Shown here: positions 1-64,000 of the stretch, piece after piece
Layout of the letters: each line of letters opens with the position of its first letter
How positions within the stretch are numbered: position 1 is the first letter of the stretch
Assembly: GCF_000745005.1 (NCBI RefSeq)
Contig: NZ_JQNB01000001.1
Location: 3,837,501-3,901,500 of the forward strand
From: Luteibacter sp. 9135
Lineage (GTDB): Bacteria; Pseudomonadota; Gammaproteobacteria; Xanthomonadales; Rhodanobacteraceae
Length of the DNA stretch: 64,000 nt
Direction: 5' to 3'
Notes under the pieces: model-generated
Database searches by the model: none
What the model was told of the DNA's origin: nothing
The model's input: the letters and a program-made list of their open reading frames with translations, nothing else
Made by a program: the position numbers and the translations under genes

Positions 1-333
1 GTCGCAAAGTCGAGCAGAACCCGTCCTTTTGAATCCACCTGATCTACTCGTGCCCCGGTATCGAGGAGCACCCTGACCATCAGGGGACATCCCGCGATGT
101 GAGTCACTGAGGGTGGCCAGGGTCATGGCTGTCCCGCACCGCACCGACCGCTCGGCCAGAAGATCAATCCGCTCGAACTCCAGATGTGGATTGGCTCCTT
201 TGCCGAGGACCATGCGCGCATCATGAGCGTCGCGACGGACGATGCTCAATAGCAACCCATCCTCCAGCCGTCCGGGCAGCCGGAAGATGAGTTGCCAAAA
301 CAGGACCTTGTGTTTGTCTCCATGACGGGACAC
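1..333 (-). pseudogene. Decayed ankyrin-type gene fragment, cut by left edge
   Basis: Reading the minus strand from about 333 gives an ankyrin-like text (GKGANPHLEFER near 185-200), then after a frame change GARVDQVDSKGRVLLDFA at 3-57. The last part is nearly identical to GGRIDQVDSKGRVLLDFA in the next gene (447-1600), so the two are paralogues. The two halves lie in different frames, with a TGA in the second frame near 123, which indicates a frameshift in this copy. The gene runs off the left edge, so the C-terminal part is unseen. Function unknown; ankyrin proteins bind other proteins. Confidence 0.5.
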
Positions 334-446
334 TCCATTGGGATGCAATACAAACTAACCAGGTTTTGAGCTCGGCCCGCCCCACTGCGATGCACGTCCG
401 TTTCCCATATCGGTCTACCTGAGTCGCCTGCATCATAGTGGAATCA

Positions 447-1600
447 TCAGAGGCGCCGTTGCACCGTTCCAGCATGCACCGCCGCGTGCGGAGTTGGGAG
501 CATCCTCATAAGCGAGAACCTTTCAATGACAACACGCAACCCTTCCGGCAGGACGTCGACGGGCCGTTGGTCATTGCCGTTGGTCATTGCCGTTGGTGAC
601 GTCCGGGTCCAGGCCGACCTGAAGCAACCAGTCGAGCACCCGTGGCGACCGTGCCAGGTGCAACAGGGTGTTGCCGTAGACGTCCTGGGGCCCAATAAAT
701 GGGACTGCGCCTTCAAAGAGCAACGCCAGACGTGGCTTGCCGGCACCCACTTTCCATTCCACGTCTTCAGCGACGACCGGCGGGACACCGCTGTCAATCA
801 ACACTGCAAGTCCCAGCACTGTCAGTCCCGTATAGACGTACTCGCCGTCGAGCTCAAGAAGGCTGTAGTCGTACCGGGGAACGGTGTCGGCGGCGCCCAT
901 CCCGATTAGTTTTGATACGCGCTCGGCATTCTTTTTGATGAGCGCATCGTGTAGGCAGTGCCACGCGCTGAACCGGGCCACGAGCGGCGGCGGGCCGCTG
1001 CCGGCACACGTAGCGTCCTTCGGTCCCTGCTCCCGATCGGCGGACCTGAAATAGTCTGCTCTGTCCAGCGCGCGTATCAGTTTGGGATTGACCACGGTCC
1101 GCCACAGGGTTTCCGGCACCATCAGTGGCGGCAACGGGTCGTCGCCGTAGTCGGGCCGAGCGCATGAGGCCACTGGCGGGTCAACGTCTCGCGCGACAGG
1201 TTCAGGCGCCCCGTGCTGATGGAGGTACGTGCACACCGCTGCTCCAGGCGAAATCGAGAAGCACCCGGCCCTTTGAATCCACCTGATCAATCCGGCCGCC
1301 GTGGTTGAGCACGAGCGGGGTCATCAAAAGGCTGTCGGTTGCAGCATCAATCACAACAGCAAGGGAAACGGCCGTCAGATCGCTGAAGATGCGATCGTGG
1401 ATGACCTCAATGGCATCGTTCTCCTCATCCATCGACGCGCCCCGGGCAAGGGCCTTGAGGACACCGTTGATGTCCCGGTTGAGAACAGCGAACGCCAGGG
1501 TCCGGGTGAGGTTTGGGGACGTTGCAGGCGAGGTGGTGCAGGCTGGCAAAGCGGGAGTTGCGGGATGTTCAAAGGGTGTCGTCATGACGGAATGCTCCAT
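447..1600 (-). pseudogene. Ankyrin-type gene broken by two frameshifts
   Basis: The N-terminal part is read from 1585 (GGAG about 10 bases upstream) to 1202, then the text continues in another frame from about 1290 to 571, and again in a third frame to the stop at 447. The middle contains ankyrin-like GNTLLHLARSPRVLDWLLQ. The second shift is explained by a tandem duplication of a 13-base unit at 563-588; the paralogous fragment at 4828-5000 has one unit, and with one unit the frame would continue through DVTNGNDQRPVDVLPEGLR to the end. The first shift lies somewhere in 1202-1290. Cytosolic, no signal peptide seen. Role unknown; it stands just before a defence-like gene run. Confidence 0.6.
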
Positions 1601-1930
1601 GGATGTATCCCCACCGTAACGACCGAACGGGGGCTGTCAAGGCCCCACTGTCCTTCTGCGAAGCAAGTCCGCGCCCCGTACTCGCCCGGGTCAGACCATC
1701 GATGAAATCATTTCACCGTACGCGATGCCGAGTGCCATAACCGTGGCGTTGTAGGTTCTTCCCCGAAACCATGGCCGCTGATGCATTGGTTTCAGCGGCA
1801 GGAAGCGCCGTGGGCATCGTAGGCTGATGCCATCGGTGCCACCACACGGCACGTCAGCGACGAACAATGAGCAAAGAGCACAAGTTCCCGGTCTTTTCAT
1901 GGCATGTACACCAATCTGCGGACACGAGCA

Positions 1931-1968
1931 TCACAATCCGTGACGCCAGCATTGTCACGATCCGTGAC
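1931..1968. promoter_or_regulatory. Tandem operator-like palindromes upstream of TIR gene
   Basis: Two 14-base copies, TCACAATCCGTGAC (1931-1944) and TCACGATCCGTGAC (1955-1968), repeat with a 24-base period. The second is itself a perfect palindrome of TCACG and CGTGA around ATC. A period near two helical turns fits a dimeric regulator binding on one face. It lies about 215-250 bases before the TIR start in a 581-base stretch (1601-2181) in which I see no other gene. The regulator is unknown. Confidence 0.35.
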
Positions 1969-2181
1969 AAGTCCTCCAAACACCGGGGCCAACAATCCTT
2001 CCGAGAGGCAGGAACCATGGTAAACAGGTCTCACATCGAGGGATGCGTCTCTCAAGGTGAGGGTATATGTCCCAAAATATCGCCTGCTTGTGCACGCCCC
2101 GAACGCACGCCGTCATCGCGTGTCTTTCCCTCGCGCGGCTCCCCGGTTACGCTCAGTCCATCAACGTTCAGGAGCGCACCG

Positions 2182-3174
2182 ATGGCCTCTGTTTTCTTCT
2201 CGTACTCCCATGCCGATGAGCAGCTCCGCAACGAGCTCGAGGTTCATCTTGCGATGCTCAAGCGGGAAGGCATCATCGACACGTGGCACGACCGCCGAAT
2301 CGAAGCAGGCGAGAACATCGACCGTGCCATTGATGAACGCATCAATGAAGACAACATAATCCTGCTTCTGGTCAGCCCCTCATTTCTTGACTCGGCATAC
2401 TGCTTCGACGTCGAACTCAAGCGTGCGATGGCGAGGCACGACGCGGGCGAAGCCGTCGTGATCCCCATCATTCTCCGGCCTTGTGACTGGACCCATGCGC
2501 CGTTCGGCAAACTTCTCGCGCTTCCGACTGATGCTCGCCCGGTGACAAGGTGGCCGGACAGGGATGAAGCGTATCTCGACATCGTCCGGGGAATCCGCCG
2601 CGTTGCCGAGCGCATCGCTGGCGACCAGGTGCAAACGACAGCATCGTCCGCGCCACCTGTCATGCGTGACCTGGCGTCCTCGCAGACAATTGACCGCGCT
2701 GGTCCCATGCATGCCGGAGAAGGACCCAGGTCAAGCAACCTCCGTCTTGCCAGGACGTTCACCCAGCGCGAGAAGGACCAGTTCACCGAGGAAGCCTTCC
2801 GCTACATCGCCCTGTATTTCGAGAATTCGCTGGCGGAGCTCGGCAAGCGAAACTTCGGCTTTGAGGGCATCTTCCGCAGCATCGACAACGGCCGGTTCAC
2901 CGCGAGCATTTACCATAACGGTGACGCGGTCGCCCGCTGCACCGTGTACGAGGGTGGAGACTTCGGCAGCGGCATTTACTATGCCCAAGGGGAAAATCGG
3001 GGGAACAACTCGTACAACGAGTCGCTGTCGGTCGATGCTGACGACCAGATGCTGTTCTTCCGCAGCTTCGGCATGTCCAGCATAGGTCAGGGGCAGGCAC
3101 AGAAGCTTTCCCATGAAGGGGCGGCTGAGCTCCTTTGGGGGCTGCTCATTGCGCCGCTTCAGGGACGGCGCTGA
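2182..3174 (+). CDS. TIR-domain protein, likely NAD-consuming defence effector
   Basis: The 330-residue product begins MASVFFSYSHADEQLRNELE, a classic bacterial TIR start. The TIR domain spans about residues 1-145, with the acidic residue expected for NADase activity at E78 in CFDVELK. A separate C-terminal domain (about 175-330; IALYFENSLAEL, GIYYAQGENRG) is one I do not recognise and may sense the trigger or oligomerise. The frame is open back to 1867, but 2182 is chosen because AGGAGC lies 8 bases upstream and the TIR fold starts there. TIR NADases abort phage-infected cells by NAD loss or by making a signal nucleotide. The next gene follows after 22 bases, so the two are likely one operon. 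Activity is inferred. Confidence 0.8.
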   Translation: MASVFFSYSHADEQLRNELEVHLAMLKREGIIDTWHDRRIEAGENIDRAIDERINEDNIILLLVSPSFLDSAYCFDVELKRAMARHDAGEAVVIPIILRPCDWTHAPFGKLLALPTDARPVTRWPDRDEAYLDIVRGIRRVAERIAGDQVQTTASSAPPVMRDLASSQTIDRAGPMHAGEGPRSSNLRLARTFTQREKDQFTEEAFRYIALYFENSLAELGKRNFGFEGIFRSIDNGRFTASIYHNGDAVARCTVYEGGDFGSGIYYAQGENRGNNSYNESLSVDADDQMLFFRSFGMSSIGQGQAQKLSHEGAAELLWGLLIAPLQGRR

Positions 3175-3196
3175 GGAGAGAGACGAGGCCGCCCCC

Positions 3197-4063
3197 ATGA
3201 CCGCAACTGACCCAGACCTGCAACTCTACCGGGCAGCGTTTTCCGCCTACCTCGACGCCCTAGCGCCTTTGCGGCCGACGGGTGACCGCCCGCTGCCGTA
3301 CGACCTCGTGGAGACCGTCACAACCGTTAGATGGCACATGCCAATCCTGGACGCTCTCATTGCGGGGGATATCCGGGAGTCGCTCAACGACATCCATCAA
3401 TGGCAAAGCCAGCTGATTTCACTGCAGGCGTGGGTGGCGGTCGTCAGCTCCGGGCAATTCGAGGATGACGACGCATGGACCCTCAGGCGCGACTGGGTCG
3501 AACCGTTGGCCACGTGGTGCCTTCTCCAGCCAGCGGCGACGCGCGATCGCCTCGGCAACCTCGCCACAAACGTTGTCCATCACGGCCGTGTGTCGACGGA
3601 CTCCACCTACCCCGACCGGCTCGAAGGCGACGACACGAACCGGTTCCTCAACCGTCCGGCAAGGGAGCGCCAGTTGCGTCGTATCGGTGAAAACGTAAAA
3701 GCGCTTCCCGCCTTTCTCGACCGGCTCCTGGCACTCGACGGCAAGACATTCAAGAGAGAGACATTCAACTTCAGGAACCGTGCAAGCCATTCCATCGCGC
3801 CACGGCTCGAACAGGGATTCACCCAGATGGTGACGCGCATCGTGGGGCCGTTTGAAACACTCGTGCCGCAATCGGGCGGCACCTTCGAACTTGTTCTCGA
3901 CCCTAAACGCCTCGCGGTCTACTACGGCTTCGGTGGGACGCCGCCGCTGGCGCTCGATGTGGCAGCCACGCTTGTGGCTGACGAGTACAAGAAAGCACGC
4001 GCAGCGGTTGACGCCTACCTTGATCTTGTCCGCGACATCATCGACGGCATCGCCAAACGTTGA
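3197..4063 (+). CDS. Unknown protein with HEPN-type RNxxxH motif
   Basis: A 288-residue soluble, mostly helical protein. Near residues 190-200 it reads NFRNRASHSI: R193, N194 and H198 match the Rx4H signature (R-N-x-x-x-H) of HEPN ribonucleases, and the flanking text resembles HEPN helices. No other domain is recognised. It starts 22 bases after the TIR gene and could be its RNase partner or a second effector arm. HEPN proteins usually cleave RNA in defence or toxin-antitoxin systems. The motif is short, so a chance match is possible; the family is otherwise unknown to me. Confidence 0.55.
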   Translation: MTATDPDLQLYRAAFSAYLDALAPLRPTGDRPLPYDLVETVTTVRWHMPILDALIAGDIRESLNDIHQWQSQLISLQAWVAVVSSGQFEDDDAWTLRRDWVEPLATWCLLQPAATRDRLGNLATNVVHHGRVSTDSTYPDRLEGDDTNRFLNRPARERQLRRIGENVKALPAFLDRLLALDGKTFKRETFNFRNRASHSIAPRLEQGFTQMVTRIVGPFETLVPQSGGTFELVLDPKRLAVYYGFGGTPPLALDVAATLVADEYKKARAAVDAYLDLVRDIIDGIAKR

Positions 4064-4122
4064 CGTGGATCCAAGGCAAAGCGGCGCGAATCCCGAGCCT
4101 GAACGGCCACATCGCACAAACG

Positions 4123-4139
4123 TTACGTGTGACACGTAA
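4123..4139. promoter_or_regulatory. Perfect 17-base palindrome, possible operator
   Basis: TTACGTGT and ACACGTAA are separated by one G, giving an exact inverted repeat in the gap after the HEPN-like gene, about 207 bases before the next start. No T run follows, so it is more like a protein-binding site than a terminator. Confidence 0.3.
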
Positions 4140-4346
4140 GGCTATCTAACGAACGACTTGAATTTGGAAACAAACTCGCTGTCATCCGGCGGGGCATGCT
4201 CAATGAACTTCCTCACCCCTTCCCGAGGGCGCCGTGTCAGGTGGAACGTGAGCGACCCAAAACGAACGTGCCTAACGCAGCCGTTTCGATCTACCGTTGG
4301 AAAGCGCAAGCGCGATACTGTCGTCCCTCCCAACCTGGAAATCTCC

Positions 4347-4766
4347 ATGACCACTCCTGACCCTGATTTCGCACCCAAGCTTGCCGAAAAGCTCATCGCC
4401 GCTCTCACTCTCTCCATCGCCAAACTCATCCTGTCGCAGGTGCCATGGCAAAAGCTCAAAGTCTATCTCGCGCGTGCGGGTCAATATTTCATTCAAAGCC
4501 TGACATTCCGGACGGCCGGGAAGGGCCGCAATAAACTCAGCGACTTCGGCGCCTCCGTCGTCTTTTACCTGCTTGCTATCCTGGCCACGGTTGAATTTGC
4601 CTGCGCCATCTTCATGTCCTTCGACGCGGACCATCCGATTGCCATCTGGCGCCGTGGCGCGGGGCTGTTGGTTGGCCTTGTGATGATGATTGTTGCCAGG
4701 GCCTGCCACGTTGAAGCCGATGACTTGAGAGACCGACTCAGCAAGAAGAGCCGAAGGCTCTGGTAA
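4347..4766 (+). CDS. Small membrane protein with two C-terminal helices
   Basis: A 139-residue product with an amphipathic N-terminal half and two membrane segments, VVFYLLAILATVEFACAIF (about 69-88) and GLLVGLVMMIVARA (about 104-118), then a charged tail DDLRDRLSKKSRRLW. The frame is open from 4158, but 4347 is the better start since the upstream text is low-quality. Family not recognised. Among TIR and HEPN-like genes a two-helix protein could be a pore-forming effector, which is speculation from context. Confidence 0.6.
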   Translation: MTTPDPDFAPKLAEKLIAALTLSIAKLILSQVPWQKLKVYLARAGQYFIQSLTFRTAGKGRNKLSDFGASVVFYLLAILATVEFACAIFMSFDADHPIAIWRRGAGLLVGLVMMIVARACHVEADDLRDRLSKKSRRLW

Positions 4767-4827
4767 TCCAGTGCCCGGACGGGGCTATCCCGGCCGGGGG
4801 TACCGACGCGGTCAGCCGTAGTGCTGT

Positions 4828-5000
4828 GTAAGAGGCGCGGTTGCGCGGTTGCACTGTTTCAGCACGCACGGCCGCACGCGGAGTTCGGAGCGTCCTGTTC
4901 AGGAGGAAGCGCTCAACGATCGCCCGGAGTTCCTCCGGTATGACCCCAACCGGCCGTTGGCCATCGCCATTGGTGACGTCAGCGTCCAGTCCGGGCTCGA
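4828..5000 (-). pseudogene. Remnant of the ankyrin-type gene C-terminus
   Basis: The minus strand reads LEPGLDADVTNGDGQRPVGV and then EELRAIVERFLLNRTLRT, closely parallel to the last 60 residues of the broken gene at 447-1600. It carries only one copy of the 13-base unit duplicated there. The text upstream no longer resembles an ankyrin protein, so only a 3' fragment survives. It shares its location with the otherwise gene-free interval 4767-5271. Confidence 0.55.
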
Positions 5001-5197
5001 GCAGCCAGCAACGCCCCTGGCGAGCCTGCAACCCGTGTCCGTGACCACCCACCCACACGGACTCCATCGCACGCCTTCCGGCCGCCACGCGGCTGCCCGG
5101 CGGCGGACACGGAACAACATGGCGGGCGTCCAGCCAACGCAGTCGAGATATCGTCGGCCCATACGTTCGCTGGACGAATATAACCAAAATGATAAAA

Positions 5198-5219
5198 AGC
5201 GCCGGGGCGCCCCGGCGCT
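5198..5219 (-). terminator. 22-base perfect palindrome with T-run on minus strand
   Basis: Eleven-base arms AGCGCCGGGGC / GCCCCGGCGCT abut directly. On the minus strand the stem is followed by TTTTTA, the form of a factor-independent terminator; on the plus strand no T-run follows. No minus-strand gene lies upstream to be terminated, so it may be a relic of the decayed ankyrin locus or a REP-like element. Confidence 0.35.
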
Positions 5220-5271
5220 ACTTGACAACACGCCAGCCGCCGTTAGCTTGTTGTCTTTGGGGCTGTCGCCG

Positions 5272-5832
5272 ATGTCTTCCCAGACCACCCTGCCCGACCT
5301 TCCTGCCCTCCAAGCGCACTTTGAACGCATGGGGCACACGCTGCGTTTCGATGTCGAATCCCATGCGGATGATGGCCCTTGGGTGCTTGCCCGCCCGCAC
5401 GCGGGTATTGCGGAGGAAACCTTCCTGACACTCGAGCAGCTGTGGGAATGGTGGCTTGCTGAGGTTGTGTGGATCCTCAACACGGACACGGAGTACCGAC
5501 TCCTCAAGGCCTGGTATCGCACGGGGACCCCCGATGAATGCGCCGCACTCGAATCATGGGCAGACCCCGATTCGGACCTGGAAGGCACCGTCCGCCCCTT
5601 TCGCCGCTATGACCAGTTCCTCGGCCGCTCCGCCATCGGTGTCCATCATCTACCGGAGGACTGGCCGAACATTGTTCGCAGCATCGAAGCGCGCTGTGTG
5701 CATCCGTCAGAGCGCAGCCGCTCAAGACTGCATCGCTTCATCGGTCGGGAGAATGGTCGGCGCGCGCGTCAGGCCCTCGCTGCCGCAGTGCCCGAGTCCG
5801 CTCGAGCCGCCAGGGTGCCGCACCGCCTCTAG
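5272..5832 (+). CDS. Unknown protein, paralogue of the gene at 14146
   Basis: A 186-residue soluble protein with no recognised domain. Its middle (LEQLWEWWLAEVVWILN, then KAWYRTGTPDECAALESW) aligns by eye with DDLCEWWRQWIGGAYFVL and RDTWSSDGPERAAIDAW in the product at 14146-14745. The two form a small island family with an EWW core, a T-x-LL helix and an acidic AA-W segment. The start at 5272 is the first Met of the well-formed text; earlier frame reaches into debris. It ends 42 bases before the nuclease-like gene and is probably co-transcribed. Function unknown. Confidence 0.6.
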   Translation: MSSQTTLPDLPALQAHFERMGHTLRFDVESHADDGPWVLARPHAGIAEETFLTLEQLWEWWLAEVVWILNTDTEYRLLKAWYRTGTPDECAALESWADPDSDLEGTVRPFRRYDQFLGRSAIGVHHLPEDWPNIVRSIEARCVHPSERSRSRLHRFIGRENGRRARQALAAAVPESARAARVPHRL

Positions 5833-5874
5833 GTCGCTGTTAAAGTCAGCCACCTCTTGTTGCCGGACACCGTT

Positions 5875-7266
5875 ATGGACAACCTGCGTCACGCCCTGCT
5901 CGGCCGGTACCGGCTCTCAAACCGTGCTCCCGAAGCGGTGGAGGCCTCGTTCCGGCACACGCTCAACCAGCTCTCAGGCAACGGCATGCTGACGACGATG
6001 GACGAGGAGACCATCACAGCGGCGATCCTGGGTGGGTTCATTACGTCCTTCCCCATCTGCACTGCCGCCTTTGCACCCGAGACACCCCCCGGTGAACCTG
6101 CGGACCCCACAACGCAACCCCGCCCTCGATGCGCATGGGGCCAATATGGAAAAGCGGCCGGCGGCGAGGCCAAGGAGCTTGAATCCAGGCGCGGCGCCGA
6201 TTTCGCCCTCATCATCTGGGACAGCGAAGAATGGGCTCGCGTGGCCCTGTTCCAAGCAAAGCGTCTCGAGCCACCCTCCAGTTCGGGCAGTGCCAACCCC
6301 AGCCACACCCTGGCCAATCCCGGGGACTCCCTGACCGTCAACGGCGCGGGACCGCTTGAGGCCATCGCGCCGGGCACAGCGCTCTTGAATGTGCACCGGC
6401 GCACCGACAAGGTCGCCGGAAAGCCCTGGCGCCCGTCCCAGATGGTGACCCTCGAGCAGACCGGTCGCTGGCTGATGATGGCGGAGGATGTGCGTGCGGG
6501 TAACGGCTCGCTCGACGATTTCAAGAAAGCCATTGCGGCAGCAGACCGGGTGGTCCCCCAGGCACAAAGGGAAGAACGGCTGGGCGATGAATCGGAAGAC
6601 GAATTCGCTGCGTTCAACTTCCGTGCCGTGCTCGACCAGCACGAATACAAAAATGACCATGGCAAGGTCGAAGACTTCTGGCGGGCGCACTTGCGCCGCC
6701 GCACGCCGGTGCCGGCCCAGAAGGACATGCACTGGATTCACTATCTCGCCTACACGCGAGCGGCGGCCACAGCAACGGACGCGGACGGGGTCACTGACCC
6801 GTTTGATGACATGGTTCTCTGCGTTCCGTTGTCCGGCCTCACCGACAAGATGGACCGCGAACGAGAGGAGACCCCTTTCAAGAAAAACGTGATCGACCTG
6901 TCGACAGCGAAGGCCTACCGTTTCATCGATGTGTTGCTCAACGCATTCGGGCCTGACAACCCTGGCCTGGACGGCGACAGACGTGACGGATGGCTTGCCA
7001 TGCATACCGACACGGTCAAGGCCATGCTCCCCCGCCTGCAGCAACTCGGCACCGTTTTTGTGACCACCGACAAGGGCGGCCGAAGCACCGATGTGGTCCT
7101 GGATGCAACCCTTTCCGCGTCCTGCGATGCCACACCGGCCTCTGCCCCCGACGGGATGGGTCAGACGGCACAAAACGCCGTTCCCGCAAAGGCGGACATC
7201 GCAGCCCTTGACGCGACCATGCAGCCCGCCAAACCCGGGTATCGCCCACCGAAGTTCGGACACTAG
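5875..7266 (+). CDS. Unknown protein with PD-(D/E)xK-like nuclease core
   Basis: A 463-residue protein. Residues about 100-131 read KELESRRGADFALI, then VALFQAKRL: E101/E103, D109 and Q127-A-K129 fit the E...D...QxK pattern of Mrr-like restriction folds, with the two strands spaced as expected. The remaining ~330 residues (MHWIHYLAYTRA, NVIDLSTAKAYRFIDVLLNA) match nothing I know and may bind a target. A Met at 5857 is also in frame; 5875 is preferred. No signal peptide or membrane segment. Its setting beside TIR and Mrr genes supports a defence role, which is inferred. Confidence 0.6.
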   Translation: MDNLRHALLGRYRLSNRAPEAVEASFRHTLNQLSGNGMLTTMDEETITAAILGGFITSFPICTAAFAPETPPGEPADPTTQPRPRCAWGQYGKAAGGEAKELESRRGADFALIIWDSEEWARVALFQAKRLEPPSSSGSANPSHTLANPGDSLTVNGAGPLEAIAPGTALLNVHRRTDKVAGKPWRPSQMVTLEQTGRWLMMAEDVRAGNGSLDDFKKAIAAADRVVPQAQREERLGDESEDEFAAFNFRAVLDQHEYKNDHGKVEDFWRAHLRRRTPVPAQKDMHWIHYLAYTRAAATATDADGVTDPFDDMVLCVPLSGLTDKMDREREETPFKKNVIDLSTAKAYRFIDVLLNAFGPDNPGLDGDRRDGWLAMHTDTVKAMLPRLQQLGTVFVTTDKGGRSTDVVLDATLSASCDATPASAPDGMGQTAQNAVPAKADIAALDATMQPAKPGYRPPKFGH

Positions 7267-7421
7267 CCGGGAGCGGCAACGTTTGCCCTCGAGCCCGACA
7301 TCGCTCCTTCTCGCTGACCGACTCCGCCCCACCTAGTGACGATTGACACATTCCCCTCCAACAGTCCCGGCGTCGTCCAGACGCACGCTCTCATCTCTCA
7401 CTCATTCACACCCCTATCCCC

Positions 7422-8396
7422 ATGATCCCGCACACGTTCGCCGACACCGACTGGGACTGGTTTTTCAGCTCCCTTGCCCAATCCGCTGCCGCCATCGTCG
7501 CCATCTTCGCCGGTTTCATCATCAACAAGGTGCTTGCCAACCAGGCTGCGCACGAAGCGGGCATCCAGGAGATGGTGCACTTGGAGACGGAGGCGAAACG
7601 GCTTGGTGCCGAGGCTGCAGCGCGCAGGTTCGAATGGTATTCCAGGCGGTACAACGAAGATGCGCTCGAGGAGGCGGACGCGCACCTCAAAAACACCGAC
7701 GAGTCGGACGACGACCAGCTCACGGCCGACGGCCTCCTTGCGGAATTCCCCATGTCACCGTTCGTGGCGCCTGACGCCAACCGCGCGGCGATGGATGCAC
7801 TCCTGCAGGCGCATCTTGACGCGCGACAAAAGGCGCGCGAACGACGCAACCGTCCGCTGACGCCAGCTGCTGCCGCCGTGCTGAAGAGAACCGGCATGCC
7901 GGCCGGCGTTGATGCGTTTGTTGAGAGGTCGGTCCGAACCCTGCCCCGCATCCCCAACACGGAGTTGCTGAAGATGTTGCGCACCGAACGCGAGCGCATC
8001 GATGAGGTGCGCCGCAAGGTCGACCATCACATCCGGCTGATTGGAAACTGCCTCGCCTCCAGCGGAAAGGCGGCAGGCAACCGGCGCGCCATGCGGTTCT
8101 GGCTTGCCTTGGTCGTCGTGCTCTTCCTTGCCGGGGTCATCTACCCATTGTCTTTCCTGCCCTCCCCGACCGCGCCGAAATTGTCTGTGCGGCCAACGGA
8201 CATCCTTGGCGCACTCGTCTCCGTCCGGGGTGCCCTGCTCTCCCTCGTCTCGGCCGCTTTCCTTGCGGTAGTCGGGGTCTTTGCCCGCATCAATGAGCGG
8301 ACGGTGACGCCGACCGACCTGGTGAATGAATTGTCCGGCCACATGCGCGTCACGGCATACGCGGTGGAATTTGGTGTTGCAGATTCCGCCGCGTGA
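7422..8396 (+). CDS. Membrane protein with N- and C-terminal helices
   Basis: A 324-residue protein. A hydrophobic helix near residues 18-36 (SAAAIVAIFAGFIINKVL) follows the start DWDWFFSSLAQ. A long charged cytoplasmic stretch (about 40-225, rich in E, A and R and probably coiled coil) comes next, and two more membrane segments (FWLALVVVLFLAGVIYPLSF and ALLSLVSAAFLAVVGVFARI) lie near the C-terminus. I recall similar hypothetical proteins with the same N-terminal text but no known function. It sits inside the defence-like run and could be a membrane effector or scaffold. Start 7422 is the first Met and matches the helix position. Confidence 0.65.
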   Translation: MIPHTFADTDWDWFFSSLAQSAAAIVAIFAGFIINKVLANQAAHEAGIQEMVHLETEAKRLGAEAAARRFEWYSRRYNEDALEEADAHLKNTDESDDDQLTADGLLAEFPMSPFVAPDANRAAMDALLQAHLDARQKARERRNRPLTPAAAAVLKRTGMPAGVDAFVERSVRTLPRIPNTELLKMLRTERERIDEVRRKVDHHIRLIGNCLASSGKAAGNRRAMRFWLALVVVLFLAGVIYPLSFLPSPTAPKLSVRPTDILGALVSVRGALLSLVSAAFLAVVGVFARINERTVTPTDLVNELSGHMRVTAYAVEFGVADSAA

Positions 8397-8561
8397 GGCC
8401 CGATAGGGGTGACCGCCCCGACCATTGATGCAAGGGGGCGCGTCTGATGCACATTTCCGGCCCCATCTCATCCGGCAGGCGACAAGTCGTGCGCGGCAGG
8501 ACAACGCGGGTCGGGTACGATGCGCCCAAGGAATCTTAAAAGAATCAGCGCACTCGCCGAC

Positions 8562-9920
8562 ATGAATACGCTCCTTTTCTCACGTCGCACCACGCAAGCG
8601 TGTATCGACAGACTCCATGGCGTCGTCACCGAAAATGAGTCAAAGAAGTTTGTTGACGCGCTCAACCGGCCCGGCCGCGACCGCTTAATCAAGCTGTGGG
8701 AGGTCGTCGTCCTCGACGCCCTGGCCCAGCTGGGCCCCATCGACCACGAACAGCCGCTGCCAAGCGGACAACAGCCGGATTTCGCGTTCACCTTGATGAC
8801 GCCGGACGGGCCCCGGCGCGTCGTGGGCGATATCACCTGCATATCCGACACCGGCTTCGACGAGCAAAACCCCATCCGGGCTCTCTCCGATGAGCTTATT
8901 CGGAACGCCTACAAGCTGGGTGTCGACCCGGCGGCCCTGGACTTGCAGGTTGAGGGTCGGACACACGGCGCTTACCGCGACGCAAAGATGGTGCTGGAAC
9001 TTCCGACGAAGGGCCAGGTGCCTAGATTCGTCAAACGCGACATCGTCCCTTTTCTCTCCCGCATAAAGAAGGCGCCGACCGTTTCGGATTTCATTCGTAT
9101 CGACACAGCGGCCGCCACCCTGACAGTTGGGTACCAACCGGGCAAGCAGTACTACTCCATGGGGCATCCGAGTTATGACGTGTCGTACTCCATCGACCGA
9201 AATCCCCTGTGGGTCGGGCTGAAGAAAAAGGCGGACCAGCTTCGCTCATCGGCAACCGACTCCGTCCGTGTCGTCATTGTCTGCGACGGTGACTGCAAGG
9301 GGCTGAAGGAAAAATCCCCCATGGGTGGCCACTTCAGCACGAAGGCCATTGTCGAGGATTATCTCCGGCGCAACGCCACCATCGATGTGGTTCTCCTGCT
9401 GCCCGTCGTCGAGATTCATCACAGCCTTCAACCGTCCAGGGTCGAGATACAACCGTACTTTGCAACGCGGACGAATCGCAACCGTCCGGCGTTGTCCGGC
9501 ACGGTCCGCGCTGCGCTCGTGTCGCATCTCCAACGGATGGTCGACCACCTTCCTGTGCCACGGATGAGTGCCCCCAATGCGGTCAACCGCTGTAACGACG
9601 AGCGGTTGTTGTTCGGTCTCCATGGCGGTTACATATGGTCAGGACACAAAATGAGCATTTCATCAAAACAACTGCTGGAACTCCTCGCCGGCATCCCACC
9701 GGAGACTCCCAAAGTGCCCAAGGGTGCCACGGTCGAGCCCATGCTTCCGCCCAACTGGCAGGAGCACTTCCTTCGCTACCTGATGCGAGGCCAGATGATC
9801 TCGAAAGTGACCATCGTTTCCGGCGGCGAGACGGACGACGACACGGTCGAGTTCGAGTTCGGACCACCCGATGTCGCCATCAGTCCTTTCCGGATGCCGC
9901 CAGACTCCAGGACGAGCTAG
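8562..9920 (+). CDS. Unknown 452-residue protein, possible nuclease-like fold
   Basis: Soluble protein. The N-terminal third contains PSGQQPDFAFTLM followed by RRVVGDITCI, which resembles the PD...(D/E) strands of a restriction-endonuclease fold, but the lysine is not obvious, so the match is weak. The middle has a hydrophobic strand VRVVIVCDGDCKGL and then IDVVLLLPVVEIHHS. An in-frame ATG at 8520 would add 14 residues; neither start has a convincing ribosome site. It is followed 77 bases later by the Mrr-like gene. No family recognised. Confidence 0.6.
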   Translation: MNTLLFSRRTTQACIDRLHGVVTENESKKFVDALNRPGRDRLIKLWEVVVLDALAQLGPIDHEQPLPSGQQPDFAFTLMTPDGPRRVVGDITCISDTGFDEQNPIRALSDELIRNAYKLGVDPAALDLQVEGRTHGAYRDAKMVLELPTKGQVPRFVKRDIVPFLSRIKKAPTVSDFIRIDTAAATLTVGYQPGKQYYSMGHPSYDVSYSIDRNPLWVGLKKKADQLRSSATDSVRVVIVCDGDCKGLKEKSPMGGHFSTKAIVEDYLRRNATIDVVLLLPVVEIHHSLQPSRVEIQPYFATRTNRNRPALSGTVRAALVSHLQRMVDHLPVPRMSAPNAVNRCNDERLLFGLHGGYIWSGHKMSISSKQLLELLAGIPPETPKVPKGATVEPMLPPNWQEHFLRYLMRGQMISKVTIVSGGETDDDTVEFEFGPPDVAISPFRMPPDSRTS

Positions 9921-9997
9921 TCAGCGATGAGGTCGGTCATTCGCGAGCGCGAAGATTCTGCCCGCCTTATGATAGGTATCCAACAGGTGACCACCCC

Positions 9998-11230
9998 ATG
10001 TCGACACGCCCGCCACAGCCGAATGTCCGCACTCAGCCCGCAGGTAGAGCATGGAGTGACCGGCGGGTCGAAGCCGAGATCGAAGAGCTCAAGCATCGCG
10101 TGAGGACGTGGGCCGAGGAACGGGCCCTCTGGTACGACTGCGGCTTCGCGAGTTTCGCAGAATACGTCGGGGCCGATCCCGGCGATCCACCCGAGTGCTT
10201 GGTGTTGTGGTACGACGGCCCGCTTGGGAGCACGATCGACGGCATGAACCCGGATGCTCCGGAGTCGGAGTTTCATGACATCTTCGATGAGATGGGTTTC
10301 CTTTACGAGAGCCGCGACAACGTGACCGGTGTCGCCTATCTCGAGACTGACGACCAGGAACGCGCGGAAGCGTACCGTCAGTACTTCCACTGGAAATGGG
10401 TCTGCTCGCTCATCAAGGATGACTGTGCGGACGTCCACGCTGAACTCTTTGATCACTTCCATAAACGTCCGGACGACCTCGGGCGCCTGCACTGGCGCGA
10501 GCTGGAAATCCTCCTCTTCCGGGTGTTCCAGAATCAGGGATTCCGCGCAGTACTGGGCCCGGGCACCGGCGACGGGGGTGCGGACGTGCGCCTCTGGAAG
10601 GGTCCCCTTGGCGACGTCCACACCCTGGTCCAGGCCAAGCGTTACCGGCGGGGCAACAAGATATCCCTTGAGCCCGTGGCCGCGCTGCGTGGCGTCATGG
10701 CCAACGAGCGTGCAACGCACGGGATCTTCGTGACCACGTCGAGTTATATGCCGAGCGCACGAAAGTTTGCACTGGCATCCGAAGGCGCACTGACCCTTGC
10801 AACGTCAACCGAAGTCGCCGAATGGTGCAAGACGGCCGGCGAGATGGTTGTGAGCGACAAGGCAGCCCTTGTCTCGCGCCCGTCAGTCGAGCGGTTGCTT
10901 TTGGATCTTCGACACAGACAGGATGCCCGCATAGTGCACGCCTCATATGGGTATAACATGACGATCAATGCCTTTGCGATGGTTATCAAGGAAACAAAAT
11001 ACGCCGCACTCCTGATGCCCCTCCCGTCGCTGACTGTTTCCCATGACGGCTATGGGCAGATGGGCTTAGTCATTCCCGACCTTACCGAAGCCGCGCTTGC
11101 CTTCCACGCTGCGCCGCATGTCGTGCGCGCAAAGGTCACGAAGGAAAGCGGTCGGACTGGGTACTGGGACGGCGAGCATTACTACACACCGTGGAATGGA
11201 GCACCGTGTCACTTCAACTACTGTGATTGA
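9998..11230 (+). CDS. Mrr-type restriction endonuclease with extra domains
   Basis: A 410-residue protein. Residues about 160-275 form an Mrr-like PD-(D/E)xK core: E168/E170 in LHWRELEILLF, D196 in GDGGADVRLW, then VQAKRY with Q212 and K214, ending VMANERATHGIFVTTS. Mrr enzymes cut modified or foreign DNA. The first 155 residues (a coiled segment, then an acidic domain with FHDIFDEMGF) and the last 120 (NMTINAFAMVIKET, YYTPWNGAPCHFN) are not recognised. Start 9998 is chosen because AGGTGA lies 8 bases upstream; the frame is open further back through the previous gene. Last gene of the run. Confidence 0.8.
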   Translation: MSTRPPQPNVRTQPAGRAWSDRRVEAEIEELKHRVRTWAEERALWYDCGFASFAEYVGADPGDPPECLVLWYDGPLGSTIDGMNPDAPESEFHDIFDEMGFLYESRDNVTGVAYLETDDQERAEAYRQYFHWKWVCSLIKDDCADVHAELFDHFHKRPDDLGRLHWRELEILLFRVFQNQGFRAVLGPGTGDGGADVRLWKGPLGDVHTLVQAKRYRRGNKISLEPVAALRGVMANERATHGIFVTTSSYMPSARKFALASEGALTLATSTEVAEWCKTAGEMVVSDKAALVSRPSVERLLLDLRHRQDARIVHASYGYNMTINAFAMVIKETKYAALLMPLPSLTVSHDGYGQMGLVIPDLTEAALAFHAAPHVVRAKVTKESGRTGYWDGEHYYTPWNGAPCHFNYCD

Positions 11231-11380
11231 GCGCGCGGCACTCACAGAAAATGCACCTTCGACAACCCCGACGCGTCGCCTCCGACGGTGTGATTCCAGG
11301 TAGGCGGGAGCTCGTCGCCTTACTACTGCAATGTCCGCCCTCGGCCACCCATCAGCAGACCTCGCGCAAAAGGTGTCCGC

Positions 11381-11962
11381 CTACAGACGCCTCATCCCCC
11401 GCGATGCAACTCCGGCCTTCGGTACTGCGCTATCAAGGGCGTCACGGGCCATGAAACGAAGCAGTTCCCTGAGCTGTGCGCGCATGGGCGTACTGAGCGG
11501 AAACGCTGCGGCGAGCTCTGGCAACCGGACAAGCCACTCTTCGGGAAGAAACGAGACCTGCTTGGCGCGGCGGATGCGGAGGGCGGCCACCCTGTCGAAC
11601 GGGCCGCCCCTGGTATTCCTGACGTCTTGCTGGGCCCACACCTCGATTTGATTGCGGGTCAGGTCGTCCCCATCGTTCCAGCTGGTGCGTGCGGCATCCA
11701 TCTGCAGGGCGCGGACCAGGAGGCGTGAGGTGATGGCCATCAGGCGATGGGTTACATGCGTCGTTGTCGGATACATTCCCGCCATGTAGAGCTCGTCACT
11801 CCCGGCGGTTGTCAGCGTGACCTGCCCCGGCGCCTGCGTCACGGTCAGGCCGAGGACGGCGAGCGTGTCTTTGACGTCCGACCAGCGCGGCGCGGGATGG
11901 GGTGGGAGCTCACTGCGACGGAAGGTGCCCCGGGGGAGGATGAGGTGGCGCGTGATGGGCAT
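11381..11962 (-). CDS. Hypothetical protein, convergent with Mrr gene
   Basis: A 193-residue soluble protein read toward the Mrr-like gene. Visible are a strand-rich N-terminal half (TLAVLGLTVTQAPGQVTLTT) and a helical, basic C-terminal half (RVAALRIRRAKQVSF, then MRAQLRELLRFMARDAL). No motif or family recognised. Coding-like composition and a clean start support a real gene. It may mark the far border of the defence run since direction changes here. Confidence 0.5.
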   Translation of the reverse strand: MPITRHLILPRGTFRRSELPPHPAPRWSDVKDTLAVLGLTVTQAPGQVTLTTAGSDELYMAGMYPTTTHVTHRLMAITSRLLVRALQMDAARTSWNDGDDLTRNQIEVWAQQDVRNTRGGPFDRVAALRIRRAKQVSFLPEEWLVRLPELAAAFPLSTPMRAQLRELLRFMARDALDSAVPKAGVASRGMRRL

Positions 11963-12213
11963 TCTCGTTCCTTGATGGGTTGGGGTCCTTTCAACCTGCC
12001 AAGGAACCAGACTTCGTCAAGGGGGTGGGCATGGGGATCCCCGAGGTGGAAACCGACTGAGACAGGAGCGATCCGGACGTCCATACGCCGCCTGGTGGGC
12101 GCGCGATTGGACCAGATTTCGGGTTCGAATCACTCAGCCAAAATCGGGATGGACACGCGGCTGCGAGCGTTCGGCGGAGCGAAGGGGGAAATCGTCTGGG
12201 ACTGAAATAACCC

Positions 12214-12234
12214 ACTGACCCGTATCAGTTTTTT
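12214..12234 (+). terminator. Weak hairpin with T-run before tRNA gene
   Basis: ACTGA and TCAGT form a five-pair stem around CCCGTA, followed by TTTTTT. It lies in the 342-base gap 11963-12304, where I see no protein gene. It may insulate the tRNA gene from upstream transcription. Confidence 0.3.
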
Positions 12235-12304
12235 CAGAACCCCGGTGGAAGCTCATATCTTTCCTTCCAAGCTTTACTTAGAGGAGTTGTGTGGTGTCGA
12301 TTGA

Positions 12305-12377
12305 CGCGGGGTGGAGCAGACTGGTAGCTCGCCGGGCTCATAACCCGGAGGTCGCGGGTTCGAGTCCCGCCCCCGCA
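12305..12377 (+). tRNA. Initiator tRNA-fMet (anticodon CAT), CCA not encoded
   Basis: The text closely follows bacterial initiator tRNA. The first base C faces A at position 72, an unpaired end typical of initiators. Three G-C pairs (GGG 12334-12336, CCC 12343-12345) flank the loop CTCATAA, with CAT at 12339-12341. The T-loop is GTTCGAGTC. After the acceptor strand CCCCGCA the sequence is TCTT, so neither CCA nor the usual A discriminator is encoded. This might be normal for the organism or a trace of recombination at the tRNA 3' end beside an integrase. Confidence 0.93.
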
Positions 12378-12438
12378 TCTTGTCCCGACCGGTGCTGCGA
12401 CAACTTGCCACCCCGTTTTCCTGTTCCTGCCCCTCTGG

Positions 12439-12470
12439 CCCGCGTTACACGTAACGCGGGTTGTCTCATT
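12439..12470 (+). terminator. Terminator after tRNA-fMet
   Basis: CCCGCGTTAC and GTAACGCGGG form a perfect ten-pair stem with an AC loop (12439-12460), followed by TTGTCTCATTT. It lies 61 bases after the tRNA and reads in the same direction. Confidence 0.6.
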
Positions 12471-12493
12471 TCGGCCGTCCCGAGGATTTTCCG

Positions 12494-12673
12494 ATGACCC
12501 ATGCGCACCGCAACGACGCGGACAAATCGTCCGGCCGAAAACCCGGCCGCAGCTGGCACGCCTTCTGGTTTGCCCCACGCCCGTCAGGATTCCCGGGGCG
12601 GTGGATGTGGGTGATCTATGCAGTCTTGGTGCTTTTCTGCATTGCCGAACTTCACCGGATCGGGTTCAGCTGA
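12494..12673 (+). CDS. Small single-helix membrane protein
   Basis: A 59-residue product with a polar basic N-terminus (SSGRKPGRSW) and one membrane helix MWVIYAVLVLFCIAELHRI. Its end overlaps the end of the minus-strand gene at 12666 by 8 bases. A Met at 12461 is also in frame. Function unknown. Confidence 0.5.
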   Translation: MTHAHRNDADKSSGRKPGRSWHAFWFAPRPSGFPGRWMWVIYAVLVLFCIAELHRIGFS

Positions 12674-13337
12674 TGAAAAGCACGACGGCAGTAAGCACCA
12701 GGTTGATTAGCGTGGCGGCATTCATGAAGCGCCCCCAACCCCGACCGTCCACATGCCGGCACTCACCAACGAGCGCCGTGGAGACAAGCAGCGCCACTGC
12801 CTGCGAAAAGATGACCCAGTCGACCACATGCTGCTTCAGGACCTGGCCAAGGCAAAGAACCGCCGCTGCCCCAACCACCTGTGCGCCGATCGCCCCCATG
12901 ATGAAGAACCTGTCTCGCCGATCTGGTAGGGCAAGGGCAGCATCGAAAACCAGTGCCTGGCAGGTTCCAAGGTTAACGGGCGCACAGAGGTGTTTTTTGA
13001 CCGTTTCAAGATCCCGTTCCAAGGCGCGGCGAGCCATCCGAGTTGTCAGCCACCACATCCAGCCACTGCGTTCAACCAAGCGGCCAATGGTCGCAGGACG
13101 GATGTTCGCTGGAACCTTCACCAGAACGTCCTGCCCTTCCCGGGCGACCCAGAGGATTTCGCGCCTACGCCAGTGGCTCTTTCCCACAAGCAACTGCCGA
13201 ACGACACCTTGGATATCTACCGGCAGCCGGGTGATGGCTGCATGGTCTTTCGCGTGTCCCCACCGTTCAGGCTCACTCCCACCCAGCAATCCCTTTGGCA
13301 CGTCGACCTCCGCGATGAAAAAGGACCTTGTTCTCAA
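12666..13337 (-). CDS. Membrane protein with three C-terminal helices
   Basis: A product of up to 223 residues. The C-terminal half contains three clear membrane segments: FFIMGAIGAQVVGAAAVLCL, VIFSQAVALLVSTALVG and AATLINLVLTAVVLFIS at the very end. The N-terminal half is soluble and basic. The first codon here is TTG and no Met occurs until past the middle, so the start is uncertain and a GTG near residue 13 is an alternative. Plus-strand frames over the same stretch lack such structure, which argues for the minus strand. Family unknown. Confidence 0.55.
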   Translation of the reverse strand: MRTRSFFIAEVDVPKGLLGGSEPERWGHAKDHAAITRLPVDIQGVVRQLLVGKSHWRRREILWVAREGQDVLVKVPANIRPATIGRLVERSGWMWWLTTRMARRALERDLETVKKHLCAPVNLGTCQALVFDAALALPDRRDRFFIMGAIGAQVVGAAAVLCLGQVLKQHVVDWVIFSQAVALLVSTALVGECRHVDGRGWGRFMNAATLINLVLTAVVLFIS

Positions 13338-13493
13338 GCGACTTCACACGTTGCCCGCCCGTGCGCTTTGCCGCTGCAGTCGGCTCCCAGCATCGCACAG
13401 ACCGGGCGGCGCTGCGTCAGCGCGAGCCAGTGGCGGACCGGCGTACGAAGAATGCGCGCAACCAACCTTTCCAAACCCGAAAAGGAGCTCCCC

Positions 13494-14144
13494 ATGAAGG
13501 ACCACACCCCACCCCGCACCCTGTGCGTCACCATCGATGACGACGGCATCCATATTGACGCCACGTACGCCGAAGACCTCCCCATCGCCCTGGAGGCCGC
13601 ACAGCGCATGACAGTCATGCCTCCGGCCACACCATCCCGTGACGCGTCCCGGGTTGCAGGAAAAAACCACGATGCCCGCTCGCCGGCGTCCACGTCGATG
13701 CGGCTTCTGTCGTCACCGGACGGGCTCGACGACGGCTTTGGTCCCTTTTCCCCCGAGACAGCGGCAGATAGCCGCGCGCATCGACAGCATTCCCTGCTTG
13801 ACGATGATTGGCTGTATGAACATGGCCGGGGGCTTGAGATTGAGGACATCAAGGCACGGGCCGCTGCGCTTGCGTCTGGCAGTCTAGAAGCCGGCAGCCT
13901 GGAAGGCGGTGCAGATGATGAACTAGACGAGTCTTGGCTCGACCCGGCAGACCCGCAGACGGCCGCCCTGCTTCGACATGAAGCCCATATCCGTTCCCTC
14001 ATCGGGCCGGACGACGACGAGGAGTGGGAGGAGGAGATGGACGGACCCGGGAATGACGACGATGAAGAAACGGACAGCTCGCCCTCTATCCACACGGCGT
14101 CATTCGGCGTTGCAATGGCATTGCCGTCGACGAGGCTGCATTGA
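13494..14144 (+). CDS. Strongly acidic hypothetical protein
   Basis: A 216-residue protein started at 13494, where AAAGGAG sits 7-10 bases upstream. It opens with a short strand-rich segment (TLCVTIDDDGIHIDATY), followed by low-complexity acidic text ending in runs of D and E (DDDEEWEEEMDG, DDDEETDSS). The acidity could mimic DNA, as in anti-restriction proteins, but no such family is recognised. The stop at 14142-14144 is one base before the next ATG, so the two genes are co-translated. Confidence 0.6.
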   Translation: MKDHTPPRTLCVTIDDDGIHIDATYAEDLPIALEAAQRMTVMPPATPSRDASRVAGKNHDARSPASTSMRLLSSPDGLDDGFGPFSPETAADSRAHRQHSLLDDDWLYEHGRGLEIEDIKARAAALASGSLEAGSLEGGADDELDESWLDPADPQTAALLRHEAHIRSLIGPDDDEEWEEEMDGPGNDDDEETDSSPSIHTASFGVAMALPSTRLH

Positions 14145-14145
14145 G

Positions 14146-14745
14146 ATGTTCCCGGGCAATATCATCAACGTACCGGAGGACATCTCGGAGTCGGAGATCT
14201 ACGCGCTTATGACTGCTTTCGGATTTCCGCTTCGCAAATGGGATGAGCAACGTGACCCATGGTTCGGAGATCGGACAGGATGGCACGTGGTTGACCTCGG
14301 ATATCGACCCGACGGGAACAAGGATGAGTACCACATCGATGACCTTTGCGAGTGGTGGCGCCAATGGATAGGCGGGGCCTACTTCGTTCTTTGCCGCCAC
14401 ACGCGACTAAAGTTGCTCCGTGACACATGGTCTTCGGATGGCCCTGAACGCGCTGCCATCGACGCCTGGATCCATGGCCGCGAGTCACAGCCGTTTGCGC
14501 TTTTTTCTTTACGGCGCCCATGGCTCAGTCTCGGCGCGACGATGGAATCGGATGCAGCGGAGACCTGGGTTGCCACGCTTACGTCTCTGAGGCCCCACTC
14601 ACTCTGTTCGCTCTCGATGGACGAGGAGGAAGCAGACCTCTGCCAGCAGATGCAAGTTTATGTGGCCGAGCACGAGCGCGATGCGCTATCGCGTACTATC
14701 ACGCGCCCGCACACCGTCAGCCTCTTGCACCCCGCGCGGATCTGA
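14146..14745 (+). CDS. Unknown protein, paralogue of the gene at 5272
   Basis: A 199-residue soluble protein beginning MFPGNIINVPEDISESEIYA. Its core HIDDLCEWWRQWIGGAYFVL, followed by a T-x-LLRDTW segment and AAIDAWIHG, parallels the 5272-5832 product in order and spacing. It is tightly coupled to the acidic protein before it. Function unknown; presence of two members in one island suggests a mobile accessory family. Confidence 0.6.
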   Translation: MFPGNIINVPEDISESEIYALMTAFGFPLRKWDEQRDPWFGDRTGWHVVDLGYRPDGNKDEYHIDDLCEWWRQWIGGAYFVLCRHTRLKLLRDTWSSDGPERAAIDAWIHGRESQPFALFSLRRPWLSLGATMESDAAETWVATLTSLRPHSLCSLSMDEEEADLCQQMQVYVAEHERDALSRTITRPHTVSLLHPARI

Positions 14746-14747
14746 CC

Positions 14748-15098
14748 TCAGTCGAAAACGATCGTCAGGACGTATGCTGTCGATGTCCCCATTGCATGAG
14801 CCGGACGGGATACCGCTCGCCACTCCCAATGCCAGCTTTGTCCCATGGCGGCCTTCACCTGGTTTGCCTTCTCGGCCAATGCGTTTAGCATTTCATCAAT
14901 GCACGCAATGACTTCAGCATCCACACCGGCTGCATTCCGGAGCTTCAACAGTTGCTCCCGATCCCCGGGCGTCGCCTGGGCTAACAGCGCCCGGATTACC
15001 GCAATGCTCGGTATCCGCCCCACAACGCCGCTGCGCAAAGGTCTTACCTGGCTGCGCAGCAAGATGCATTCGTTCAGTGCCTCAAAGGAGATGGCCAT
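14748..15098 (-). CDS. Hypothetical helical protein
   Basis: A 116-residue protein begun at the internal Met 15098 (MAISFEALNECILL); the frame opens at 15137. It has a helix-rich middle (QATPGDREQLLKLRNAAGV, then IDEMLNALAEKANQVKAAM). Its stop faces the preceding plus-strand gene with 2 bases between. No family recognised. Confidence 0.45.
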   Translation of the reverse strand: MAISFEALNECILLRSQVRPLRSGVVGRIPSIAVIRALLAQATPGDREQLLKLRNAAGVDAEVIACIDEMLNALAEKANQVKAAMGQSWHWEWRAVSRPAHAMGTSTAYVLTIVFD

Positions 15099-15218
15099 CT
15101 GTAGTTTCCCGGTTCGATACGTCCACGTTATCCGCATTTAGGACCGCCGTCTGTCAGGGAATTCCTACACCCCCTTGACAGCCTCCGATTCCTGGGTAGA
15201 ACAAAAAGAGGACGCCGG

Positions 15219-16697
15219 ATGCGTCTCCCCCTCCCCGGACAAGGACTGCCATTGGACGTTTTTCCCCCTGCTCCACCCGCATCACACTTTTCCATCAGCC
15301 GCACCCTTGAAGGCTGGCACATCTCGGTCGGCTCCAAACATGCATTTACCGACGCGCTTGAGGCCGCCCGCCAGATGCTCGACTTGCCCATGCCGGAGCG
15401 CCAGGCCGCCATGCCTTTGGCCGGCTTGGCGGCTTCCACCGCACCGGTGGCCGGAACGCTGTCCTCCCCCGACCACCGGGACGCGCCCGGCGTGATGCTC
15501 TCGGAAGTCATGCGCGAATTTTTTCTCGACTACATGCCGACCACCAGCTGGATGAAAGAAAAAGGCAAAATGGAATGCCGCGCGTCGCTCGAGCTCTTCT
15601 TGCTCGTGACCGGTGACCGGCCGCTGTCGACCCTGGTGCGTGATCACTTCAAGCGCTTCGTCAAGATCCTCCAGCTCTGGCCTGTGCACGCGAGCAAGAA
15701 GCCGGACTTCAAAGACATCGTCGACCCAGCGGTGATGCTGAAGAAAGCCGACGAGCTCAGCGCCCCACGCCTCTCGCCGGTGACTGTGGGCAACCGCGTC
15801 CACTACGTGCAGTTTTTCACCCGCTGGCTGCAAGACGCGAACAAGATTCACTTTGACCCGTGGAAGGGCGTTCTATTGCCCTCCCCTGTCCAGCAATTGA
15901 AGCGCCGTCCACCCACGCCCCAGGAACTTGCCATCATCTTCGACGCCGAAAACCGCAAGTCCCTCACCGCACCGCACGACTGGTGGTCCCCCATCCTTGC
16001 GCTTTACACGGGCGCGCGGCTGCGGGAAGTCGCACAGTTATATCTGGACGACATCGACGTCATCAACGATGTGCCATGCATCCATATCAACGCCCGGTTT
16101 GCGCACCAGCAACTCAAAACGGACTCATCGCGCCGGGTCGTGCCACTCCACCCCGAGCTCGAGCGACTGGGCTTTCTCGACTACGTCAAGGAACTTCGCG
16201 CCAACGGGGAGGCGAAGCTCTTCCCGGGGCTGCCCTGGCTGGGTGGGGATAAGGTCAAGGACCCGGGCCGACGGGTGGGCCGGTATTTTTCAGAAACCTA
16301 CCTGCCCGCATGCGGCATCACCGACCCGGCGGTGACGTTCCACTCGTTCCGGCACAACTTTGCCACCCAGGCAAACCGGGCGAATCTGGATGATGATCGC
16401 ATTGCACGGATCACCGGCCACAAGCTCGAGCGGCAAAACGCGCTCTCAATAAACTACATCCAGGCCAAGAGCTTGCCGGAGCGGATGGCGGACCTGATAT
16501 CCATCGAATTGCCCACCCTGAACCTCGCACCGTACCAGGAAGGACAGTTCTCGGGATGGTTTGCTGCCGCACGGCGCAAGAGGCCGGCACGAAAGAGCAA
16601 CCTGCCGGAACCGAGGGCCTCGGTGCTGAAGCCCTCGCCCATCCAGCGGGACGCGGTCGACCAGACCGGTCCCGAGGTCGGTAGCACGCCGCCGTGA
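15219..16697 (+). CDS. Tyrosine site-specific recombinase (integrase)
   Basis: A 492-residue phage-type integrase. A core-binding domain spans about residues 90-210 (MREFFLDYMP, RVHYVQFFTRWLQD). The catalytic domain carries TGARLRE (R267), LKTDSSRR (K300), HSFRHNF (H375, R378), GHK (H401) and the nucleophile in INYIQ (Y413), so all five key residues are present. The C-terminal 60 residues are basic and Pro-rich. It recombines a mobile element with a chromosomal att site, and probably moves this island. It lies 2.8 kb from the tRNA-fMet gene, a plausible att site. The partner att copy was not found. Confidence 0.9.
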   Translation: MRLPLPGQGLPLDVFPPAPPASHFSISRTLEGWHISVGSKHAFTDALEAARQMLDLPMPERQAAMPLAGLAASTAPVAGTLSSPDHRDAPGVMLSEVMREFFLDYMPTTSWMKEKGKMECRASLELFLLVTGDRPLSTLVRDHFKRFVKILQLWPVHASKKPDFKDIVDPAVMLKKADELSAPRLSPVTVGNRVHYVQFFTRWLQDANKIHFDPWKGVLLPSPVQQLKRRPPTPQELAIIFDAENRKSLTAPHDWWSPILALYTGARLREVAQLYLDDIDVINDVPCIHINARFAHQQLKTDSSRRVVPLHPELERLGFLDYVKELRANGEAKLFPGLPWLGGDKVKDPGRRVGRYFSETYLPACGITDPAVTFHSFRHNFATQANRANLDDDRIARITGHKLERQNALSINYIQAKSLPERMADLISIELPTLNLAPYQEGQFSGWFAAARRKRPARKSNLPEPRASVLKPSPIQRDAVDQTGPEVGSTPP

Positions 16698-16880
16698 GTC
16701 GCATGAGCGGTATTCGTGCGAAACGCGCAGGTCCGGTTCTTCACTGAAAGTCGTGCCTAGGTCTTTGACCTGACGAGCCATTGGATTTGTCCTGCTGCTG
16801 GACGTGCAAGGAGGATGCTTTTCGCACACTGAATTTTTGGCGTCGAGACGCATCGCACACCCAGCCCGCGCGTTCTCGCA

Positions 16881-17120
16881 TCATTTATTTCCTTCACGGT
16901 GGACCAGCACCAAATCGTGCTCGGGCTCCGTGTAATGGATGAGACCGTAACTTTCGAATTCAATCATCACGCCTGCTCCCAGATACCCCCACTGCTCGGC
17001 TGAATGTTCTGGAGCATCCCCGTAATTGCCCCCGTCGATGTCGCTGACGACCCGGCCCGGCTTTCCACCCAAGGAAACAATGTCGCCGAGCTGGCTGACT
17101 TGACCATCGCAATATTTCAT
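16881..17120 (-). CDS. Small conserved hypothetical, immunity-like
   Basis: A 79-residue protein, MKYCDGQVSQLGDIVSLGG, with strands around PGRVVSDID and a C-terminal GLIHYTEPEHDLVLV. I recall small proteins of this layout (MKYCDGQ.. to EEPEPDL..) next to toxin genes, without a defined name. The start at 17120 has GGAG 9 bases upstream and is preferred over the GTG at 17129. It is the last gene of the minus-strand series trailing the Rhs toxin. Confidence 0.65.
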   Translation of the reverse strand: MKYCDGQVSQLGDIVSLGGKPGRVVSDIDGGNYGDAPEHSAEQWGYLGAGVMIEFESYGLIHYTEPEHDLVLVHREGNK

Positions 17121-17216
17121 CGGGATCACTCCGCTTAGGCAGGTCGTTCTGGCGTTACTCGCTGAGTGGCTCTTGCATCGGCTTTCCTAACCGGCCGCCC
17201 GTAAAGAGGCGTTTGC

Positions 17217-17597
17217 CTAAAGAGACCTCAGGAATGCCTCGATGTCATGTTCTTTCAGCATCACGGCAAGCTCAACCGGCGTAGTACCGTCGTCCGTCTT
17301 GCCGTAGGGATCCGCACCTTCCTCGATAAGCCGCCTGACCACGTCAAGGTGGCCTTGCTCAACCGCATCATGGAGCGGCATGTAGCCATGTTCGCCCCTG
17401 TTGTTGACATCGACGCCTACAGACAGGAGCGTGTCGACTTCTGCCATGATTCCACGTGTGGCAGCGATGTTGATGGGCTTGTTCCCAAAAAGACTCGTCG
17501 TCCCGACATCATTGAGCGTCATCTCGGAATACTCAGGCAATTCGGAGTACTCAGCCAAAAGCGCAGCAACGTCATTTTTCAAAGCCGTATCTACCAT
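17217..17597 (-). CDS. Ankyrin-repeat protein, immunity-like
   Basis: A 126-residue protein beginning MVDTALKNDVAALLAEYSEL. Three ankyrin repeats are visible: NKPINIAATRGIMAEVDTLL, HGYMPLHDAVEQGHLDVVRR and GTTPVELAVMLKEHDIEAFL, with loops GVDVNNRG and GADPYGKT. It is intact and unrelated in detail to the decayed family at 447-1600. Similar small ankyrin proteins are common beside Rhs and type VI toxin genes, where they are proposed to neutralise toxins by binding. A further 8 in-frame residues lie upstream. Confidence 0.75.
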   Translation of the reverse strand: MVDTALKNDVAALLAEYSELPEYSEMTLNDVGTTSLFGNKPINIAATRGIMAEVDTLLSVGVDVNNRGEHGYMPLHDAVEQGHLDVVRRLIEEGADPYGKTDDGTTPVELAVMLKEHDIEAFLRSL

Positions 17598-17660
17598 TTT
17601 CTCCTGAATCCCGGCGGGCATCTGGCAACAGATTCGCGACGAAAGATTACATAGACCCGG

Positions 17661-17978
17661 TTAGAGCTCATCGACGTCTTCAATGACCGGTGCATCACCG
17701 AAAATCGAAATGGTGCCACCGGCCAGGTGAAAGAATGTCTGACCGCGCTTCTTCGACGGTGACCAGTCGGCAATGTTGCCAAACGACGCATGGACCGCCT
17801 GGCGCGCAAAATCGACTGTACTGAAAAAGGAGGTCACGTTTCTAATTACCACGCGACCGGGCGTGCGCAGCCGGCTGTCTTCGCGGCGATGATAGGAAAG
17901 CATGATGGTCACCGTGGTGCTCTCGGCAGACGCCATCTCAAGAGAATGAAGCACAGCGTCGTGGAGGTTATTTTTCAT
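17661..17978 (-). CDS. Hypothetical protein, immunity-like
   Basis: A 105-residue protein beginning MKNNLHDAVLHSLEMASAES. Strand-rich text follows (TVTIMLSYHRRED, GRVVIRNVTSFFSTVDF), then GQTFFHLAGGTISIFGDAPV and an acidic end. No family recognised. Size, direction and place in the series after the Rhs gene suggest an immunity protein. Confidence 0.55.
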   Translation of the reverse strand: MKNNLHDAVLHSLEMASAESTTVTIMLSYHRREDSRLRTPGRVVIRNVTSFFSTVDFARQAVHASFGNIADWSPSKKRGQTFFHLAGGTISIFGDAPVIEDVDEL

Positions 17979-18096
17979 GGCATTGCTTGTACCAAAGGAT
18001 TCGCATTGAGCCCGACACCCGCATCAGCTTGAGCACATCTCATCACCAAAGTCTCCGTCGGGATCGATGCTGCCAGCACCACCAAGAAGGCACGGG

Positions 18097-18471
18097 TCAC
18101 ATTCGCAAAGCCGCAACCTCGATACGCGTCCAGATATCGTCCGGAATCGTGTTTTTCCAGACCATGCCGAGCATGAGTCTGAATCGGTCGTCGGTCTTCG
18201 CCAGAGCCTCACACCTGTCAATAAAGTCCCTACCTGAATTTGCAAGAAGGTCTTCGAGCGGTCCGGCCGCCAGATTCGACAAAATCTCGTCCGAGTCGTT
18301 CAGGCGCCTTATCTCGTTGATGATATTCCAGTACCGCTCCACATCATCATGGCGAAGGTCATCGAGCGCGGTGTACGCCCAGAAGCTTGCATCTTGCGCC
18401 TCCGAGCCCTCGGCCTCGAGATGCATGGCAATCCAGCCCTTTGCGATAACCCCGTCTTGCCGCTCATTCAT
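18097..18471 (-). CDS. DUF6869-like protein, immunity-like
   Basis: A 124-residue helical, acidic protein. The layout (SFWAYTALDDLRHDDVERYW, then IINEIRRLNDSDEILSNLAAGPLEDLL, then WTRIEVA) matches what I recall of DUF6869, small helical proteins often found near polymorphic toxins. No catalytic motif. Fourth of the small genes downstream of the Rhs gene. Confidence 0.6.
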   Translation of the reverse strand: MNERQDGVIAKGWIAMHLEAEGSEAQDASFWAYTALDDLRHDDVERYWNIINEIRRLNDSDEILSNLAAGPLEDLLANSGRDFIDRCEALAKTDDRFRLMLGMVWKNTIPDDIWTRIEVAALRM

Positions 18472-18543
18472 GGTATTCCGAATAATTGCAATCCGCCCAG
18501 CGGGTGGGTACCACCGCCTTGACGCACTCCTGCGCGGTTGCTC

Positions 18544-19083
18544 TTACCCATGTTTCGGAACAGACCTGAACTGGGCGGCATCAAATCCGCCCTGTTCTGC
18601 TAGATCAACGTCAAAGTCAGCACGAATTGTTGCCATCGCTCTAAGAGCATCCCTGGAAAGGTAGTATCCATGGCGAGAATCATCCGCGTGATATCGCTCG
18701 ATCAAACAAACTGAAATATCGCCCGCGAACGGCTCCAAAAAGTCACTTGGAATGAGCGCCAGAAGAGCTATCAGGTCGGTTGAGATTTCTTCAAAAGAAG
18801 ATAAGAAATACTCTGATCGCCAGTATTTCTTAGACAGGTTGTTAATTGGCGCGCCACGCCCCACGCGTGTTTTAACCTCCCCACCAAGCAACGAAGAACA
18901 TTGCTTGGCGAAAGCGTCAAGTTCACAACTATCGCTATCAATACGAAGATAGATCAAGAAAATACTTTTCATCATCGCCACGTCGCGTATGTCGGAGGGT
19001 CCTTGACTACCGAACAGCTGAGATTGCATCCCGGCAACAAATGCATCAAGCCTGGCACCGCGCGGGTTGGAATCGACATTCAC
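18544..19083 (-). CDS. DUF4279-like protein, immunity-like
   Basis: A product of up to 179 residues. The first 36 residues from the GTG start at 19083 are atypical; a Met pair at 18975/18972 starts the well-formed text MMKSIFLIYLRIDSDSCELD. That strand plus a later CSSLLGGEV resembles DUF4279 in outline. The GTG overlaps the TGA of the lipoprotein gene (GTGA), which allows coupled translation. Composition is less GC-rich than the surroundings, consistent with recent acquisition. Likely immunity or accessory; not proven. Confidence 0.55.
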   Translation of the reverse strand: MNVDSNPRGARLDAFVAGMQSQLFGSQGPSDIRDVAMMKSIFLIYLRIDSDSCELDAFAKQCSSLLGGEVKTRVGRGAPINNLSKKYWRSEYFLSSFEEISTDLIALLALIPSDFLEPFAGDISVCLIERYHADDSRHGYYLSRDALRAMATIRADFDVDLAEQGGFDAAQFRSVPKHG

Positions 19084-19559
19084 TCACAGAAATTCTTGAT
19101 AGATGCCATGTCCTGACGACCTTCTGGAACGGTTTGGACTGCCAAAAGGAAACCTTGACGCCAGTGAGCGCCACCATCGACAGGAGTGCCGTCCGCACGA
19201 ATCATAAAAAACTTGCCAAGGCCATCCTTCTTATACAGTTCACTGAGCCAGAATTCGCCATGGGATGTTTCTCCCGATTGAAGCGGCTTCGCCGCCCATC
19301 CGCTAATCGCTGACTTCTTGCAGAGTGAAAACCCCTGCGCACGCAGGGCATGTCGAATGCTTTCAACGTACCGATAGGATTCGGGCTCCGAGATGAGGTG
19401 GAAGCTCACGCCATCGCTCAGATCGGATTGATGTATGTAAGAGACGCTGCTGGCTCCAGCTGGAACCATGGCCTCCAACTGGTTGTGCTGTCTGGAACAA
19501 GCTGTAGTGCCCATAGCAGCTAGAACAACCAGTAGGACTATTCTCTGTCTAGTTAACAT
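19080..19559 (-). CDS. Lipoprotein, candidate cognate immunity of the Rhs toxin
   Basis: A 159-residue protein with a lipoprotein signal: basic start MLTRQR, hydrophobic VLLVVLAAMG and lipobox TTAC at C21. The mature part is globular (GVSFHLISEPESYRYVESIR, GEFWLSELYKKDGLGKFFMI). It starts 2 bases after the Rhs stop codon, the usual spot for the matching immunity gene. A lipid anchor places it at the periplasmic face of a membrane, implying a toxin that acts in the periplasm or on the envelope. It has no known family. Confidence 0.75.
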   Translation of the reverse strand: MLTRQRIVLLVVLAAMGTTACSRQHNQLEAMVPAGASSVSYIHQSDLSDGVSFHLISEPESYRYVESIRHALRAQGFSLCKKSAISGWAAKPLQSGETSHGEFWLSELYKKDGLGKFFMIRADGTPVDGGAHWRQGFLLAVQTVPEGRQDMASIKNFCE

Positions 19560-19561
19560 TT

Positions 19562-22500
19562 CTAGTCCTTGGCAGGTGGCGGTGAGCAGAGACAGTTACT
19601 CGGGGATGGCGTCAACGAATGACCTTTTTCATGGTCGTAGTCCAAAGAGGGGTCGCCTCCCATCCCCACAGGATAACCGCGTGTCCTCGTAAGAGTCGGG
19701 TCGTTAAGGTCGCCGGACCACATATAGGGTCCCGACGTATTGACCCATAGCCACAAGCAATGACAAACATTGTTACTAATCAACGTGCCTAGGTCGCCAA
19801 GAATGTCGAGATTCAGCATGTCCGAGCCAACTTGAACCCAGTGCCCGCCACACTCAGCGAGCCCGAGCGGGTCTATGCCGCGTAGCGCATTGCTTTGGAC
19901 GTAGGCATAGGTGCTTGCCTGCCGGGACAGAAGCCCAATCGGATCGCTTTGGATATACCTTCCCGTTGCGGCCTCATAATCCCGCTTTACGTTGTACGCC
20001 AAACGTGACTCCTGGTCGAAATACTGGCCTGGATAGCGCAGGTTGTTTACATATCCACTCGTTGATACCGGCTCCTTTTCGCCAAACGGGTTGCCTGCAT
20101 ACGCCCATTGCCAGAGCAGGACACCGCTGTTGTTGGTGATGACGCGGGGAGACCCGAGTCCATCGGCGTAGAGGAAGTTGACGGTCGCTGTCGTGCCATT
20201 GCGGTCAACAATGCCGACCGGTAAGTCATCCACCCAGACGTAGTCACGCGTGGTTGTCCCGGTGCTTTCACCCAGCAGGTGACTGCCTTCGTCGTAGTCA
20301 AATCGCGCGGTCAGCCCGCCAGCTACCTTTTGGACCCGCTGCCCGAAGGTATTCAGTACATAGCTGCCGACCGTCGCGCCGCCGTTTTGAACCACGGTCA
20401 ACCGGTTGCGCTGGTTGTAGCCAAAGCCATAGGTTCCGGAGGCCAGCACATTCGCGGTGGTGTTGCCTCGTGCATCGACTTGGCGGGTGGTCGTACCGAC
20501 GCCAGTCAGCTGGTGCGTACCCGCCTTGTACGTGTAGGTGCCGGTGAGCATGCCGGGTGCGACCTTCGATAACCGGTCGCCCGTCTTATTATATGTGTAG
20601 GCCTCCACCGCCGTGCCGTCCCCCGCATTGACGCCGGTCAGACGATAAAGCGCGTCGTAGCTGTAGGTCTCCGCCGGAGTCGCCACACCTGCCGTGTCGC
20701 CAAGGGCAATGATGTTACCCATGGTGTCGCGCTTCAGATGCAGGGAAAACACGGTGCTTGCGATGTCGGTGAGCTGACCCGTGGCGTCAAAGGTGCGGGT
20801 GACCGTCTGGCTGTTGCCGAGCTTGTAGCTCGCCACCGGGCCGAATGGCTGGTAGGCGACGTTGCTGGCAACCGTCGTCTTGGTGCCGCCAGACGGGGTG
20901 GCCGTGACCGAGGTGATACGACCCGCCCCGTCGCGGGCATAGGCAACCACAGTGCCGTTGGCGGTCGTCACGGACTTCAACCGGTTGCCGGGCGTCCAGG
21001 TGTAGATGGTGGTCCGTGTATCCGTTCCAACGGTCTGCTGCTTTTTCACCACATTGCCGCGTCGGTCGTAGCAGTACACCAACCCACCATTGCCTTCGAT
21101 GATGCGGGTCAGGCGGCCCTTGCCGACGGCGCCTGTGCATCCGGTGACCGAATCGGCCTCGTCGAACTTGTAGGCGACGTTGAGCGTGGTGTCGGCATAG
21201 GTGCGGGCGGTCAGCCGCCCAAGCGCGTCGAAGTTCGAGGCCGTCGACACATTGGCCGCGTCGACCGAGCTGACCAGGTTGCCGCTGATGTCGAACGTAT
21301 GCGCAGTCGTCCCCGTATCCGGGCTGTGCATTGCCTTGGCGTTGCCCAGGGCATCGATGTCATAGGTGGTGTTGAGTCCATCCGGGTCACTGAACCCGGT
21401 CAACCGGTCGACGGCATCAAAACTGGTCACCGACTGGCTGTTGGCGGTTGCAGTGTTGGTGCCCTGATAGTCCCGCAGGGTACTGACGAGACGGTTCAGC
21501 CCGTCGTAGACCTGTTTTTGCTGGACCGACAGGCCATCCTGGCTGTGGACCAGGTTGCCATTGGCGTCATAGCTGTCGCTAAAGCCTGCGTTGAACACCG
21601 TCCGGTTCAGACCATCGGTCAAGGCGGTCAGCTGGCCGAGGGTGTTGAACGTGCGGCCAAGGGAGCGAACCACGGTGCCAGCCGGGTCAAAGACCTGCTC
21701 GGCCGTGCGGTTGCCGGCATTGTCCAGGGTGTAGTGAACGCGTGCGCCAACGCCATCCGTGATGTCGGTCAGGCGATGGGCCGCGTCATAGGTGTAGGTG
21801 GTCACCACGCCATCCGCATCCGTGACCGAATGAACCGTGCCGGTCGGGTCGTAGGCGATGGTGGTGGTCGCATCAAGGGTCGAAGCCGCACCGGAGGCAG
21901 GGGCACGAATGGTCTTCGTCGCAAGCCAGCCACGGGCCGTGTAGGTAAAGTCCGTCAGGACCCCATTCGGGTCCTTCATGCGCGTCACCCGCCCCGCCTT
22001 GTCATACGACACGTAGGTGGTGACAAGGCCTGTCCCGACCGTGGTCGACTTGAGGTCACCGAGGTGATGGCAGACACCACCCACAGTGGCGCAGCCCGAC
22101 TCGTCCGTCGTCAGGTACCAGGCGTAGGAAACGGTGTCGGTGACGTCCGTGCGCGGGCCGTCGGTTTTCAGCAGCAGGCCGACCAAGGGACAGGTCGTGG
22201 TGTTGACGGCCGTGCAGTAGGTCATCACCGTCCGGCGGACGCCCGCAGGGGCCGTCCCGGTCGGGGCACAGGTGTAAGACGGCGCGGCGGCCGGGTCAAT
22301 CAGGCACTGGGCGGTCGTCTGGCCGGCTGCGTTGTACGCCCAGCCTTCCTTGCTGACCACCTTGCCGGTGTTGTCCTTGACTGTGCGCACCAGGGGAAGG
22401 CGGAGGGTCGAGTCCCAGGTGGTGTCCGTGGTCCGTTGGTCCGACGAACCGTTGGCATCAACCTTCGACAACAACAAGCCGTTCGCATCGTAGGTGGTGG

Positions 22501-23992
22501 ACGTTGTGTTGCCGTTGCCATCGACTTTGGAGGCAATGCGACCGTTGGCGTCGTATGTGTAGGTCGTGGTCTGGGTCGTGCAGCCATCGCAAGTCCGCGT
22601 GACCGTCATCGGCTTGCTGACGCCGAACATGTAAGAAACAGTGGTCGTCTCGGTCGCACCAAGACCATCGGTGACGACGTAACGGGTGGCACCCTGACCG
22701 TTACTGGAATCGGTGGAAATCGTCGTACGATTGGTTCCTAGAGCCCCAACATTGCTTGTGACCAGATAGTAATAATAGTTATAGGTTGTCGTATCTACGC
22801 GGGCACCGGATTCATCAAGCTGTCCGGTCAGGTCATTGGCTCTTGCGTAATTCGTTTGCCCGTCGCTCTCGCCATAGATGTACTGACGGGTCGTATTGTC
22901 AGGGTATGTGAGTGTAACCAGGTTGTTGTTGGCGTCATAAACGAACGTGTAGTTTCTACTTGCCGTGTCCTGCATCCCCGCCATGCGGTTGTTTGCGTCC
23001 CACGTGAATGCGACGCTCCTCCCCTGGGGGTCCGTGATGGAACTCAGATGCCCTTGCGAATCATAGGCAAGAGTTTGCGTCATTCCATCCTGACGAATGA
23101 TGGCTGTGAGCGTACCGCTCGAATCATAGGTTTCGCGCGTCTTGCCGCTCCGCGTGTAGGTCCATCCCGTGATGTTTCCCGAAGCGTCGCGGCTCGAATC
23201 GAGCGTATCGGCAACGTCCGGGTCGCCGGTCCACGTCGACCCATTCTGGTCAAACCCATAGACCTTTCCGTCAGGACGAAGCACATAGGCGGAAGTTAGG
23301 GTCGAATTGCTTTCGACCACCACCCGCATCTGGTAGTTGTGCACCCGCCGTGCGCCAATGGACAGCTGGTTAGGGCCGAGAATAGGCGCGCTCTGACCAC
23401 TGTTGTAGGTAATTTCCAACCGGACGGGAAACGTTCCCTGCCCGGAAAGCAGGGTCAGTGTTTCGAACTTGTTCCCAGTCGCGGGGTTGACCGGGTCACC
23501 AACTGCGCAAACCGGGCATTGGGGCGTACCCCGGCTTTTATCGGGGTCCGGCGCTACATCCGGGCAGCGACCGCCCCACGCGTCAGCGTTGTACGGTCCC
23601 CAGGATGAACCAGGACACATCGCCCAACGGCGGGCATTTGACATGTAGTTGTTATAGCCGGCGAACCATCCCCCATCGCAATCGTAAACACCTTCCCTGG
23701 CCAGATAGACGTCACCGTTTTGCAAACCATCGACGTGCTGAACATCTACGGACTGCAGTACCCAAGGTCTTCGACCCGATTGACAGGTAATGGTCTTTGC
23801 ATCCCACTCCACCGCGAATGCATCATAGGGCGTCTGGTACCGAACCTCGTTCAACCCGCCGCTGTACCAGTTCGGGACGTTGTAGAAAATGATGGGCGCG
23901 TGCCCAGCTTCCGCGCTGCCCCAAAGGCACAGCAGGAGAAAGCCGACGCAAAGTCGGCCTAGACGTGCCCGCAGGCGGGTGGAGTGGTCCAT
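19562..23992 (-). CDS. Secreted Rhs/YD-repeat polymorphic toxin with HEKGH tip
   Basis: A 1476-residue protein. A signal peptide covers about residues 1-28 (RLCVGFLLLCLWGSAEA). Residues about 170-1290 are YD/RHS repeats (YDANGRIASKVDGNGN, TYTYDAAHRLTDITDGVGA), and the shell ends with the hallmark RYIQSDPIGLLS and IDPLGL. The last ~95 residues are the variable tip, rich in Cys (NVCHCLW, NCLCSPP) and containing DHEKGHS, a metalloprotease-like HExxH motif at about 19617-19640. The tip is expected to be released into a rival cell. Start 23992 is chosen for AGGGGA just upstream and for the signal peptide; the frame opens at 24163. Activity of the tip is inferred. Confidence 0.88.
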   Translation of the reverse strand: MDHSTRLRARLGRLCVGFLLLCLWGSAEAGHAPIIFYNVPNWYSGGLNEVRYQTPYDAFAVEWDAKTITCQSGRRPWVLQSVDVQHVDGLQNGDVYLAREGVYDCDGGWFAGYNNYMSNARRWAMCPGSSWGPYNADAWGGRCPDVAPDPDKSRGTPQCPVCAVGDPVNPATGNKFETLTLLSGQGTFPVRLEITYNSGQSAPILGPNQLSIGARRVHNYQMRVVVESNSTLTSAYVLRPDGKVYGFDQNGSTWTGDPDVADTLDSSRDASGNITGWTYTRSGKTRETYDSSGTLTAIIRQDGMTQTLAYDSQGHLSSITDPQGRSVAFTWDANNRMAGMQDTASRNYTFVYDANNNLVTLTYPDNTTRQYIYGESDGQTNYARANDLTGQLDESGARVDTTTYNYYYYLVTSNVGALGTNRTTISTDSSNGQGATRYVVTDGLGATETTTVSYMFGVSKPMTVTRTCDGCTTQTTTYTYDANGRIASKVDGNGNTTSTTYDANGLLLSKVDANGSSDQRTTDTTWDSTLRLPLVRTVKDNTGKVVSKEGWAYNAAGQTTAQCLIDPAAAPSYTCAPTGTAPAGVRRTVMTYCTAVNTTTCPLVGLLLKTDGPRTDVTDTVSYAWYLTTDESGCATVGGVCHHLGDLKSTTVGTGLVTTYVSYDKAGRVTRMKDPNGVLTDFTYTARGWLATKTIRAPASGAASTLDATTTIAYDPTGTVHSVTDADGVVTTYTYDAAHRLTDITDGVGARVHYTLDNAGNRTAEQVFDPAGTVVRSLGRTFNTLGQLTALTDGLNRTVFNAGFSDSYDANGNLVHSQDGLSVQQKQVYDGLNRLVSTLRDYQGTNTATANSQSVTSFDAVDRLTGFSDPDGLNTTYDIDALGNAKAMHSPDTGTTAHTFDISGNLVSSVDAANVSTASNFDALGRLTARTYADTTLNVAYKFDEADSVTGCTGAVGKGRLTRIIEGNGGLVYCYDRRGNVVKKQQTVGTDTRTTIYTWTPGNRLKSVTTANGTVVAYARDGAGRITSVTATPSGGTKTTVASNVAYQPFGPVASYKLGNSQTVTRTFDATGQLTDIASTVFSLHLKRDTMGNIIALGDTAGVATPAETYSYDALYRLTGVNAGDGTAVEAYTYNKTGDRLSKVAPGMLTGTYTYKAGTHQLTGVGTTTRQVDARGNTTANVLASGTYGFGYNQRNRLTVVQNGGATVGSYVLNTFGQRVQKVAGGLTARFDYDEGSHLLGESTGTTTRDYVWVDDLPVGIVDRNGTTATVNFLYADGLGSPRVITNNSGVLLWQWAYAGNPFGEKEPVSTSGYVNNLRYPGQYFDQESRLAYNVKRDYEAATGRYIQSDPIGLLSRQASTYAYVQSNALRGIDPLGLAECGGHWVQVGSDMLNLDILGDLGTLISNNVCHCLWLWVNTSGPYMWSGDLNDPTLTRTRGYPVGMGGDPSLDYDHEKGHSLTPSPSNCLCSPPPAKD

Positions 23993-24184
23993 GGTGTTCC
24001 CCTGAGGGGCCGTACCGCCCCGACGGGCGCGAGCGTAAATGAGGGTGGCTGGCCTGTCTGTAGGGGAAACCCTACGCGGCGGCACCAAACCCTGCGCTGT
24101 CCCGCAAGGCTGGCCCAAGTCGGACAAGAGCACCGAGTACCGCCCCTCATCTAAACCGTGCACAGGCCGCTTGGCTGACCACCC

Positions 24185-24529
24185 TCACCCACTGGCGCGG
24201 TGGAGCGCGGCCAGCACGGACGGATGATGGCCAGACAGCCAGCGGACGAGGGCTGTATCGTCCAGCAAGCTCCTCGCGATGCCGGCAAGCACCACTCCCT
24301 CCAGGACCGCCAGACCTTCGGCACGGCCATTGGCAGGCAGCCTTGCCGAGCGGCCAAGTGCCACCCGGTCAATGCCGTGGCGGGCGAGCATGGGCACGGC
24401 ACGGCTGTCCGCCAGCAAGACCCCAAAGGCATGGGTCATGGCGGCAAAGCGGGCCTCGGCATCGCGGGCCGCGTCCGTCAGCGCGTCGCCTTCGAGCTTT
24501 CGGACCCACTCGCGCTCGGAGCGGGTCAC
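24185..24529 (-). CDS. Hypothetical protein upstream of Rhs gene
   Basis: A 114-residue helical protein, Ala/Leu-rich (FAAMTHAFGVLLADSRAVPM, LAVLEGVVLAGIARSLLDD). A GTG at 24529 overlaps the TGA of the preceding gene in a GTGA arrangement; a GTG two codons earlier is also open. Family unknown. It is separated from the Rhs start by about 190 bases. Confidence 0.5.
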   Translation of the reverse strand: MTRSEREWVRKLEGDALTDAARDAEARFAAMTHAFGVLLADSRAVPMLARHGIDRVALGRSARLPANGRAEGLAVLEGVVLAGIARSLLDDTALVRWLSGHHPSVLAALHRASG

Positions 24530-25029
24530 CCACACAGCTGGGACGTCTTGCGGGAAAGCCGTGCGAGATCCCGGAGAATGGCAAGCGACGGGTAGCGGCA
24601 GCCTTCAATCACCGGCCCGTTGCGGGAATAGATACAACTCGGCCACGTTGGAAACAAAACATGGGGCAGGACGAAGTAGTCGCGGGGGCCCGTGTCCCCG
24701 TAAACAATCCGGCCAAACACCACGATGTCGGTGTTTTCGGGTTTCCGGTGATTGAACCACTGCTGGCTTTTCCCCTCCGGTCGCGAGCCATGGATGACCA
24801 TGAACGACACGGTCCAGGTCTGGTCGACCGTCAGGCGCCACCCGTCCCGCTCGACCCGTGAGCCTCCCTTTTCGAGTTCGGCCACAGCAAAGGCGGTCAA
24901 ACTTTCCCGCCAGTGGGTCAGCCACTGCCGGATAAACGCGTATCTGGGATTGCGGGCCGGGGTGAACCCGACCAGAGGATTCGCGGCCGTGGGCATCTGA
25001 CAAGCCATCGAGCGACTGTCTATTGCCAT
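24526..25029 (-). CDS. Hypothetical protein, first of the minus-strand toxin series
   Basis: A 167-residue protein with no signal or membrane segment. Visible text: FIRQWLTHWRESLTAFAVAE, WTVSFMVIHGSRPEGKS, then VVFGRIVYGDTGPRDYFVLP. No family recognised. It reads away from the exported immunity-like gene at 25236, so the 206-base gap between them is a divergent promoter region. A Met at 25008 is an alternative start. Confidence 0.5.
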   Translation of the reverse strand: MAIDSRSMACQMPTAANPLVGFTPARNPRYAFIRQWLTHWRESLTAFAVAELEKGGSRVERDGWRLTVDQTWTVSFMVIHGSRPEGKSQQWFNHRKPENTDIVVFGRIVYGDTGPRDYFVLPHVLFPTWPSCIYSRNGPVIEGCRYPSLAILRDLARLSRKTSQLCG

Positions 25030-25235
25030 TGACGATGCGCAAGAGTTTGGCTGACGTTGATTCGGCCTCGGTGTTAATCAGGGCATCTTCGTTGCGCCAA
25101 GCAAACTCGCAACTTTTTGCGAATCGAACGGCTTTCTGGCAGTGGCCCAATGAGCGCACCCTGGCTCTCCCTTTCCGCAGTTCCATCGCGCTTTTGCTGG
25201 GTTTATCCTCCCCTCTTTCCCACCTGGAGTTGGCA

Positions 25236-26111
25236 ATGGCAAGGATTTTCCGATTGGCAGCGGTGGCACTGATGGTCACGACTGCACCGGCGTTCGCCAC
25301 TTCACCGTCGAAAGCCCCGCCGTCGGCCCCGGCCGAGGTCACTGCCGCAGCACCGAAAGGCACCACCTTGCTGTCCTTCGCCGCGAGTGGTGACCAGCCC
25401 AACGCCGACGCAGTGGCCGTCTTCGAGACCGCACCGGACAAAGACGATGTCCGACACCGGACACTGGTGATGTTCGGCAAGAAAGGCGACAAGTTCTTCC
25501 CGGACTTTTCCAGTGACAAAATTATCGCCTGCTCAAAATGCAGCCAGTTCCACGATGACCCGTTCTACCCCGCGCACGTCAAGGTGTCCCCTGGGCACGT
25601 CCTCATCGAGCAGTTCGATGCTGGTGAGAAGTCATCCCAGACCCTGCTGGACCTTGTCCGCAAAAGCGACGGTTGGCACGTGGCGAGCGCAACACGGGAG
25701 ACCTTCGTGGCCGGCGAGGGAGAGGGCCGGAACGAGAAGTTGGTGCTGCCCCCTTCAGGCCTGGCCAAGGACCTGGACGCAAAGTGGAGTGTGCCGGTGT
25801 TTCTCAACGCCATCCTTATCAACCACAGCAAGGGAAACAAGTTCTCCTTCGAGCATGGAAACGCCTCGACTGACGCCATGTGGAAGAGCGAGTCCGGTGA
25901 CTGCAATCCCAAAGACTGCACCGTCCTGGTTCAAGCACAGGACGGCTGCATTGCCCTGGTGCGGGATGCATCCTCGCGCCCGTTCGGTGCAGCTACGCCC
26001 GACCCGAAAGACGAGGACGCTGCAACGGCCAAGGCGATGAGCGCTTGCAATGCCGCTGGCGGAAAGGCGTGCGAGAAGGTACGGACAGATTGTTCGACCG
26101 GTATTCGTTGA
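25236..26111 (+). CDS. Exported DUF4189-like protein, candidate effector immunity
   Basis: A 291-residue protein. A signal peptide (MARIFRLAAVALMVTTAPAF) is cleaved near residue 21-23. The middle is unrecognised (FAASGDQPNADAVAVFE, SPGHVLIEQFDAGEKSSQ). The C-terminal 55 residues (QDGCIALVRD, then DEDAATAKAMSACNAAGG and CEKVRTDC) resemble DUF4189. GGAG lies 9 bases before the 25236 start. It is 41 bases upstream of an effector with an XVIPCD-like tail; in Xanthomonadales such effectors are encoded next to a periplasmic immunity protein, so this is the expected partner. It probably blocks a cell-wall enzyme. Confidence 0.7.
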   Translation: MARIFRLAAVALMVTTAPAFATSPSKAPPSAPAEVTAAAPKGTTLLSFAASGDQPNADAVAVFETAPDKDDVRHRTLVMFGKKGDKFFPDFSSDKIIACSKCSQFHDDPFYPAHVKVSPGHVLIEQFDAGEKSSQTLLDLVRKSDGWHVASATRETFVAGEGEGRNEKLVLPPSGLAKDLDAKWSVPVFLNAILINHSKGNKFSFEHGNASTDAMWKSESGDCNPKDCTVLVQAQDGCIALVRDASSRPFGAATPDPKDEDAATAKAMSACNAAGGKACEKVRTDCSTGIR

Positions 26112-26152
26112 ACAACCCTTGATGGCCGACCGGCCTATGAAACGGAGAGAAT

Positions 26153-27454
26153 ATGGACGTTATTTCGGACAAGAAAGTAAACCGCCTGGTCGTCAGCCAT
26201 GGCGCCACCCGGATTTACGAGCTCGAAGACAAGACCTGGTTATCAGCCGAGCAAGGAACGGTGTCCTGGCGCAACAACAACCCCGGAAACCTGAAGCTCG
26301 AATTTGCTGGCAGTGAGGAAAACTCCCACGCCCACCGGACCAAGGACGAAGCGCTCGAAACAGCCAAACATGCCTACAAGGGTGTCGTGGACCTCGACCA
26401 ACACGGGAACGTCGTCTTCGAGAACTACGAGGCCGGTCGTGCGGCGCAGATGGCGCATATCCTGAAAGCCCACCCCGGACACACCGTTGAGGAAATGATT
26501 CGGGGCTACTCGACACCGGATTACAGCGGCCCGGTCCACTACGACGCACAGGCAAAGGACATCCACAAGGTCGCCGCCTCTGAAGGCCAGGACCTGCATG
26601 GCAAGAAGATTAAGGACATGACCGAGAAGGAGCTCGGGGCACTTGTCGATGGCATCTCCCATTTCGAAGGCTGGAAAGCCGGCTCCGTCACACCAACGCC
26701 CGTGATGACAGACGAACAGGTGGCCGCACTCAAGGCCTCGCATCCATCGGCCCACCACGAATCACCAACACACGCGCCTGGTCATGCCGCAGCATCCCAT
26801 GCCCTCAGACAGGGCGGGCACGGCGCTGCCGTTGGCGCGCTCCAGACCGACCTTGCAGCCCTTGGCTTTAACGCAAACGACGGCAGCACGATTCACCCGG
26901 ACAAGCACTTCGGTGCAAAGACCAAGGAAGCCGTCGAGGCCTTCCAGACGGCGCACCATCTAACCCCGGATGGCGTGGTCGGTTCGACGACCATGGCGGC
27001 CATTGCGGAGGCCAAGGCGCACGCCCAGGCAGCACCTCCCGTCCCGAGCCTTCTCGATGCCCGTCATCCCGCCAAGGGGATGTATGAGCAGGCGCATGCC
27101 TGCGTCGCCGGCATTGACGAGAGCCAGGGTCGCGCGCCTGGTCCGCACACGCAGAACTTCGCCGGCACCCTCACAACCTCAGCCCTGGCGTCGGGCATGC
27201 AGCGCATCGACCACGTCGTCCTGAGTGACGATGCAAGCAGGGCATGGGCTGTCCAGGGACAACTCAACTCCCCGTTCAAGCAGCTGGCCGAGGTCAATGT
27301 AATGCAGGCCATCCAGACCCCGCTTTCGCAGAGTAGTCAGGAAGCGGCAATGCATGTGCAAAACAATGCGCAGCAACAGCTGCAGGCCCAGCAACAGCAG
27401 CAAAGCCAGCAGCAGGACCAGGCGCAGCAGGCAGGACCGACGATGGTCAGGTGA
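26153..27454 (+). CDS. Type IV secretion effector: wall enzyme, PG-binding, XVIPCD tail
   Basis: A 433-residue protein without a signal peptide. Residues about 30-175 hold SWRNNNPGNLKLE and FENYEAGRAAQMAHIL, a text seen in cell-wall-degrading proteins carrying an NNPGN motif. Residues about 217-287 are a PG_binding_1 domain (AVGALQTDLAALGF, TKEAVEAFQTAHHLTPDGVV). Residues about 300-433 fit the XVIPCD secretion signal (LLDARHPAKGMYEQAHACV, RIDHVVLSDDASRAWAVQG) and end in a Gln-rich stretch (412-426). GGAGA is 5 bases before the ATG. Such proteins are injected by the antibacterial VirB/D4 system of Xanthomonadales. No T4SS genes are in the window. Confidence 0.85.
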   Translation: MDVISDKKVNRLVVSHGATRIYELEDKTWLSAEQGTVSWRNNNPGNLKLEFAGSEENSHAHRTKDEALETAKHAYKGVVDLDQHGNVVFENYEAGRAAQMAHILKAHPGHTVEEMIRGYSTPDYSGPVHYDAQAKDIHKVAASEGQDLHGKKIKDMTEKELGALVDGISHFEGWKAGSVTPTPVMTDEQVAALKASHPSAHHESPTHAPGHAAASHALRQGGHGAAVGALQTDLAALGFNANDGSTIHPDKHFGAKTKEAVEAFQTAHHLTPDGVVGSTTMAAIAEAKAHAQAAPPVPSLLDARHPAKGMYEQAHACVAGIDESQGRAPGPHTQNFAGTLTTSALASGMQRIDHVVLSDDASRAWAVQGQLNSPFKQLAEVNVMQAIQTPLSQSSQEAAMHVQNNAQQQLQAQQQQQSQQQDQAQQAGPTMVR

Positions 27455-27594
27455 CAGGTCTGGCGGGGCCGGTGTTGCTGGCTCCGCCCTCCTTGGCAGC
27501 CCTCGGCGATTTCAATGGCGATGCCGCTGCACGCTCCCACACTGACCACGTCCGGCGGTCCTCGCGTCACTTGCGACAGCGCTGGGCGTCGCCG

Positions 27595-27873
27595 TCAGGC
27601 GACGCTGGTTTCGTCCTTCGTCTTGGCATCTTCCCTACCGGGCTCGGGCGGAGAGAAGTGATACCAGGCCTCGTGGGGGGACGATCGCTTGCAGGACAAA
27701 CACTTCGTCTTCGACCAGAAATGGCCACATCCCGGACAGCACCCGGCCGTCCAGAACGTGTTCCAGACGGTGAGGCATCCCGAACCTGGCTCACCCGGCG
27801 CGCACGCCCAGCGACTTTCGGCCTTTGGCTCCCACTCACAAAGCGGGCAATGGATGTGGGCTTCCTGGTTCAT
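27595..27873 (-). CDS. Small zinc-ribbon-like protein
   Basis: A 92-residue protein with four Cys pairs or near pairs: CPLC (9-12), C24 and C33, CCPGCGHFW (45-53) and CLSC (58-61), spaced as two zinc knuckles, followed by SPHEAWYHF. I recall small proteins of this layout in proteobacteria with no assigned role. Start 27873 has clear coding text. Cytosolic; possibly nucleic-acid or protein binding. Confidence 0.65.
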   Translation of the reverse strand: MNQEAHIHCPLCEWEPKAESRWACAPGEPGSGCLTVWNTFWTAGCCPGCGHFWSKTKCLSCKRSSPHEAWYHFSPPEPGREDAKTKDETSVA

Positions 27874-28098
27874 CCCTTACTCTCCATCTATCAAGCGAGG
27901 ACCATGTCAGTGATGGGGCGCATTTGAGACTTTGCGAGCATGGCTCGATCTGATGCCTAAACAGCCCGGATAACGTCGTCATATTGACGACCATCGTTTT
28001 GCCTTGCATCGACGTTCATCACCAGCAGATTGATAGTTGACCACAGAGGCTCATCGAGCGAGGAGCCGGAACCCGTTCGGGTCCCGGCTTCGCCATTG

Positions 28099-28270
28099 CG
28101 GATCCGAAACTGCAGGCATGGAATGGCCAATGGCACGACGGCGACAACCAACTGCAGTTGATCGCCAATGGCGACGGCAGCGTGACCTTCAACGGCAACG
28201 CCTACTGGCCCAGCGCCAATCCTGACCCGCAGCAGACTCCCGGCGGCCCGCACCTCGGGGCTGTCACCGC
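28099..28270 (+). pseudogene. Internal fragment of the exported protein encoded at 36606
   Basis: This stretch matches about 36957-37130 at most positions: both read WNGQWHDGDNQLQL-like text, then NGDGSV, NGNAYWPSA and PGGPHLGAVTA. Only residues about 117-175 of the 228-residue protein are present, with no signal peptide and no C-terminal domain. It is a stranded duplicate, joined directly to a transporter fragment. Confidence 0.75.
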
Positions 28271-28556
28271 TTCCATTGCCTCGCTCGTCGCAGGCGTCGC
28301 GTTGCTCGACCTCGTGGTACAGGCCGTCCATGTCTCGAGCCAAACCACGCTCCTGGCGCGCCACCCGGACATCGGCAGTCGGCTGATCGGCGGCTACATA
28401 GTGTTTTACTCCCCCGGGAACGGGCTTGGCGCGATTGGCGCCACAGCCTGTTTCGCCCGAGGCGGTTGGTTTGCCGTGACGCTGCTGGGCGGACGCTTCG
28501 CCTCGGCCGCGCTGGCGTTCTGGCGCGTTGCGCTCTCGGCTTGCCGACGGCCGTGA
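28271..28556 (+). pseudogene. C-terminal remnant of an MFS transporter
   Basis: Reading on in the same frame gives VAGVALLDLVVQAVHVSSQT, then SRLIGGYIVFYSPGNGLGAI and FARGGWFAVTLLGG. This matches the last three helices of a major-facilitator drug exporter (typically LDLAVQAVHV..NQ and VFYS.G..LGAI). The first nine helices are missing. Together with the previous fragment it forms a false fused frame. Confidence 0.6.
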
Positions 28557-28610
28557 TTCGCCGCCTGGCTAACGTCGCTCGCAGCGGCGGCCATTACCGA
28601 AGCGTCCGCC

Positions 28611-28775
28611 ATGTTCGGCGATCACCTGAGCCTCGAAACGTTAACCGAACGCCTGGCGACGGATGGGCAGCGGCTTCACCTTCTCAACCTGGGCTGCACG
28701 TCGGTTAATGGATTCCTGCGCAGCCGCCTGACCGAAGAAACAGCGACTGAATTATCGTTATTTTTTCGACATTGA
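28611..28775 (+). CDS. Possible small ORF or remnant
   Basis: A 54-residue frame, MFGDHLSLETLTERLATDGQ at its start and RSRLTEETATELSLFFRH at its end, with coding-like composition. No ribosome site and no family recognised; it may be one more piece of the debris between 27.9 and 28.8 kb. Confidence 0.2.
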   Translation: MFGDHLSLETLTERLATDGQRLHLLNLGCTSVNGFLRSRLTEETATELSLFFRH

Positions 28776-28821
28776 TCGCTGTGCTTAGCATAAGCTGGCA
28801 GCATGAGGCGGAGGGCGGACC

Positions 28822-29730
28822 TCACTGTGCCGTTTGAGCGATCTCGAGGCAAAAGTCGACAAACTTCTCCACCTTCAGTGGAGTGAATCGTCGCGATGGG
28901 CGAATGATGTAAAGCGGAAATGTCTCGCCTGGCCAATCAGGGAAAAGGTCAACGAGAAGGCCGCTTCGTAACTCATCACCAACGCTCAATGCCAGGACCT
29001 GTGCGATGCCACTGCCGGCGACGCACGCGCCTACCAGGGTGCCGGCGTCAGACAAGGTGAGATTACCGGCGGTACTCACTGAAATCGTCTCTCCGGCCCG
29101 TTGAAACTCCCACTCGAACGGTCGGCCGTTCTGCGGATCCAGAAACTGGAGGCAATTGTGACCTGCCAAGTCCGATGGGTGACTCGGCCGCCCATGAGCC
29201 GCGAGATAGCGCGGTGAGGCTACGGTCAACACCCGCGTCTCGAGCAGCCGCCGAGAGATCATGCTCGATGAAGGTTGGTCACCAAACCGTACAGCGACAT
29301 CAAGCCCATCCGCATTGAGGTCTCCCGCATCCGAGTGCTGGCTGATATGCAGTTCGAGAGCGGGAAAGCGCTGAGCGAACTCTGGAAGCTTTGCGGTCAA
29401 AATTTGGCGTGAGAAGGCGACGGCCACACTCGCGCGCAGCAATCCAGCAACCTCTGCAGCGTCGCGAGACGCCGCAGTTGCCGCCTCTTCGATGGCGGCG
29501 AGGTGTGGCGCAGCCAATTCATACAGGCGGCTACCCTCTGCGGTTAAGCGCAATGCACGGGTCGACCGAGCAATGAGGCGTACCGCCATCCGGGTTTCAA
29601 GCCGCGAAATGGCCCGACTGACGCCCGAAGGGGAAAGCCCCAGAAGTGCGGCCGCCCGGGTAAAGCTGCCCTGCTCGACCACGGTAGCAAGAACGGTTAC
29701 CCCCGAAAGCAGGCGTGCGTCGATGGACAT
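28822..29730 (-). CDS. LysR-family transcriptional regulator
   Basis: A 302-residue regulator. The winged helix-turn-helix is at about residues 1-60 (VVEQGSFTRAAALLGLSPSG, VSRAISRLETRM), followed by the LysR substrate-binding domain (ISQHSDAGDLNADGLDVAVR, then SDLAGHNCLQFLDP). AAGGA lies 6 bases before the ATG at 29730. It is divergent from an NmrA-type reductase at 29889, the usual arrangement of a LysR regulator and its target. The inducer is unknown. Confidence 0.9.
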   Translation of the reverse strand: MSIDARLLSGVTVLATVVEQGSFTRAAALLGLSPSGVSRAISRLETRMAVRLIARSTRALRLTAEGSRLYELAAPHLAAIEEAATAASRDAAEVAGLLRASVAVAFSRQILTAKLPEFAQRFPALELHISQHSDAGDLNADGLDVAVRFGDQPSSSMISRRLLETRVLTVASPRYLAAHGRPSHPSDLAGHNCLQFLDPQNGRPFEWEFQRAGETISVSTAGNLTLSDAGTLVGACVAGSGIAQVLALSVGDELRSGLLVDLFPDWPGETFPLYIIRPSRRFTPLKVEKFVDFCLEIAQTAQ

Positions 29731-29772
29731 GGGGGTCCTTTTGTGAAAAAACGCAAAGCAAGATTGACTGAA

Positions 29773-29788
29773 TTGCATCTAATCACAA
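29773..29788. promoter_or_regulatory. Candidate LysR box between divergent genes
   Basis: TTG and CAA are separated by CATCTAATCA, giving a partly symmetric site with the T-N11-A form typical of LysR boxes. It lies 43 bases before the LysR start and 101 before the reductase start. Position supports it; the match is short. Confidence 0.35.
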
Positions 29789-29888
29789 ATAGCCTGTGGC
29801 GCCTACAGTTGAACGCTCGGCTCGCCCTGAAGCGGCATCCCATTGGCACCGGTGTCCCGATGTCATCAACCTCGTAGGAAAGCTCCCC

Positions 29889-30755
29889 ATGTTTGCAATT
29901 ACAGCAATTACCGGTCGCGTTGGCGGCGAATTGGCCAATACCTTGCTTGGCGAAGGGCACAAGGTCCGCGCCATCGTGCGAAGCGAGGACCGGGGTGCCC
30001 CGTGGGCGACAAAAGGGTGCGAAATTGCCGTAGCCAGCCTCGAAGACGCAGAGGGTCTTACGAAGGCGCTGACCGGCGTCGAGGGCGCGTTCATCCTATT
30101 TCCGCCGCTTTATGACACTGATCTTTCTTTCTCGGCGCTGCAACCGCGCATCGATGCGGTTCGTCGGGCGCTTGCCCAAGCGCAGCCGCGGAAGGTGGTG
30201 GTTCTCTCAACAATTGGCGCCGACGCGGAACAGCCGAACCTGTTGAACGCACTGGGGAAGGTAGAAACCGCCCTCGCTGAGGTTGCCCTGCCGATCACGT
30301 ACTTGCGTGCAGCGTGGTTCATCGAAAACGCCGAGTGGGATGTGGCGGCAGCCCGGGATGAGGGAGTCCTGCATTCGTATCTGCAGCCCTTGGACCGTGC
30401 CATCCCCATGATTTCCACAGCAGACGTTGGCCGCACCGCAGCCGAGCTTCTCTTGGAAGATTGGAATGGACAGCGGGTAGTTGAACTTGAAGCGTCGTCC
30501 CGCGTGACACCCGTTCAGATGGCTAAGGCATTGAGCCACGCACTCGGACGAAGCGTAACTGCCGTTGCCGTGCCGCGCGATCAGTGGGAATCCATCTTCC
30601 GTGAGCAAGGGATGCATAACCCCCTGCCCCGAATGCAAATGATTGACGGCTTCAACGAGGGCTGGATCGACTTCAAAGATCAAGGTACATACGCTCGAAA
30701 AGGCGCGGTTAGCCTGGATGAAGCCGTTACCAAACTCGTCATCCAAAAAGGTTGA
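29889..30755 (+). CDS. NAD(P)-dependent NmrA-type oxidoreductase
   Basis: A 288-residue atypical short-chain dehydrogenase. The nucleotide-binding N-terminus is MFAITAITGRVGGELANTLL with G-x-x-G-x-x-x-A, followed by HKVRAIVRS. Further landmarks are GVEGAFILFPP, KVVVLSTIGADAEQPNLL and the substrate lid ITYLRAAWFIENAEWD. It resembles the NmrA/QOR2 group, which reduce quinones or sense NADP; the active-site Tyr-x-x-x-Lys of classical enzymes is absent. AGGAAAG precedes 29889. Likely regulated by the divergent LysR protein. Confidence 0.88.
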   Translation: MFAITAITGRVGGELANTLLGEGHKVRAIVRSEDRGAPWATKGCEIAVASLEDAEGLTKALTGVEGAFILFPPLYDTDLSFSALQPRIDAVRRALAQAQPRKVVVLSTIGADAEQPNLLNALGKVETALAEVALPITYLRAAWFIENAEWDVAAARDEGVLHSYLQPLDRAIPMISTADVGRTAAELLLEDWNGQRVVELEASSRVTPVQMAKALSHALGRSVTAVAVPRDQWESIFREQGMHNPLPRMQMIDGFNEGWIDFKDQGTYARKGAVSLDEAVTKLVIQKG

Positions 30756-30858
30756 ATGAGCTTGCCCGGATTTGATGGACTTCCCCGTGATCGCTCGGAC
30801 GTCGGAGCAGTCTGCCGGGCAAGTCGGACGCAACCCCGCGTGACTTAGCAGACATTTT

Positions 30859-30881
30859 GGGGTGCGATTTAATCGCACCCC
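30859..30881. repeat. Perfect 23-base inverted repeat
   Basis: GGGGTGCGATT and AATCGCACCCC flank one T. It lies about 104 bases after the reductase stop. No T-run follows on either strand, so a classical terminator is unlikely; an operator or a structured RNA end is possible. Confidence 0.4.
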
Positions 30882-30960
30882 CGCCCGGGGGCTGCGTCAA
30901 CGACGACGCAAGGACCTCTTCGCGATGTCCTGCCCGCTCGGGCGACGTGGACCGGCGCCG

Positions 30961-31236
30961 TCAAAAAGCAGAACAGCGCGGACTCGAATCCATTCGATTC
31001 GTGGGACTCCGCGCTGGTCGAAATGACACGATCTTGGTTTCGGCGAACTGATCGATCAGCGCGTGGCGCAAGAACGCGATCACCCGATCGCCCTGCCCGG
31101 CAAAAAGCAATTCGCATGCCGTCATTCCTCCAGCGGTGATCAGGGGCGTGCTCATGAACCATTGCCACGCAGCAGTCGGATCGGGCTCGATGAGGCTGGC
31201 CAGCGCAAGGATACGGCGACTGACCGCGGTCATCAT
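30961..31236 (-). CDS. DUF2384/MbcA-like antitoxin-type short protein
   Basis: A 91-residue product. Residues about 20-60 (AAWQWFMSTPLITAGGMTAC, then ELLFAGQGDRVIAFLRHAL) match the toxin-binding domain of Xre-MbcA-ParS antitoxins, with the GG-x-T-x-x-ELL core. The usual N-terminal DNA-binding part (about 60 residues) is missing and no RES-type toxin is beside it. The last 30 residues look like frame extension into unrelated sequence. Either a solitary truncated antitoxin or a remnant. Confidence 0.5.
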   Translation of the reverse strand: MMTAVSRRILALASLIEPDPTAAWQWFMSTPLITAGGMTACELLFAGQGDRVIAFLRHALIDQFAETKIVSFRPARSPTNRMDSSPRCSAF

Positions 31237-31272
31237 GCCTCCTCCTGATGGTTAGAAGGATCGCCGAGCCGA

Positions 31273-31908
31273 TTACTCATGTGTCCTTCCTCCAGCGTTG
31301 CACGGCACGGCACTCACGTTGCCGTAACGCTCAAGGTCGGCGATGCGATCCGCTATACGGTTGGCCATCTGCGCAACGACCTGCTGCCCGGCGTGAACCA
31401 GGCCGGGATAGGTATCGGTTGCGGCGGTCTCGAATTGCCCGCTGCACATGACCGAATCGCTGTGGCCGTCCCGAACGTACGTCAGCGCCCAGTCCGCCTG
31501 CAGCAGAACGCGTGATCCCAGCCAGGCCTCAAACCGCCGCAACTGAATGCTCACCCTGACGCCGGGCTTGCCGTCGGCGGCCGCCAACCCGTGCAGGTCG
31601 GGCGCCCCGAGCCGGTTGGATATCTGCGCCGACACCGCGCTTCGCACTTCCTCGCCAAGGGGGCTCGCCCACTGCTCGCTGTCCAGCACATCCACCCGCG
31701 TTGCACTCTGGCGAACGACCATCGCTTGCTGGTCCATATCCGAAGGCACGCCCACCGGGCCGACGTTCACCCAGAGGTTGCTTGCCATGGGCGAGTGCGC
31801 CGGGGGAGCGCTTCCGAGCAAGGTGTAGTAACGGACCGGTGCGGAAGCGCACGCGCCGAGCATCAGCCCCAGTGCGCCGACGCAGGTCAGTCGTCCGATC
31901 CGAATCAT
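31273..31908 (-). CDS. pqiC: PqiC-type outer-membrane lipoprotein
   Basis: A 211-residue lipoprotein: signal MIRIGRLTCVGALGLMLGAC with the lipobox ending at C20, then APVRYYTLLG, the start typical of PqiC/YmbA (DUF330). Later VNVGPVGVPSDMDQQAMVVR and RVLLQADWALTYV fit the same family. Its ATG overlaps the PqiB stop (ATGA). PqiC sits in the outer membrane and anchors the PqiB tunnel that carries lipids across the periplasm. Confidence 0.85.
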   Translation of the reverse strand: MIRIGRLTCVGALGLMLGACASAPVRYYTLLGSAPPAHSPMASNLWVNVGPVGVPSDMDQQAMVVRQSATRVDVLDSEQWASPLGEEVRSAVSAQISNRLGAPDLHGLAAADGKPGVRVSIQLRRFEAWLGSRVLLQADWALTYVRDGHSDSVMCSGQFETAATDTYPGLVHAGQQVVAQMANRIADRIADLERYGNVSAVPCNAGGRTHE

Positions 31909-33572
31909 GGCACCGTCCTCGAGATCTGCGATGGATGAGTGTCGTCGGTCGGAGCGGCGACCGACGGCGCGGACGACTTCGGCAGCCCCCTCAATAGGGA
32001 TTCCGGATGGCGCTTGAGCATGTCGAGGAACTCACGGATGGAGCGTGCTGCCCGCTGGACCTGCTCCAGGGTCTGACCGATGTTCTGCTGCAACGGCGCT
32101 TGCGGATCCACCAGCCCCTGGGCGGCGCCCAGGGCCGAACGAACCTGCTTCAGGCTTTGAGTCGCTTCAGGCAGCACCTGACCATGGAGCTGGCGAAGCA
32201 CCTCATCAAGATCCTTCAAGCTCGCATCAACGTGTTGACCGATGGACTCCAAGGGTAGTTTGTCCAGCTTACCCACGATGGACGCGATCTGCTCCTGGAT
32301 TTGGTCCAAGTCGCCGTTCACGGTGGGCAGTACGAGCGGCCGGGCGTCGACATCAAAGTTCGCCGGCGGTGACCGGGGCAGGAAGTCGAGCGAGATGTAC
32401 AACTGGCCGGTCAGCAGATTGCCCGAGCGGGCTTGGGCGCGAAGGCCATGGGCCACCATGCCGGCCAGAAACTGCGCCGTGCGCCGCTCGGTATCTCCGG
32501 CGGACTTTGGAAGCTTCTCCAACACACTTCCCAATCGACTCGGGTAGACGTTGATGCCGACCGCGGTGACGAATTTCTGCTTGCCTGGCGCGTAGTCCAA
32601 CCGGACCGAAGCCACTTCACCGATCGACTGGCCGAAGAACTCCACCGGCGCCCCCACCACCAGCCCCCGCAACGAATGCGCAAAGACCAACTGGAAGAAC
32701 TGGGCGGGTCCATCGGTCGACGCCATGGCCTCCTTTTCATCCTTTGCCAGGTCGTAGACCGCCCCCGACACCGCCCGAACCTCGGCGCCACCGTGCACCA
32801 ACGTCGCGAAGGCGATGCCACCGGCCATCACGGTGGCGAGCGACTGCGTATTGAGCTTGAGGCCGTCCGCGCCCAATGACACGTCCACCCCGCTCGCGTT
32901 CCAGAACCTCGTCGCCGACGTGACGAATCGATCGTATGGCGCATTGATGAAGACCTGCAGGTCAACCTGCCGGCCGTCCTCAGCGAGCCGGTACGACGCA
33001 ACCTGACCGACTTGGATCCGGCGAAAGTAGACGGGAGAACCGATGTCGATCGACCCAAGGTCCCTGGCCCGAAGAACGAAGCTGCGTCCTTGCGAGCCGT
33101 GCGTCACGGTAGGCGGCGTCTCCAGCCCGAGGAAGCGCTTACCCGAGGCATTAGCATTGCCCTTGTCCACAGCGATGTACGCCCCCGACAACAGCGTGTC
33201 GATGCCAGAGACCCCGCCGAGGCCAATGCGCGGCCGAACCACCCAGAATCGGGAATCCACCCGGTCAAGGCTAGCCGCGCTCTGATCCAATTGCACGGTC
33301 GCCACGACGCGAGAGCCATCCGGGCTCAAGTCAATAGCAGACACCATGCCCACCGTCACGTCCTTATACTTGACGGGCGTTTTTCCAGCCTCCAGGCCGG
33401 CCGCGGTCATGAAATCTATCGTGATCACCGGACCGGACGAAAGCCACGCGTGCATCAACATCGACAGGCCGATGACGGCGGCAACGGTCGGCACCAGCCA
33501 AATCAGCGACGGCCGGCGACGTCGAGTGGAAACGACAGGCGTTCCAGGCTCACTAGGAAAGGACGGGTTCAT
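31905..33572 (-). CDS. pqiB: PqiB-type MCE lipid-transport tunnel protein
   Basis: A 555-residue protein. One N-terminal membrane helix (LIWLVPTVAAVIGLSMLMHA, about 22-42) follows a basic start. Three MCE domains follow, opening at PVITIDFMTAAGLEAGKTPV, GSPVYFRRIQVGQVASYRL and GAPVEFFGQSIGEVASVRL. The C-terminal ~120 residues are a coiled helix (IQEQIASIVGKLDKL, SLKQVRSALGAA). The length and three-MCE layout fit PqiB, which builds a needle from inner to outer membrane. Start 33572 overlaps the stop of the previous gene (ATGA). Confidence 0.9.
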   Translation of the reverse strand: MNPSFPSEPGTPVVSTRRRRPSLIWLVPTVAAVIGLSMLMHAWLSSGPVITIDFMTAAGLEAGKTPVKYKDVTVGMVSAIDLSPDGSRVVATVQLDQSAASLDRVDSRFWVVRPRIGLGGVSGIDTLLSGAYIAVDKGNANASGKRFLGLETPPTVTHGSQGRSFVLRARDLGSIDIGSPVYFRRIQVGQVASYRLAEDGRQVDLQVFINAPYDRFVTSATRFWNASGVDVSLGADGLKLNTQSLATVMAGGIAFATLVHGGAEVRAVSGAVYDLAKDEKEAMASTDGPAQFFQLVFAHSLRGLVVGAPVEFFGQSIGEVASVRLDYAPGKQKFVTAVGINVYPSRLGSVLEKLPKSAGDTERRTAQFLAGMVAHGLRAQARSGNLLTGQLYISLDFLPRSPPANFDVDARPLVLPTVNGDLDQIQEQIASIVGKLDKLPLESIGQHVDASLKDLDEVLRQLHGQVLPEATQSLKQVRSALGAAQGLVDPQAPLQQNIGQTLEQVQRAARSIREFLDMLKRHPESLLRGLPKSSAPSVAAPTDDTHPSQISRTVP

Positions 33573-34189
33573 GAATCTTCCCCGCTCCAGTTGAGACGCG
33601 GGTCGAATTGCATCGCGGACAGCATCGTCAAAATCACCACAGCACCAAAGAAGAGAATCCCCACGCGAGGCTCGACATCGCCCAACGCCCGGAACTTGAC
33701 CAAAGCGGCGACCACCGCCACCACGAGCACGTCGAGCATCGACCAGTAGCCAACCACTTCGACCAACCGGTACAGGACAGCGCGCTCCCGACGCTTCCAC
33801 GGCGTCTTGCGTTGCGCACTGACGAGAAGCAGACCCAAGGTCACGAACTTCGTACACGGCACGACCACGCTGGCGATGAAAATGACCAAGGCAATACCGT
33901 ATGAGCCGCTGCGCCAGAATTCAGCGACGCCCTGAAGGATGGTGCTTTCGCTACCGTTGCCGAGCAGTTGCGTGTACATCACCGGCATGACGTTGGCCGG
34001 TATGTAGCAGATCAGTGCGGCCAGCAGGAGCGCCCAAGAGGCTCCGATGCGGTCCGCTCGCACGCCATGCAGAGGTGCTCTGCATCTCCCACACCGTAGA
34101 TCGCCGATGCCTGGGCGATCATTCACGCATGTCATGCCACAGATATGGCAACGCGTCAGCCCCATATGACTGGCTTGCGGAGGAAGCAT
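33569..34189 (-). CDS. pqiA: PqiA-type membrane protein, second half
   Basis: A 206-residue protein. A zinc-ribbon-like start (CHICGMTC, CGRCRAPL) is followed by four membrane segments (ALLLAALICYIPANVMPVMY, IALVIFIASVVVPCTKFVTL, DVLVVAVVAALVKF, ILFFGAVVILTMLSAM). YIPANVMPVMY is the PqiA/LetA signature. E. coli PqiA holds two such modules in one chain; here they are separate genes. The start ATG shares its A with the upstream stop (TGATG), so the halves are co-translated. Confidence 0.85.
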   Translation of the reverse strand: MLPPQASHMGLTRCHICGMTCVNDRPGIGDLRCGRCRAPLHGVRADRIGASWALLLAALICYIPANVMPVMYTQLLGNGSESTILQGVAEFWRSGSYGIALVIFIASVVVPCTKFVTLGLLLVSAQRKTPWKRRERAVLYRLVEVVGYWSMLDVLVVAVVAALVKFRALGDVEPRVGILFFGAVVILTMLSAMQFDPRLNWSGEDS

Positions 34190-34974
34190 CACGAAGGCAC
34201 CGATTCTTCGCACTGCCTCGGGTCAAGCGTTTCCCACAACGCGCGCAGGTCACGCCCGGCGATGAGCGGTAGAAGCACCATTAGCCCTCCGATCGCCCAC
34301 ATGCCCTCGCCCGGACTCACGTGCGCCAAGCTCCAGAGCTTGATGATGGACACCAGGATACCCACGACGCAGACTTCGATCATGCTCCACGGGCGCAGCA
34401 GGGCTAGCAAACGCATGATGCCTGCGCCCGCGGGCGCAGACCTGCCTGCCGTGGCATATGCGGACATCCATGCAAGCAACGCGATCTGCAGCCCGGGCAC
34501 AATGATCACGCAAAGCGCTACAGGGACCGCGATAGGAGCGGCCTCACCCGACGCCATCGCTATCACGGCCTGCCACAAAGTGGCCCCGTTGACCATGCCC
34601 TGGAGGCTGATCTCGACCAGGGGATAGACATTAGCGATCACAAAGACGATGCCGGACGCAATCGAGAGCGCCAGGATCGTTTCGGGGCGCACGCGCGAAT
34701 GTCGGTAAAGCGGAGCACCGCAAAGAGCGCAACGGGCGCGTTGGCCCCAAACGAGACGCGTGCGGTGGTAGACGCTATCGCAATGCTCGCAGATCACTAA
34801 CGCAGGCAGCGTTTGGGCGGTCACACCGGCGAACTCCGAAGTGACGACAGAGCGGGACTTACCCGCCCATCGTCTGGCGACGGTGCAGCCAGTGCATTGC
34901 AAACGTGCGATCGATTTCCGGCTCGCGCCATGACTCACCATCCCTCTTCTGCATTTCGATCGGCCAAAAGCCAT
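34189..34974 (-). CDS. pqiA: PqiA-type membrane protein, first half
   Basis: A product of up to 261 residues. The cysteine pairs CEHCDSVY and CALCGAPLY form the zinc ribbon, then ALSIASGIVFVIANVYPLVE and ALCVIIVPGLQIALLAWMSA are membrane helices with the PqiA-like VYPL motif, followed by two more (IEVCVVGILVSIIKL, LMVLLPLIAG). It pairs with the following half to form the inner-membrane part of the Pqi system. The first ~45 residues are atypical, so the true start may be 34941 or later. First gene of the operon; the gap to the divergent TetR gene holds a palindrome. Confidence 0.82.
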   Translation of the reverse strand: MAFGRSKCRRGMVSHGASRKSIARLQCTGCTVARRWAGKSRSVVTSEFAGVTAQTLPALVICEHCDSVYHRTRLVWGQRARCALCGAPLYRHSRVRPETILALSIASGIVFVIANVYPLVEISLQGMVNGATLWQAVIAMASGEAAPIAVPVALCVIIVPGLQIALLAWMSAYATAGRSAPAGAGIMRLLALLRPWSMIEVCVVGILVSIIKLWSLAHVSPGEGMWAIGGLMVLLPLIAGRDLRALWETLDPRQCEESVPS

Positions 34975-35041
34975 ATCGGCTAGCCTGCTGCCCCCGTAAG
35001 GGGCACCAAACTGAAAGTCATGAACTCGACTAGAGACATTT

Positions 35042-35063
35042 AACTAGATAGTTTGCTCTAGTT
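35042..35063. promoter_or_regulatory. Palindrome between pqi operon and tetR-type gene
   Basis: AACTAGA (35042-35048) and TCTAGTT (35057-35063) are exact inverted copies with an 8-base spacer, in the 193-base divergent region. Further CTAGA-type half sites lie beside it (near 35028 and 35082). This is the form and place of a TetR-family operator controlling both directions. Confidence 0.55.
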
Positions 35064-35167
35064 ATGAATTCTAGACAAACCGAAGCCGGTCTGCAACAGT
35101 TGCGCCTTCTGCCGTCGGCATTACTGCATGCTCGAGGGCAAGCACTGAATTACGAGTGGCCAGCTTG

Positions 35168-35779
35168 ATGACGAGAAAATTCCACGACGACCGGGTAAGC
35201 CGGGCTCCGCAGCAAGAGCGGGGACGCAAGCGACAGGAGGCGATCATCGATGCGACCGCCGCGCTGATCGCAGAGGGAGGCGTGGACAGTGTGACCATGC
35301 AAGCGGTCGCACAACGGGCCAGTTCATCAGTGGGTTCGATGTACCACTTTTTCCGGAATAGGGAGCAATTGCTCGACGAATTGGCGCAGCGTCACGCGGA
35401 TGCCCTTGAAGACATATTCAAGCAGTGCGATGGCATCAGCAAAGAGCGGTGGCGATCGATGCCGGCGGAAGAAATGATCCAGGCGCTTTTCGGTCAGCCG
35501 CTTCACTACTTCGCCCGCCATCCCGACGCTCTGATCACCCTTCGGTTTCATGATCAGGAAGGGCCCGATCGATTCCAATTACTTCTCACAGACGTGATGG
35601 GAGCAAGGATCGGAAGCATGAGGGGGAAAAAGGTTGCTGAAGTCCTCTATGCACTGGCCTCAGGCACCCTTCTCTTTGCAAAGGATCGCAAGCATCTCAA
35701 CGCTCAATACATCCTCAAGACGATTCCATCCGCTCTTTTGGCTTACGTTGAGAGCATCGAGACGCAGACGTCAGGTTAA
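35168..35779 (+). CDS. TetR-family transcriptional regulator
   Basis: A 203-residue regulator. The helix-turn-helix lies at about residues 20-65 (IIDATAALIAEGGVDSVTMQ, VAQRASSSVGSMYHFFRNRE). The C-terminal ligand domain is unspecialised (LHYFARHPDALITLRFHDQE). ATG at 35168 is preferred; a GTG at 35156 is in frame. It is divergent from the pqi-type operon and probably represses it and itself through the palindrome between them. Confidence 0.9.
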   Translation: MTRKFHDDRVSRAPQQERGRKRQEAIIDATAALIAEGGVDSVTMQAVAQRASSSVGSMYHFFRNREQLLDELAQRHADALEDIFKQCDGISKERWRSMPAEEMIQALFGQPLHYFARHPDALITLRFHDQEGPDRFQLLLTDVMGARIGSMRGKKVAEVLYALASGTLLFAKDRKHLNAQYILKTIPSALLAYVESIETQTSG

Positions 35780-35938
35780 CGGTCCATAGGAATGCTCGCG
35801 ATGGCGAACCCAGAGTGACCGGACGAAATGGCGCCGAGCAATGCTGCCGGGAGCCGCGCGATTGATCTGGCAAATCCGATGCAAAAAGCGGTTAGATGTA
35901 GCCGATGCACACACTGCTCGGTCAGTATCGAGTGCCCC

Positions 35939-36382
35939 CTAGGGATGACCGGCCAATAAGTCTTTGCTCAGGAATACACGCGCTGTGCCCTCAGGGTCAC
36001 ATGGCACCTCTCCGAAGACGGTCCAGCCATGACGCACATAAAACGCCGGCGCTTGGAAGGTGATCGTATAGAGCACAGCAGAACGACAGCCGCGTCGGCG
36101 TCCCTCCTCCTCTATCGCGTGGAGCATCTGGCTTCCGAGACCGCTTCCCCGCAACTCGTCGGGTAAAAAAAAGAGATCGATAAAGAGCATGCCAAGCGAG
36201 GTCCTCCCGATCACACCGCCTTTCACCTCGTCCGTAGCGAGATCAACGGCGAGCACTGCTACCGGTGCCCGGTCCGCGATACCCGTTGCCACCGTATTGA
36301 ACTGATCCAAGGCGTCCGAGATCCTCTGAATAGCTGCGGCGCTTGGGGAATCGGTGAGGATGACGGCAACATCAGATGGCAT
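35939..36382 (-). CDS. GNAT-family N-acetyltransferase
   Basis: A 147-residue single-domain acetyltransferase. Motif A is GSGLGSQMLHAIEEEGRRRG preceded by FIDLFFLPDELR, giving the acetyl-CoA binding R/Q-x-x-G-x-G pattern; VLYTITFQAPAFYVRHGWTV is motif B. Substrate unknown. It stands alone, with no co-directed neighbour. Confidence 0.9.
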   Translation of the reverse strand: MPSDVAVILTDSPSAAAIQRISDALDQFNTVATGIADRAPVAVLAVDLATDEVKGGVIGRTSLGMLFIDLFFLPDELRGSGLGSQMLHAIEEEGRRRGCRSAVLYTITFQAPAFYVRHGWTVFGEVPCDPEGTARVFLSKDLLAGHP

Positions 36383-36605
36383 GACTTCGTGCTCCCAGGT
36401 GGCAGTGACAATGCCGCGATTATTCTAGTCGAGAGCCCGGAAGGCCGCAGCCTATGTCATCAAGACTACTGACACCTGTGCCAGGCGAACCATCCATGAC
36501 CATGCAAAGACAGCCTGCGCATGAAAAAGCCGCGTTGCGATGTTGCTCGTCGCCGATTCACCGACCACGACTTATAATGGCGCCCTCACCTCTGGAAACA
36601 CTGTG

Positions 36606-37292
36606 ATGCACAAGACCTTGCTGTTGGCGTTATTGGCGTTGTTGGCGTTTCCTGCCGCGGCGTATGCCACTTCAGACGAGGACACGGCCATGTGCCGCAA
36701 CGGGGGCTTCCCTATGAGCACGGCAGGGTTCTCGCTTGCCAAAGTCGCGGTACCGCGCCTCTTTTTCCTCAACGACGACGACGGCTGCCCGGCCAAGGGC
36801 GAGGCTGCATGCCGGCAGCGCGGCTATGTGCTCAAGGACGATGTGGTCCTGCTGGCACAGCGCCAGGGCACCTATGTATGTGCGTTCTACCCCAATAAGG
36901 TAGGCGGCAGCGCTGGCTGGGTGGCGGCATCCAGCGTGCAACCCCTGCCGACCGTTGCAGACCCGAAACCACAGGCCTGGAATGGCCAGTGGCATGACGG
37001 CGACAACCAGCTGCAGTTGCTCGCCAACGGCGATGGCAGCGTGACCGTCAACGGCAACGCCTACTGGCCAAGCGCCGATCCGGACCCGCAGCAGAGCCCC
37101 GGCGGCCCGCACCTTGGCGCGGTCACCGCACGCGGCTATCCCGAAGGCCAAAAGATACAGGTCAAGGAAGACACCTGCCAGGTTAGCCTGCACCTGCTCG
37201 GCGAACTGCTGGTGGTATCTGACAACCAAGAGTGCGGCGGCGCCAACGTCAGGTTCAACGGCGTGTACCGTCGCGCGGCGACCAAGCGTTGA
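36606..37292 (+). CDS. Exported protein with SH3-like and repeat-prone domain
   Basis: A 228-residue protein with a signal peptide (MHKTLLLALLALLAFPAAAY, cut near residue 21). The mature N-terminal half contains CPAKGEAACRQRGYVLKDDV, then AGWVAASSVQPLP, a text like the end of an SH3_3 domain. The C-terminal half (WNGQWHDGDNQLQLLANG, NGNAYWPSADPDPQQ, EDTCQVSLHLLGELLVVSDN) looks like a lipocalin-type strand domain. A piece of it is duplicated at 28099-28270. Periplasmic; function unknown. Confidence 0.75.
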   Translation: MHKTLLLALLALLAFPAAAYATSDEDTAMCRNGGFPMSTAGFSLAKVAVPRLFFLNDDDGCPAKGEAACRQRGYVLKDDVVLLAQRQGTYVCAFYPNKVGGSAGWVAASSVQPLPTVADPKPQAWNGQWHDGDNQLQLLANGDGSVTVNGNAYWPSADPDPQQSPGGPHLGAVTARGYPEGQKIQVKEDTCQVSLHLLGELLVVSDNQECGGANVRFNGVYRRAATKR

Positions 37293-37388
37293 GGCTCAAC
37301 ATCCGTGCGCCTCGCAGTGTGTCGTCGACTGCACTCGGTCTCAGCCACCTCTGCACTCGGATGGTGAATACCTAACAAGGCACCCCTT

Positions 37389-37976
37389 ATGACACCACCC
37401 AGGCTCGAGCGCGTCGTTCCGAATGAAACCTGGCAATTGGTCATCGCGTTTGCTGGCGCCGAACACAGACTGTTCGACGTCGGTATGGCGCGCGAAAGCA
37501 TGAACTGGCCGGCACTAGCCTATCCCAACAGACTCAAGAACCTGTCCTATACGGCGCATGCCGTCAGCTGGGCCGGGATCGGTGAGTTGTCTGCCAGCTA
37601 CCTTCACCGCAACTCAACGCCTCTTACGCAGGAAGGCCTGGATCGCCAGGTGCTTCGTTTGAGTTACAAGAACCAGGCACCCACGCCGACCCATCCGACG
37701 CATCACGTCTACTGCGTCTTCCTCTTTCCGTTCAGTGACACGCTATTCGATGTCGGCGAGTCGATTGGCGGCGGACACGGTGAAAGGGGTGGATCGAGGC
37801 GCATGAGAACCGATGAGCTCCTGATGTTGTCCGACTGGAGGCAGCACTTCCGCCTTGCGGGTTGTGATTGGGCAGTTCCGATTGTCGAGGCCCATGGCGA
37901 CCAGCCGGCTGAGCTGTCCGATCTCCTGGTGCGGGAAATTTGCCGACGCGAAGGTGAGCTGCCAACCCCTGGCTGA
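37389..37976 (+). CDS. DUF2442-like protein
   Basis: A 195-residue soluble protein. Residues about 14-75 (WQLVIAFAGAEHRLFDVGMA, then VSWAGIGELSASYLHRNSTP) follow the outline of DUF2442: a strand ending in RLFDV and then W-x-G-x-x-ELSA-x-x-L-x-x-x-S. The C-terminal 120 residues are unrecognised. Start 37389 is the first Met. Confidence 0.5.
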   Translation: MTPPRLERVVPNETWQLVIAFAGAEHRLFDVGMARESMNWPALAYPNRLKNLSYTAHAVSWAGIGELSASYLHRNSTPLTQEGLDRQVLRLSYKNQAPTPTHPTHHVYCVFLFPFSDTLFDVGESIGGGHGERGGSRRMRTDELLMLSDWRQHFRLAGCDWAVPIVEAHGDQPAELSDLLVREICRREGELPTPG

Positions 37977-38080
37977 TACCTTCTATGGCCGCCATGGCCA
38001 GAGCCATTAACGTCATCGAAGACAGCGATCGTCGCAGTGGCATGGGTGACGCACGGCAAATGTGCCCGCGAAGCGCGCGC

Positions 38081-38755
38081 CTAGGTGGGTCGATGGAACT
38101 CGAGATCACCTTCGTGCCCGACGGCCGGCGGATGACTTTTGATCAGCCACTCGGCCACGGCAAGGTTGGGTAGCCAGCACAGCCACGCGATCGTCCGATA
38201 TGCCATGACAAAGTCCAGGCCCAGAACAGCCGAGAGAGGCAGGTAGAGGCGTAGCGTAACCGCAGACAGGGCCAAGGCGAACGAACGAATCATCCATTGC
38301 CGATGCCCGGCCAACTGTCCTGTCAGCACCTTGCGCAAAGCGATCGCGGTTGTAGCCATCCAGGCGCTGCCTAGCGCGCCGAACCCCGCGCCGGCGACAG
38401 GCCCGGTGGATATCCCGGCAGCCAGGAACAGGGCGGACACACCGCCGACCATGCAACCGGCGACGTAAACGCGTCCCGTCGCGCGGTGCCACCCCGGATG
38501 ACGCAGGCGAAGACGGCGCACGAACTGGAACGGCCCGCAGAGCAGCGCCGTGGCGGCACCGGTCGCGTGCACGATCAGCCATGGATGCACATGCCGGTTG
38601 GCTGCGACCCCGGGTGGTACCGGGCCTCGATCGAACAGATAGCGATAGGATGCCAGAGCGACGGCGCCGCTCACTACGGCCAGGATCCCCCATGCGTACT
38701 TCGATCGCGTGGATGTCGCCAACGCGCTTGCCTGCGATCTATCCGCCAACATCAT
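38081..38755 (-). CDS. DUF2306 membrane protein
   Basis: A 224-residue protein with about six membrane segments (YAWGILAVVSGAVALASYRY, WLIVHATGAATALLCGPFQF, RVYVAGCMVGGVSALFLAAG, and others). RLRLRHPGWHRATGRVYVAG and GHRQWMIRSFALALSAVTLR are the histidine-bearing signatures of DUF2306, a cytochrome-like fold. Start 38755 is taken because GGGAGA lies 7 bases before; the frame is open to 38899. It is divergent from an AraC-type regulator. Confidence 0.82.
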   Translation of the reverse strand: MMLADRSQASALATSTRSKYAWGILAVVSGAVALASYRYLFDRGPVPPGVAANRHVHPWLIVHATGAATALLCGPFQFVRRLRLRHPGWHRATGRVYVAGCMVGGVSALFLAAGISTGPVAGAGFGALGSAWMATTAIALRKVLTGQLAGHRQWMIRSFALALSAVTLRLYLPLSAVLGLDFVMAYRTIAWLCWLPNLAVAEWLIKSHPPAVGHEGDLEFHRPT

Positions 38756-38901
38756 GAAGCTGTCTCCCGGGATGAACATGCGGCCCTCGGCCGTGCGCCA
38801 AGCCGTGGCGTGTCTGCCACGTCTTCCAGACGGAACAGTACCTTTGCTACGCGGCCAAACCCATGCTAGATGGTCGAAACATCTATCGCGATCGTCCAAA
38901 C

Positions 38902-39822
38902 ATGACCGACCCGCTTTCCGACATCCTCACGCTCGTTCAAATCAACTCGTACGGATTTCGCGGGTTGGACGCAGGGCGCGACTGGGGGCTTGATTTCCCG
39001 CCGGCAGAGGGCATTCGATGCTTCGCCATTGATGAGGGCACCTGCCAACTGGCCCTGCACGACGCCAGCCCCCCTCTTACCCTGGGCCCAGGCGATGTGG
39101 TTCTGGTGAAAGGGGGGTCCGCCATGCAGCTCTACGCAGGCGCTCCCATGATCTGGCAAGACGCCATCCCGGTCCTGACGAAGGTGCCACCTGGCCACGT
39201 CGCCGAACTGAATGGAGGCGGCTTCTGTCGAGGCATCGGCGGCTTCTTTTCTATACGCGGCCCACACGCCGCGGCCGTGCTTTCGGCGGTGCCAGCGGTG
39301 GTCCATATCGGCTCTCATGACCACAAGGCGGCGCTTCAGGCCAGCGTACGGCGTCTCGTCATCGAACTGCGCGAACCTCGACCAGGAAGCGATCTGCTGG
39401 CTGGGCACCTGGCGCAGGCGCTCTTGATCGAAGCCTTGCGCGCGCACCTCGAGGCAGGGCACACCCAGAAGGGGTGGCTGGCAGCACTCGGCGTGCCGCC
39501 GCTCGCCCGCGCCCTCACGGCGATGCACGGGAATATCTGCCACCGGTGGACGGTCGGGGAGCTGGCTTCCTCAGCGCGTATGTCGCGCTCCAGCTTTGCC
39601 GCCCATTTCGAACGAGTGACCGGCGAGACGCCCATGGACTATCTGACCCGGTGGCGCATGACACTGGCGTCGCATCGTCTGGTGACGTCCACCCTGTCCG
39701 TTGGGGCTATCGGCATGTCTGTGGGCTACGCGTCCGAAAGTGCATTCGCGGTTGCGTTCAAACGGACTTACGATGCTTCGCCCAGCCAATACCGCGCGCG
39801 ATCGGCAGCCGCCAAGCCATGA
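38902..39822 (+). CDS. AraC-family regulator with cupin sensor
   Basis: A 306-residue regulator. The N-terminal 180 residues are an AraC-type cupin (ASPPLTLGPGDVVLVKGGSA, HDHKAALQASVRRLVIELRE), and the two C-terminal helix-turn-helix motifs are WTVGELASSARMSRSSFAAH and GAIGMSVGYASESAFAVAFK, ending SPSQYR. The next gene in the same direction is a hydrolase whose activity it may govern; the divergent DUF2306 gene is another possible target. Confidence 0.9.
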   Translation: MTDPLSDILTLVQINSYGFRGLDAGRDWGLDFPPAEGIRCFAIDEGTCQLALHDASPPLTLGPGDVVLVKGGSAMQLYAGAPMIWQDAIPVLTKVPPGHVAELNGGGFCRGIGGFFSIRGPHAAAVLSAVPAVVHIGSHDHKAALQASVRRLVIELREPRPGSDLLAGHLAQALLIEALRAHLEAGHTQKGWLAALGVPPLARALTAMHGNICHRWTVGELASSARMSRSSFAAHFERVTGETPMDYLTRWRMTLASHRLVTSTLSVGAIGMSVGYASESAFAVAFKRTYDASPSQYRARSAAAKP

Positions 39823-39965
39823 CCTTGTCGACGTTACGAGGCGTCCGCGGCTGTGACGACTGAAGCGATGCGATCCCGATAACCACACATGGCGCGATCG
39901 CGCGACGCGATCAAAGCGCTCGCTATATAGCCCTTATCGATCACTACAGATAGGGAGCTTGCTCG

Positions 39966-40912
39966 ATGGCCCTCCTGCCCTTCCCGCGCATCGACGGCTT
40001 CGGCTCCGTGCACGGCGTTCCCACGCTTCCCCATGGTTTCGGCGATGTCTTCGAGAGCTACCGCATCCCCACCGGCGAGGTCGAACTCCACGCCGTCGTG
40101 GGTGGCGAGGGTCCGCCGCTGTTGCTTCTGGGCGGCTGGCCGCAGAACTGGTACCTATGGCGCGATGTGATGCTGCCGCTGGCCAGGAGTTTCACGCTGG
40201 TCGTCCCCGATCCCGCGGCCTCGGCATCTCCGACAAGCCCGATCGGGGCTACGACAAGGGAACGATCGGTCGCGACCTCTTCGGCTTGATGACAGCACTG
40301 GGGTGGGAACGGTTCGCCATGGTCGGGCACGACTGCGGCATGTGGGTCGGCTACGCCATGGCCGCGGACCAGCCCGAACGAATCGCGCGCATCGCGTTGG
40401 GGGAGGCCATCATACCTGGCGTTGCCGTCTCGCCGCCGCTCATCCCCGACGAGCGCCCGCTCAACGATTTTCTGTGGCACAACAACTTCTGTCGCGTGCG
40501 CGCCGTGACGGAAGAGCTCGTGGTGGGGCGCGAGGACATCTTCTTCGATTACCAGTTCACCAAGATCACGGTGCCGAACCCCATTCCGACGGATATCCGC
40601 GCCTTCTATATCGACCTCATCAAGCGGGACCGCAACACCCTGCGCGCCAGCTTCGACTACTACCGTGCCATCGACGAGGATATTCCCGCCAACCGAGCCC
40701 GCATGAAAACGCCACTGACGATGCCTGTGCTTGGCTTCGCCGGCGAACTGGCGTGTGCCGAGATCGTCGAAGAGCAACTGCGCAGCGTAGCCAGCGATGT
40801 GTCGTGCACGGTCATCGACGGTTGCGGCCATTTCGTACCCGAGGAAGTGCCAGACAAGCTCGTCGCGCTGCTGACCGCGTTCCTGGAACCGTATCGGGAC
40901 GCTGCGGCCTGA
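39966..40912 (+). pseudogene. Epoxide-hydrolase-like gene with one-base frameshift
   Basis: The N-terminal part (GEGPPLLLLGGWPQNWYLWR, FTLVVPDP) is in the frame starting at 39966, the rest (RGLGISDKPDRGYDKGTIG, then MVGHDCGMWVGYAMAADQPE) in the frame ending at 40912. The join falls at about 40208-40222, where one base is missing in GATCCCGCGGCCTC relative to a P-D-P-R-G-L-G reading. The nucleophile motif GHDCG carries Asp, typical of epoxide hydrolases and dehalogenases, and the His of GCGHFVPEE is present. Restored length is about 315 residues. Either a real recent mutation or a sequencing error. Confidence 0.8.
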
Positions 40913-41525
40913 CGAATTCCTGCTTCGTTGTCGATGACACCCGATCGACGGCAACAGTCTTCGCACACGGCACCCCTGATGGGCAATCACTTCTTGAGAT
41001 AAAGCGTCCGATTCCGGAAATCCACTACGCTGCCCGCCGCAAGATCGCAGTGCCCTTCGTAGTCGTTCCCATCGCGCCCTCGCCTTGGCCGGCTCACGTG
41101 GTGCGTGGCCGGAGGTGAGGAACTGGCGAACTCCCACGTTCTTGTTCGGCCGCAACGGCCACCTGGTCCAGTAAGTTACCGGTTGGCCGCACGAGGGCAA
41201 CGATCGCCACCGGGCCAAACCGTGGAAACGATGCCGATACCTCATTTCCGCACGCCCGTTGTTGTCCCCCGGTCCGGCTTCAAATGTCCCTGCGATACCG
41301 ATGGCCATGTGCCCCCTCCCACCAGTCCAGCCACCGCCTCGGGAATCAGCTTGGCGTCCCAAGGCAGCCATGTGGCTTGACACCTGCAATATGCGATCAT
41401 CCACACGCATAATCGGCAAACCTCTTCCATCGGCGAACTGCCACGATCCAATGTTTACCTGAACTCATGGCATCCTTGATCGAATCAGTGAAGCGGACAT
41501 GGACCACGGCAGACAGACCTAGGGG
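40913..41525. other. 613-base stretch with no convincing gene
   Basis: No frame on either strand shows domain-like text. A short plus-strand phrase WRTPTFLFGRNGHLVQ ending at a TAA near 41179 recalls the end of a thioredoxin-fold or oxidase protein and could be a relic. No terminator or repeat was evident. Confidence 0.4.
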
Positions 41526-42470
41526 ATGGGTGTGAAGGGAAGCGCAGACGAACCACCCGATGACCCGCGGACGTTTTGGTTGAAGGGCGGCCGACACCTC
41601 GCCATCGCCGCAGCCTACGCCGCCGTGTATGAGGTCGTCCGGCACGTCACGTTTCCGCACTGGTCCCCCACCACGGGCCTGCGTCTGGCCTGCCTGTTCC
41701 TGCTCCCCCTTCGCTACTGGCCGGCGCTCGCACTGGGAGAGGCCCTGCCCACCATTGAGAACGCATGGCTCGCTGCCGACGACCTCGGCATTCCGTGGGC
41801 TGTGTCGGCTTCGGTGCCGATGATCGTGCCGTTCATGGCCGTCATGAAGCCGTTCCGCCTACGCTGGCGCCTTTACGACGATCGACGCCAGTTGCGGATG
41901 CCGCTGCTGTTGGGCGCGACTCTGGCATGTGCGCTCATCAGCGCCACCCTCTCCTGCACGACGTTGGCGACCACGATGCTCCGGACCCCGGATGCCTGGC
42001 CGCACCTGTCGCTCTCGAACATGTTCTGGGCCTACACCCTCGGCCATTTTCTGGGCGGACTCACGCTGACCCCGATCATCCTTGCGCTGACGGAACGCGC
42101 ACGGCAACTCCCACGTGTCACCTGGGCGACGATCTGGCAGAGCCCCCTGCTGCGGGATGTGCTGCTGTGGGTTCCCGTGCTGGCGGCCCTCGTGGTCCTG
42201 GCCATCACCACCGGCGACGACACGGTGCGGCAGGTCGCTCGGCTCGGGCTCATCTGGCCGGCCACCGCCCTGGCGTGGCGCCACGGCTGGCACGGGACGG
42301 CCTTTGGCGGCTTCGCAGCCAGCGTGGCCCTGGCCATGACAGGCACGGCCTTCGTGGATCCGGTCATGCTGCGCGCCCAGGTCATCCTGGCACTGGTGCT
42401 GTCCGGCTTGTTGACCATCGGTGCCAAGGTGTCGCGGCCACTACCGACCGCGAACCTCGTCAAGCACTGA
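41526..42470 (+). CDS. Orphan MASE1 sensor membrane protein
   Basis: A 314-residue integral membrane protein with about eight helices. HLAIAAAYAAVYEVVRHVTF, WSPTTGLRLACLFLLPLRYW and ALGEALPTIENAW match the MASE1 domain, which normally precedes a histidine kinase or GGDEF domain. Here the chain ends after the last helix (LSGLLTIGAKVSR) with no output domain. It may pass its signal through a partner protein or be a truncated sensor. Confidence 0.8.
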   Translation: MGVKGSADEPPDDPRTFWLKGGRHLAIAAAYAAVYEVVRHVTFPHWSPTTGLRLACLFLLPLRYWPALALGEALPTIENAWLAADDLGIPWAVSASVPMIVPFMAVMKPFRLRWRLYDDRRQLRMPLLLGATLACALISATLSCTTLATTMLRTPDAWPHLSLSNMFWAYTLGHFLGGLTLTPIILALTERARQLPRVTWATIWQSPLLRDVLLWVPVLAALVVLAITTGDDTVRQVARLGLIWPATALAWRHGWHGTAFGGFAASVALAMTGTAFVDPVMLRAQVILALVLSGLLTIGAKVSRPLPTANLVKH

Positions 42471-42503
42471 AGGCAAGGCGCCGCAACGAACGCCCTACGC
42501 GTC

Positions 42504-42947
42504 TCACTGTCCCTTATTGCTGCAGTTCTCAGGATGCGCCTGGCACTCGGACGGCGTCAGCATCAGCTGTATCGTGCCGTCCGGCTGCGGGGCCGCGTGG
42601 ATCGTCATGCCATCGTCCTGGTAAACGGTTACGCCCGACGCAGCCGATGGTGGCGCTGCTGAGACGCTCCACCGGCTGGCGTCGGTGCCGATCGGCAACT
42701 CCAGTGTCTGACCGGCGATGTAGGCCACCGCACCTCGCACCGTGCCGTTGCCGTCATTGATCTGGACGTAGCGTACCCCTTGCTTATCGAACCGATACGC
42801 ATGAAAACCAGGGCTGACGCTGACGTCGGGCGCATTCGGCCAAGCTTGGCCTAGCCCCGTAACAGGAGGCGGCGTTGTAGCGGCGGCAGCCCCCGCCATA
42901 AGGGTAGAAACGAAGGTCACCAGGGCATGTCGATGGAACAAGCGCAT
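42504..42947 (-). CDS. Small exported protein
   Basis: A 147-residue protein with a signal peptide (MRLFHRHALVTFVSTLMAGA, cut after AAA-A near residue 23). The mature part is strand-rich (FDKQGVRYVQINDGNGTVRG, TLELPIGTDASRWSV) and ends with a Cys pair (SECQAHPENC). AAGGAG lies 6 bases before the start. No family recognised. The 642 bases between this start and the next gene hold no gene that I can see, only a loose repeat of CAGATGGCC near 43293 and 43346. Confidence 0.7.
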   Translation of the reverse strand: MRLFHRHALVTFVSTLMAGAAAATTPPPVTGLGQAWPNAPDVSVSPGFHAYRFDKQGVRYVQINDGNGTVRGAVAYIAGQTLELPIGTDASRWSVSAAPPSAASGVTVYQDDGMTIHAAPQPDGTIQLMLTPSECQAHPENCSNKGQ

Positions 42948-43589
42948 ACAAACTCCTTTGCGGTGCGGTTGGGGAGAAGAAAACGCATCCGGGCGATACG
43001 GGAACTCAAAAGCGCGTTGGAAACGTTGTCTGTGGCGCTGGATCAAGCGCATGAGTGATGTGCGACTCTCGCGGCGGAGGCTTTGTATACAAACCCTTGG
43101 TCGAGGCACCGATCACCATGCTTGGGCGACAAACCGGTCGCGAGATTGCACCGATGGCTGAGGGCAGTGATCACCAAGGGAATGATGGGTTTCATAGGGG
43201 TTTGCGTCGACGAAGGCGGGGAACTCAGTAAACCGCTGGTCCGTCTCACTTCTCGCGACTGGTGCTCGATATTGACCAGACCGCATCGGGGTCAGATGGC
43301 CTGCCTATCTTTGTCCGCGTACAGACTACGGACGGACCGCGGACAGATGGCCGGCTTCTCGCATCAGGAAACGACGCCTCTCAACATGGCATGGAGCTTG
43401 CTGAACCGATGAGGCTCCCGGAGCGCAGCGCGCCGGGTATCGCCCAGGAATCAGCAGATGGAAATGACGTTTCAGCCTCAACGCACGCCATCGCGGCAAC
43501 CTTTCAGAGACAAACCGCTGTTGAACATGGACTACAGCAAGATGGCGGATATCACCGTGGCTAAGCACATCGCCACACCCCCTTCCATC

Positions 43590-45128
43590 ATGCGTTTCCC
43601 AGCACGTTCGCCAGTCGAGAAAGGGACATTTGTCTCGGGGCGCTATTCCAGCGCGAAACGCTTGATTCTGTCTTTATGCCTGTGCCTCTCACTCCCAGCG
43701 CATGCGCAATCTGTCGCACCCGGCAACGGCTTGGATACCTTTCTCAAGGACAAGATGCGCCAGGAAAACATCCCGGCCCTTCAAGTCGCTGTTGTCCGCC
43801 ATGGCACGATCGTCAAGACGGCCGCCTACGGAATCGCGAATGTCGAGAACAGCGTAGCCGCCTCGGATGAAAGCATCTTCTCGATCAACTCGTGTACCAA
43901 GGCGTTTACAGGTGTCGCGATCATGCAACTGGTGGAGGCCGGAAAACTCAAGCTGGACGATCCGATATCGAAATACCTTGACGACTTGCCGCCTGCCTGG
44001 AGCGCAATCACCGTCAGGCAGGTCCTCGCGCACGTTTCGGGATTGCCGAACATCATCGACGACAAGGAAGATCTGATCGGCGACGGTAGCGAGGCTTCTG
44101 CATGGGCTACCGTGAAGACGCTTCCCATGGATTTCAAAACCGGCGAACGCTTCCGCTATAACCAGACCGGCTACGTCATCCTTGGCAAGATCATCGACAA
44201 GCTGAGTGGCGAACCCTTCACCAGGTTCATCGAGGACGGTCAGTTCAAACCCGCCGGCATGGTTCATACGCGCTTCGGAGATTCATCCGACGTCATACCG
44301 CGTTCGGCCGGCGGTTATTCCTACCTTCAAAACGTCAACGGCTTATGGAAGAAGAGCGACCGTCTCTCGGCGATCTACGTCTCGTTCGCTCCCTACTTCA
44401 GGACAGCATCGGGAATCTTGTCCACATCGACCGATATTGCGAAGTGGTTGGTCGCACTTCAATCAGGCAAGCTACTTAAGGACAAATCGAGCCTCGATGC
44501 GCTATGGACCTCCGTGGTTCTCAACGATGGCACCACCGGCGGAATGAGTGCATTGCTAAACGGATCGGGCCTGGGTTGGCCGATGACGATGCGGGCTGAG
44601 CATCCCGCGGCAGGACCCATTGGCGGCATGCGCTCGACCTTCTTCGTCTATCCCAGGGACGACCTCTCGGTGGTGATCCTGACCAATCTACAAGGCGCCG
44701 ATCCCGAGAACTTCGTCGATGAAGTGGCCGCCTACTACATTCCGGACATGCATGTGTCCAACGGTTTCGGCCTGTCGCCGACACTCAAGGCGTTACGCGC
44801 CGCCTTGCTGGAACGGGGCTTCGAGCATGCGCCACAAGTCGTGGCCGATCTTAAGGCAAAAGATCCTTCGTTCGTGCCGAAAGAAGACGAGCTGAATATT
44901 TGGGGTTACAAGCTCCTGGAGCAAAAGCAGCCCGTGCAGTCCGTCGCGATCCTTCGGCTGAATACCGTGCTTTTCGCCGACAGCTGGAACGCTTACGACA
45001 GTCTGGCTGAGATTCTCGAGGAAACCGGAGATCGAGCCGGGGCTATTAAAAACTATAGCCGTTCGTTGCAGTTGAATCCCGGAAACCGCAATGCAGCCGA
45101 GCATCTTCGTAAACTGGGTGGCGACTGA
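43590..45128 (+). CDS. Exported serine hydrolase, beta-lactamase/PBP fold, with TPR
   Basis: A product of about 512 residues. After a long basic n-region, LILSLCLCLSLPAHA is the signal core. The catalytic domain has S-x-x-K in SINSCTKAF and the Tyr motif in RYNQTGYVI; GPIGGMRSTFFVYP lies where the third motif is expected. This is the class C/esterase group (family S12-like), acting on peptides or esters in the periplasm. The last ~70 residues form a TPR (AYDSLAEILEETGDRAGAIK, NYSRSLQLNPGNRNA). The frame is open from 43458; no start has a clear ribosome site. Confidence 0.85.
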   Translation: MRFPARSPVEKGTFVSGRYSSAKRLILSLCLCLSLPAHAQSVAPGNGLDTFLKDKMRQENIPALQVAVVRHGTIVKTAAYGIANVENSVAASDESIFSINSCTKAFTGVAIMQLVEAGKLKLDDPISKYLDDLPPAWSAITVRQVLAHVSGLPNIIDDKEDLIGDGSEASAWATVKTLPMDFKTGERFRYNQTGYVILGKIIDKLSGEPFTRFIEDGQFKPAGMVHTRFGDSSDVIPRSAGGYSYLQNVNGLWKKSDRLSAIYVSFAPYFRTASGILSTSTDIAKWLVALQSGKLLKDKSSLDALWTSVVLNDGTTGGMSALLNGSGLGWPMTMRAEHPAAGPIGGMRSTFFVYPRDDLSVVILTNLQGADPENFVDEVAAYYIPDMHVSNGFGLSPTLKALRAALLERGFEHAPQVVADLKAKDPSFVPKEDELNIWGYKLLEQKQPVQSVAILRLNTVLFADSWNAYDSLAEILEETGDRAGAIKNYSRSLQLNPGNRNAAEHLRKLGGD

Positions 45129-45316
45129 AAGCCGCAAGGGTGTCCCCGGCGGCGAGTGCATGGACGGTATTCGGCCAGGACGGCGTAGCAACACGCACGC
45201 GCAGCTTCCTGACTCGTGCAGACTGGTTCGCCACGCTGTACGGGTGAGACGTGCCGGCAGCAACGTGTGGCGTGCATCACACTGGACCGCCGCTCGAGCC
45301 GGACCGAAACGATGAA

Positions 45317-45559
45317 TTATCGAACGTTGAGCAGCACCAGCAAGCCGATGCCCGCCGCGGTACTAATGCCTGAGGTCACCAAGATCCACGTGCCATCGGG
45401 ATCTCCCTCGCTACGCAGCCGCTTCATCATGGCCCACGCAGACGTGTCGGGAAGTTGCTCACGGACGTGCCGATAGTAGATCCGCCAACTGGCAAGACCC
45501 GATATAGCGAGGACCAGGGTCAATACCAAGTGGATCACATGGTAAGTAGCCGGATTCAT
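45317..45559 (-). CDS. Small two-helix membrane protein
   Basis: An 80-residue protein, MNPATYHVIHLVLTLVLAIS at its start and GTWILVTSGISTAAGIGLLV near its end as two membrane helices, linked by a basic loop (WRIYYRHVREQLPDTSAWAM). An earlier Met at 45607 is in frame. Function unknown. Confidence 0.6.
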   Translation of the reverse strand: MNPATYHVIHLVLTLVLAISGLASWRIYYRHVREQLPDTSAWAMMKRLRSEGDPDGTWILVTSGISTAAGIGLLVLLNVR

Positions 45560-45819
45560 AAAAGCATGTTCGTCCGTGTCAGCGAGGTGCCACGCATTAA
45601 TCGGCATGTCGCTTTCACCGGCCTTTCCAGCCCACTGGCGTTTTGTGTCACCTCTGCCACTGGGACAATTTGTCTCAATGTATGGAAGGTTTTTTTAAGT
45701 AGTATGGGTTTGTAGCGTGCCGTATCTTTTTTTGCATGGTAGCGCCCGAGGCGTTCTTCCAAGGAAGAATTCCTCACCTTGGATAGTGAAAAGCAACAGC
45801 CTGGAAACACAAGAAAATC

Positions 45820-46044
45820 ATGGACTGGGTTCCCATACTCTTCATCACGTTCAAGGTGCTAGTTTTTGGCACAGGCATGTTCCTGGCCGTCAAGTGGCAT
45901 TACGAACAAGGAAAGAAGGGACGGCACGCCGAGAGGCGCGCGGTGCTGCTCAAGGTCGGCGCAGTGGCCGTCGTCTTCGTGGTGTTGCTGGCGGGCCTGC
46001 TGTTCGCCACCTTCGCCGTGGCCAGGAAACTCGGCTTGACCTGA
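45820..46044 (+). CDS. Small two-helix membrane protein
   Basis: A 74-residue protein: helix PILFITFKVLVFGTGMFLAV, basic loop KWHYEQGKKGRHAERRA, helix VAVVFVVLLAGLLFATFAVA. Positive-inside reading puts the loop in the cytoplasm. Clean start, likely real; family unknown. Confidence 0.6.
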   Translation: MDWVPILFITFKVLVFGTGMFLAVKWHYEQGKKGRHAERRAVLLKVGAVAVVFVVLLAGLLFATFAVARKLGLT

Positions 46045-46125
46045 CCATGGCCTGGTGAAGCACGTCCCGGCTCTCCATCGAATCTCCATGAAACGTCCAA
46101 CGAATCCGGACAATCCCGGCTTAGC

Positions 46126-46863
46126 ATGGACCTTTCGCGCCATATAGTCCGTGGCGCAATCGACTCCTGGAGCGTTGCTATCCGTACCGTGTCTTCCAGC
46201 GATCGTCGATGGTCCTTTAACCCCGCGTCGCTGCTGGCCTCGCCAGGGGGACCATGGCGGCTATTCCGCAAACCCTACAGATCCATACAGCGCGTCATCG
46301 TCGGCGTCTGGGCCTTACGACGCCCCGTCACCACCTTGCTGGTCAGCTGCGCCTCGTTGCTCGCCATCTCGGTTCTTTCTGTCATGGTAAACCCCGCCCT
46401 AGATGGCCCCGGTTCCATCACACCCTTGCTCAGGCTGACCAGCCTGGCGGCAGGAGCCCTGCTGGGAGGACCCATCGCATGGTGCCTCGCCCCTGCCACG
46501 GTGCGACGCGAGCTGGTGCCGCTGGGGTACCTGATTGCAGGCTGTGCATGTTTCGGTCTCTACCTGTCCGAGCGACCTGCCTCCTGGCTGGTACTCCCAG
46601 GCATGGCCGGCGTGGCCTTAGGGGCGACTGTCGTCGGTGCCGCACGGCGTTTGATGGTCGCAACGCGTGCCATGGCAAGAACCGCCCGTCTTCGCATCGG
46701 CCTCTGCGCGGCAACGGCCGGAGCGGCAGCCGGCATCCTGGGCACGCTTGCGATCATCGCGCTGCGCTATGCCAGTCTCATGGAGACCCTTGCTGTCGAC
46801 TGCGTCCTCCTGGCACTGGCCGGGACCATCGCCTCGCTCTTCCCACCCGCGACCCGGACCTGA
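46126..46863 (+). CDS. Multi-helix inner-membrane protein
   Basis: A 245-residue protein. The first 60 residues are basic and soluble, then six membrane segments follow (TLLVSCASLLAISVLSVMV, LAAGALLGGPIAWCLAPATV, LGYLIAGCACFGLYLSERP, LVLPGMAGVALGATVVGAA, ATAGAAAGILGTLAIIALRY, LAVDCVLLALAGTIASLF). No family motif. It ends 4 bases from the end of the convergent response-regulator gene. Confidence 0.55.
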   Translation: MDLSRHIVRGAIDSWSVAIRTVSSSDRRWSFNPASLLASPGGPWRLFRKPYRSIQRVIVGVWALRRPVTTLLVSCASLLAISVLSVMVNPALDGPGSITPLLRLTSLAAGALLGGPIAWCLAPATVRRELVPLGYLIAGCACFGLYLSERPASWLVLPGMAGVALGATVVGAARRLMVATRAMARTARLRIGLCAATAGAAAGILGTLAIIALRYASLMETLAVDCVLLALAGTIASLFPPATRT

Positions 46864-46867
46864 GCGC

Positions 46868-47578
46868 CTACGCCACGGCAGCCAGGCGATACCCGACGCC
46901 ACGCACGCTCGAGAGCATGCCCTGGATGCCGGCGTCCTCGAGTTTCTTCCGCAGCTTGCTCAGGTGACTGTCGACGGTTCGTTCCAGGGCATCGCCTTCG
47001 GGAAGGCAAGCCACGCGCAACTCCGAACGCGAGAAAACGCGGCTCGGTGAACGGGCCATCCGCGCCAGGAGGCGGAACTCGGTCGCGGTGGTGACGATGG
47101 CATGCCTTGCTCCGGCAGGACAGGCATAAACCACATGCTGGTCTTCATCGATTTCGACATCGCCCACCCGAATGATCGCGCCCTGCCCCACGGCAGGAAG
47201 CGCGCGACGCAGGACCGCTCCCACGCGTGCGACCACCTCGGATGGGTTGAACGGTTTGGTGACGTAATCGTCCGCGCCAATGCGCAACGCCGATATCTTG
47301 TCGGTGTCCTCGTCACGCGCGGTCACCATGATCACCGGGGTATCGCCACGCCGACGCACCTCGGCGAGCACGGCCCATCCGTCGACCTGCGGCATGGAAA
47401 CATCCAGCAGCAGCAAGTCCGGCTTCAGCGTGGCGTGCAGCATGAGCGCTTCATGGCCATCCCGCGCAACGGTCGTACGAAATCCGTTTCGATTTAGATA
47501 CGACATCAGGATATCGGCAATGTCAGCGTCGTCTTCCGCAACGAGCACCATGTAATCCCTACGACCACCCCCGACCAT
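46868..47578 (-). CDS. OmpR-family response regulator
   Basis: A 236-residue regulator. The receiver domain (residues about 10-125) has the acid pair in VLVAEDDADIAD, the phosphorylated Asp in LLLLDVSMPQ, T in VTARDEDT and K in YVTKPF. The winged-helix DNA-binding domain follows (LLARMARSPSRVFSRSELR, then TVDSHLSKLRKKLEDAG). AAGGAG lies 6 bases before 47578. It is divergent from a histidine kinase (47754), an arrangement like AdeR/AdeS, where the pair controls efflux; that role is not shown here. Confidence 0.92.
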   Translation of the reverse strand: MVGGGRRDYMVLVAEDDADIADILMSYLNRNGFRTTVARDGHEALMLHATLKPDLLLLDVSMPQVDGWAVLAEVRRRGDTPVIMVTARDEDTDKISALRIGADDYVTKPFNPSEVVARVGAVLRRALPAVGQGAIIRVGDVEIDEDQHVVYACPAGARHAIVTTATEFRLLARMARSPSRVFSRSELRVACLPEGDALERTVDSHLSKLRKKLEDAGIQGMLSSVRGVGYRLAAVA

Positions 47579-47753
47579 TGTCGACTCCTTCGGCTACGAG
47601 CGGCCTTTTTAGCACACGCTCCGAAGCAGCGCCCCAAGCCGTATCTCCATCGAAACGCCATAAAAACCGTCCCTAAGCCGGCGGGCGCATCCGCTAGACT
47701 TACCCAAAAACGCGAACCAGGTCGCCGGCGGCGATTCAACGAGGGCAAAATCC

Positions 47754-48878
47754 ATGCCGTACCATCTCAAAATCGGTCGTGGACTGATCCTGTGGGCATG
47801 CGCCCTGGTCGCCGCCGCGGTGGTGCTCGACTTTGCTTCGTCGTACGCGCTCTACGCCTTGCTCCCCGATCCCGCGGCCATTTGCGAAAACGACAGCTGG
47901 ATTCCCACGCGACCGGAACTGCTCTGGCTGGTACTCACCGCGACCCTGGCCATTGCGTTCGCAGGCCCGGCCGCGCTGCGGCTCTCGCGACGATTCGTGC
48001 AACCCATCGACTCACTCGCCGCGGCCATCCGCTGCGCCGCCCAAGGCGACCTATCCGCTCGCGCCATCAAGAAGGGACGACCCTTCGGCGAGATCGCGAG
48101 CCTTCTGGATGACTACAACGCACTGGCTGAGCGATGGGAGCAGGCCGACAAGGACATGACCGTCTGGAACGCCGTCATCGCCCACGAATTAAGAACGCCG
48201 GTCACCATCTTGCGCGGCCGCCTGCAAGGACTGGCGGACGGCGTCTTCGAGCCTACGTCCGACATGCTCCGCAACCTGGTGCGACATGTCGAGGCCTTGT
48301 CCCGCCTGGTCGAGGATTTGCGGGTGGTGAGTCTGGCCGAGGGAGGTCACCTTCGCCTCGATGCCGACGACGTGGATCTTCGCCAGGCCTTGCAGGACGT
48401 GGTGGCGTTCGTCGCACCCACCATGCCCGACCACGTCCTTTCCGTCGATGCCGACGACACACCGGTCATCGTCCGCTGCGATGCCATGCGCGTGCGGCAG
48501 GCCCTCATCGCGCTCGTCGACAATGCCAGGCGTCATTCGAATCCCGGAAAAATCACCCTCTCATTGACATCGCGCGCGACGTCGGTCGATATCGGTGTGC
48601 ACGACGCAGGTCCCGGAGTGCCCCCCGAACTCCTCGCCAGGATGTTCCAGACATTCAGCCGGGGCGAGACGCCACACCCGGGCCGCAGCGGCGGCAGTGG
48701 GCTAGGCCTGGCGGTCGTACGGAGCATCGCCATCGCGCACCATGGCAGCGTGACGTACCACGGAGGCGACGGTGCCGCGGCCACATTCACCCTCACGCTG
48801 CCGACAGGTACCGCTGCGCCCTCCATCTATCCTCCATCGACGCTCCACGGACCTTCGATGCCATGGGGTGATCCTTGA
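47754..48878 (+). CDS. Membrane sensor histidine kinase
   Basis: A 374-residue kinase. Two helices (LILWACALVAAAVVLDFASS, LLWLVLTATLAIAFAGPAAL) enclose a short periplasmic loop with ICENDSWIP. Then come HAMP (FVQPIDSLAAAIRCAAQGDL), the phospho-acceptor H-box AHELRTPVTILRG, the N-box LIALVDNARRHS, DAGPGVPPELLARMF and the G-box GGSGLGLAVVRS. All catalytic boxes are intact. The small sensor loop fits envelope-stress or drug sensing. Partner is the divergent regulator at 46868. Confidence 0.93.
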   Translation: MPYHLKIGRGLILWACALVAAAVVLDFASSYALYALLPDPAAICENDSWIPTRPELLWLVLTATLAIAFAGPAALRLSRRFVQPIDSLAAAIRCAAQGDLSARAIKKGRPFGEIASLLDDYNALAERWEQADKDMTVWNAVIAHELRTPVTILRGRLQGLADGVFEPTSDMLRNLVRHVEALSRLVEDLRVVSLAEGGHLRLDADDVDLRQALQDVVAFVAPTMPDHVLSVDADDTPVIVRCDAMRVRQALIALVDNARRHSNPGKITLSLTSRATSVDIGVHDAGPGVPPELLARMFQTFSRGETPHPGRSGGSGLGLAVVRSIAIAHHGSVTYHGGDGAAATFTLTLPTGTAAPSIYPPSTLHGPSMPWGDP

Positions 48879-48910
48879 CGGACCTTCGGTTGTCCCGTTG
48901 AGGAATGCAC

Positions 48911-49717
48911 ATGAACCGTGACGCAGCACACGCCCCCTGCACCACTCTGTCTCGGGGCAAGACGACATGGCATACGCGACTACCCTGGCTTGCAGCAGTC
49001 CTGTGGATGCTGGCCCTCGGCACGCCGGGTATCGCCGGGGTGCACGCGGCGGAAGTGGTTCGTGTCGCCGTCTATCGTGGCCCCGCAGCATGTTCGGGAT
49101 GCGCCCAAACCGTCAAGGAATCGATCGAGCGACTGGGCGGCCGGTATCGTGTCGATTTCGTGGGAGCGCGCGAGCGCCAGGACATCTCTCCCGAAACGCT
49201 TAGCCACCACGACATCTACGTCCAGCCCGGCGGCGGGCAGGATATTCCGGGTGCGCTTCGCAGCCTGGGCACGCGTCGGGTGGACGCGATCCGGAACTTC
49301 GTGCGTCGTGGCGGACGCTACCTGGGCCTGTGCATGGGCGCTTACCTGGCCGATTCGTCGAATCTTGGTCTGATCGACGACGATCTGGACTCCGAAGTCG
49401 GCAGGCCGGGATTTGAAGCCGACACCATCGACGACTATGCCGTCGACACCTGGTGGCACGGTCGTCGTAACAGTGTTTTCTTCCAAGACGGCCCCTATTT
49501 TCCCGCAACGAGTGCATCGCCAGGGTTCCGGGCGATCGCGACATACTCTAACGGCGACATCGCCGCTGCGCGCTACGACTTCGGCCACGGACGCGTGGTA
49601 TTGGCCGGTCCGCACCCGGAAGCCGACGAGACCTGGTTTGACGAGGCAGGCATCCCTCTCGAACGCATGCCGCAGGACGACCTCGTCAATATCCTGGTGC
49701 AGGAGCTGGGTTACTGA
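48911..49717 (+). CDS. Exported BPL_N / class I amidotransferase-like protein
   Basis: A 268-residue protein. A signal anchor (RLPWLAAVLWMLALGTPGIA) precedes a Rossmann-like domain: VRVAVYRGPAACSGCAQTV, HHDIYVQPGGGQDIPGALRS, and FVRRGGRYLGLCMGAYLAD with the Cys in GLCMGAY placed as in glutamine amidotransferases. This layout matches BPL_N domain proteins. GHGRVVLAGPHPEADETWF carries a late His. It starts 32 bases after the kinase gene and may be in its operon. The substrate is unknown. Confidence 0.75.
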   Translation: MNRDAAHAPCTTLSRGKTTWHTRLPWLAAVLWMLALGTPGIAGVHAAEVVRVAVYRGPAACSGCAQTVKESIERLGGRYRVDFVGARERQDISPETLSHHDIYVQPGGGQDIPGALRSLGTRRVDAIRNFVRRGGRYLGLCMGAYLADSSNLGLIDDDLDSEVGRPGFEADTIDDYAVDTWWHGRRNSVFFQDGPYFPATSASPGFRAIATYSNGDIAAARYDFGHGRVVLAGPHPEADETWFDEAGIPLERMPQDDLVNILVQELGY

Positions 49718-49743
49718 CACGCCGCAGCACGATCGGCGATACC

Positions 49744-50115
49744 ATGCACGTTGGCATCGAGGAGACGGACGTGGAACGCATACTGGTGGTGGCCTACCGA
49801 CCCAACCCTGGCAATCGGGAACAACTTCTGGCATTTCTGGCGGCACAGCATCGCAGAGGCCGGGAGCTGGGCCTGCTGGACGAAAGTCGCCCACTGTTGG
49901 GTGAGGGCACGCATGGCGAAATCGTCTACATCGTGACCATGCGATCCGGTACCGATGTCGACCGACTGTGGGAAGACCCGGTCTTTCAGGATATCGACGC
50001 GAGCTTGTCCATGATTGCCCGCATGGTTCCGTTGCAGACGCTCGACGAAGCAGCCGCATCGTACGTGGATATGGCATCCCTGCCCGTTCACGGCGGCACG
50101 GATACACCCCGCTAG
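49744..50115 (+). CDS. Small protein with ferredoxin-like/monooxygenase-like fold
   Basis: A 123-residue soluble protein. RILVVAYRPNPGNREQLLAF, GEIVYIVTMRSGTDVDRLWE and DIDASLSMIARMVPLQTLDE give the beta-alpha-beta pattern of the antibiotic-biosynthesis-monooxygenase-type dimer fold. No catalytic residue is apparent. It follows the BPL_N-like gene by 26 bases in the same direction. Confidence 0.55.
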   Translation: MHVGIEETDVERILVVAYRPNPGNREQLLAFLAAQHRRGRELGLLDESRPLLGEGTHGEIVYIVTMRSGTDVDRLWEDPVFQDIDASLSMIARMVPLQTLDEAAASYVDMASLPVHGGTDTPR

Positions 50116-50260
50116 ACGAACGGATGGATTGACTCGTCAACCCTGGAAGCCACGCAGTCCCCAGGAAACGATACGCAAATTCCGTCACTACGCGGGAATT
50201 TGACAACTACTTCGCAATCGCCATGTCAACTATGAGTCGTCGAAACGGGGAAGACGAGAC

Positions 50261-50548
50261 ATGGACCAGATGGTGGGCGACTGGATACTTGAAACGACCG
50301 AAATGGCCGAAGGCGCCATCGCCATGAACCGTGCCCTGCTGGATGCCGACCTCCAAGAGGCGCGCTTCCGGGCCAAGCTGCTCCAGTTCCAGGCCATGGC
50401 CAGTGGGGACGAGACACTACAGACCGCCACGGGCCTGGTCGTCAGGTTGCTCGGGCCGCCGGGTTCCGCACCGGGCTGGGGCTGCGGCGCCGCCATGCTA
50501 GCCGTGAGCACCCGTCTGGGCGACCGACTGGCAGAACATGTGGCCTGA
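50261..50548 (+). CDS. Small hypothetical protein
   Basis: A 95-residue product. The N-terminal half is helical (ETTEMAEGAIAMNRALLDAD, RFRAKLLQFQAMASGD); the end is Gly/Ala-rich (GPPGSAPGWGCGAAMLAVST). Cytosolic, no family recognised. GAGACATGG places the start after a weak ribosome site. Confidence 0.5.
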   Translation: MDQMVGDWILETTEMAEGAIAMNRALLDADLQEARFRAKLLQFQAMASGDETLQTATGLVVRLLGPPGSAPGWGCGAAMLAVSTRLGDRLAEHVA

Positions 50549-50590
50549 CGATGCCCGGTGCCATCGCGCACCGTGGTCATCGTTACGTCG

Positions 50591-51388
50591 TTATCCCCTG
50601 TGCCTGTCAAGCCATTCGACGATGCGTGACACGACGTCCTGCTCGATGCCGTAGTAGCCATGCGGCGTCAGCGAACCGCACGCCTTGCGGGACTCGGACG
50701 TCCCACCCGCCACATGAAGCACGTAAACATCGGGACTGGCGGACAGGGCCGCAGCAATCCTCGGTGCGGCGCCGGGCGGTGCCACGTCGCATCGGTCGTC
50801 ACGGTTGGCGACCACCAGAGCGGGAACCCTCACATCCCTCGGATCGGCGCTGAACACCGTTTCGCCGCTGCCGCCCATGACGGACACCGACTCGGTCAGC
50901 ACGACACCCGATATGCTGCCGTGCTTCGCGTGGGCCGCACCGTTCATGGCGGCGATCGAACCCTGGCTGGTGCCCAGGAGAAACACCGGCCCACCGAGGT
51001 TCTTCTGCGCAAAGGCTACAAGGTCGGCGACCAGACCGGCGTATTCGAGCGAACTGCGCATGCCGCGCAAGTTGGCGCGATCCACGGTATCCGGAATGAC
51101 CACCGAGTAGCCACGACTCGTCCACAACGCACGCGTGCGGACGACGAAGTTGTGATCGTGACGTATGTCGCCGCCCCGTTCCAGGCCCAGGTCACCCTCG
51201 CCACCGGGCAACATGACGATCGTTCCCTTGGAATGTTCGGCTGTGGCGGTCAACACGCGCTGTGTCTGACCGGTGGACAGCCGCAGGTCCACCACCTTGT
51301 CGTCGGCCCGCGCGGCGCCGGACAGGAAAGCGATGGCCATGCAAGCCATAGGCGTTAGCCATCCGTTGCTAGCCTTGAATTTCTTCAT
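50591..51388 (-). CDS. Exported alpha/beta hydrolase
   Basis: A 265-residue protein. The signal peptide is at residues 1-28 ([19 protein letters not shown]). The fold shows [26 protein letters not shown], the nucleophile motif [15 protein letters not shown] (Ser in G-T-S-Q-G), [15 protein letters not shown] and the late His in HVAGGTSES or TPHGYYG. Its ATG overlaps the stop of the chemoreceptor gene (ATGA), so the two are co-translated. Substrate unknown. Confidence 0.8.
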
Positions 51389-52998
51389 GCCTCGGCTACA
51401 GCGAAAGCGGCAGCCACGCGCGTCGGTGCGTGCTCGTCATCCGCCTGCCTGGACGGTGTCCGTTCGGTGGCGAAACGGAAGACGGCCACCTGCTTCATCA
51501 GTTCGTCGGCCAGTTCACTGGCCTGCTGGCTGGCCGCACTCGCCTCTTCGACCAGGGCCGCATTTTGTTGCGTGACCGAATCGAGGTCGGTGACGGCCTG
51601 GTTGACTTGATCGATGCCGGCGGCCTGCTCCGCGCTGGCGGCGGCGATTTCGCCGATGAAGGTGGCAACCTTGGCGGTACCCGACTCCATCTCCGCCAGT
51701 GCCTGCGCCGTGCGCGTCACCAGGGCGACGCCTTCACTGACCCGATCGCTGCTCGTGGCGATCAGCGCCTTGATGTCCTTGGCCGCCACGGCGCTTTGCT
51801 GGGCAAGGCGACGTACCTCGACCGCCACGACTGCGAAGCCTCGGCCCTGCTCGCCGGCGCGAGCTGCCTCGACGGCGGCGTTGAGCGCAAGGAGGTTGGT
51901 CTGGAACGCGATCTCGTCGATAACGGCAACGATCCCCTCGATCTTTCCGCTCGCGACGCTCGCACGATCCATCGCACCGCTCGTCTCGCCGGCCAGCACG
52001 CGCGTGGACACCGCCTGCTCCGTCAGCGCGTGCGCAAGGCTGCGCGCGGCGGCGGCGCTGCTGGCATTCTGCCGTACCGATGCGGTCATCTCTTCCATGG
52101 ATGCGGCGGTTTCCTCCAGCGAAGACGCCTGCTCCTGGGTCCGGGACGACAGCTCGTCGTTACCTGCGGCGATGTCCCTCGCGGCGTGACTGACCTGCTG
52201 GGCATTGTCCCTGACCGTCCGGACGATGCCGGCAAGGGTGGTGTCCATGGTGGCCAGCGACCGCAGCGTGTCACTGACCTCGTCCCTGCCCTGTACGTCC
52301 AGGTTATGGCCGAGCTCGCCGTCGCTGATGCGGCCCGCCAGTGCACGTGCACGCATCAGCGGGGCCATGATGGACCGGGCAAGCATCACGCCCGCAACGA
52401 CCAGGACGATGAGCGAGATGATGACCACGACGGTCACGGCCACCATGACCGAATGCTCTCTACGGACGGCGATGGCATAGGCTGCCGCCGCCTCGTCGAC
52501 ATTGGTTTTGACGATGACGTCGATGGCTTTGGACTCTTCGCCGAACGCCGGTCCCACCGTGCCCAGCATGAAGTCGACGGCGGCACCGTGCTGGCCGGCA
52601 GCCATGAGCGGTTCGAGTTTGTCCTTGAGAACACGGGCACGCGTCCTCGCCGCGATGAATGCCCTGGCGTTGGCGTCCTCGTCGGGCGAGCTCACCATGG
52701 CCGGGTAGTAGTGCGACCAGATGGCATCCATCTTTCGCACCGCATCCGCATTGGCGGAACGCTCCTCCAAGGCCGCCTCCACCGTGCCTTTGAGCAAGGC
52801 CCGGTTCAACCCGGTGCGAGTGTCGTTGAACAGGTCACGCACTGTCGTCACCTCGACGATGGGCAGCAGCGAGGACTGGTATACCGACGTGAGCTGCCGA
52901 TTGGTCTCGCGCAGTTCGTAGAGGCCGCCCGCACCGAGCGCGAAGGCAACAAGAACAGAAACACTGACTAGCAGCACGATACGCTGGCGAATGGTCAT
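51385..52998 (-). CDS. Methyl-accepting chemotaxis protein, 4HB sensor type
   Basis: A 537-residue chemoreceptor. It has a first membrane helix ([20 protein letters not shown]), a periplasmic four-helix bundle ([39 protein letters not shown]), a second helix ([20 protein letters not shown]), HAMP, then the signalling hairpin with the conserved tip [20 protein letters not shown] and [16 protein letters not shown]. No CheR pentapeptide is at its end. The frame opens at 53049, but 52998 fits family starts. It passes a ligand signal to CheA/CheW. Confidence 0.92.
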
Positions 52999-53174
52999 GG
53001 ACGGGGCCGACTCCGGAAGGGTTTTCCCCTTAGCGGCAAAGCTACGCATGCCTGAAGACGAATTCGGCCTATTTGCTAAAAATGAGTTATTCGAGATTCA
53101 ATCCAAGGAAAGCCTGACGAAAGGTTCATCGAGACGACGAATGCCTATGACGCGCATCGAGCGGATGCTCGCCA

Positions 53175-54245
53175 CTACGGTTGGCACGGCAGCGCATACG
53201 CCCACAACCAGCGCGGTGGTTCCGGCGCAAGTTTTCGTGCCACGTCCGCATAGCGCGCATCGAGCAAACTTGCCGACCAGTAGAGCGCACGCGCGTTGCC
53301 CGCATCCCATGCCCCGGAGAAACCCGGAAGCCCCGCCTTGGCGCGCGCGGCATCGAACTTCACCGACGAATGCACGAACTCTTCGTGGCTGCGCTTCCCT
53401 TCCGCATACGGCAGCAGCCAATCCAGTCCGGATGCGAGCGTCTGTCCGTCGTTGCCAGGCAATCGCAACCAGTCCTCACCGTGCGTGCGCGCTGCCACCG
53501 CTGCCAGGGTCAACGGCTCGAGGTCGTAGGTGACGTAATGCAGCGCGTCGCGCTCGGCAAAATCGACCACTTCCCCACCCGGTTTCATGTTGATCGAAAG
53601 TTGCCGGACGAAGGCCGCCCGCGCGCGGGCGAAAAGCGCATCGTCGTTCACCGCCGCGGCCGCCAGCACGGCCAGCTTCACGCGATGGCTCTGCCAGTTG
53701 TTGCTCCAGATGCCGTGCGGATCGCCCACGTGCGTATCCATCTGGTCCAGGTAACCGCTGCCGAGGCGACGAATGAAATCACGGGTTTGCCGCGACACGT
53801 CGGCCGGAAGATCGGCCGAGGTCAACTGGTAGGCAGCGATGACATGGCCCAGGCCGGTCTCGTCGATCGGATCGAACGAGGGCTTGTACACGCGTGTCCA
53901 TGCGTCGAGATACGTCGCCAGTCGATCCAGCGAGGCACGATCCCGCGTGTTACGCCACGCCAGGGCAAGATCGAGCATGTAGCCGAAGTCGCGCATGGCG
54001 GCGGCGGAGGCGTCGTGGATGCCGGTGTGCGGCAGCGTGCCCTCGGTATGGATCAGCGGCATGGCCTGCGGCCCGTCCGCGGGTGCGGCAGCTGCCGCAT
54101 GGGCAAGTGACGCCGCGGACGGCATCGGCGCGGCAAGGCACTTCGCGGGGGTGGACGTGGCAGCGGCAGCGAGCAACAACGCAGCGATCATGTTGGGAAA
54201 ACTCGTATGTCGTGGCGGCGGAACGAACGTAGGAGTACGGCCCAT
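53175..54245 (-). CDS. Exported alginate-lyase-like enzyme
   Basis: A product of about 356 residues. A hydrophobic signal (MIAALLLAAAATSTPAKCLA) is preceded by a basic stretch if started at 54245; a Met at 54191 is the alternative. The mature chain is an (alpha/alpha) barrel type: DFGYMLDLALAWRNTRD, YLDAWTRVYKPSFDPIDETG, the catalytic-site text WSNNWQSHRVKLAVLAAA and ERDALHYVTYDLEPL, with Asn, His and Tyr placed as in PL5-like alginate lyases. It would act on uronate polysaccharides in the periplasm or outside. Confidence 0.8.
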   Translation of the reverse strand: MGRTPTFVPPPRHTSFPNMIAALLLAAAATSTPAKCLAAPMPSAASLAHAAAAAPADGPQAMPLIHTEGTLPHTGIHDASAAAMRDFGYMLDLALAWRNTRDRASLDRLATYLDAWTRVYKPSFDPIDETGLGHVIAAYQLTSADLPADVSRQTRDFIRRLGSGYLDQMDTHVGDPHGIWSNNWQSHRVKLAVLAAAAVNDDALFARARAAFVRQLSINMKPGGEVVDFAERDALHYVTYDLEPLTLAAVAARTHGEDWLRLPGNDGQTLASGLDWLLPYAEGKRSHEEFVHSSVKFDAARAKAGLPGFSGAWDAGNARALYWSASLLDARYADVARKLAPEPPRWLWAYALPCQP

Positions 54246-54328
54246 TCCTTTCGGCCACCTTACGGCGCCGAGCATGGCACGAAACGTGAATCCCGGATCA
54301 CCACCCCCGTGACTGAAAGGATCGTTGC

Positions 54329-55321
54329 ATGCTTCCCAGGAAACGCTCACTCAGCGACGAAGGCGTCGTCGTCAAGCGCGTCAAGCGCGAGGCCACGCCG
54401 TTGACCGGCGATGCCTTCGTGACCGGCATCGGCAATATCGATGCACAGACCTCGCCAGGCGTGTTTACCCAGGTAAGCCTGCCCACGACCTACAGCAACC
54501 CCAAAAACCCTGCCTCGCCCGGGTCGTATGCGTTGAAACTGACGGCGAACTTCACCGCCAAGGATCACATCGCGCCCACCGGCATGGCTTGGACGCAAGG
54601 CTGGATGGATATGGGCGGCATCACCTCGTACGAAAAGATATTGCCCGACGATTTCAGCCTGTCCCATGCCACTATCGAAAGCCGCGTGATGAAAAGCCTG
54701 GCGATGGGACCCTTGTATACGCCGAAGACCTTTCACAACGACGATGTGACGACGAAGGCTGCGGCAAAGAGCATGTTGTCGCTGATGGGCCGCCCTGCGA
54801 TGCAGTCGTATGTGGAAGACATCACCGGCCGAACGTCGTTGAACATCCATGACGTCGGCTCGGGTATGCGCGCGGAGATGCTCGCCGCAAAACTGAAAAT
54901 GAGAACCAGGAACAAGGCCTCCGTAACCGGTTTCAAGTCCACGATGCTGGACAGCTTTCCCCAGCTGCTGACGGGCACATCGTTGCCCGAGCCAGGTGGT
55001 GCTGCCCACTATGCCTCGATCATCGACGACCAGATCGCCAAGAAGAAAAAATCACCCGTCCAGAAGGATCTGGCCGGACGAGTCACCACATCACACGAAA
55101 AGCTGGACAAGGCCATCGGAAAGCGCTTCGACTTCAAGCTCAAAAGCATTGGCGAAAAGACGCTGACCAGGAAGACCGCCGGCAAATGGTGGAGGGAAAA
55201 CGTCCCCATGGGAGAAAAGGCCGCCGAGCTCAAACCCAAACAGATGGCGAAGCTTAGAAACGCGTACTACGACAACAAGTACGCCAAGCACGACATCACC
55301 CGTTTCTCCTTCAAGAAATGA
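54329..55321 (+). CDS. Lysine-rich hypothetical protein with polybasic start
   Basis: A 330-residue protein of unknown family. It opens with MLPRKRSLSDEGVVVKRVKR, a polybasic segment resembling a eukaryotic nuclear-localisation signal, with no secretion signal peptide. The middle is Gly/Ser/Thr-rich (SLPTTYSNPKNPASPGSYAL, TGMAWTQGWMDMGGITSY), and the last 110 residues are very basic (DDQIAKKKKSPVQKDLAGR, KLRNAYYDNKYAKHDITRFS). It could be a secreted effector or a nucleic-acid-binding protein; nothing decisive is visible. Confidence 0.6.
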   Translation: MLPRKRSLSDEGVVVKRVKREATPLTGDAFVTGIGNIDAQTSPGVFTQVSLPTTYSNPKNPASPGSYALKLTANFTAKDHIAPTGMAWTQGWMDMGGITSYEKILPDDFSLSHATIESRVMKSLAMGPLYTPKTFHNDDVTTKAAAKSMLSLMGRPAMQSYVEDITGRTSLNIHDVGSGMRAEMLAAKLKMRTRNKASVTGFKSTMLDSFPQLLTGTSLPEPGGAAHYASIIDDQIAKKKKSPVQKDLAGRVTTSHEKLDKAIGKRFDFKLKSIGEKTLTRKTAGKWWRENVPMGEKAAELKPKQMAKLRNAYYDNKYAKHDITRFSFKK

Positions 55322-55345
55322 GCTTGCCGTGAAGTTCGCTACCCA

Positions 55346-55367
55346 GCCGTGTGGTTTTTTACACGGC
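55346..55367 (+). terminator. Hairpin after the lysine-rich protein gene
   Basis: GCCGTGT and ACACGGC pair around GGTTTTTT, 25 bases after the stop at 55321. The T-run is in the loop rather than after the stem, so it is an imperfect terminator; it may serve both converging genes. Confidence 0.45.
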
Positions 55368-55442
55368 GGGCATGACTGAGCCACAGGCACGTCTGAGCGA
55401 CGCGCCTGTAGCTCCTTGAGGGAACGTAACCGGGCCGTTGCC

Positions 55443-57143
55443 TCAGAACTCGCGCCACTGCCCGGAAGCAAGCGCGGGCTGGGCGACCGCTACCAGCGCG
55501 GCTTCCCGGGCGGTGCTTGCCACGGGTGCCTTGACCGGCCGGGCCGTCGTCACCGCCGCGGGGGCGGTGCTCTGAACCGTAGCGGCATCCGCCAGCTTGA
55601 AGAAGGATACCTGGCGCGTCAATTCCTGCGCCAGTTCCAGCGCCTGCCGGCTGGCGGCACTGGCTTCCTCGACCAGGGCGGCATTCTGCTGGGTCACGTC
55701 GTCGAGGGACGCCACGGCGACATTGACCTGTTCCACGCCGGCCGACTGCTCCTGCGAGGCGGAGGATATCTCATTGATGATGTCGGCGACCTTGGTCGCG
55801 CTGCTGCCGATCTCCACCAGCGCCTTGCCGGTACGGTTCACCAGGTCGGAGCCCGTGCTCACACGCTCCACCGTGGTGCCGATCAAGGTCTTGATGTCCT
55901 TGGCGGCCGACGCGCTGCGCTGGGCAAGGTTGCGCACTTCCGCGGCCACGACCGCGAAGCCGCGCCCCTGTTCGCCGGCACGCGCCGCTTCCACGGCCGC
56001 GTTCAGCGCCAGGAGGTTGGTCTGGAAGGCGATTTCGTCGATCAGCACCGCGATCTCGCCGATGTTCCGGCTGGCCTCGGTGATCTGCTTCATCGCTTCC
56101 ACGGCTTCCTCGGCCACCGCGCCGCCGCTCTTGGCTTCGCTGCGCAGGCCCTGGGAAATCTGCCGGGCGAGCGCGGCGCCCTCCGCGTTCTGCTTCACCG
56201 TGGAGGACATCTCCTCCATCGACGCGGCCGTTTCCTCGAGCGAGGACGCCTGCTCCTGGGTGCGGTTGGACAGGTCGTCGTTGCCGGCCGAGATGTCACG
56301 CGCCGCGTGTTCGACCTGCAGGGCATTCTCACGCACGGAACCCACGATGCGCGCCAGGTTCTCGTCCATGGTGTGCAAGGCGTTGAGCATGCGGCCCAGG
56401 TCGTCGCTGCGGGTGACTGCGAAGGACTCGCCCAGGTGGCCTTCCGCGATGCGCGTCGTGACCGAGGAAGCGCTTTCCAGCGGGGTAAGAATGCTACGCA
56501 CCAGTACGGTGGCGACACCGATGATGGCCAGGATGGCGAGCAGGCCGCCGCCCAGCAGGATCACGTTGGTACGCGCACGCGTCGCCGTCGCTTCGGCCGA
56601 ACGCTGTTCCAGGAGCGCCGTCTCGGCACCCACGAACTTGCCCAGCAAGTCGCGCATCTCGTCCATGTGCGCCTTGCCCTTGCCCTGACGCTCGAAGGCG
56701 AGCGCTTCCGGGCTGGACCCGCCCGACGCGGCCTGCTGCTTCTGCAGGGCGATCACCGGGTCGATGGCGCCCGAAATCCACGCGCGATAGCCCGTGTCCA
56801 GGTCGGTGAGACGGCGCTGCTGCTCCGCATTGTCGACGGTAAGGCTGCGAAGCTGGCCGAACGCGTCCGCGTAGGCCGCCTGGCCGTTTCGCAGCGGCTC
56901 CAGTGAAGCATCCTTGCCGGTGACGAGGAAACCCCGTTCGCCGGTCTCGATGTTGACCAGTGCGTTGAGCAGCGAGCCCTCGACACGCAGCACCTGGTTG
57001 GTGTGCAGGTCCATGCGTGTGCTCTGGGCCATGGCCTGGAGCGCGCCGTAGACGATACCGACAAGCACGATCACCACGAGGGCGATCGATGCAAAGCCGC
57101 CAAAGATCAGCTTGTTTCGTGATGCGAGTTTGATGAGTTGCAT
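55443..57143 (-). CDS. Methyl-accepting chemotaxis protein, CHASE3 type, with WxxF tail
   Basis: A 566-residue chemoreceptor. First helix [20 protein letters not shown]; sensor with [20 protein letters not shown] and [16 protein letters not shown], characteristic of CHASE3; second helix [24 protein letters not shown]; signalling tip [20 protein letters not shown]. The extreme C-terminus is GQWREF, fitting the xWxxF pentapeptide that tethers CheR and CheB. AGGGGGG lies just before 57143. The other receptor in this window lacks that tail. Confidence 0.93.
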
Positions 57144-57466
57144 GGTGCCCCCCTGGGCAGACTGAGCGCGGGCCATGGAACTGGCCGAAATGCCGACAAG
57201 CGTGGACTTGCGTGAGCTGAATCGTGCCCGGCCTTTTCAGACGCCCACCGGCCGTATGAACCTTATCGGCAAAATTCACCGAACCTTGACGCTAAATACG
57301 CATAACCGGCAAAAAAGCCATTTGCGGTTGCCGAGTAAGTCGGCTCAGCCAAGCGCATTAAATTGCGCCTGCGACACTTGCCAAGGGTGGGTTGCGGTTG
57401 CCGCCCGGCCTGGCCGGGATCGCCCATCGCCTTGTCGACGATTTGGCGACCTGGGTACCATGCGGG

Positions 57467-58669
57467 ATGCCTGCCTCCACCGACCTTGCCCCGACGACGC
57501 ATGCATCGGGCACACCGGCCGACACACGCCCGCGCAGCCTCGTGGCGGCCTGTCTCGCGCACGCGCTGCACGACGGCTACACCGATGGCCTCTATGCGTT
57601 TCTCCCCGTCTGGCAGGCCCAGTTCGGACTGTCGTATGCCGCCCTGGCCCTCCTCCGTGCGCTTTACTACGCCACCATGGGTGGCCTGCAGATGCCGGCC
57701 GACCGCCTTCTGCGGACGGTTTCCCCACGGGCGGCGCTGGTGCTGGCCACGGTACTTGCCGCCATCGGGATGGCGGTGATGGCGTCGCCGACGGGCTTCG
57801 CCGGGCTTTGTCTCGGGCTGGTCATCGCCGGCATCGGCTCCAGCATCCAGCACCCACGGGCGTCCACGCTGATCACTGACGCCTATGGCGCGGGATCGCG
57901 CAGGCCGCTGGGGATCTACAACTTCTCCGGCGACCTGGGCAAGGCCATCCTGCCGGCCATCGTCGCGCTGCTGATTCCCCTGCTGGCGTGGCGCCCCGTG
58001 CTCGTCCTGATGGCGATCCTCGGCGCAGGCGTCTCGATGGCGTTGTTTGCGTTGGCCCCTTCCATGCGAGCGGGCGGGCACAGCACATCCGCCGCGCGGC
58101 ACGGCGAACGTCGTAACGGCTTTGGCGTGCTGATAGCGATCGGCGTCCTGGATACCGCGACCCGCATGGGCTACCTGCTCTTCCTGCCGTTCCTCGTCCA
58201 CGGGAAAGGCGGCGATTCCCCGATGGTCGGCCTGTGTCTCGCGCTGGTTTTCATCGGTGGTGCGCTCGGCAAGGCCACGTGCGGCTGGCTGGGCGACCGC
58301 GTGGGCGTGGTCGGCACGGTCATGCTGACGGAAGCGGCGACCGCCGGTTTCATCGTGGCGACGCTGGTCACGCCGCTGTGGGCCACCCTCGTGCTGCTGC
58401 CGTTGCTCGGCATCGTGCTGAACGGCACCTCTTCCGTACTCTACGGCACGGTGCCGGAGCTATCCGACGGCGATACCGGTCGGGCCTTCGCCCTCTTCTA
58501 CACCGGCGTCATCGGCTCGGGCGGCATCGCGCCCATCCTCTACGGCCTCATCGCCGACCACAGCAGCCGCGTCGTCGGCATGATCGCCGCGGCAGGCACC
58601 GCCTTGGTCATCCTGCCGCTGGTACGGCGCTTGCGCCCCCACCTCGTGACGCCGATCGGCCGCGCCTGA
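57467..58669 (+). CDS. MFS transporter
   Basis: A 400-residue, twelve-helix transporter. Helices include ALVLATVLAAIGMAVMASP, LCLGLVIAGIGSSIQHPRAS and ILPAIVALLIPLLAWRPVLV; motif-like GGALGKATCGWLGDRVGVVG sits between later helices. The SSIQHPRAS text after helix 4 and overall outline recall fosmidomycin-resistance-type exporters. The frame opens at 57392. Its end is 2 bases from the end of the esterase in the P450/peptide operon, so it converges on that locus and could serve as an exporter, though the opposite direction weakens this. The 323 bases before its start hold no gene. Confidence 0.85.
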   Translation: MPASTDLAPTTHASGTPADTRPRSLVAACLAHALHDGYTDGLYAFLPVWQAQFGLSYAALALLRALYYATMGGLQMPADRLLRTVSPRAALVLATVLAAIGMAVMASPTGFAGLCLGLVIAGIGSSIQHPRASTLITDAYGAGSRRPLGIYNFSGDLGKAILPAIVALLIPLLAWRPVLVLMAILGAGVSMALFALAPSMRAGGHSTSAARHGERRNGFGVLIAIGVLDTATRMGYLLFLPFLVHGKGGDSPMVGLCLALVFIGGALGKATCGWLGDRVGVVGTVMLTEAATAGFIVATLVTPLWATLVLLPLLGIVLNGTSSVLYGTVPELSDGDTGRAFALFYTGVIGSGGIAPILYGLIADHSSRVVGMIAAAGTALVILPLVRRLRPHLVTPIGRA

Positions 58670-58671
58670 CG

Positions 58672-60273
58672 CTACAGGCCCATCGTGTCCCAGAACGCGC
58701 AACCCACCCGCGGCACGCCCTCGTCCACCGGGGTTCGCGACGGCCCGTAGAGCACGTTGGCCGGGGCGCCCTCCGGCGTGCCGGCCAGGCGGCCGGTGCG
58801 CGCGAAGGTGGCCCAGTCCCTCTGCATGCGGTCGGACAACGCCTGCTGCGCCGGGCTGAAGCGGGCGGGGTCCGCCAGCGCCCAGCGTGTCTGGAACAGG
58901 TACACGATCTCGGACGCATGGTACGCGCCCAGGTCGGCCTTGCGCGAGAGCGCGAACGGCGCCTGCGGGTCCGTGAACGCGTAACGCCAGGTCGGCGTGG
59001 CGCGGGCCAGCATGGTCGACAGCGACAGCGTCGGGCAGGCGAAGACACCGTCGGTCACCGCCGCCGCATACGCGTCACGCAACGAAGGATACCGCGCGGC
59101 CGGATAGGCCCCCGCCACCGCGTCGGCGTGAGCGCCGAACGTGCTGGCCATGCGTGCGTCGTAATCGCGCCGGTCGTCGAGCTGGCCCAGCTTGCCGAGC
59201 AGGAAACCGAAGAGCCGCCCCTCGTCGGCGTTGTTGCCGATGAGCACCGGCACGTGGGCGAAGTGGCCGCGGGCGAACGCCTCGCGCGGCGCCTCCGGAA
59301 GCACGCTGTCGCCGGCGATGAAGTTCCATGCATGCGGTCCCAGCACGCCGCGCGAGGGGGCCAGCGCGGCATTTACGCCGCGCGGTGACAGGCGCCGCAG
59401 GCAGGCCACCACATCTGCTCCCGTGCAGCCGAGGGCGGCCGCGTAGCGAACGCCGCCCGCGTCGGCGTCGGCCACCGGCACGGTCGACTCGTTCAGCGTG
59501 CAGGGGCCGCTTTGCATGATCGCACGCTGGAACAGGCCCCGTGCACCCGGTGCCACCAGCTGCGCGCAGACGCTCCACGCCCCGGCGGATTAGCCGAACA
59601 GGGTGACGTTGCCGGGATCGCCGCCGAACCGGGCGATGTTGTCGCGCACCCAGCGCAACGCGGCCTGCTGATCGAGCAACCCGAGGTTGGCCGCGCCGCC
59701 GGCTTCGGCACGCAACGCCGGATGGGCCAGGAAGCCCAGGGACGCCAGGCGGTAGTTCACCGCCACGGTGACGACATCCTGCCGGCGTGCCAGCACGCTG
59801 GGATCGTATTGACGGTTGGCACCCAGCACCAGCGCACCGCCATAGATCCACACCATCACCGGCTTGCGATCGCCGGGCTTCGCGGTCGGCGGCGTATAGA
59901 CATTGAGGTTGAGGCAATCCTCGTCGCCGATCACCAGCCAGTGGCTCGGTTTGCCGGTCTGTGCCCCGGGACTGAGATTCTGTACGCACTGGTGGCCAAG
60001 CGCCGCGGCATCGCGCGGCGCGTGCCACGGCACCGCAGGCAACGGCTCACGCCAACGCAGGGCCCCGACGGGCGCACGCGCATAGGGGATGCCGAGATAG
60101 GCCTGCCCCTCTGCCGAGGTCACGCCAATCACGGGCCCGCTCGCCGTCATCACCGTCGCTGCGGCATGCCGGTCCGCACGGGTGATATGCGTTGCCGCAC
60201 CCGGCGGCGCACGGCAGCCGGCAACGGCGAACATCACCAACAGCGGAAGAAGCCATGAACCGGGACGTGGCAT
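58672..60273 (-). pseudogene. Type B carboxylesterase lipoprotein with in-frame TAA
   Basis: Two open parts lie in the same frame: 60273-59593 and 59589-58672, separated by one TAA (59592-59590). Restored, it is about 533 residues: lipoprotein signal (LLPLLVMFAVAGC), GQAYLGIPYARAPVG, DEDCLNLNVYTPP, VMVWIYGGALVLG, then DPGNVTLFG-stop-SAGAWSVCAQLV. The TAA occupies the residue before the nucleophile Ser (normally GESAG or GQSAG). Acid and His partners follow (GNNADEGRLFGF, YHASEIVYLF). One base change from a sense codon would do this. It is third in the peptide/P450 operon, 33 bases after the P450. Confidence 0.9.
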
Positions 60274-60306
60274 CGCGGTACGTTCCTAAAAACGAAGGGC
60301 GCGAAG

Positions 60307-61362
60307 CTATACGCGACGGCCCGGCGACGCGATGTGAACGATCTTCACCCCGTCCACGCCTAGCAAGCCGGCGAGCGGCACCTTCGCCGCGGTCTGCCGA
60401 GGGCTCACGCCCAGCCCGTTGTTGCGCAGCATGTCGAGCAACCGCTCCGCCAGCGGCATCACCATGTGCCGTCCCCAGCAGCGCTCCGAGGCATGCCCGA
60501 ACGGCAGGTAGCCCGGATGGTTGTCGGGGTCGAGGTCGTTCCACCGCTCGGGACGGAAAACGTCCGGATCGTCCCAGAGGGCGGGATCGCGATGGCTCAG
60601 CAGTGGCAAGACCAGCACGTCGTCCTTCTCGCCGATGCGGGGGTCCAGAGCCGCGTATTCCAGTGAAGCGTTGCGCAGGATGTTCCACGACGGCGGGAGC
60701 AATCGCATGGACTCGTGGATAATATTCACGTTCGAATCGCCATCGTCGAACGGCGCGCCGAGCCACATCGCATTGGCGACCAGCGTCGAGATGGTGAAGC
60801 AGACCGGCGCGACGGTGCGCCGGTAAAGCCCCATGGCATAGCGCCGGTCGTGATACGTAGACGCCTGCGCGGTCAGCGCGGCGATCGCTGAGGCATCGGG
60901 GCCCAGCTTGAGCGACGACAGCGCACCCGTGACGATGACCGCCCACGTCAGCTTCGGCGTGAGCTCCAGCACGCGGTCCATGAGGAAGCGCAAGCGAAGC
61001 GGATCGTGACCCAGCAGCATGTCGCGCAGGTAGACATGGCCGACGCCCGGCCACTCGCCGGTGAAGTCCACGCCGGTCGGTACGGGCTCTTTCAGGGCCA
61101 GGCGGACGTCGCGACCCACGGCCTGCATCAGCCTGGCCGCGTCGGTGCGGGGGATGGAGCGGCCGTGCAACGGCTTGAAGGTGGGTCGCTCGAACTCGGT
61201 GGCATAGCGCGCGGCGAGCACGCGGTCCATGATCCCGGGCCCGGCGACGCCGACGGTGGTCGCGTCCAGCCGGAACACATCGCTGCCGCCATGCTCCCGC
61301 AACAAGGCTTGCAGCCTCGGTGCGAAGACGGTCGTCCTGGCATGCTTGCCGATAGCGTGCAT
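60307..61362 (-). CDS. Cytochrome P450, likely peptide cross-linking enzyme
   Basis: A 351-residue P450, shorter than the usual 400. ExxR is in HESMRLLPPSWNILRNA; the heme-binding loop is LPFGHASERCWGRHMV, with the Cys ligand and Ala in place of the first Gly. The K-to-heme stretch DDPDVFRPERWNDLDP is typical. The I-helix (PVCFTISTLVANAMWLG) lacks the usual acid-Thr pair, as in some P450s that couple aromatic rings rather than insert oxygen. GGGAG lies 5 bases before 61362; a Met at 61407 is weaker. It follows a 26-codon peptide gene by 113 bases, so its substrate is probably that peptide. Confidence 0.9.
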   Translation of the reverse strand: MHAIGKHARTTVFAPRLQALLREHGGSDVFRLDATTVGVAGPGIMDRVLAARYATEFERPTFKPLHGRSIPRTDAARLMQAVGRDVRLALKEPVPTGVDFTGEWPGVGHVYLRDMLLGHDPLRLRFLMDRVLELTPKLTWAVIVTGALSSLKLGPDASAIAALTAQASTYHDRRYAMGLYRRTVAPVCFTISTLVANAMWLGAPFDDGDSNVNIIHESMRLLPPSWNILRNASLEYAALDPRIGEKDDVLVLPLLSHRDPALWDDPDVFRPERWNDLDPDNHPGYLPFGHASERCWGRHMVMPLAERLLDMLRNNGLGVSPRQTAAKVPLAGLLGVDGVKIVHIASPGRRV

Positions 61363-61445
61363 ACGTCTCCCTACGTCTGGCAAGGAGGGACCGCACCGTT
61401 TGCCCATGAAACCCCGGCGCCTGGTGCGGTCCCGATCGTCGGCTG

Positions 61446-61463
61446 CGTTCCGCTAGCGGAACG
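61446..61463 (-). promoter_or_regulatory. Hairpin between peptide gene and P450 gene
   Basis: CGTTCCGCT and AGCGGAACG form a perfect 18-base palindrome 12 bases after the peptide stop codon. It is followed by no T-run on the minus strand. In peptide operons such a stem often stabilises the short precursor message or reduces read-through so that the precursor exceeds the enzyme; that role is inferred. Confidence 0.5.
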
Positions 61464-61475
61464 TGGAGGGGACGG

Positions 61476-61556
61476 TCAGTACCAGATGTACCAGGCGTAC
61501 GACTTCAGGCTTTTGTTCGGCGTAAGCATGTTCTTGAGCGCGAAAAGAGCTTTCAT
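61476..61556 (-). CDS. Atropopeptide (tryptorubin-like) RiPP precursor, 26 residues
   Basis: A 26-codon gene on the minus strand, below the usual length limit for gene calling. GGAGGTGAT lies 5 bases before the ATG (61561-61569 read in reverse), nearly a full match to the 16S tail. The leader is MKALFALKNMLTPNK and the last nine residues are KSYAWYIWY, with the stop right after Y26. AWYIWY (21-26) is the hexapeptide of tryptorubin A, as I recall it. Atropopeptide loci need only a precursor and a P450 that joins the Trp and Tyr side chains; a P450 follows here. Leader removal would be by an unlinked protease. The core identity is a recollection, not a search result. Confidence 0.88.
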   Translation of the reverse strand: MKALFALKNMLTPNKSLKSYAWYIWY

Positions 61557-61651
61557 GGGTATCACCTCCGGTCGTTCGGGACCCGTGTGGCGCCATCGAA
61601 GGCATGCGGACTCGACCGACCCCGCAACACCGTCCCGTTTCCATACTAGCC

Positions 61652-61678
61652 TTGCCGTCCGCAGAGTGCGGGCGGCAA
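61652..61678. promoter_or_regulatory. Imperfect 12-base inverted repeat upstream of peptide gene
   Basis: TTGCCGTCCGCA and TGCGGGCGGCAA pair at 11 of 12 positions around GAG. It lies about 96 bases before the peptide ATG and 74 after the end of the preceding gene on the same strand. No T-run follows, so it could be an operator for the peptide operon or a weak terminator for the upstream gene. Confidence 0.4.
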
Positions 61679-61751
61679 AGTGTATGGACGTCCGAAGTGT
61701 GACCCGGTTCGCAGAAGCGTCAGCTGTGCCGCAAACCGGGTTCGTGTGTTC

Positions 61752-62186
61752 TTACGGAAGGATCTCGCCTTCGTCTTCTCCGTTCCACCACGTGATGCGG
61801 ATAGCGTGCACCTTCAACAGCACGATGCCCGGCGTGTCCACGCCCTGCTCGAACCAGCGTTCCAGCTTGTCCTGCCAGTGCTGCTGGAGCACCGACTTCT
61901 CACGGATCACCTGTGCCCTGCCCTCGACCGCGACGAACAGCGGCGGCTTGCCGAGCAGCGACTTGGAGCCGGTGAACGACAGCGCGACATGGTCATTGGC
62001 TTCGATCTCGCGAACCACATGGGTGTCTTCATAGGCGAAGAACCAGCTGTCACCGTCGTACTCCACGTCACCGTTGTTGCTCATGGGACGGCCGGCGATC
62101 TCGCCGGATGAGGTGAAGGTCTGCAACATCGCAAAGTCGATGTCGGCCATCTTCTTGGCAAGCTCGGGAAGCGTCATCGTCGTCAT
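61752..62186 (-). CDS. Pyridoxamine-phosphate-oxidase-fold general stress protein
   Basis: A 144-residue split-barrel flavin-binding protein: IDFAMLQTFTSSGEIAGRPM, then GDSWFFAYEDTHVVREIEAN, HVALSFTGSKSLLGKPPLFV and ITWWNGEDEGEI. This matches the group of small proteins called general stress protein 26-like, which bind FMN or F420 but are not PdxH. AGGAGA precedes the ATG at 62186 by about 8 bases; the frame opens at 62222. It is upstream of the peptide operon on the same strand but 195 bases away. Confidence 0.85.
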   Translation of the reverse strand: MTTMTLPELAKKMADIDFAMLQTFTSSGEIAGRPMSNNGDVEYDGDSWFFAYEDTHVVREIEANDHVALSFTGSKSLLGKPPLFVAVEGRAQVIREKSVLQQHWQDKLERWFEQGVDTPGIVLLKVHAIRITWWNGEDEGEILP

Positions 62187-62254
62187 GGTCGGTCTCCTGG
62201 TGAGGCTGGCAGACTGCGTCACCCCACCGGAGGGGAACGTGAAGGATGTGCGGT

Positions 62255-63133
62255 TTACGGCTCGACCAACGCGGTCGATCCGTAGGCCCGGTTCATGGCC
62301 TCCTGGAACGCGTTCATCTGCTCGTTCACTTCCTTGGAAAGCGATCCCTTCTGCATGATTTCGACGGATGCATGCGAGTACGCCATGCTCAGCTTGAAGT
62401 TCTCCTTCTGCAGGGCTTCCTGCTCGGAGACGTCCTTGGCCTTCAGGTACTTCGCGTAGTTCTCGCGCAGCGGCAGGCTGAGCTGCTGCACTTCCGCGTT
62501 GTCGATCGGCGGCAACGTGGCCGGCAGGATCGTCACCTTGCGCACCACCGGCGGGGCATCCTTCTGACGGTTCGCCTCAAAGTCCTTTTTGGCATCGGGG
62601 TTCTTCCCGAGGAAGGCGACGATGAAATCCTTGGCGCGAAAAATCTTGTTGTGCACCGTGTTGTTCGAGCCGTTCTCATGTTCCACGACGCTGTCCGGCA
62701 GTTCCTCGTCCACGCCGTAGGTCCAGTCCTTGTCGATGAACAGATCGCTGGACTGCCTCATCGTGCCTTCGAACGTCACGCCTTCCAGGACCACCTGGTC
62801 CAGCTTGCCCGTGTAACCGGGCGAGGTCGAACCCACCTTCTCGAAGCTCTGGCGATAGATCACGTAATCGCTGAGCGTGGGATTGATGATGCCGCCACGT
62901 CCGCGGTAGTACGAGATGAACTTGATGTCGCCCACGACATCGCCCTTCATCGTGTGCTCGCCGGCGTCCAGCGAGAGTTCCTTGTCCTCATGCGGCGCCA
63001 CCTCGTAGGTCTTGCCGTCGATGGTGAGCGACAACGGCTTGTCGGTCGGGTTGTCGATGGCGTAGTCGGCGCTGCGGCCGCTGCAGCCGGCAAGCAGGGC
63101 GATGAGGGCCAGGGGCAGGTAGCGTTTTTTCAT
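62255..63133 (-). CDS. Lipoprotein coupled to an M48 protease gene
   Basis: A 292-residue lipoprotein: MKKRYLPLALIALLAGC with lipidated C17. The mature part has a strand domain (YAIDNPTDKPLSLTIDGKTY, EVAPHEDKELSLDAGEHTMK), a region YVIYRQSFEKVGS and a helical C-terminus (SKEVNEQMNAFQEAMNRAYG). Its ATG overlaps the stop of the M48 gene (ATGA), which implies a joint function, perhaps as adaptor or substrate-holder for the protease. Family not recognised. Confidence 0.75.
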   Translation of the reverse strand: MKKRYLPLALIALLAGCSGRSADYAIDNPTDKPLSLTIDGKTYEVAPHEDKELSLDAGEHTMKGDVVGDIKFISYYRGRGGIINPTLSDYVIYRQSFEKVGSTSPGYTGKLDQVVLEGVTFEGTMRQSSDLFIDKDWTYGVDEELPDSVVEHENGSNNTVHNKIFRAKDFIVAFLGKNPDAKKDFEANRQKDAPPVVRKVTILPATLPPIDNAEVQQLSLPLRENYAKYLKAKDVSEQEALQKENFKLSMAYSHASVEIMQKGSLSKEVNEQMNAFQEAMNRAYGSTALVEP

Positions 63134-64000
63134 GAGGCGGACTCGCTCGTTACAGGGGAATGGGAAGAAGGCATCGCACGGTTCGCGTGTCGCAAGGCTT
63201 CGTGCAGTTCGTCGGTCAGCGCCAGGGTCAATGCCTGCCAGGGCAGGATGCCGTGGCACGTCTGGGGGGCGACCGAGGACGGCGATCGCCCGGCCGACGC
63301 CTGCCGCACGGCAGCGTCGAGGGACACGCCGAGTGCATCGAGTCGCTCGGGAAGCGCCGGGTGCGCATCGAACGGATGGGCCATGCGCTCATCGCCCAGG
63401 TCGGTCAGCGGCGTGTCCTGGATGCTGAGGCGAAGCTGCTCGACGATGTCCTCGCCCGCCTGGCCGGAGGGCTCGATCGCGGCCAGCAACGCATGCAAGC
63501 GCGTTTCCAGCAGGATCGCGCGCGTGAGGCCGACGGCAAAGGCCGGCGCGCCGACCAGCGCCGCACCGGCCTTGTCCGCCTCGTGCTCCCTCACCCGGCT
63601 CCAGTGACGCTCGACGGCGCGGAACCGATACAGCGCATACATGGCCACCATGCGTCCGGGCCTGAGGAACACCTTGCCGATCCAGTTATCGTGCTCGTAC
63701 TCGGCCAACGACATTATTCGTCGCTCGAATCCGTGGTAGATCGGTGCGAAGCGCTCGCTGTAGGCCAGGTCCTGGCCGCTGAAGTGCGCCATCTCGTGGG
63801 CGACGATGCCGCGCAGTTCGTCGGCAGCCAGCCAAGGCAGATGAGCCGCGCACAGATAGAGCGTGTGTCCGTGCAACTCGCCCGCGTGCGTGGCGCGGAT
63901 GGTTCCCGAGGTTACGAAGAAGCCATCCAGCAATCCGACGGCGATGTGATCCAGGCGAGAAGCGGCCAGCGTGGCGGCCACGTCGTCGGTCATGGCCCAG
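63130..64000 (-). CDS. M48-type zinc metalloprotease, cut by right edge
   Basis: At least 289 residues are visible and the frame is open to the window end, so the N-terminus is outside. The zinc site is HEMAH in LRGIVAHEMAHFSGQDLAYS, and the third ligand is Glu in SRVREHEADKAGAALVG. The surfaces before it (HGHTLYLCAAHLPWLAADEL) fit M48 peptidases such as HtpX or Ste24-like proteins, which usually have membrane helices upstream. The C-terminal third (HPFDAHPALPERLDALGVSL) is the family's H-P-x-x-x-x-R-x-x-x-L element. Confidence 0.88.
   Translation of the reverse strand, partial: WAMTDDVAATLAASRLDHIAVGLLDGFFVTSGTIRATHAGELHGHTLYLCAAHLPWLAADELRGIVAHEMAHFSGQDLAYSERFAPIYHGFERRIMSLAEYEHDNWIGKVFLRPGRMVAMYALYRFRAVERHWSRVREHEADKAGAALVGAPAFAVGLTRAILLETRLHALLAAIEPSGQAGEDIVEQLRLSIQDTPLTDLGDERMAHPFDAHPALPERLDALGVSLDAAVRQASAGRSPSSVAPQTCHGILPWQALTLALTDELHEALRHANRAMPSSHSPVTSESAS

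Follow-up and report, generated by a model that had tools for sequence, protein, structure and literature searches.

A probable minimal atropopeptide gene cluster with the core AWYIWY in Luteibacter sp. 9135

Does a gammaproteobacterium encode an atropopeptide of the tryptorubin type, and how much does a core shared with a Streptomyces compound tell us? The question is raised by a 64,000-nucleotide stretch of the Luteibacter sp. 9135 genome (contig NZ_JQNB01000001.1, positions 3,837,501 to 3,901,500; the whole stretch is called the window here), where a 26-codon gene ends in the codons for AWYIWY, which we take to be the core of tryptorubin A. The initial annotation described this gene as having an ideally placed Shine-Dalgarno sequence and a P450 gene next to it on the same strand. 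Both observations hold, and the two genes together span 60307-61556.

Precursor and P450 genes

The features of the precursor gene are as follows.

61561..61569, minus strand: strong Shine-Dalgarno sequence GGAGGTGAT, ending 4 nt before the ATG
61476..61556, minus strand: precursor gene, 26 codons plus stop (open reading frame and translation; NF038372 match, E 1.1e-14)
61503..61514, minus strand: codons of the KSLK leader motif, precursor residues 15-18 (translation; motif as defined in PMC11450843)
61479..61496, minus strand: predicted core AWYIWY, encoded as precursor residues 21-26 (translation; boundary by analogy with the family)

The translated product is MKALFALKNMLTPNKSLKSYAWYIWY, and the TGA stop lies at 61476-61478. 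The precursor matched positions 1-26 of 26 in the NCBIfam model NF038372 (tryptorubin_fam) with 54.4 bits, above the curated cut-off of 33 bits, and thus belongs to the tryptorubin family by this model. Because the match extends over all 26 positions and exceeds the cut-off, the precursor is not a chance open reading frame; judged by its sequence, the resemblance to the family is not accidental. It was the single match in the whole 4.49-Mb genome (none was found in 14 control genomes), and among the NCBIfam models the precursor scored above the cut-off of the tryptorubin model alone. As NCBI holds such a model, the gene need not be missed by standard annotation, contrary to what had been supposed.

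The second gene lies downstream of the precursor.

60307..61362, minus strand: atropopeptide-type cytochrome P450 (Pfam p450; identity to relatives; tree; longest open reading frame begins at 61407)

The longest frame (60307-61407, 366 amino acids) has its second Met at residue 16. In an alignment of 20 chosen rows (the host protein and 19 relatives), the start in 18 of the relatives lies downstream of this Met or at most 2 residues ahead of it, P0076 being the one with a longer N-terminus. Since nearly all relatives start in this way and the first Met falls inside a predicted RNA hairpin, 61362 is the likely start of the P450. The intergenic distance is then 113 nt (68 nt with the longer frame), and both frames are open in the host. 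Identity to the 19 aligned relatives, which include proteins of Xanthomonas, Collimonas, Luteibacter, and Streptomyces, ranges from 65 to 92%, a level that settles the fold of the P450. Glu232, Arg235, and Cys310 are invariant in all 20 rows; the first two are presumably the ExxR residues and the last the heme Cys. With the P450 as query, 413 of 7997 scored candidate proteins matched at E ≤ 0.001. Identities of the top 120 of these ran from 92% to 66%, and their source names included Collimonas, Paraherbaspirillum, Xanthomonas, Luteibacter, Dyella, Burkholderia, Paraburkholderia, Streptomyces, and Kitasatospora.

Atropopeptides are defined in PMC11450843 by a P450 of the class in the cluster, a leader with KSLK (or a listed variant), and Trp at core position 2. 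All three features are present at the host locus. The P450 is assigned to the class by its identity to the 19 relatives and its place inside a tree with the characterized ScaB record (L088), a basis distinct from AtropoFinder, the classifier of that paper. KSLK occupies residues 15-18 of 26 (PMC11450843 places it at residues 17-20 of putative precursors), and Trp stands second in AWYIWY. The precursor also has the pattern of the bitryptides, the subfamily with the core xWxxWx and KSLK (PMC11450843). The claim of an atropopeptide-type cluster in a gammaproteobacterium is therefore borne out by the NF038372 score and the tree; the initial annotation had named, as grounds for refutation, a P450 outside the atropopeptide clade together with lack of transcription of the 26-codon gene, and the P450 lies inside the family tree. 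We conclude that the locus is very probably a minimal atropopeptide biosynthetic cluster of Luteibacter that cross-links AWYIWY (probability about 0.94).

Core sequences in related loci

We examined 82 loci: that of the window, that of genome G002 (L008), and 80 from relatives; L004, which duplicates L031, was excluded. Two peptide patterns had yielded 100 relatives, of which the best 80 were used, and all counts apply to this sample. In 77 of the 82 loci, among them the scabrirubin cluster of Embleya scabrispora (L088, NZ_KB889561.1), a precursor with a motif of the listed type lies upstream of the P450. None was found within 700 nt upstream in the other five (L029, L033, L080, L081, and L086), which were left out of the core counts. 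With a looser pattern, a tail appeared in three of the five and in neither L033 nor L080. In L029 and others of these loci, the leader may carry a motif that is not on the published list.

AWYIWY was the most common core (24 of the 77 loci in this sample of the best 80 of 100 relatives plus 2), followed by AWYLWY (20), AWYFWY (15), AWYHWY (5), SWYIWY (4), and others (9). The 16 proteobacterial loci had AWYIWY seven times (the window, Collimonas L011, Xanthomonas L018, L023, L024, and L027, and Dyella L020) and AWYLWY five times. Within the 76 six-residue cores, Trp at position 2 (76/76), Tyr at position 3 (75/76), and Trp at position 5 (75/76) hardly varied. Position 4 was I in 31, L in 23, F in 15, H in 5, and A and V in one each; it changed at least 22 times on the tree, and AWYIWY versus all other cores required at least 16 changes. 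With that many changes at position 4 and so little variation at the three others, recurrence of I is to be expected. Since position 4 is variable and AWYIWY common, the core shared with tryptorubin A tells little by itself. The layout and the core, which the initial annotation had presented as exceptional, are not: clusters in Xanthomonas and related genera, together with a possible transfer between phyla, were published in 2024 (PMC11450843), and AWYIWY is the commonest core. The annotation was right on the identity of the locus and overstated the surprise.

The cluster can be set beside three groups of known systems. It shares with the tryptorubin A and Streptomyces clusters (PMC11450843) the 26-residue precursor, KSLK, the two-gene layout with a single P450, and the core AWYIWY, and differs from them in host phylum; the string AWYIWY itself does not occur in the main text of that paper. 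The P450 of Streptomyces sp. SPB074, which has the same core, is ~65% identical to that of the host, a figure that refers to the SPB074 protein rather than to TryB. The P450s of the Xanthomonas, Dyella, Collimonas, Burkholderia, and other Luteibacter clusters are 69-75% identical to the host protein and in the same clade, and their cores are AWYIWY, AWYLWY, SWYIWY, and others. The scabrirubin cluster of E. scabrispora DSM 41855 (ScaA/ScaB) belongs to the same family and has KSLK; its core is TWFIWYS, its P450 is ~60% identical to that of the host, and its product has a single cross-link (PMC11450843).

Some individual loci departed from the common form. The precursor of L028 (Xanthomonas vasicola; from position 5820) has the atypical core SWGLYM after KSLKSS; the corresponding pattern xWxxYx has been reported for some Xanthomonas (PMC11450843). 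At 6001-7038 of L025 (Xanthomonas cucurbitae), the family P450 has an in-frame stop about one-third along, leaving two open reading frames, and this copy looks broken. A genome of the same order (G434:C1:2496770-2497011) has two adjacent precursor matches, of which one exceeds the family cut-off and the other falls short of it.

Distribution and phylogeny

The precursor is rare. Counting this genome in each case, it was found in 4 of 23 genomes at the level of the genus, 6 of 233 at family level, 15 of 398 at order level, and, at phylum level, in this genome alone (1 of 398); the last two sets are even samples of larger groups. The cluster is also present in two genomes of the same genus, a Luteibacter sp. 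(G014, NZ_WNDO01000003.1) and an uncultured Luteibacter sp. (G012, CAJYHU010000450.1).

In a P450 tree of 102 rows (midpoint rooted for drawing only), the host P450 lay inside one proteobacterial branch of 33 rows (support 100/99). This branch comprises the window, every row assigned to a named proteobacterium or to the same genus, and five metagenomic rows (P0003-P0007), and it stands beside Streptomyces branches. The nearest rows to the host P450 were P0005, P0003, P0004, and P0006 (five rows together, 99/91). This group joined four other Luteibacter rows at a weak 90/45, by which a union of the host P450 with the other Luteibacter P450s is neither shown nor rejected. With so low a support for that union, the host P450 may have been gained separately from another genus. 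L088 fell in a 10-row group on the other side of the midpoint; it is a long branch meeting another long one, a kind of join that calls for caution. Its position fits the published rooting of the P450 tree near ScaB (PMC12352619) and a presumed origin in Actinomycetota.

The initial annotation had taken the identical core to imply horizontal transfer or strong selection on the shape of the product. That goes too far, given the at least 22 changes at position 4; an old transfer between phyla is likely. As drawn, the tree does not ask for an interphylum transfer into the lineage of this genome. We also considered a recent transfer from Streptomyces to this strain, which is not needed since the host P450 groups with metagenomic and Luteibacter relatives inside one proteobacterial clade. 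GC content is uninformative on the transfer question (P450, 0.675; flanking 4-kb blocks, 0.682 and 0.648; whole window, 0.619).

The surroundings of the cluster differ from those of its relatives. No neighboring gene families were common to the host locus and the 15 other proteobacterial loci, and direct comparison with five Luteibacter and Dyella loci (E ≤ 1e-10) found nothing shared except the P450 itself. In a search for an empty site, stretches of genomes G019, G020, G010, and G009 contained a PNPOx-like relative (71-79%), and stretches of G008 and G016 contained a relative of the gene at 62255-63142 (72% and 43%, respectively). In none of these six stretches were the genes of the other side (the carboxylesterase pieces, MFS, and MCP) matched at E ≤ 1e-10. 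G022 also has PNPOx relatives. Because none of the six stretches matches genes on both sides, the insertion point is not defined.

Predicted RNA structure between the two genes

The spacer between the precursor and P450 genes is predicted to fold into stem-loops.

61367..61474, minus strand: structured spacer with stem-loops predicted in the RNA (folding energy -53.3 kcal/mol, z = -2.57; family-wide excess)
61446-61463, minus strand: predicted stem-loop inside a longer stem (61437-61474)
61387-61433, minus strand: predicted stem-loop (RNA fold)
61368-61386, minus strand: predicted stem-loop covering most of the Shine-Dalgarno-like GGGAG before the P450 ATG at 61362

Only 3 of 200 shuffles folded as well as the window spacer. 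We obtained spacer statistics for 73 of the 77 loci, those with spacers of 30-170 nt; as the P450 starts used were approximate, some spacers may include a few codons. The mean z was -3.18, and 56 of 73 spacers reached z ≤ -2, compared with 11/73 control sequences immediately upstream of the precursor, 10/72 downstream of the P450, and 2/73 inside the P450 gene; related loci are not independent in these counts. Ten of the 16 proteobacterial spacers reached z -2 (L023, L025, L026, L027, L028, and L089 did not). The host spacer lacks the T run of a classical terminator. A simple scan of 60000-62300 found no sigma-70 promoter, and the only terminator-like site of the promoter and terminator scan was inside the P450 gene, as was the one Rfam match (E up to 0.1; 60200-62300), which was far below the gathering score.

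From these data, we infer that the structured spacer probably lowers P450 output relative to that of the precursor. A spacer structure that sets the ratio of substrate to enzyme is in line with other RiPP operons. More doubtful, and in our view somewhat unlikely as a whole, is the combined proposal that Luteibacter makes tryptorubin and that a family-wide RNA device partly ends transcription or hides the P450 ribosome site. If true, tryptorubin from Luteibacter would be the first atropopeptide obtained from a proteobacterium, and a regulatory RNA device common to the family would keep the tiny substrate in excess of its enzyme. Neither PMC11450843 nor PMC12352619 uses hairpin, stem-loop, terminator, or intergenic in its main text, and a literature search on spacer structure returned nothing on atropopeptides.

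Proposed product and alternative explanations

By the model of PMC11450843, from which docking, chemistry, and leader removal are taken as described for other members, the 26-residue precursor would be translated and its leader would dock on the P450 through KSLK. The P450 would then oxidatively cross-link the aromatic Trp and Tyr side chains of AWYIWY, probably with one side chain joined to the backbone, and a protease encoded outside the cluster would cut off the leader, perhaps together with the first Ala. This would give tryptorubin A, tryptorubin B, or an isomer differing in its cross-links. The calculated [M+H]+ is 895.377 for AWYIWY with three cross-links (6 H lost) and 824.340 for the same product lacking Ala, compared with 901.424 for linear AWYIWY. 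lauA with lauB1 alone yielded tryptorubin B (PMC11450843), and the LauA core is WYIWY (PMC12352619). One core may yield products with different cross-links, for example, the varsorubins (PMC11450843), so the product is not readable from the core. Proteases have been noted near Xanthomonas atropopeptide clusters (PMC11450843); in the window, an M48-type peptidase gene is the third gene upstream, and nothing ties it to the peptide.

63130-63993: M48-type peptidase gene

The most substantial alternative, to which we give less than even odds, is that the same family makes something other than tryptorubin here, with one or two cross-links (a scabrirubin-like monocycle) or as an isomeric set. PMC11450843 reports that a single core gave products with either one modification or three, ScaB turns LauA into monocyclic WYIW and WYIWY (-2 Da; PMC12352619), and the host P450 is only ~65% identical to its SPB074 counterpart (L058) with the same core. 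Most characterized atropopeptides, on the other hand, carry the three bridges (PMC11450843), and the midpoint of the 102-row tree separates the host P450 from the ScaB record L088. The latter argument is weakened because P450s with AWYIWY cores (L072, L077, L078, and L079) are also on the L088 side and because L088 is a long branch. It is highly improbable that the locus represents another P450-RiPP class (of the biarylitide, cittilin, or aminopyruvatide type) or that the P450 is unrelated to the short frame. The best NCBIfam model for the P450 is indeed that of a RiPP P450, ApyO (NF050147, aminopyruvatide P450), but the match covers residues 228-327 only and reaches 63.4 bits against a cut-off of 525. 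The tryptorubin model is the sole cut-off passed by the precursor, and the pairing recurs in 77 of the 82 loci. As far as sequence comparison goes, pairing and identity speak strongly against this alternative.

The cluster could also be silent or on its way to being lost in this genome, with open frames and no expression. This is in keeping with the precursor being present in 4 of 23 genomes of the genus, with the simple sigma-70 scan giving no promoter, with the split of the next gene downstream by an in-frame stop, and with the relic of a second P450, which shows decay of such genes here. We consider it unlikely, as both frames are open, the Shine-Dalgarno sequence before the precursor is strong, and the invariant residues that we take for the heme Cys and ExxR are kept.

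The reading of the locus as an atropopeptide cluster adds Luteibacter to the carriers. The genus is not named in the main text of PMC11450843, and a literature search that included Luteibacter found no mention of it among the papers listed. According to PMC12352619, no atropopeptide had been reported from Pseudomonadota as of 2025, and 5 of 7 proteobacterial precursors tested were modified by the foreign P450 ScaB. The papers listed by a search for atropopeptides in Pseudomonadota from 2025 onward were this one and one on biarylitides. On the evidence found, proteobacterial atropopeptide clusters are thus already known and compounds from them are not; the Luteibacter cluster could give the first from Pseudomonadota. 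As a nonactinomycete with the six core residues of tryptorubin, it would also allow a test of whether P450s ~65% identical make the same shape.

Gene remnants in the host genome

A P450 relic of ~31-39 codons with a TAG inside (L153, 9233-9349, minus strand; G000:C1 2485735-2485848) resembles the C-terminus of atropopeptide P450s. Its best match was P0004 (64% over 31 residues; E 7.7e-7 against a 19-kb stretch), and its DNA is 76% identical to the P450 of the window over 79 columns. A tRNA-Gly gene is ~1.2 kb away from the relic, and the cluster in the window is at a distance of 1.4 Mb. A second disrupted gene directly follows the P450 on the downstream side.

58672-60273, minus strand: carboxylesterase gene, interrupted by an in-frame TAA stop (59590-59592)

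The stop sits at G-stop-S-A-G, presumably the nucleophile elbow. Elsewhere in the genome, a 44% relative of this carboxylesterase has an open frame of 509 codons.
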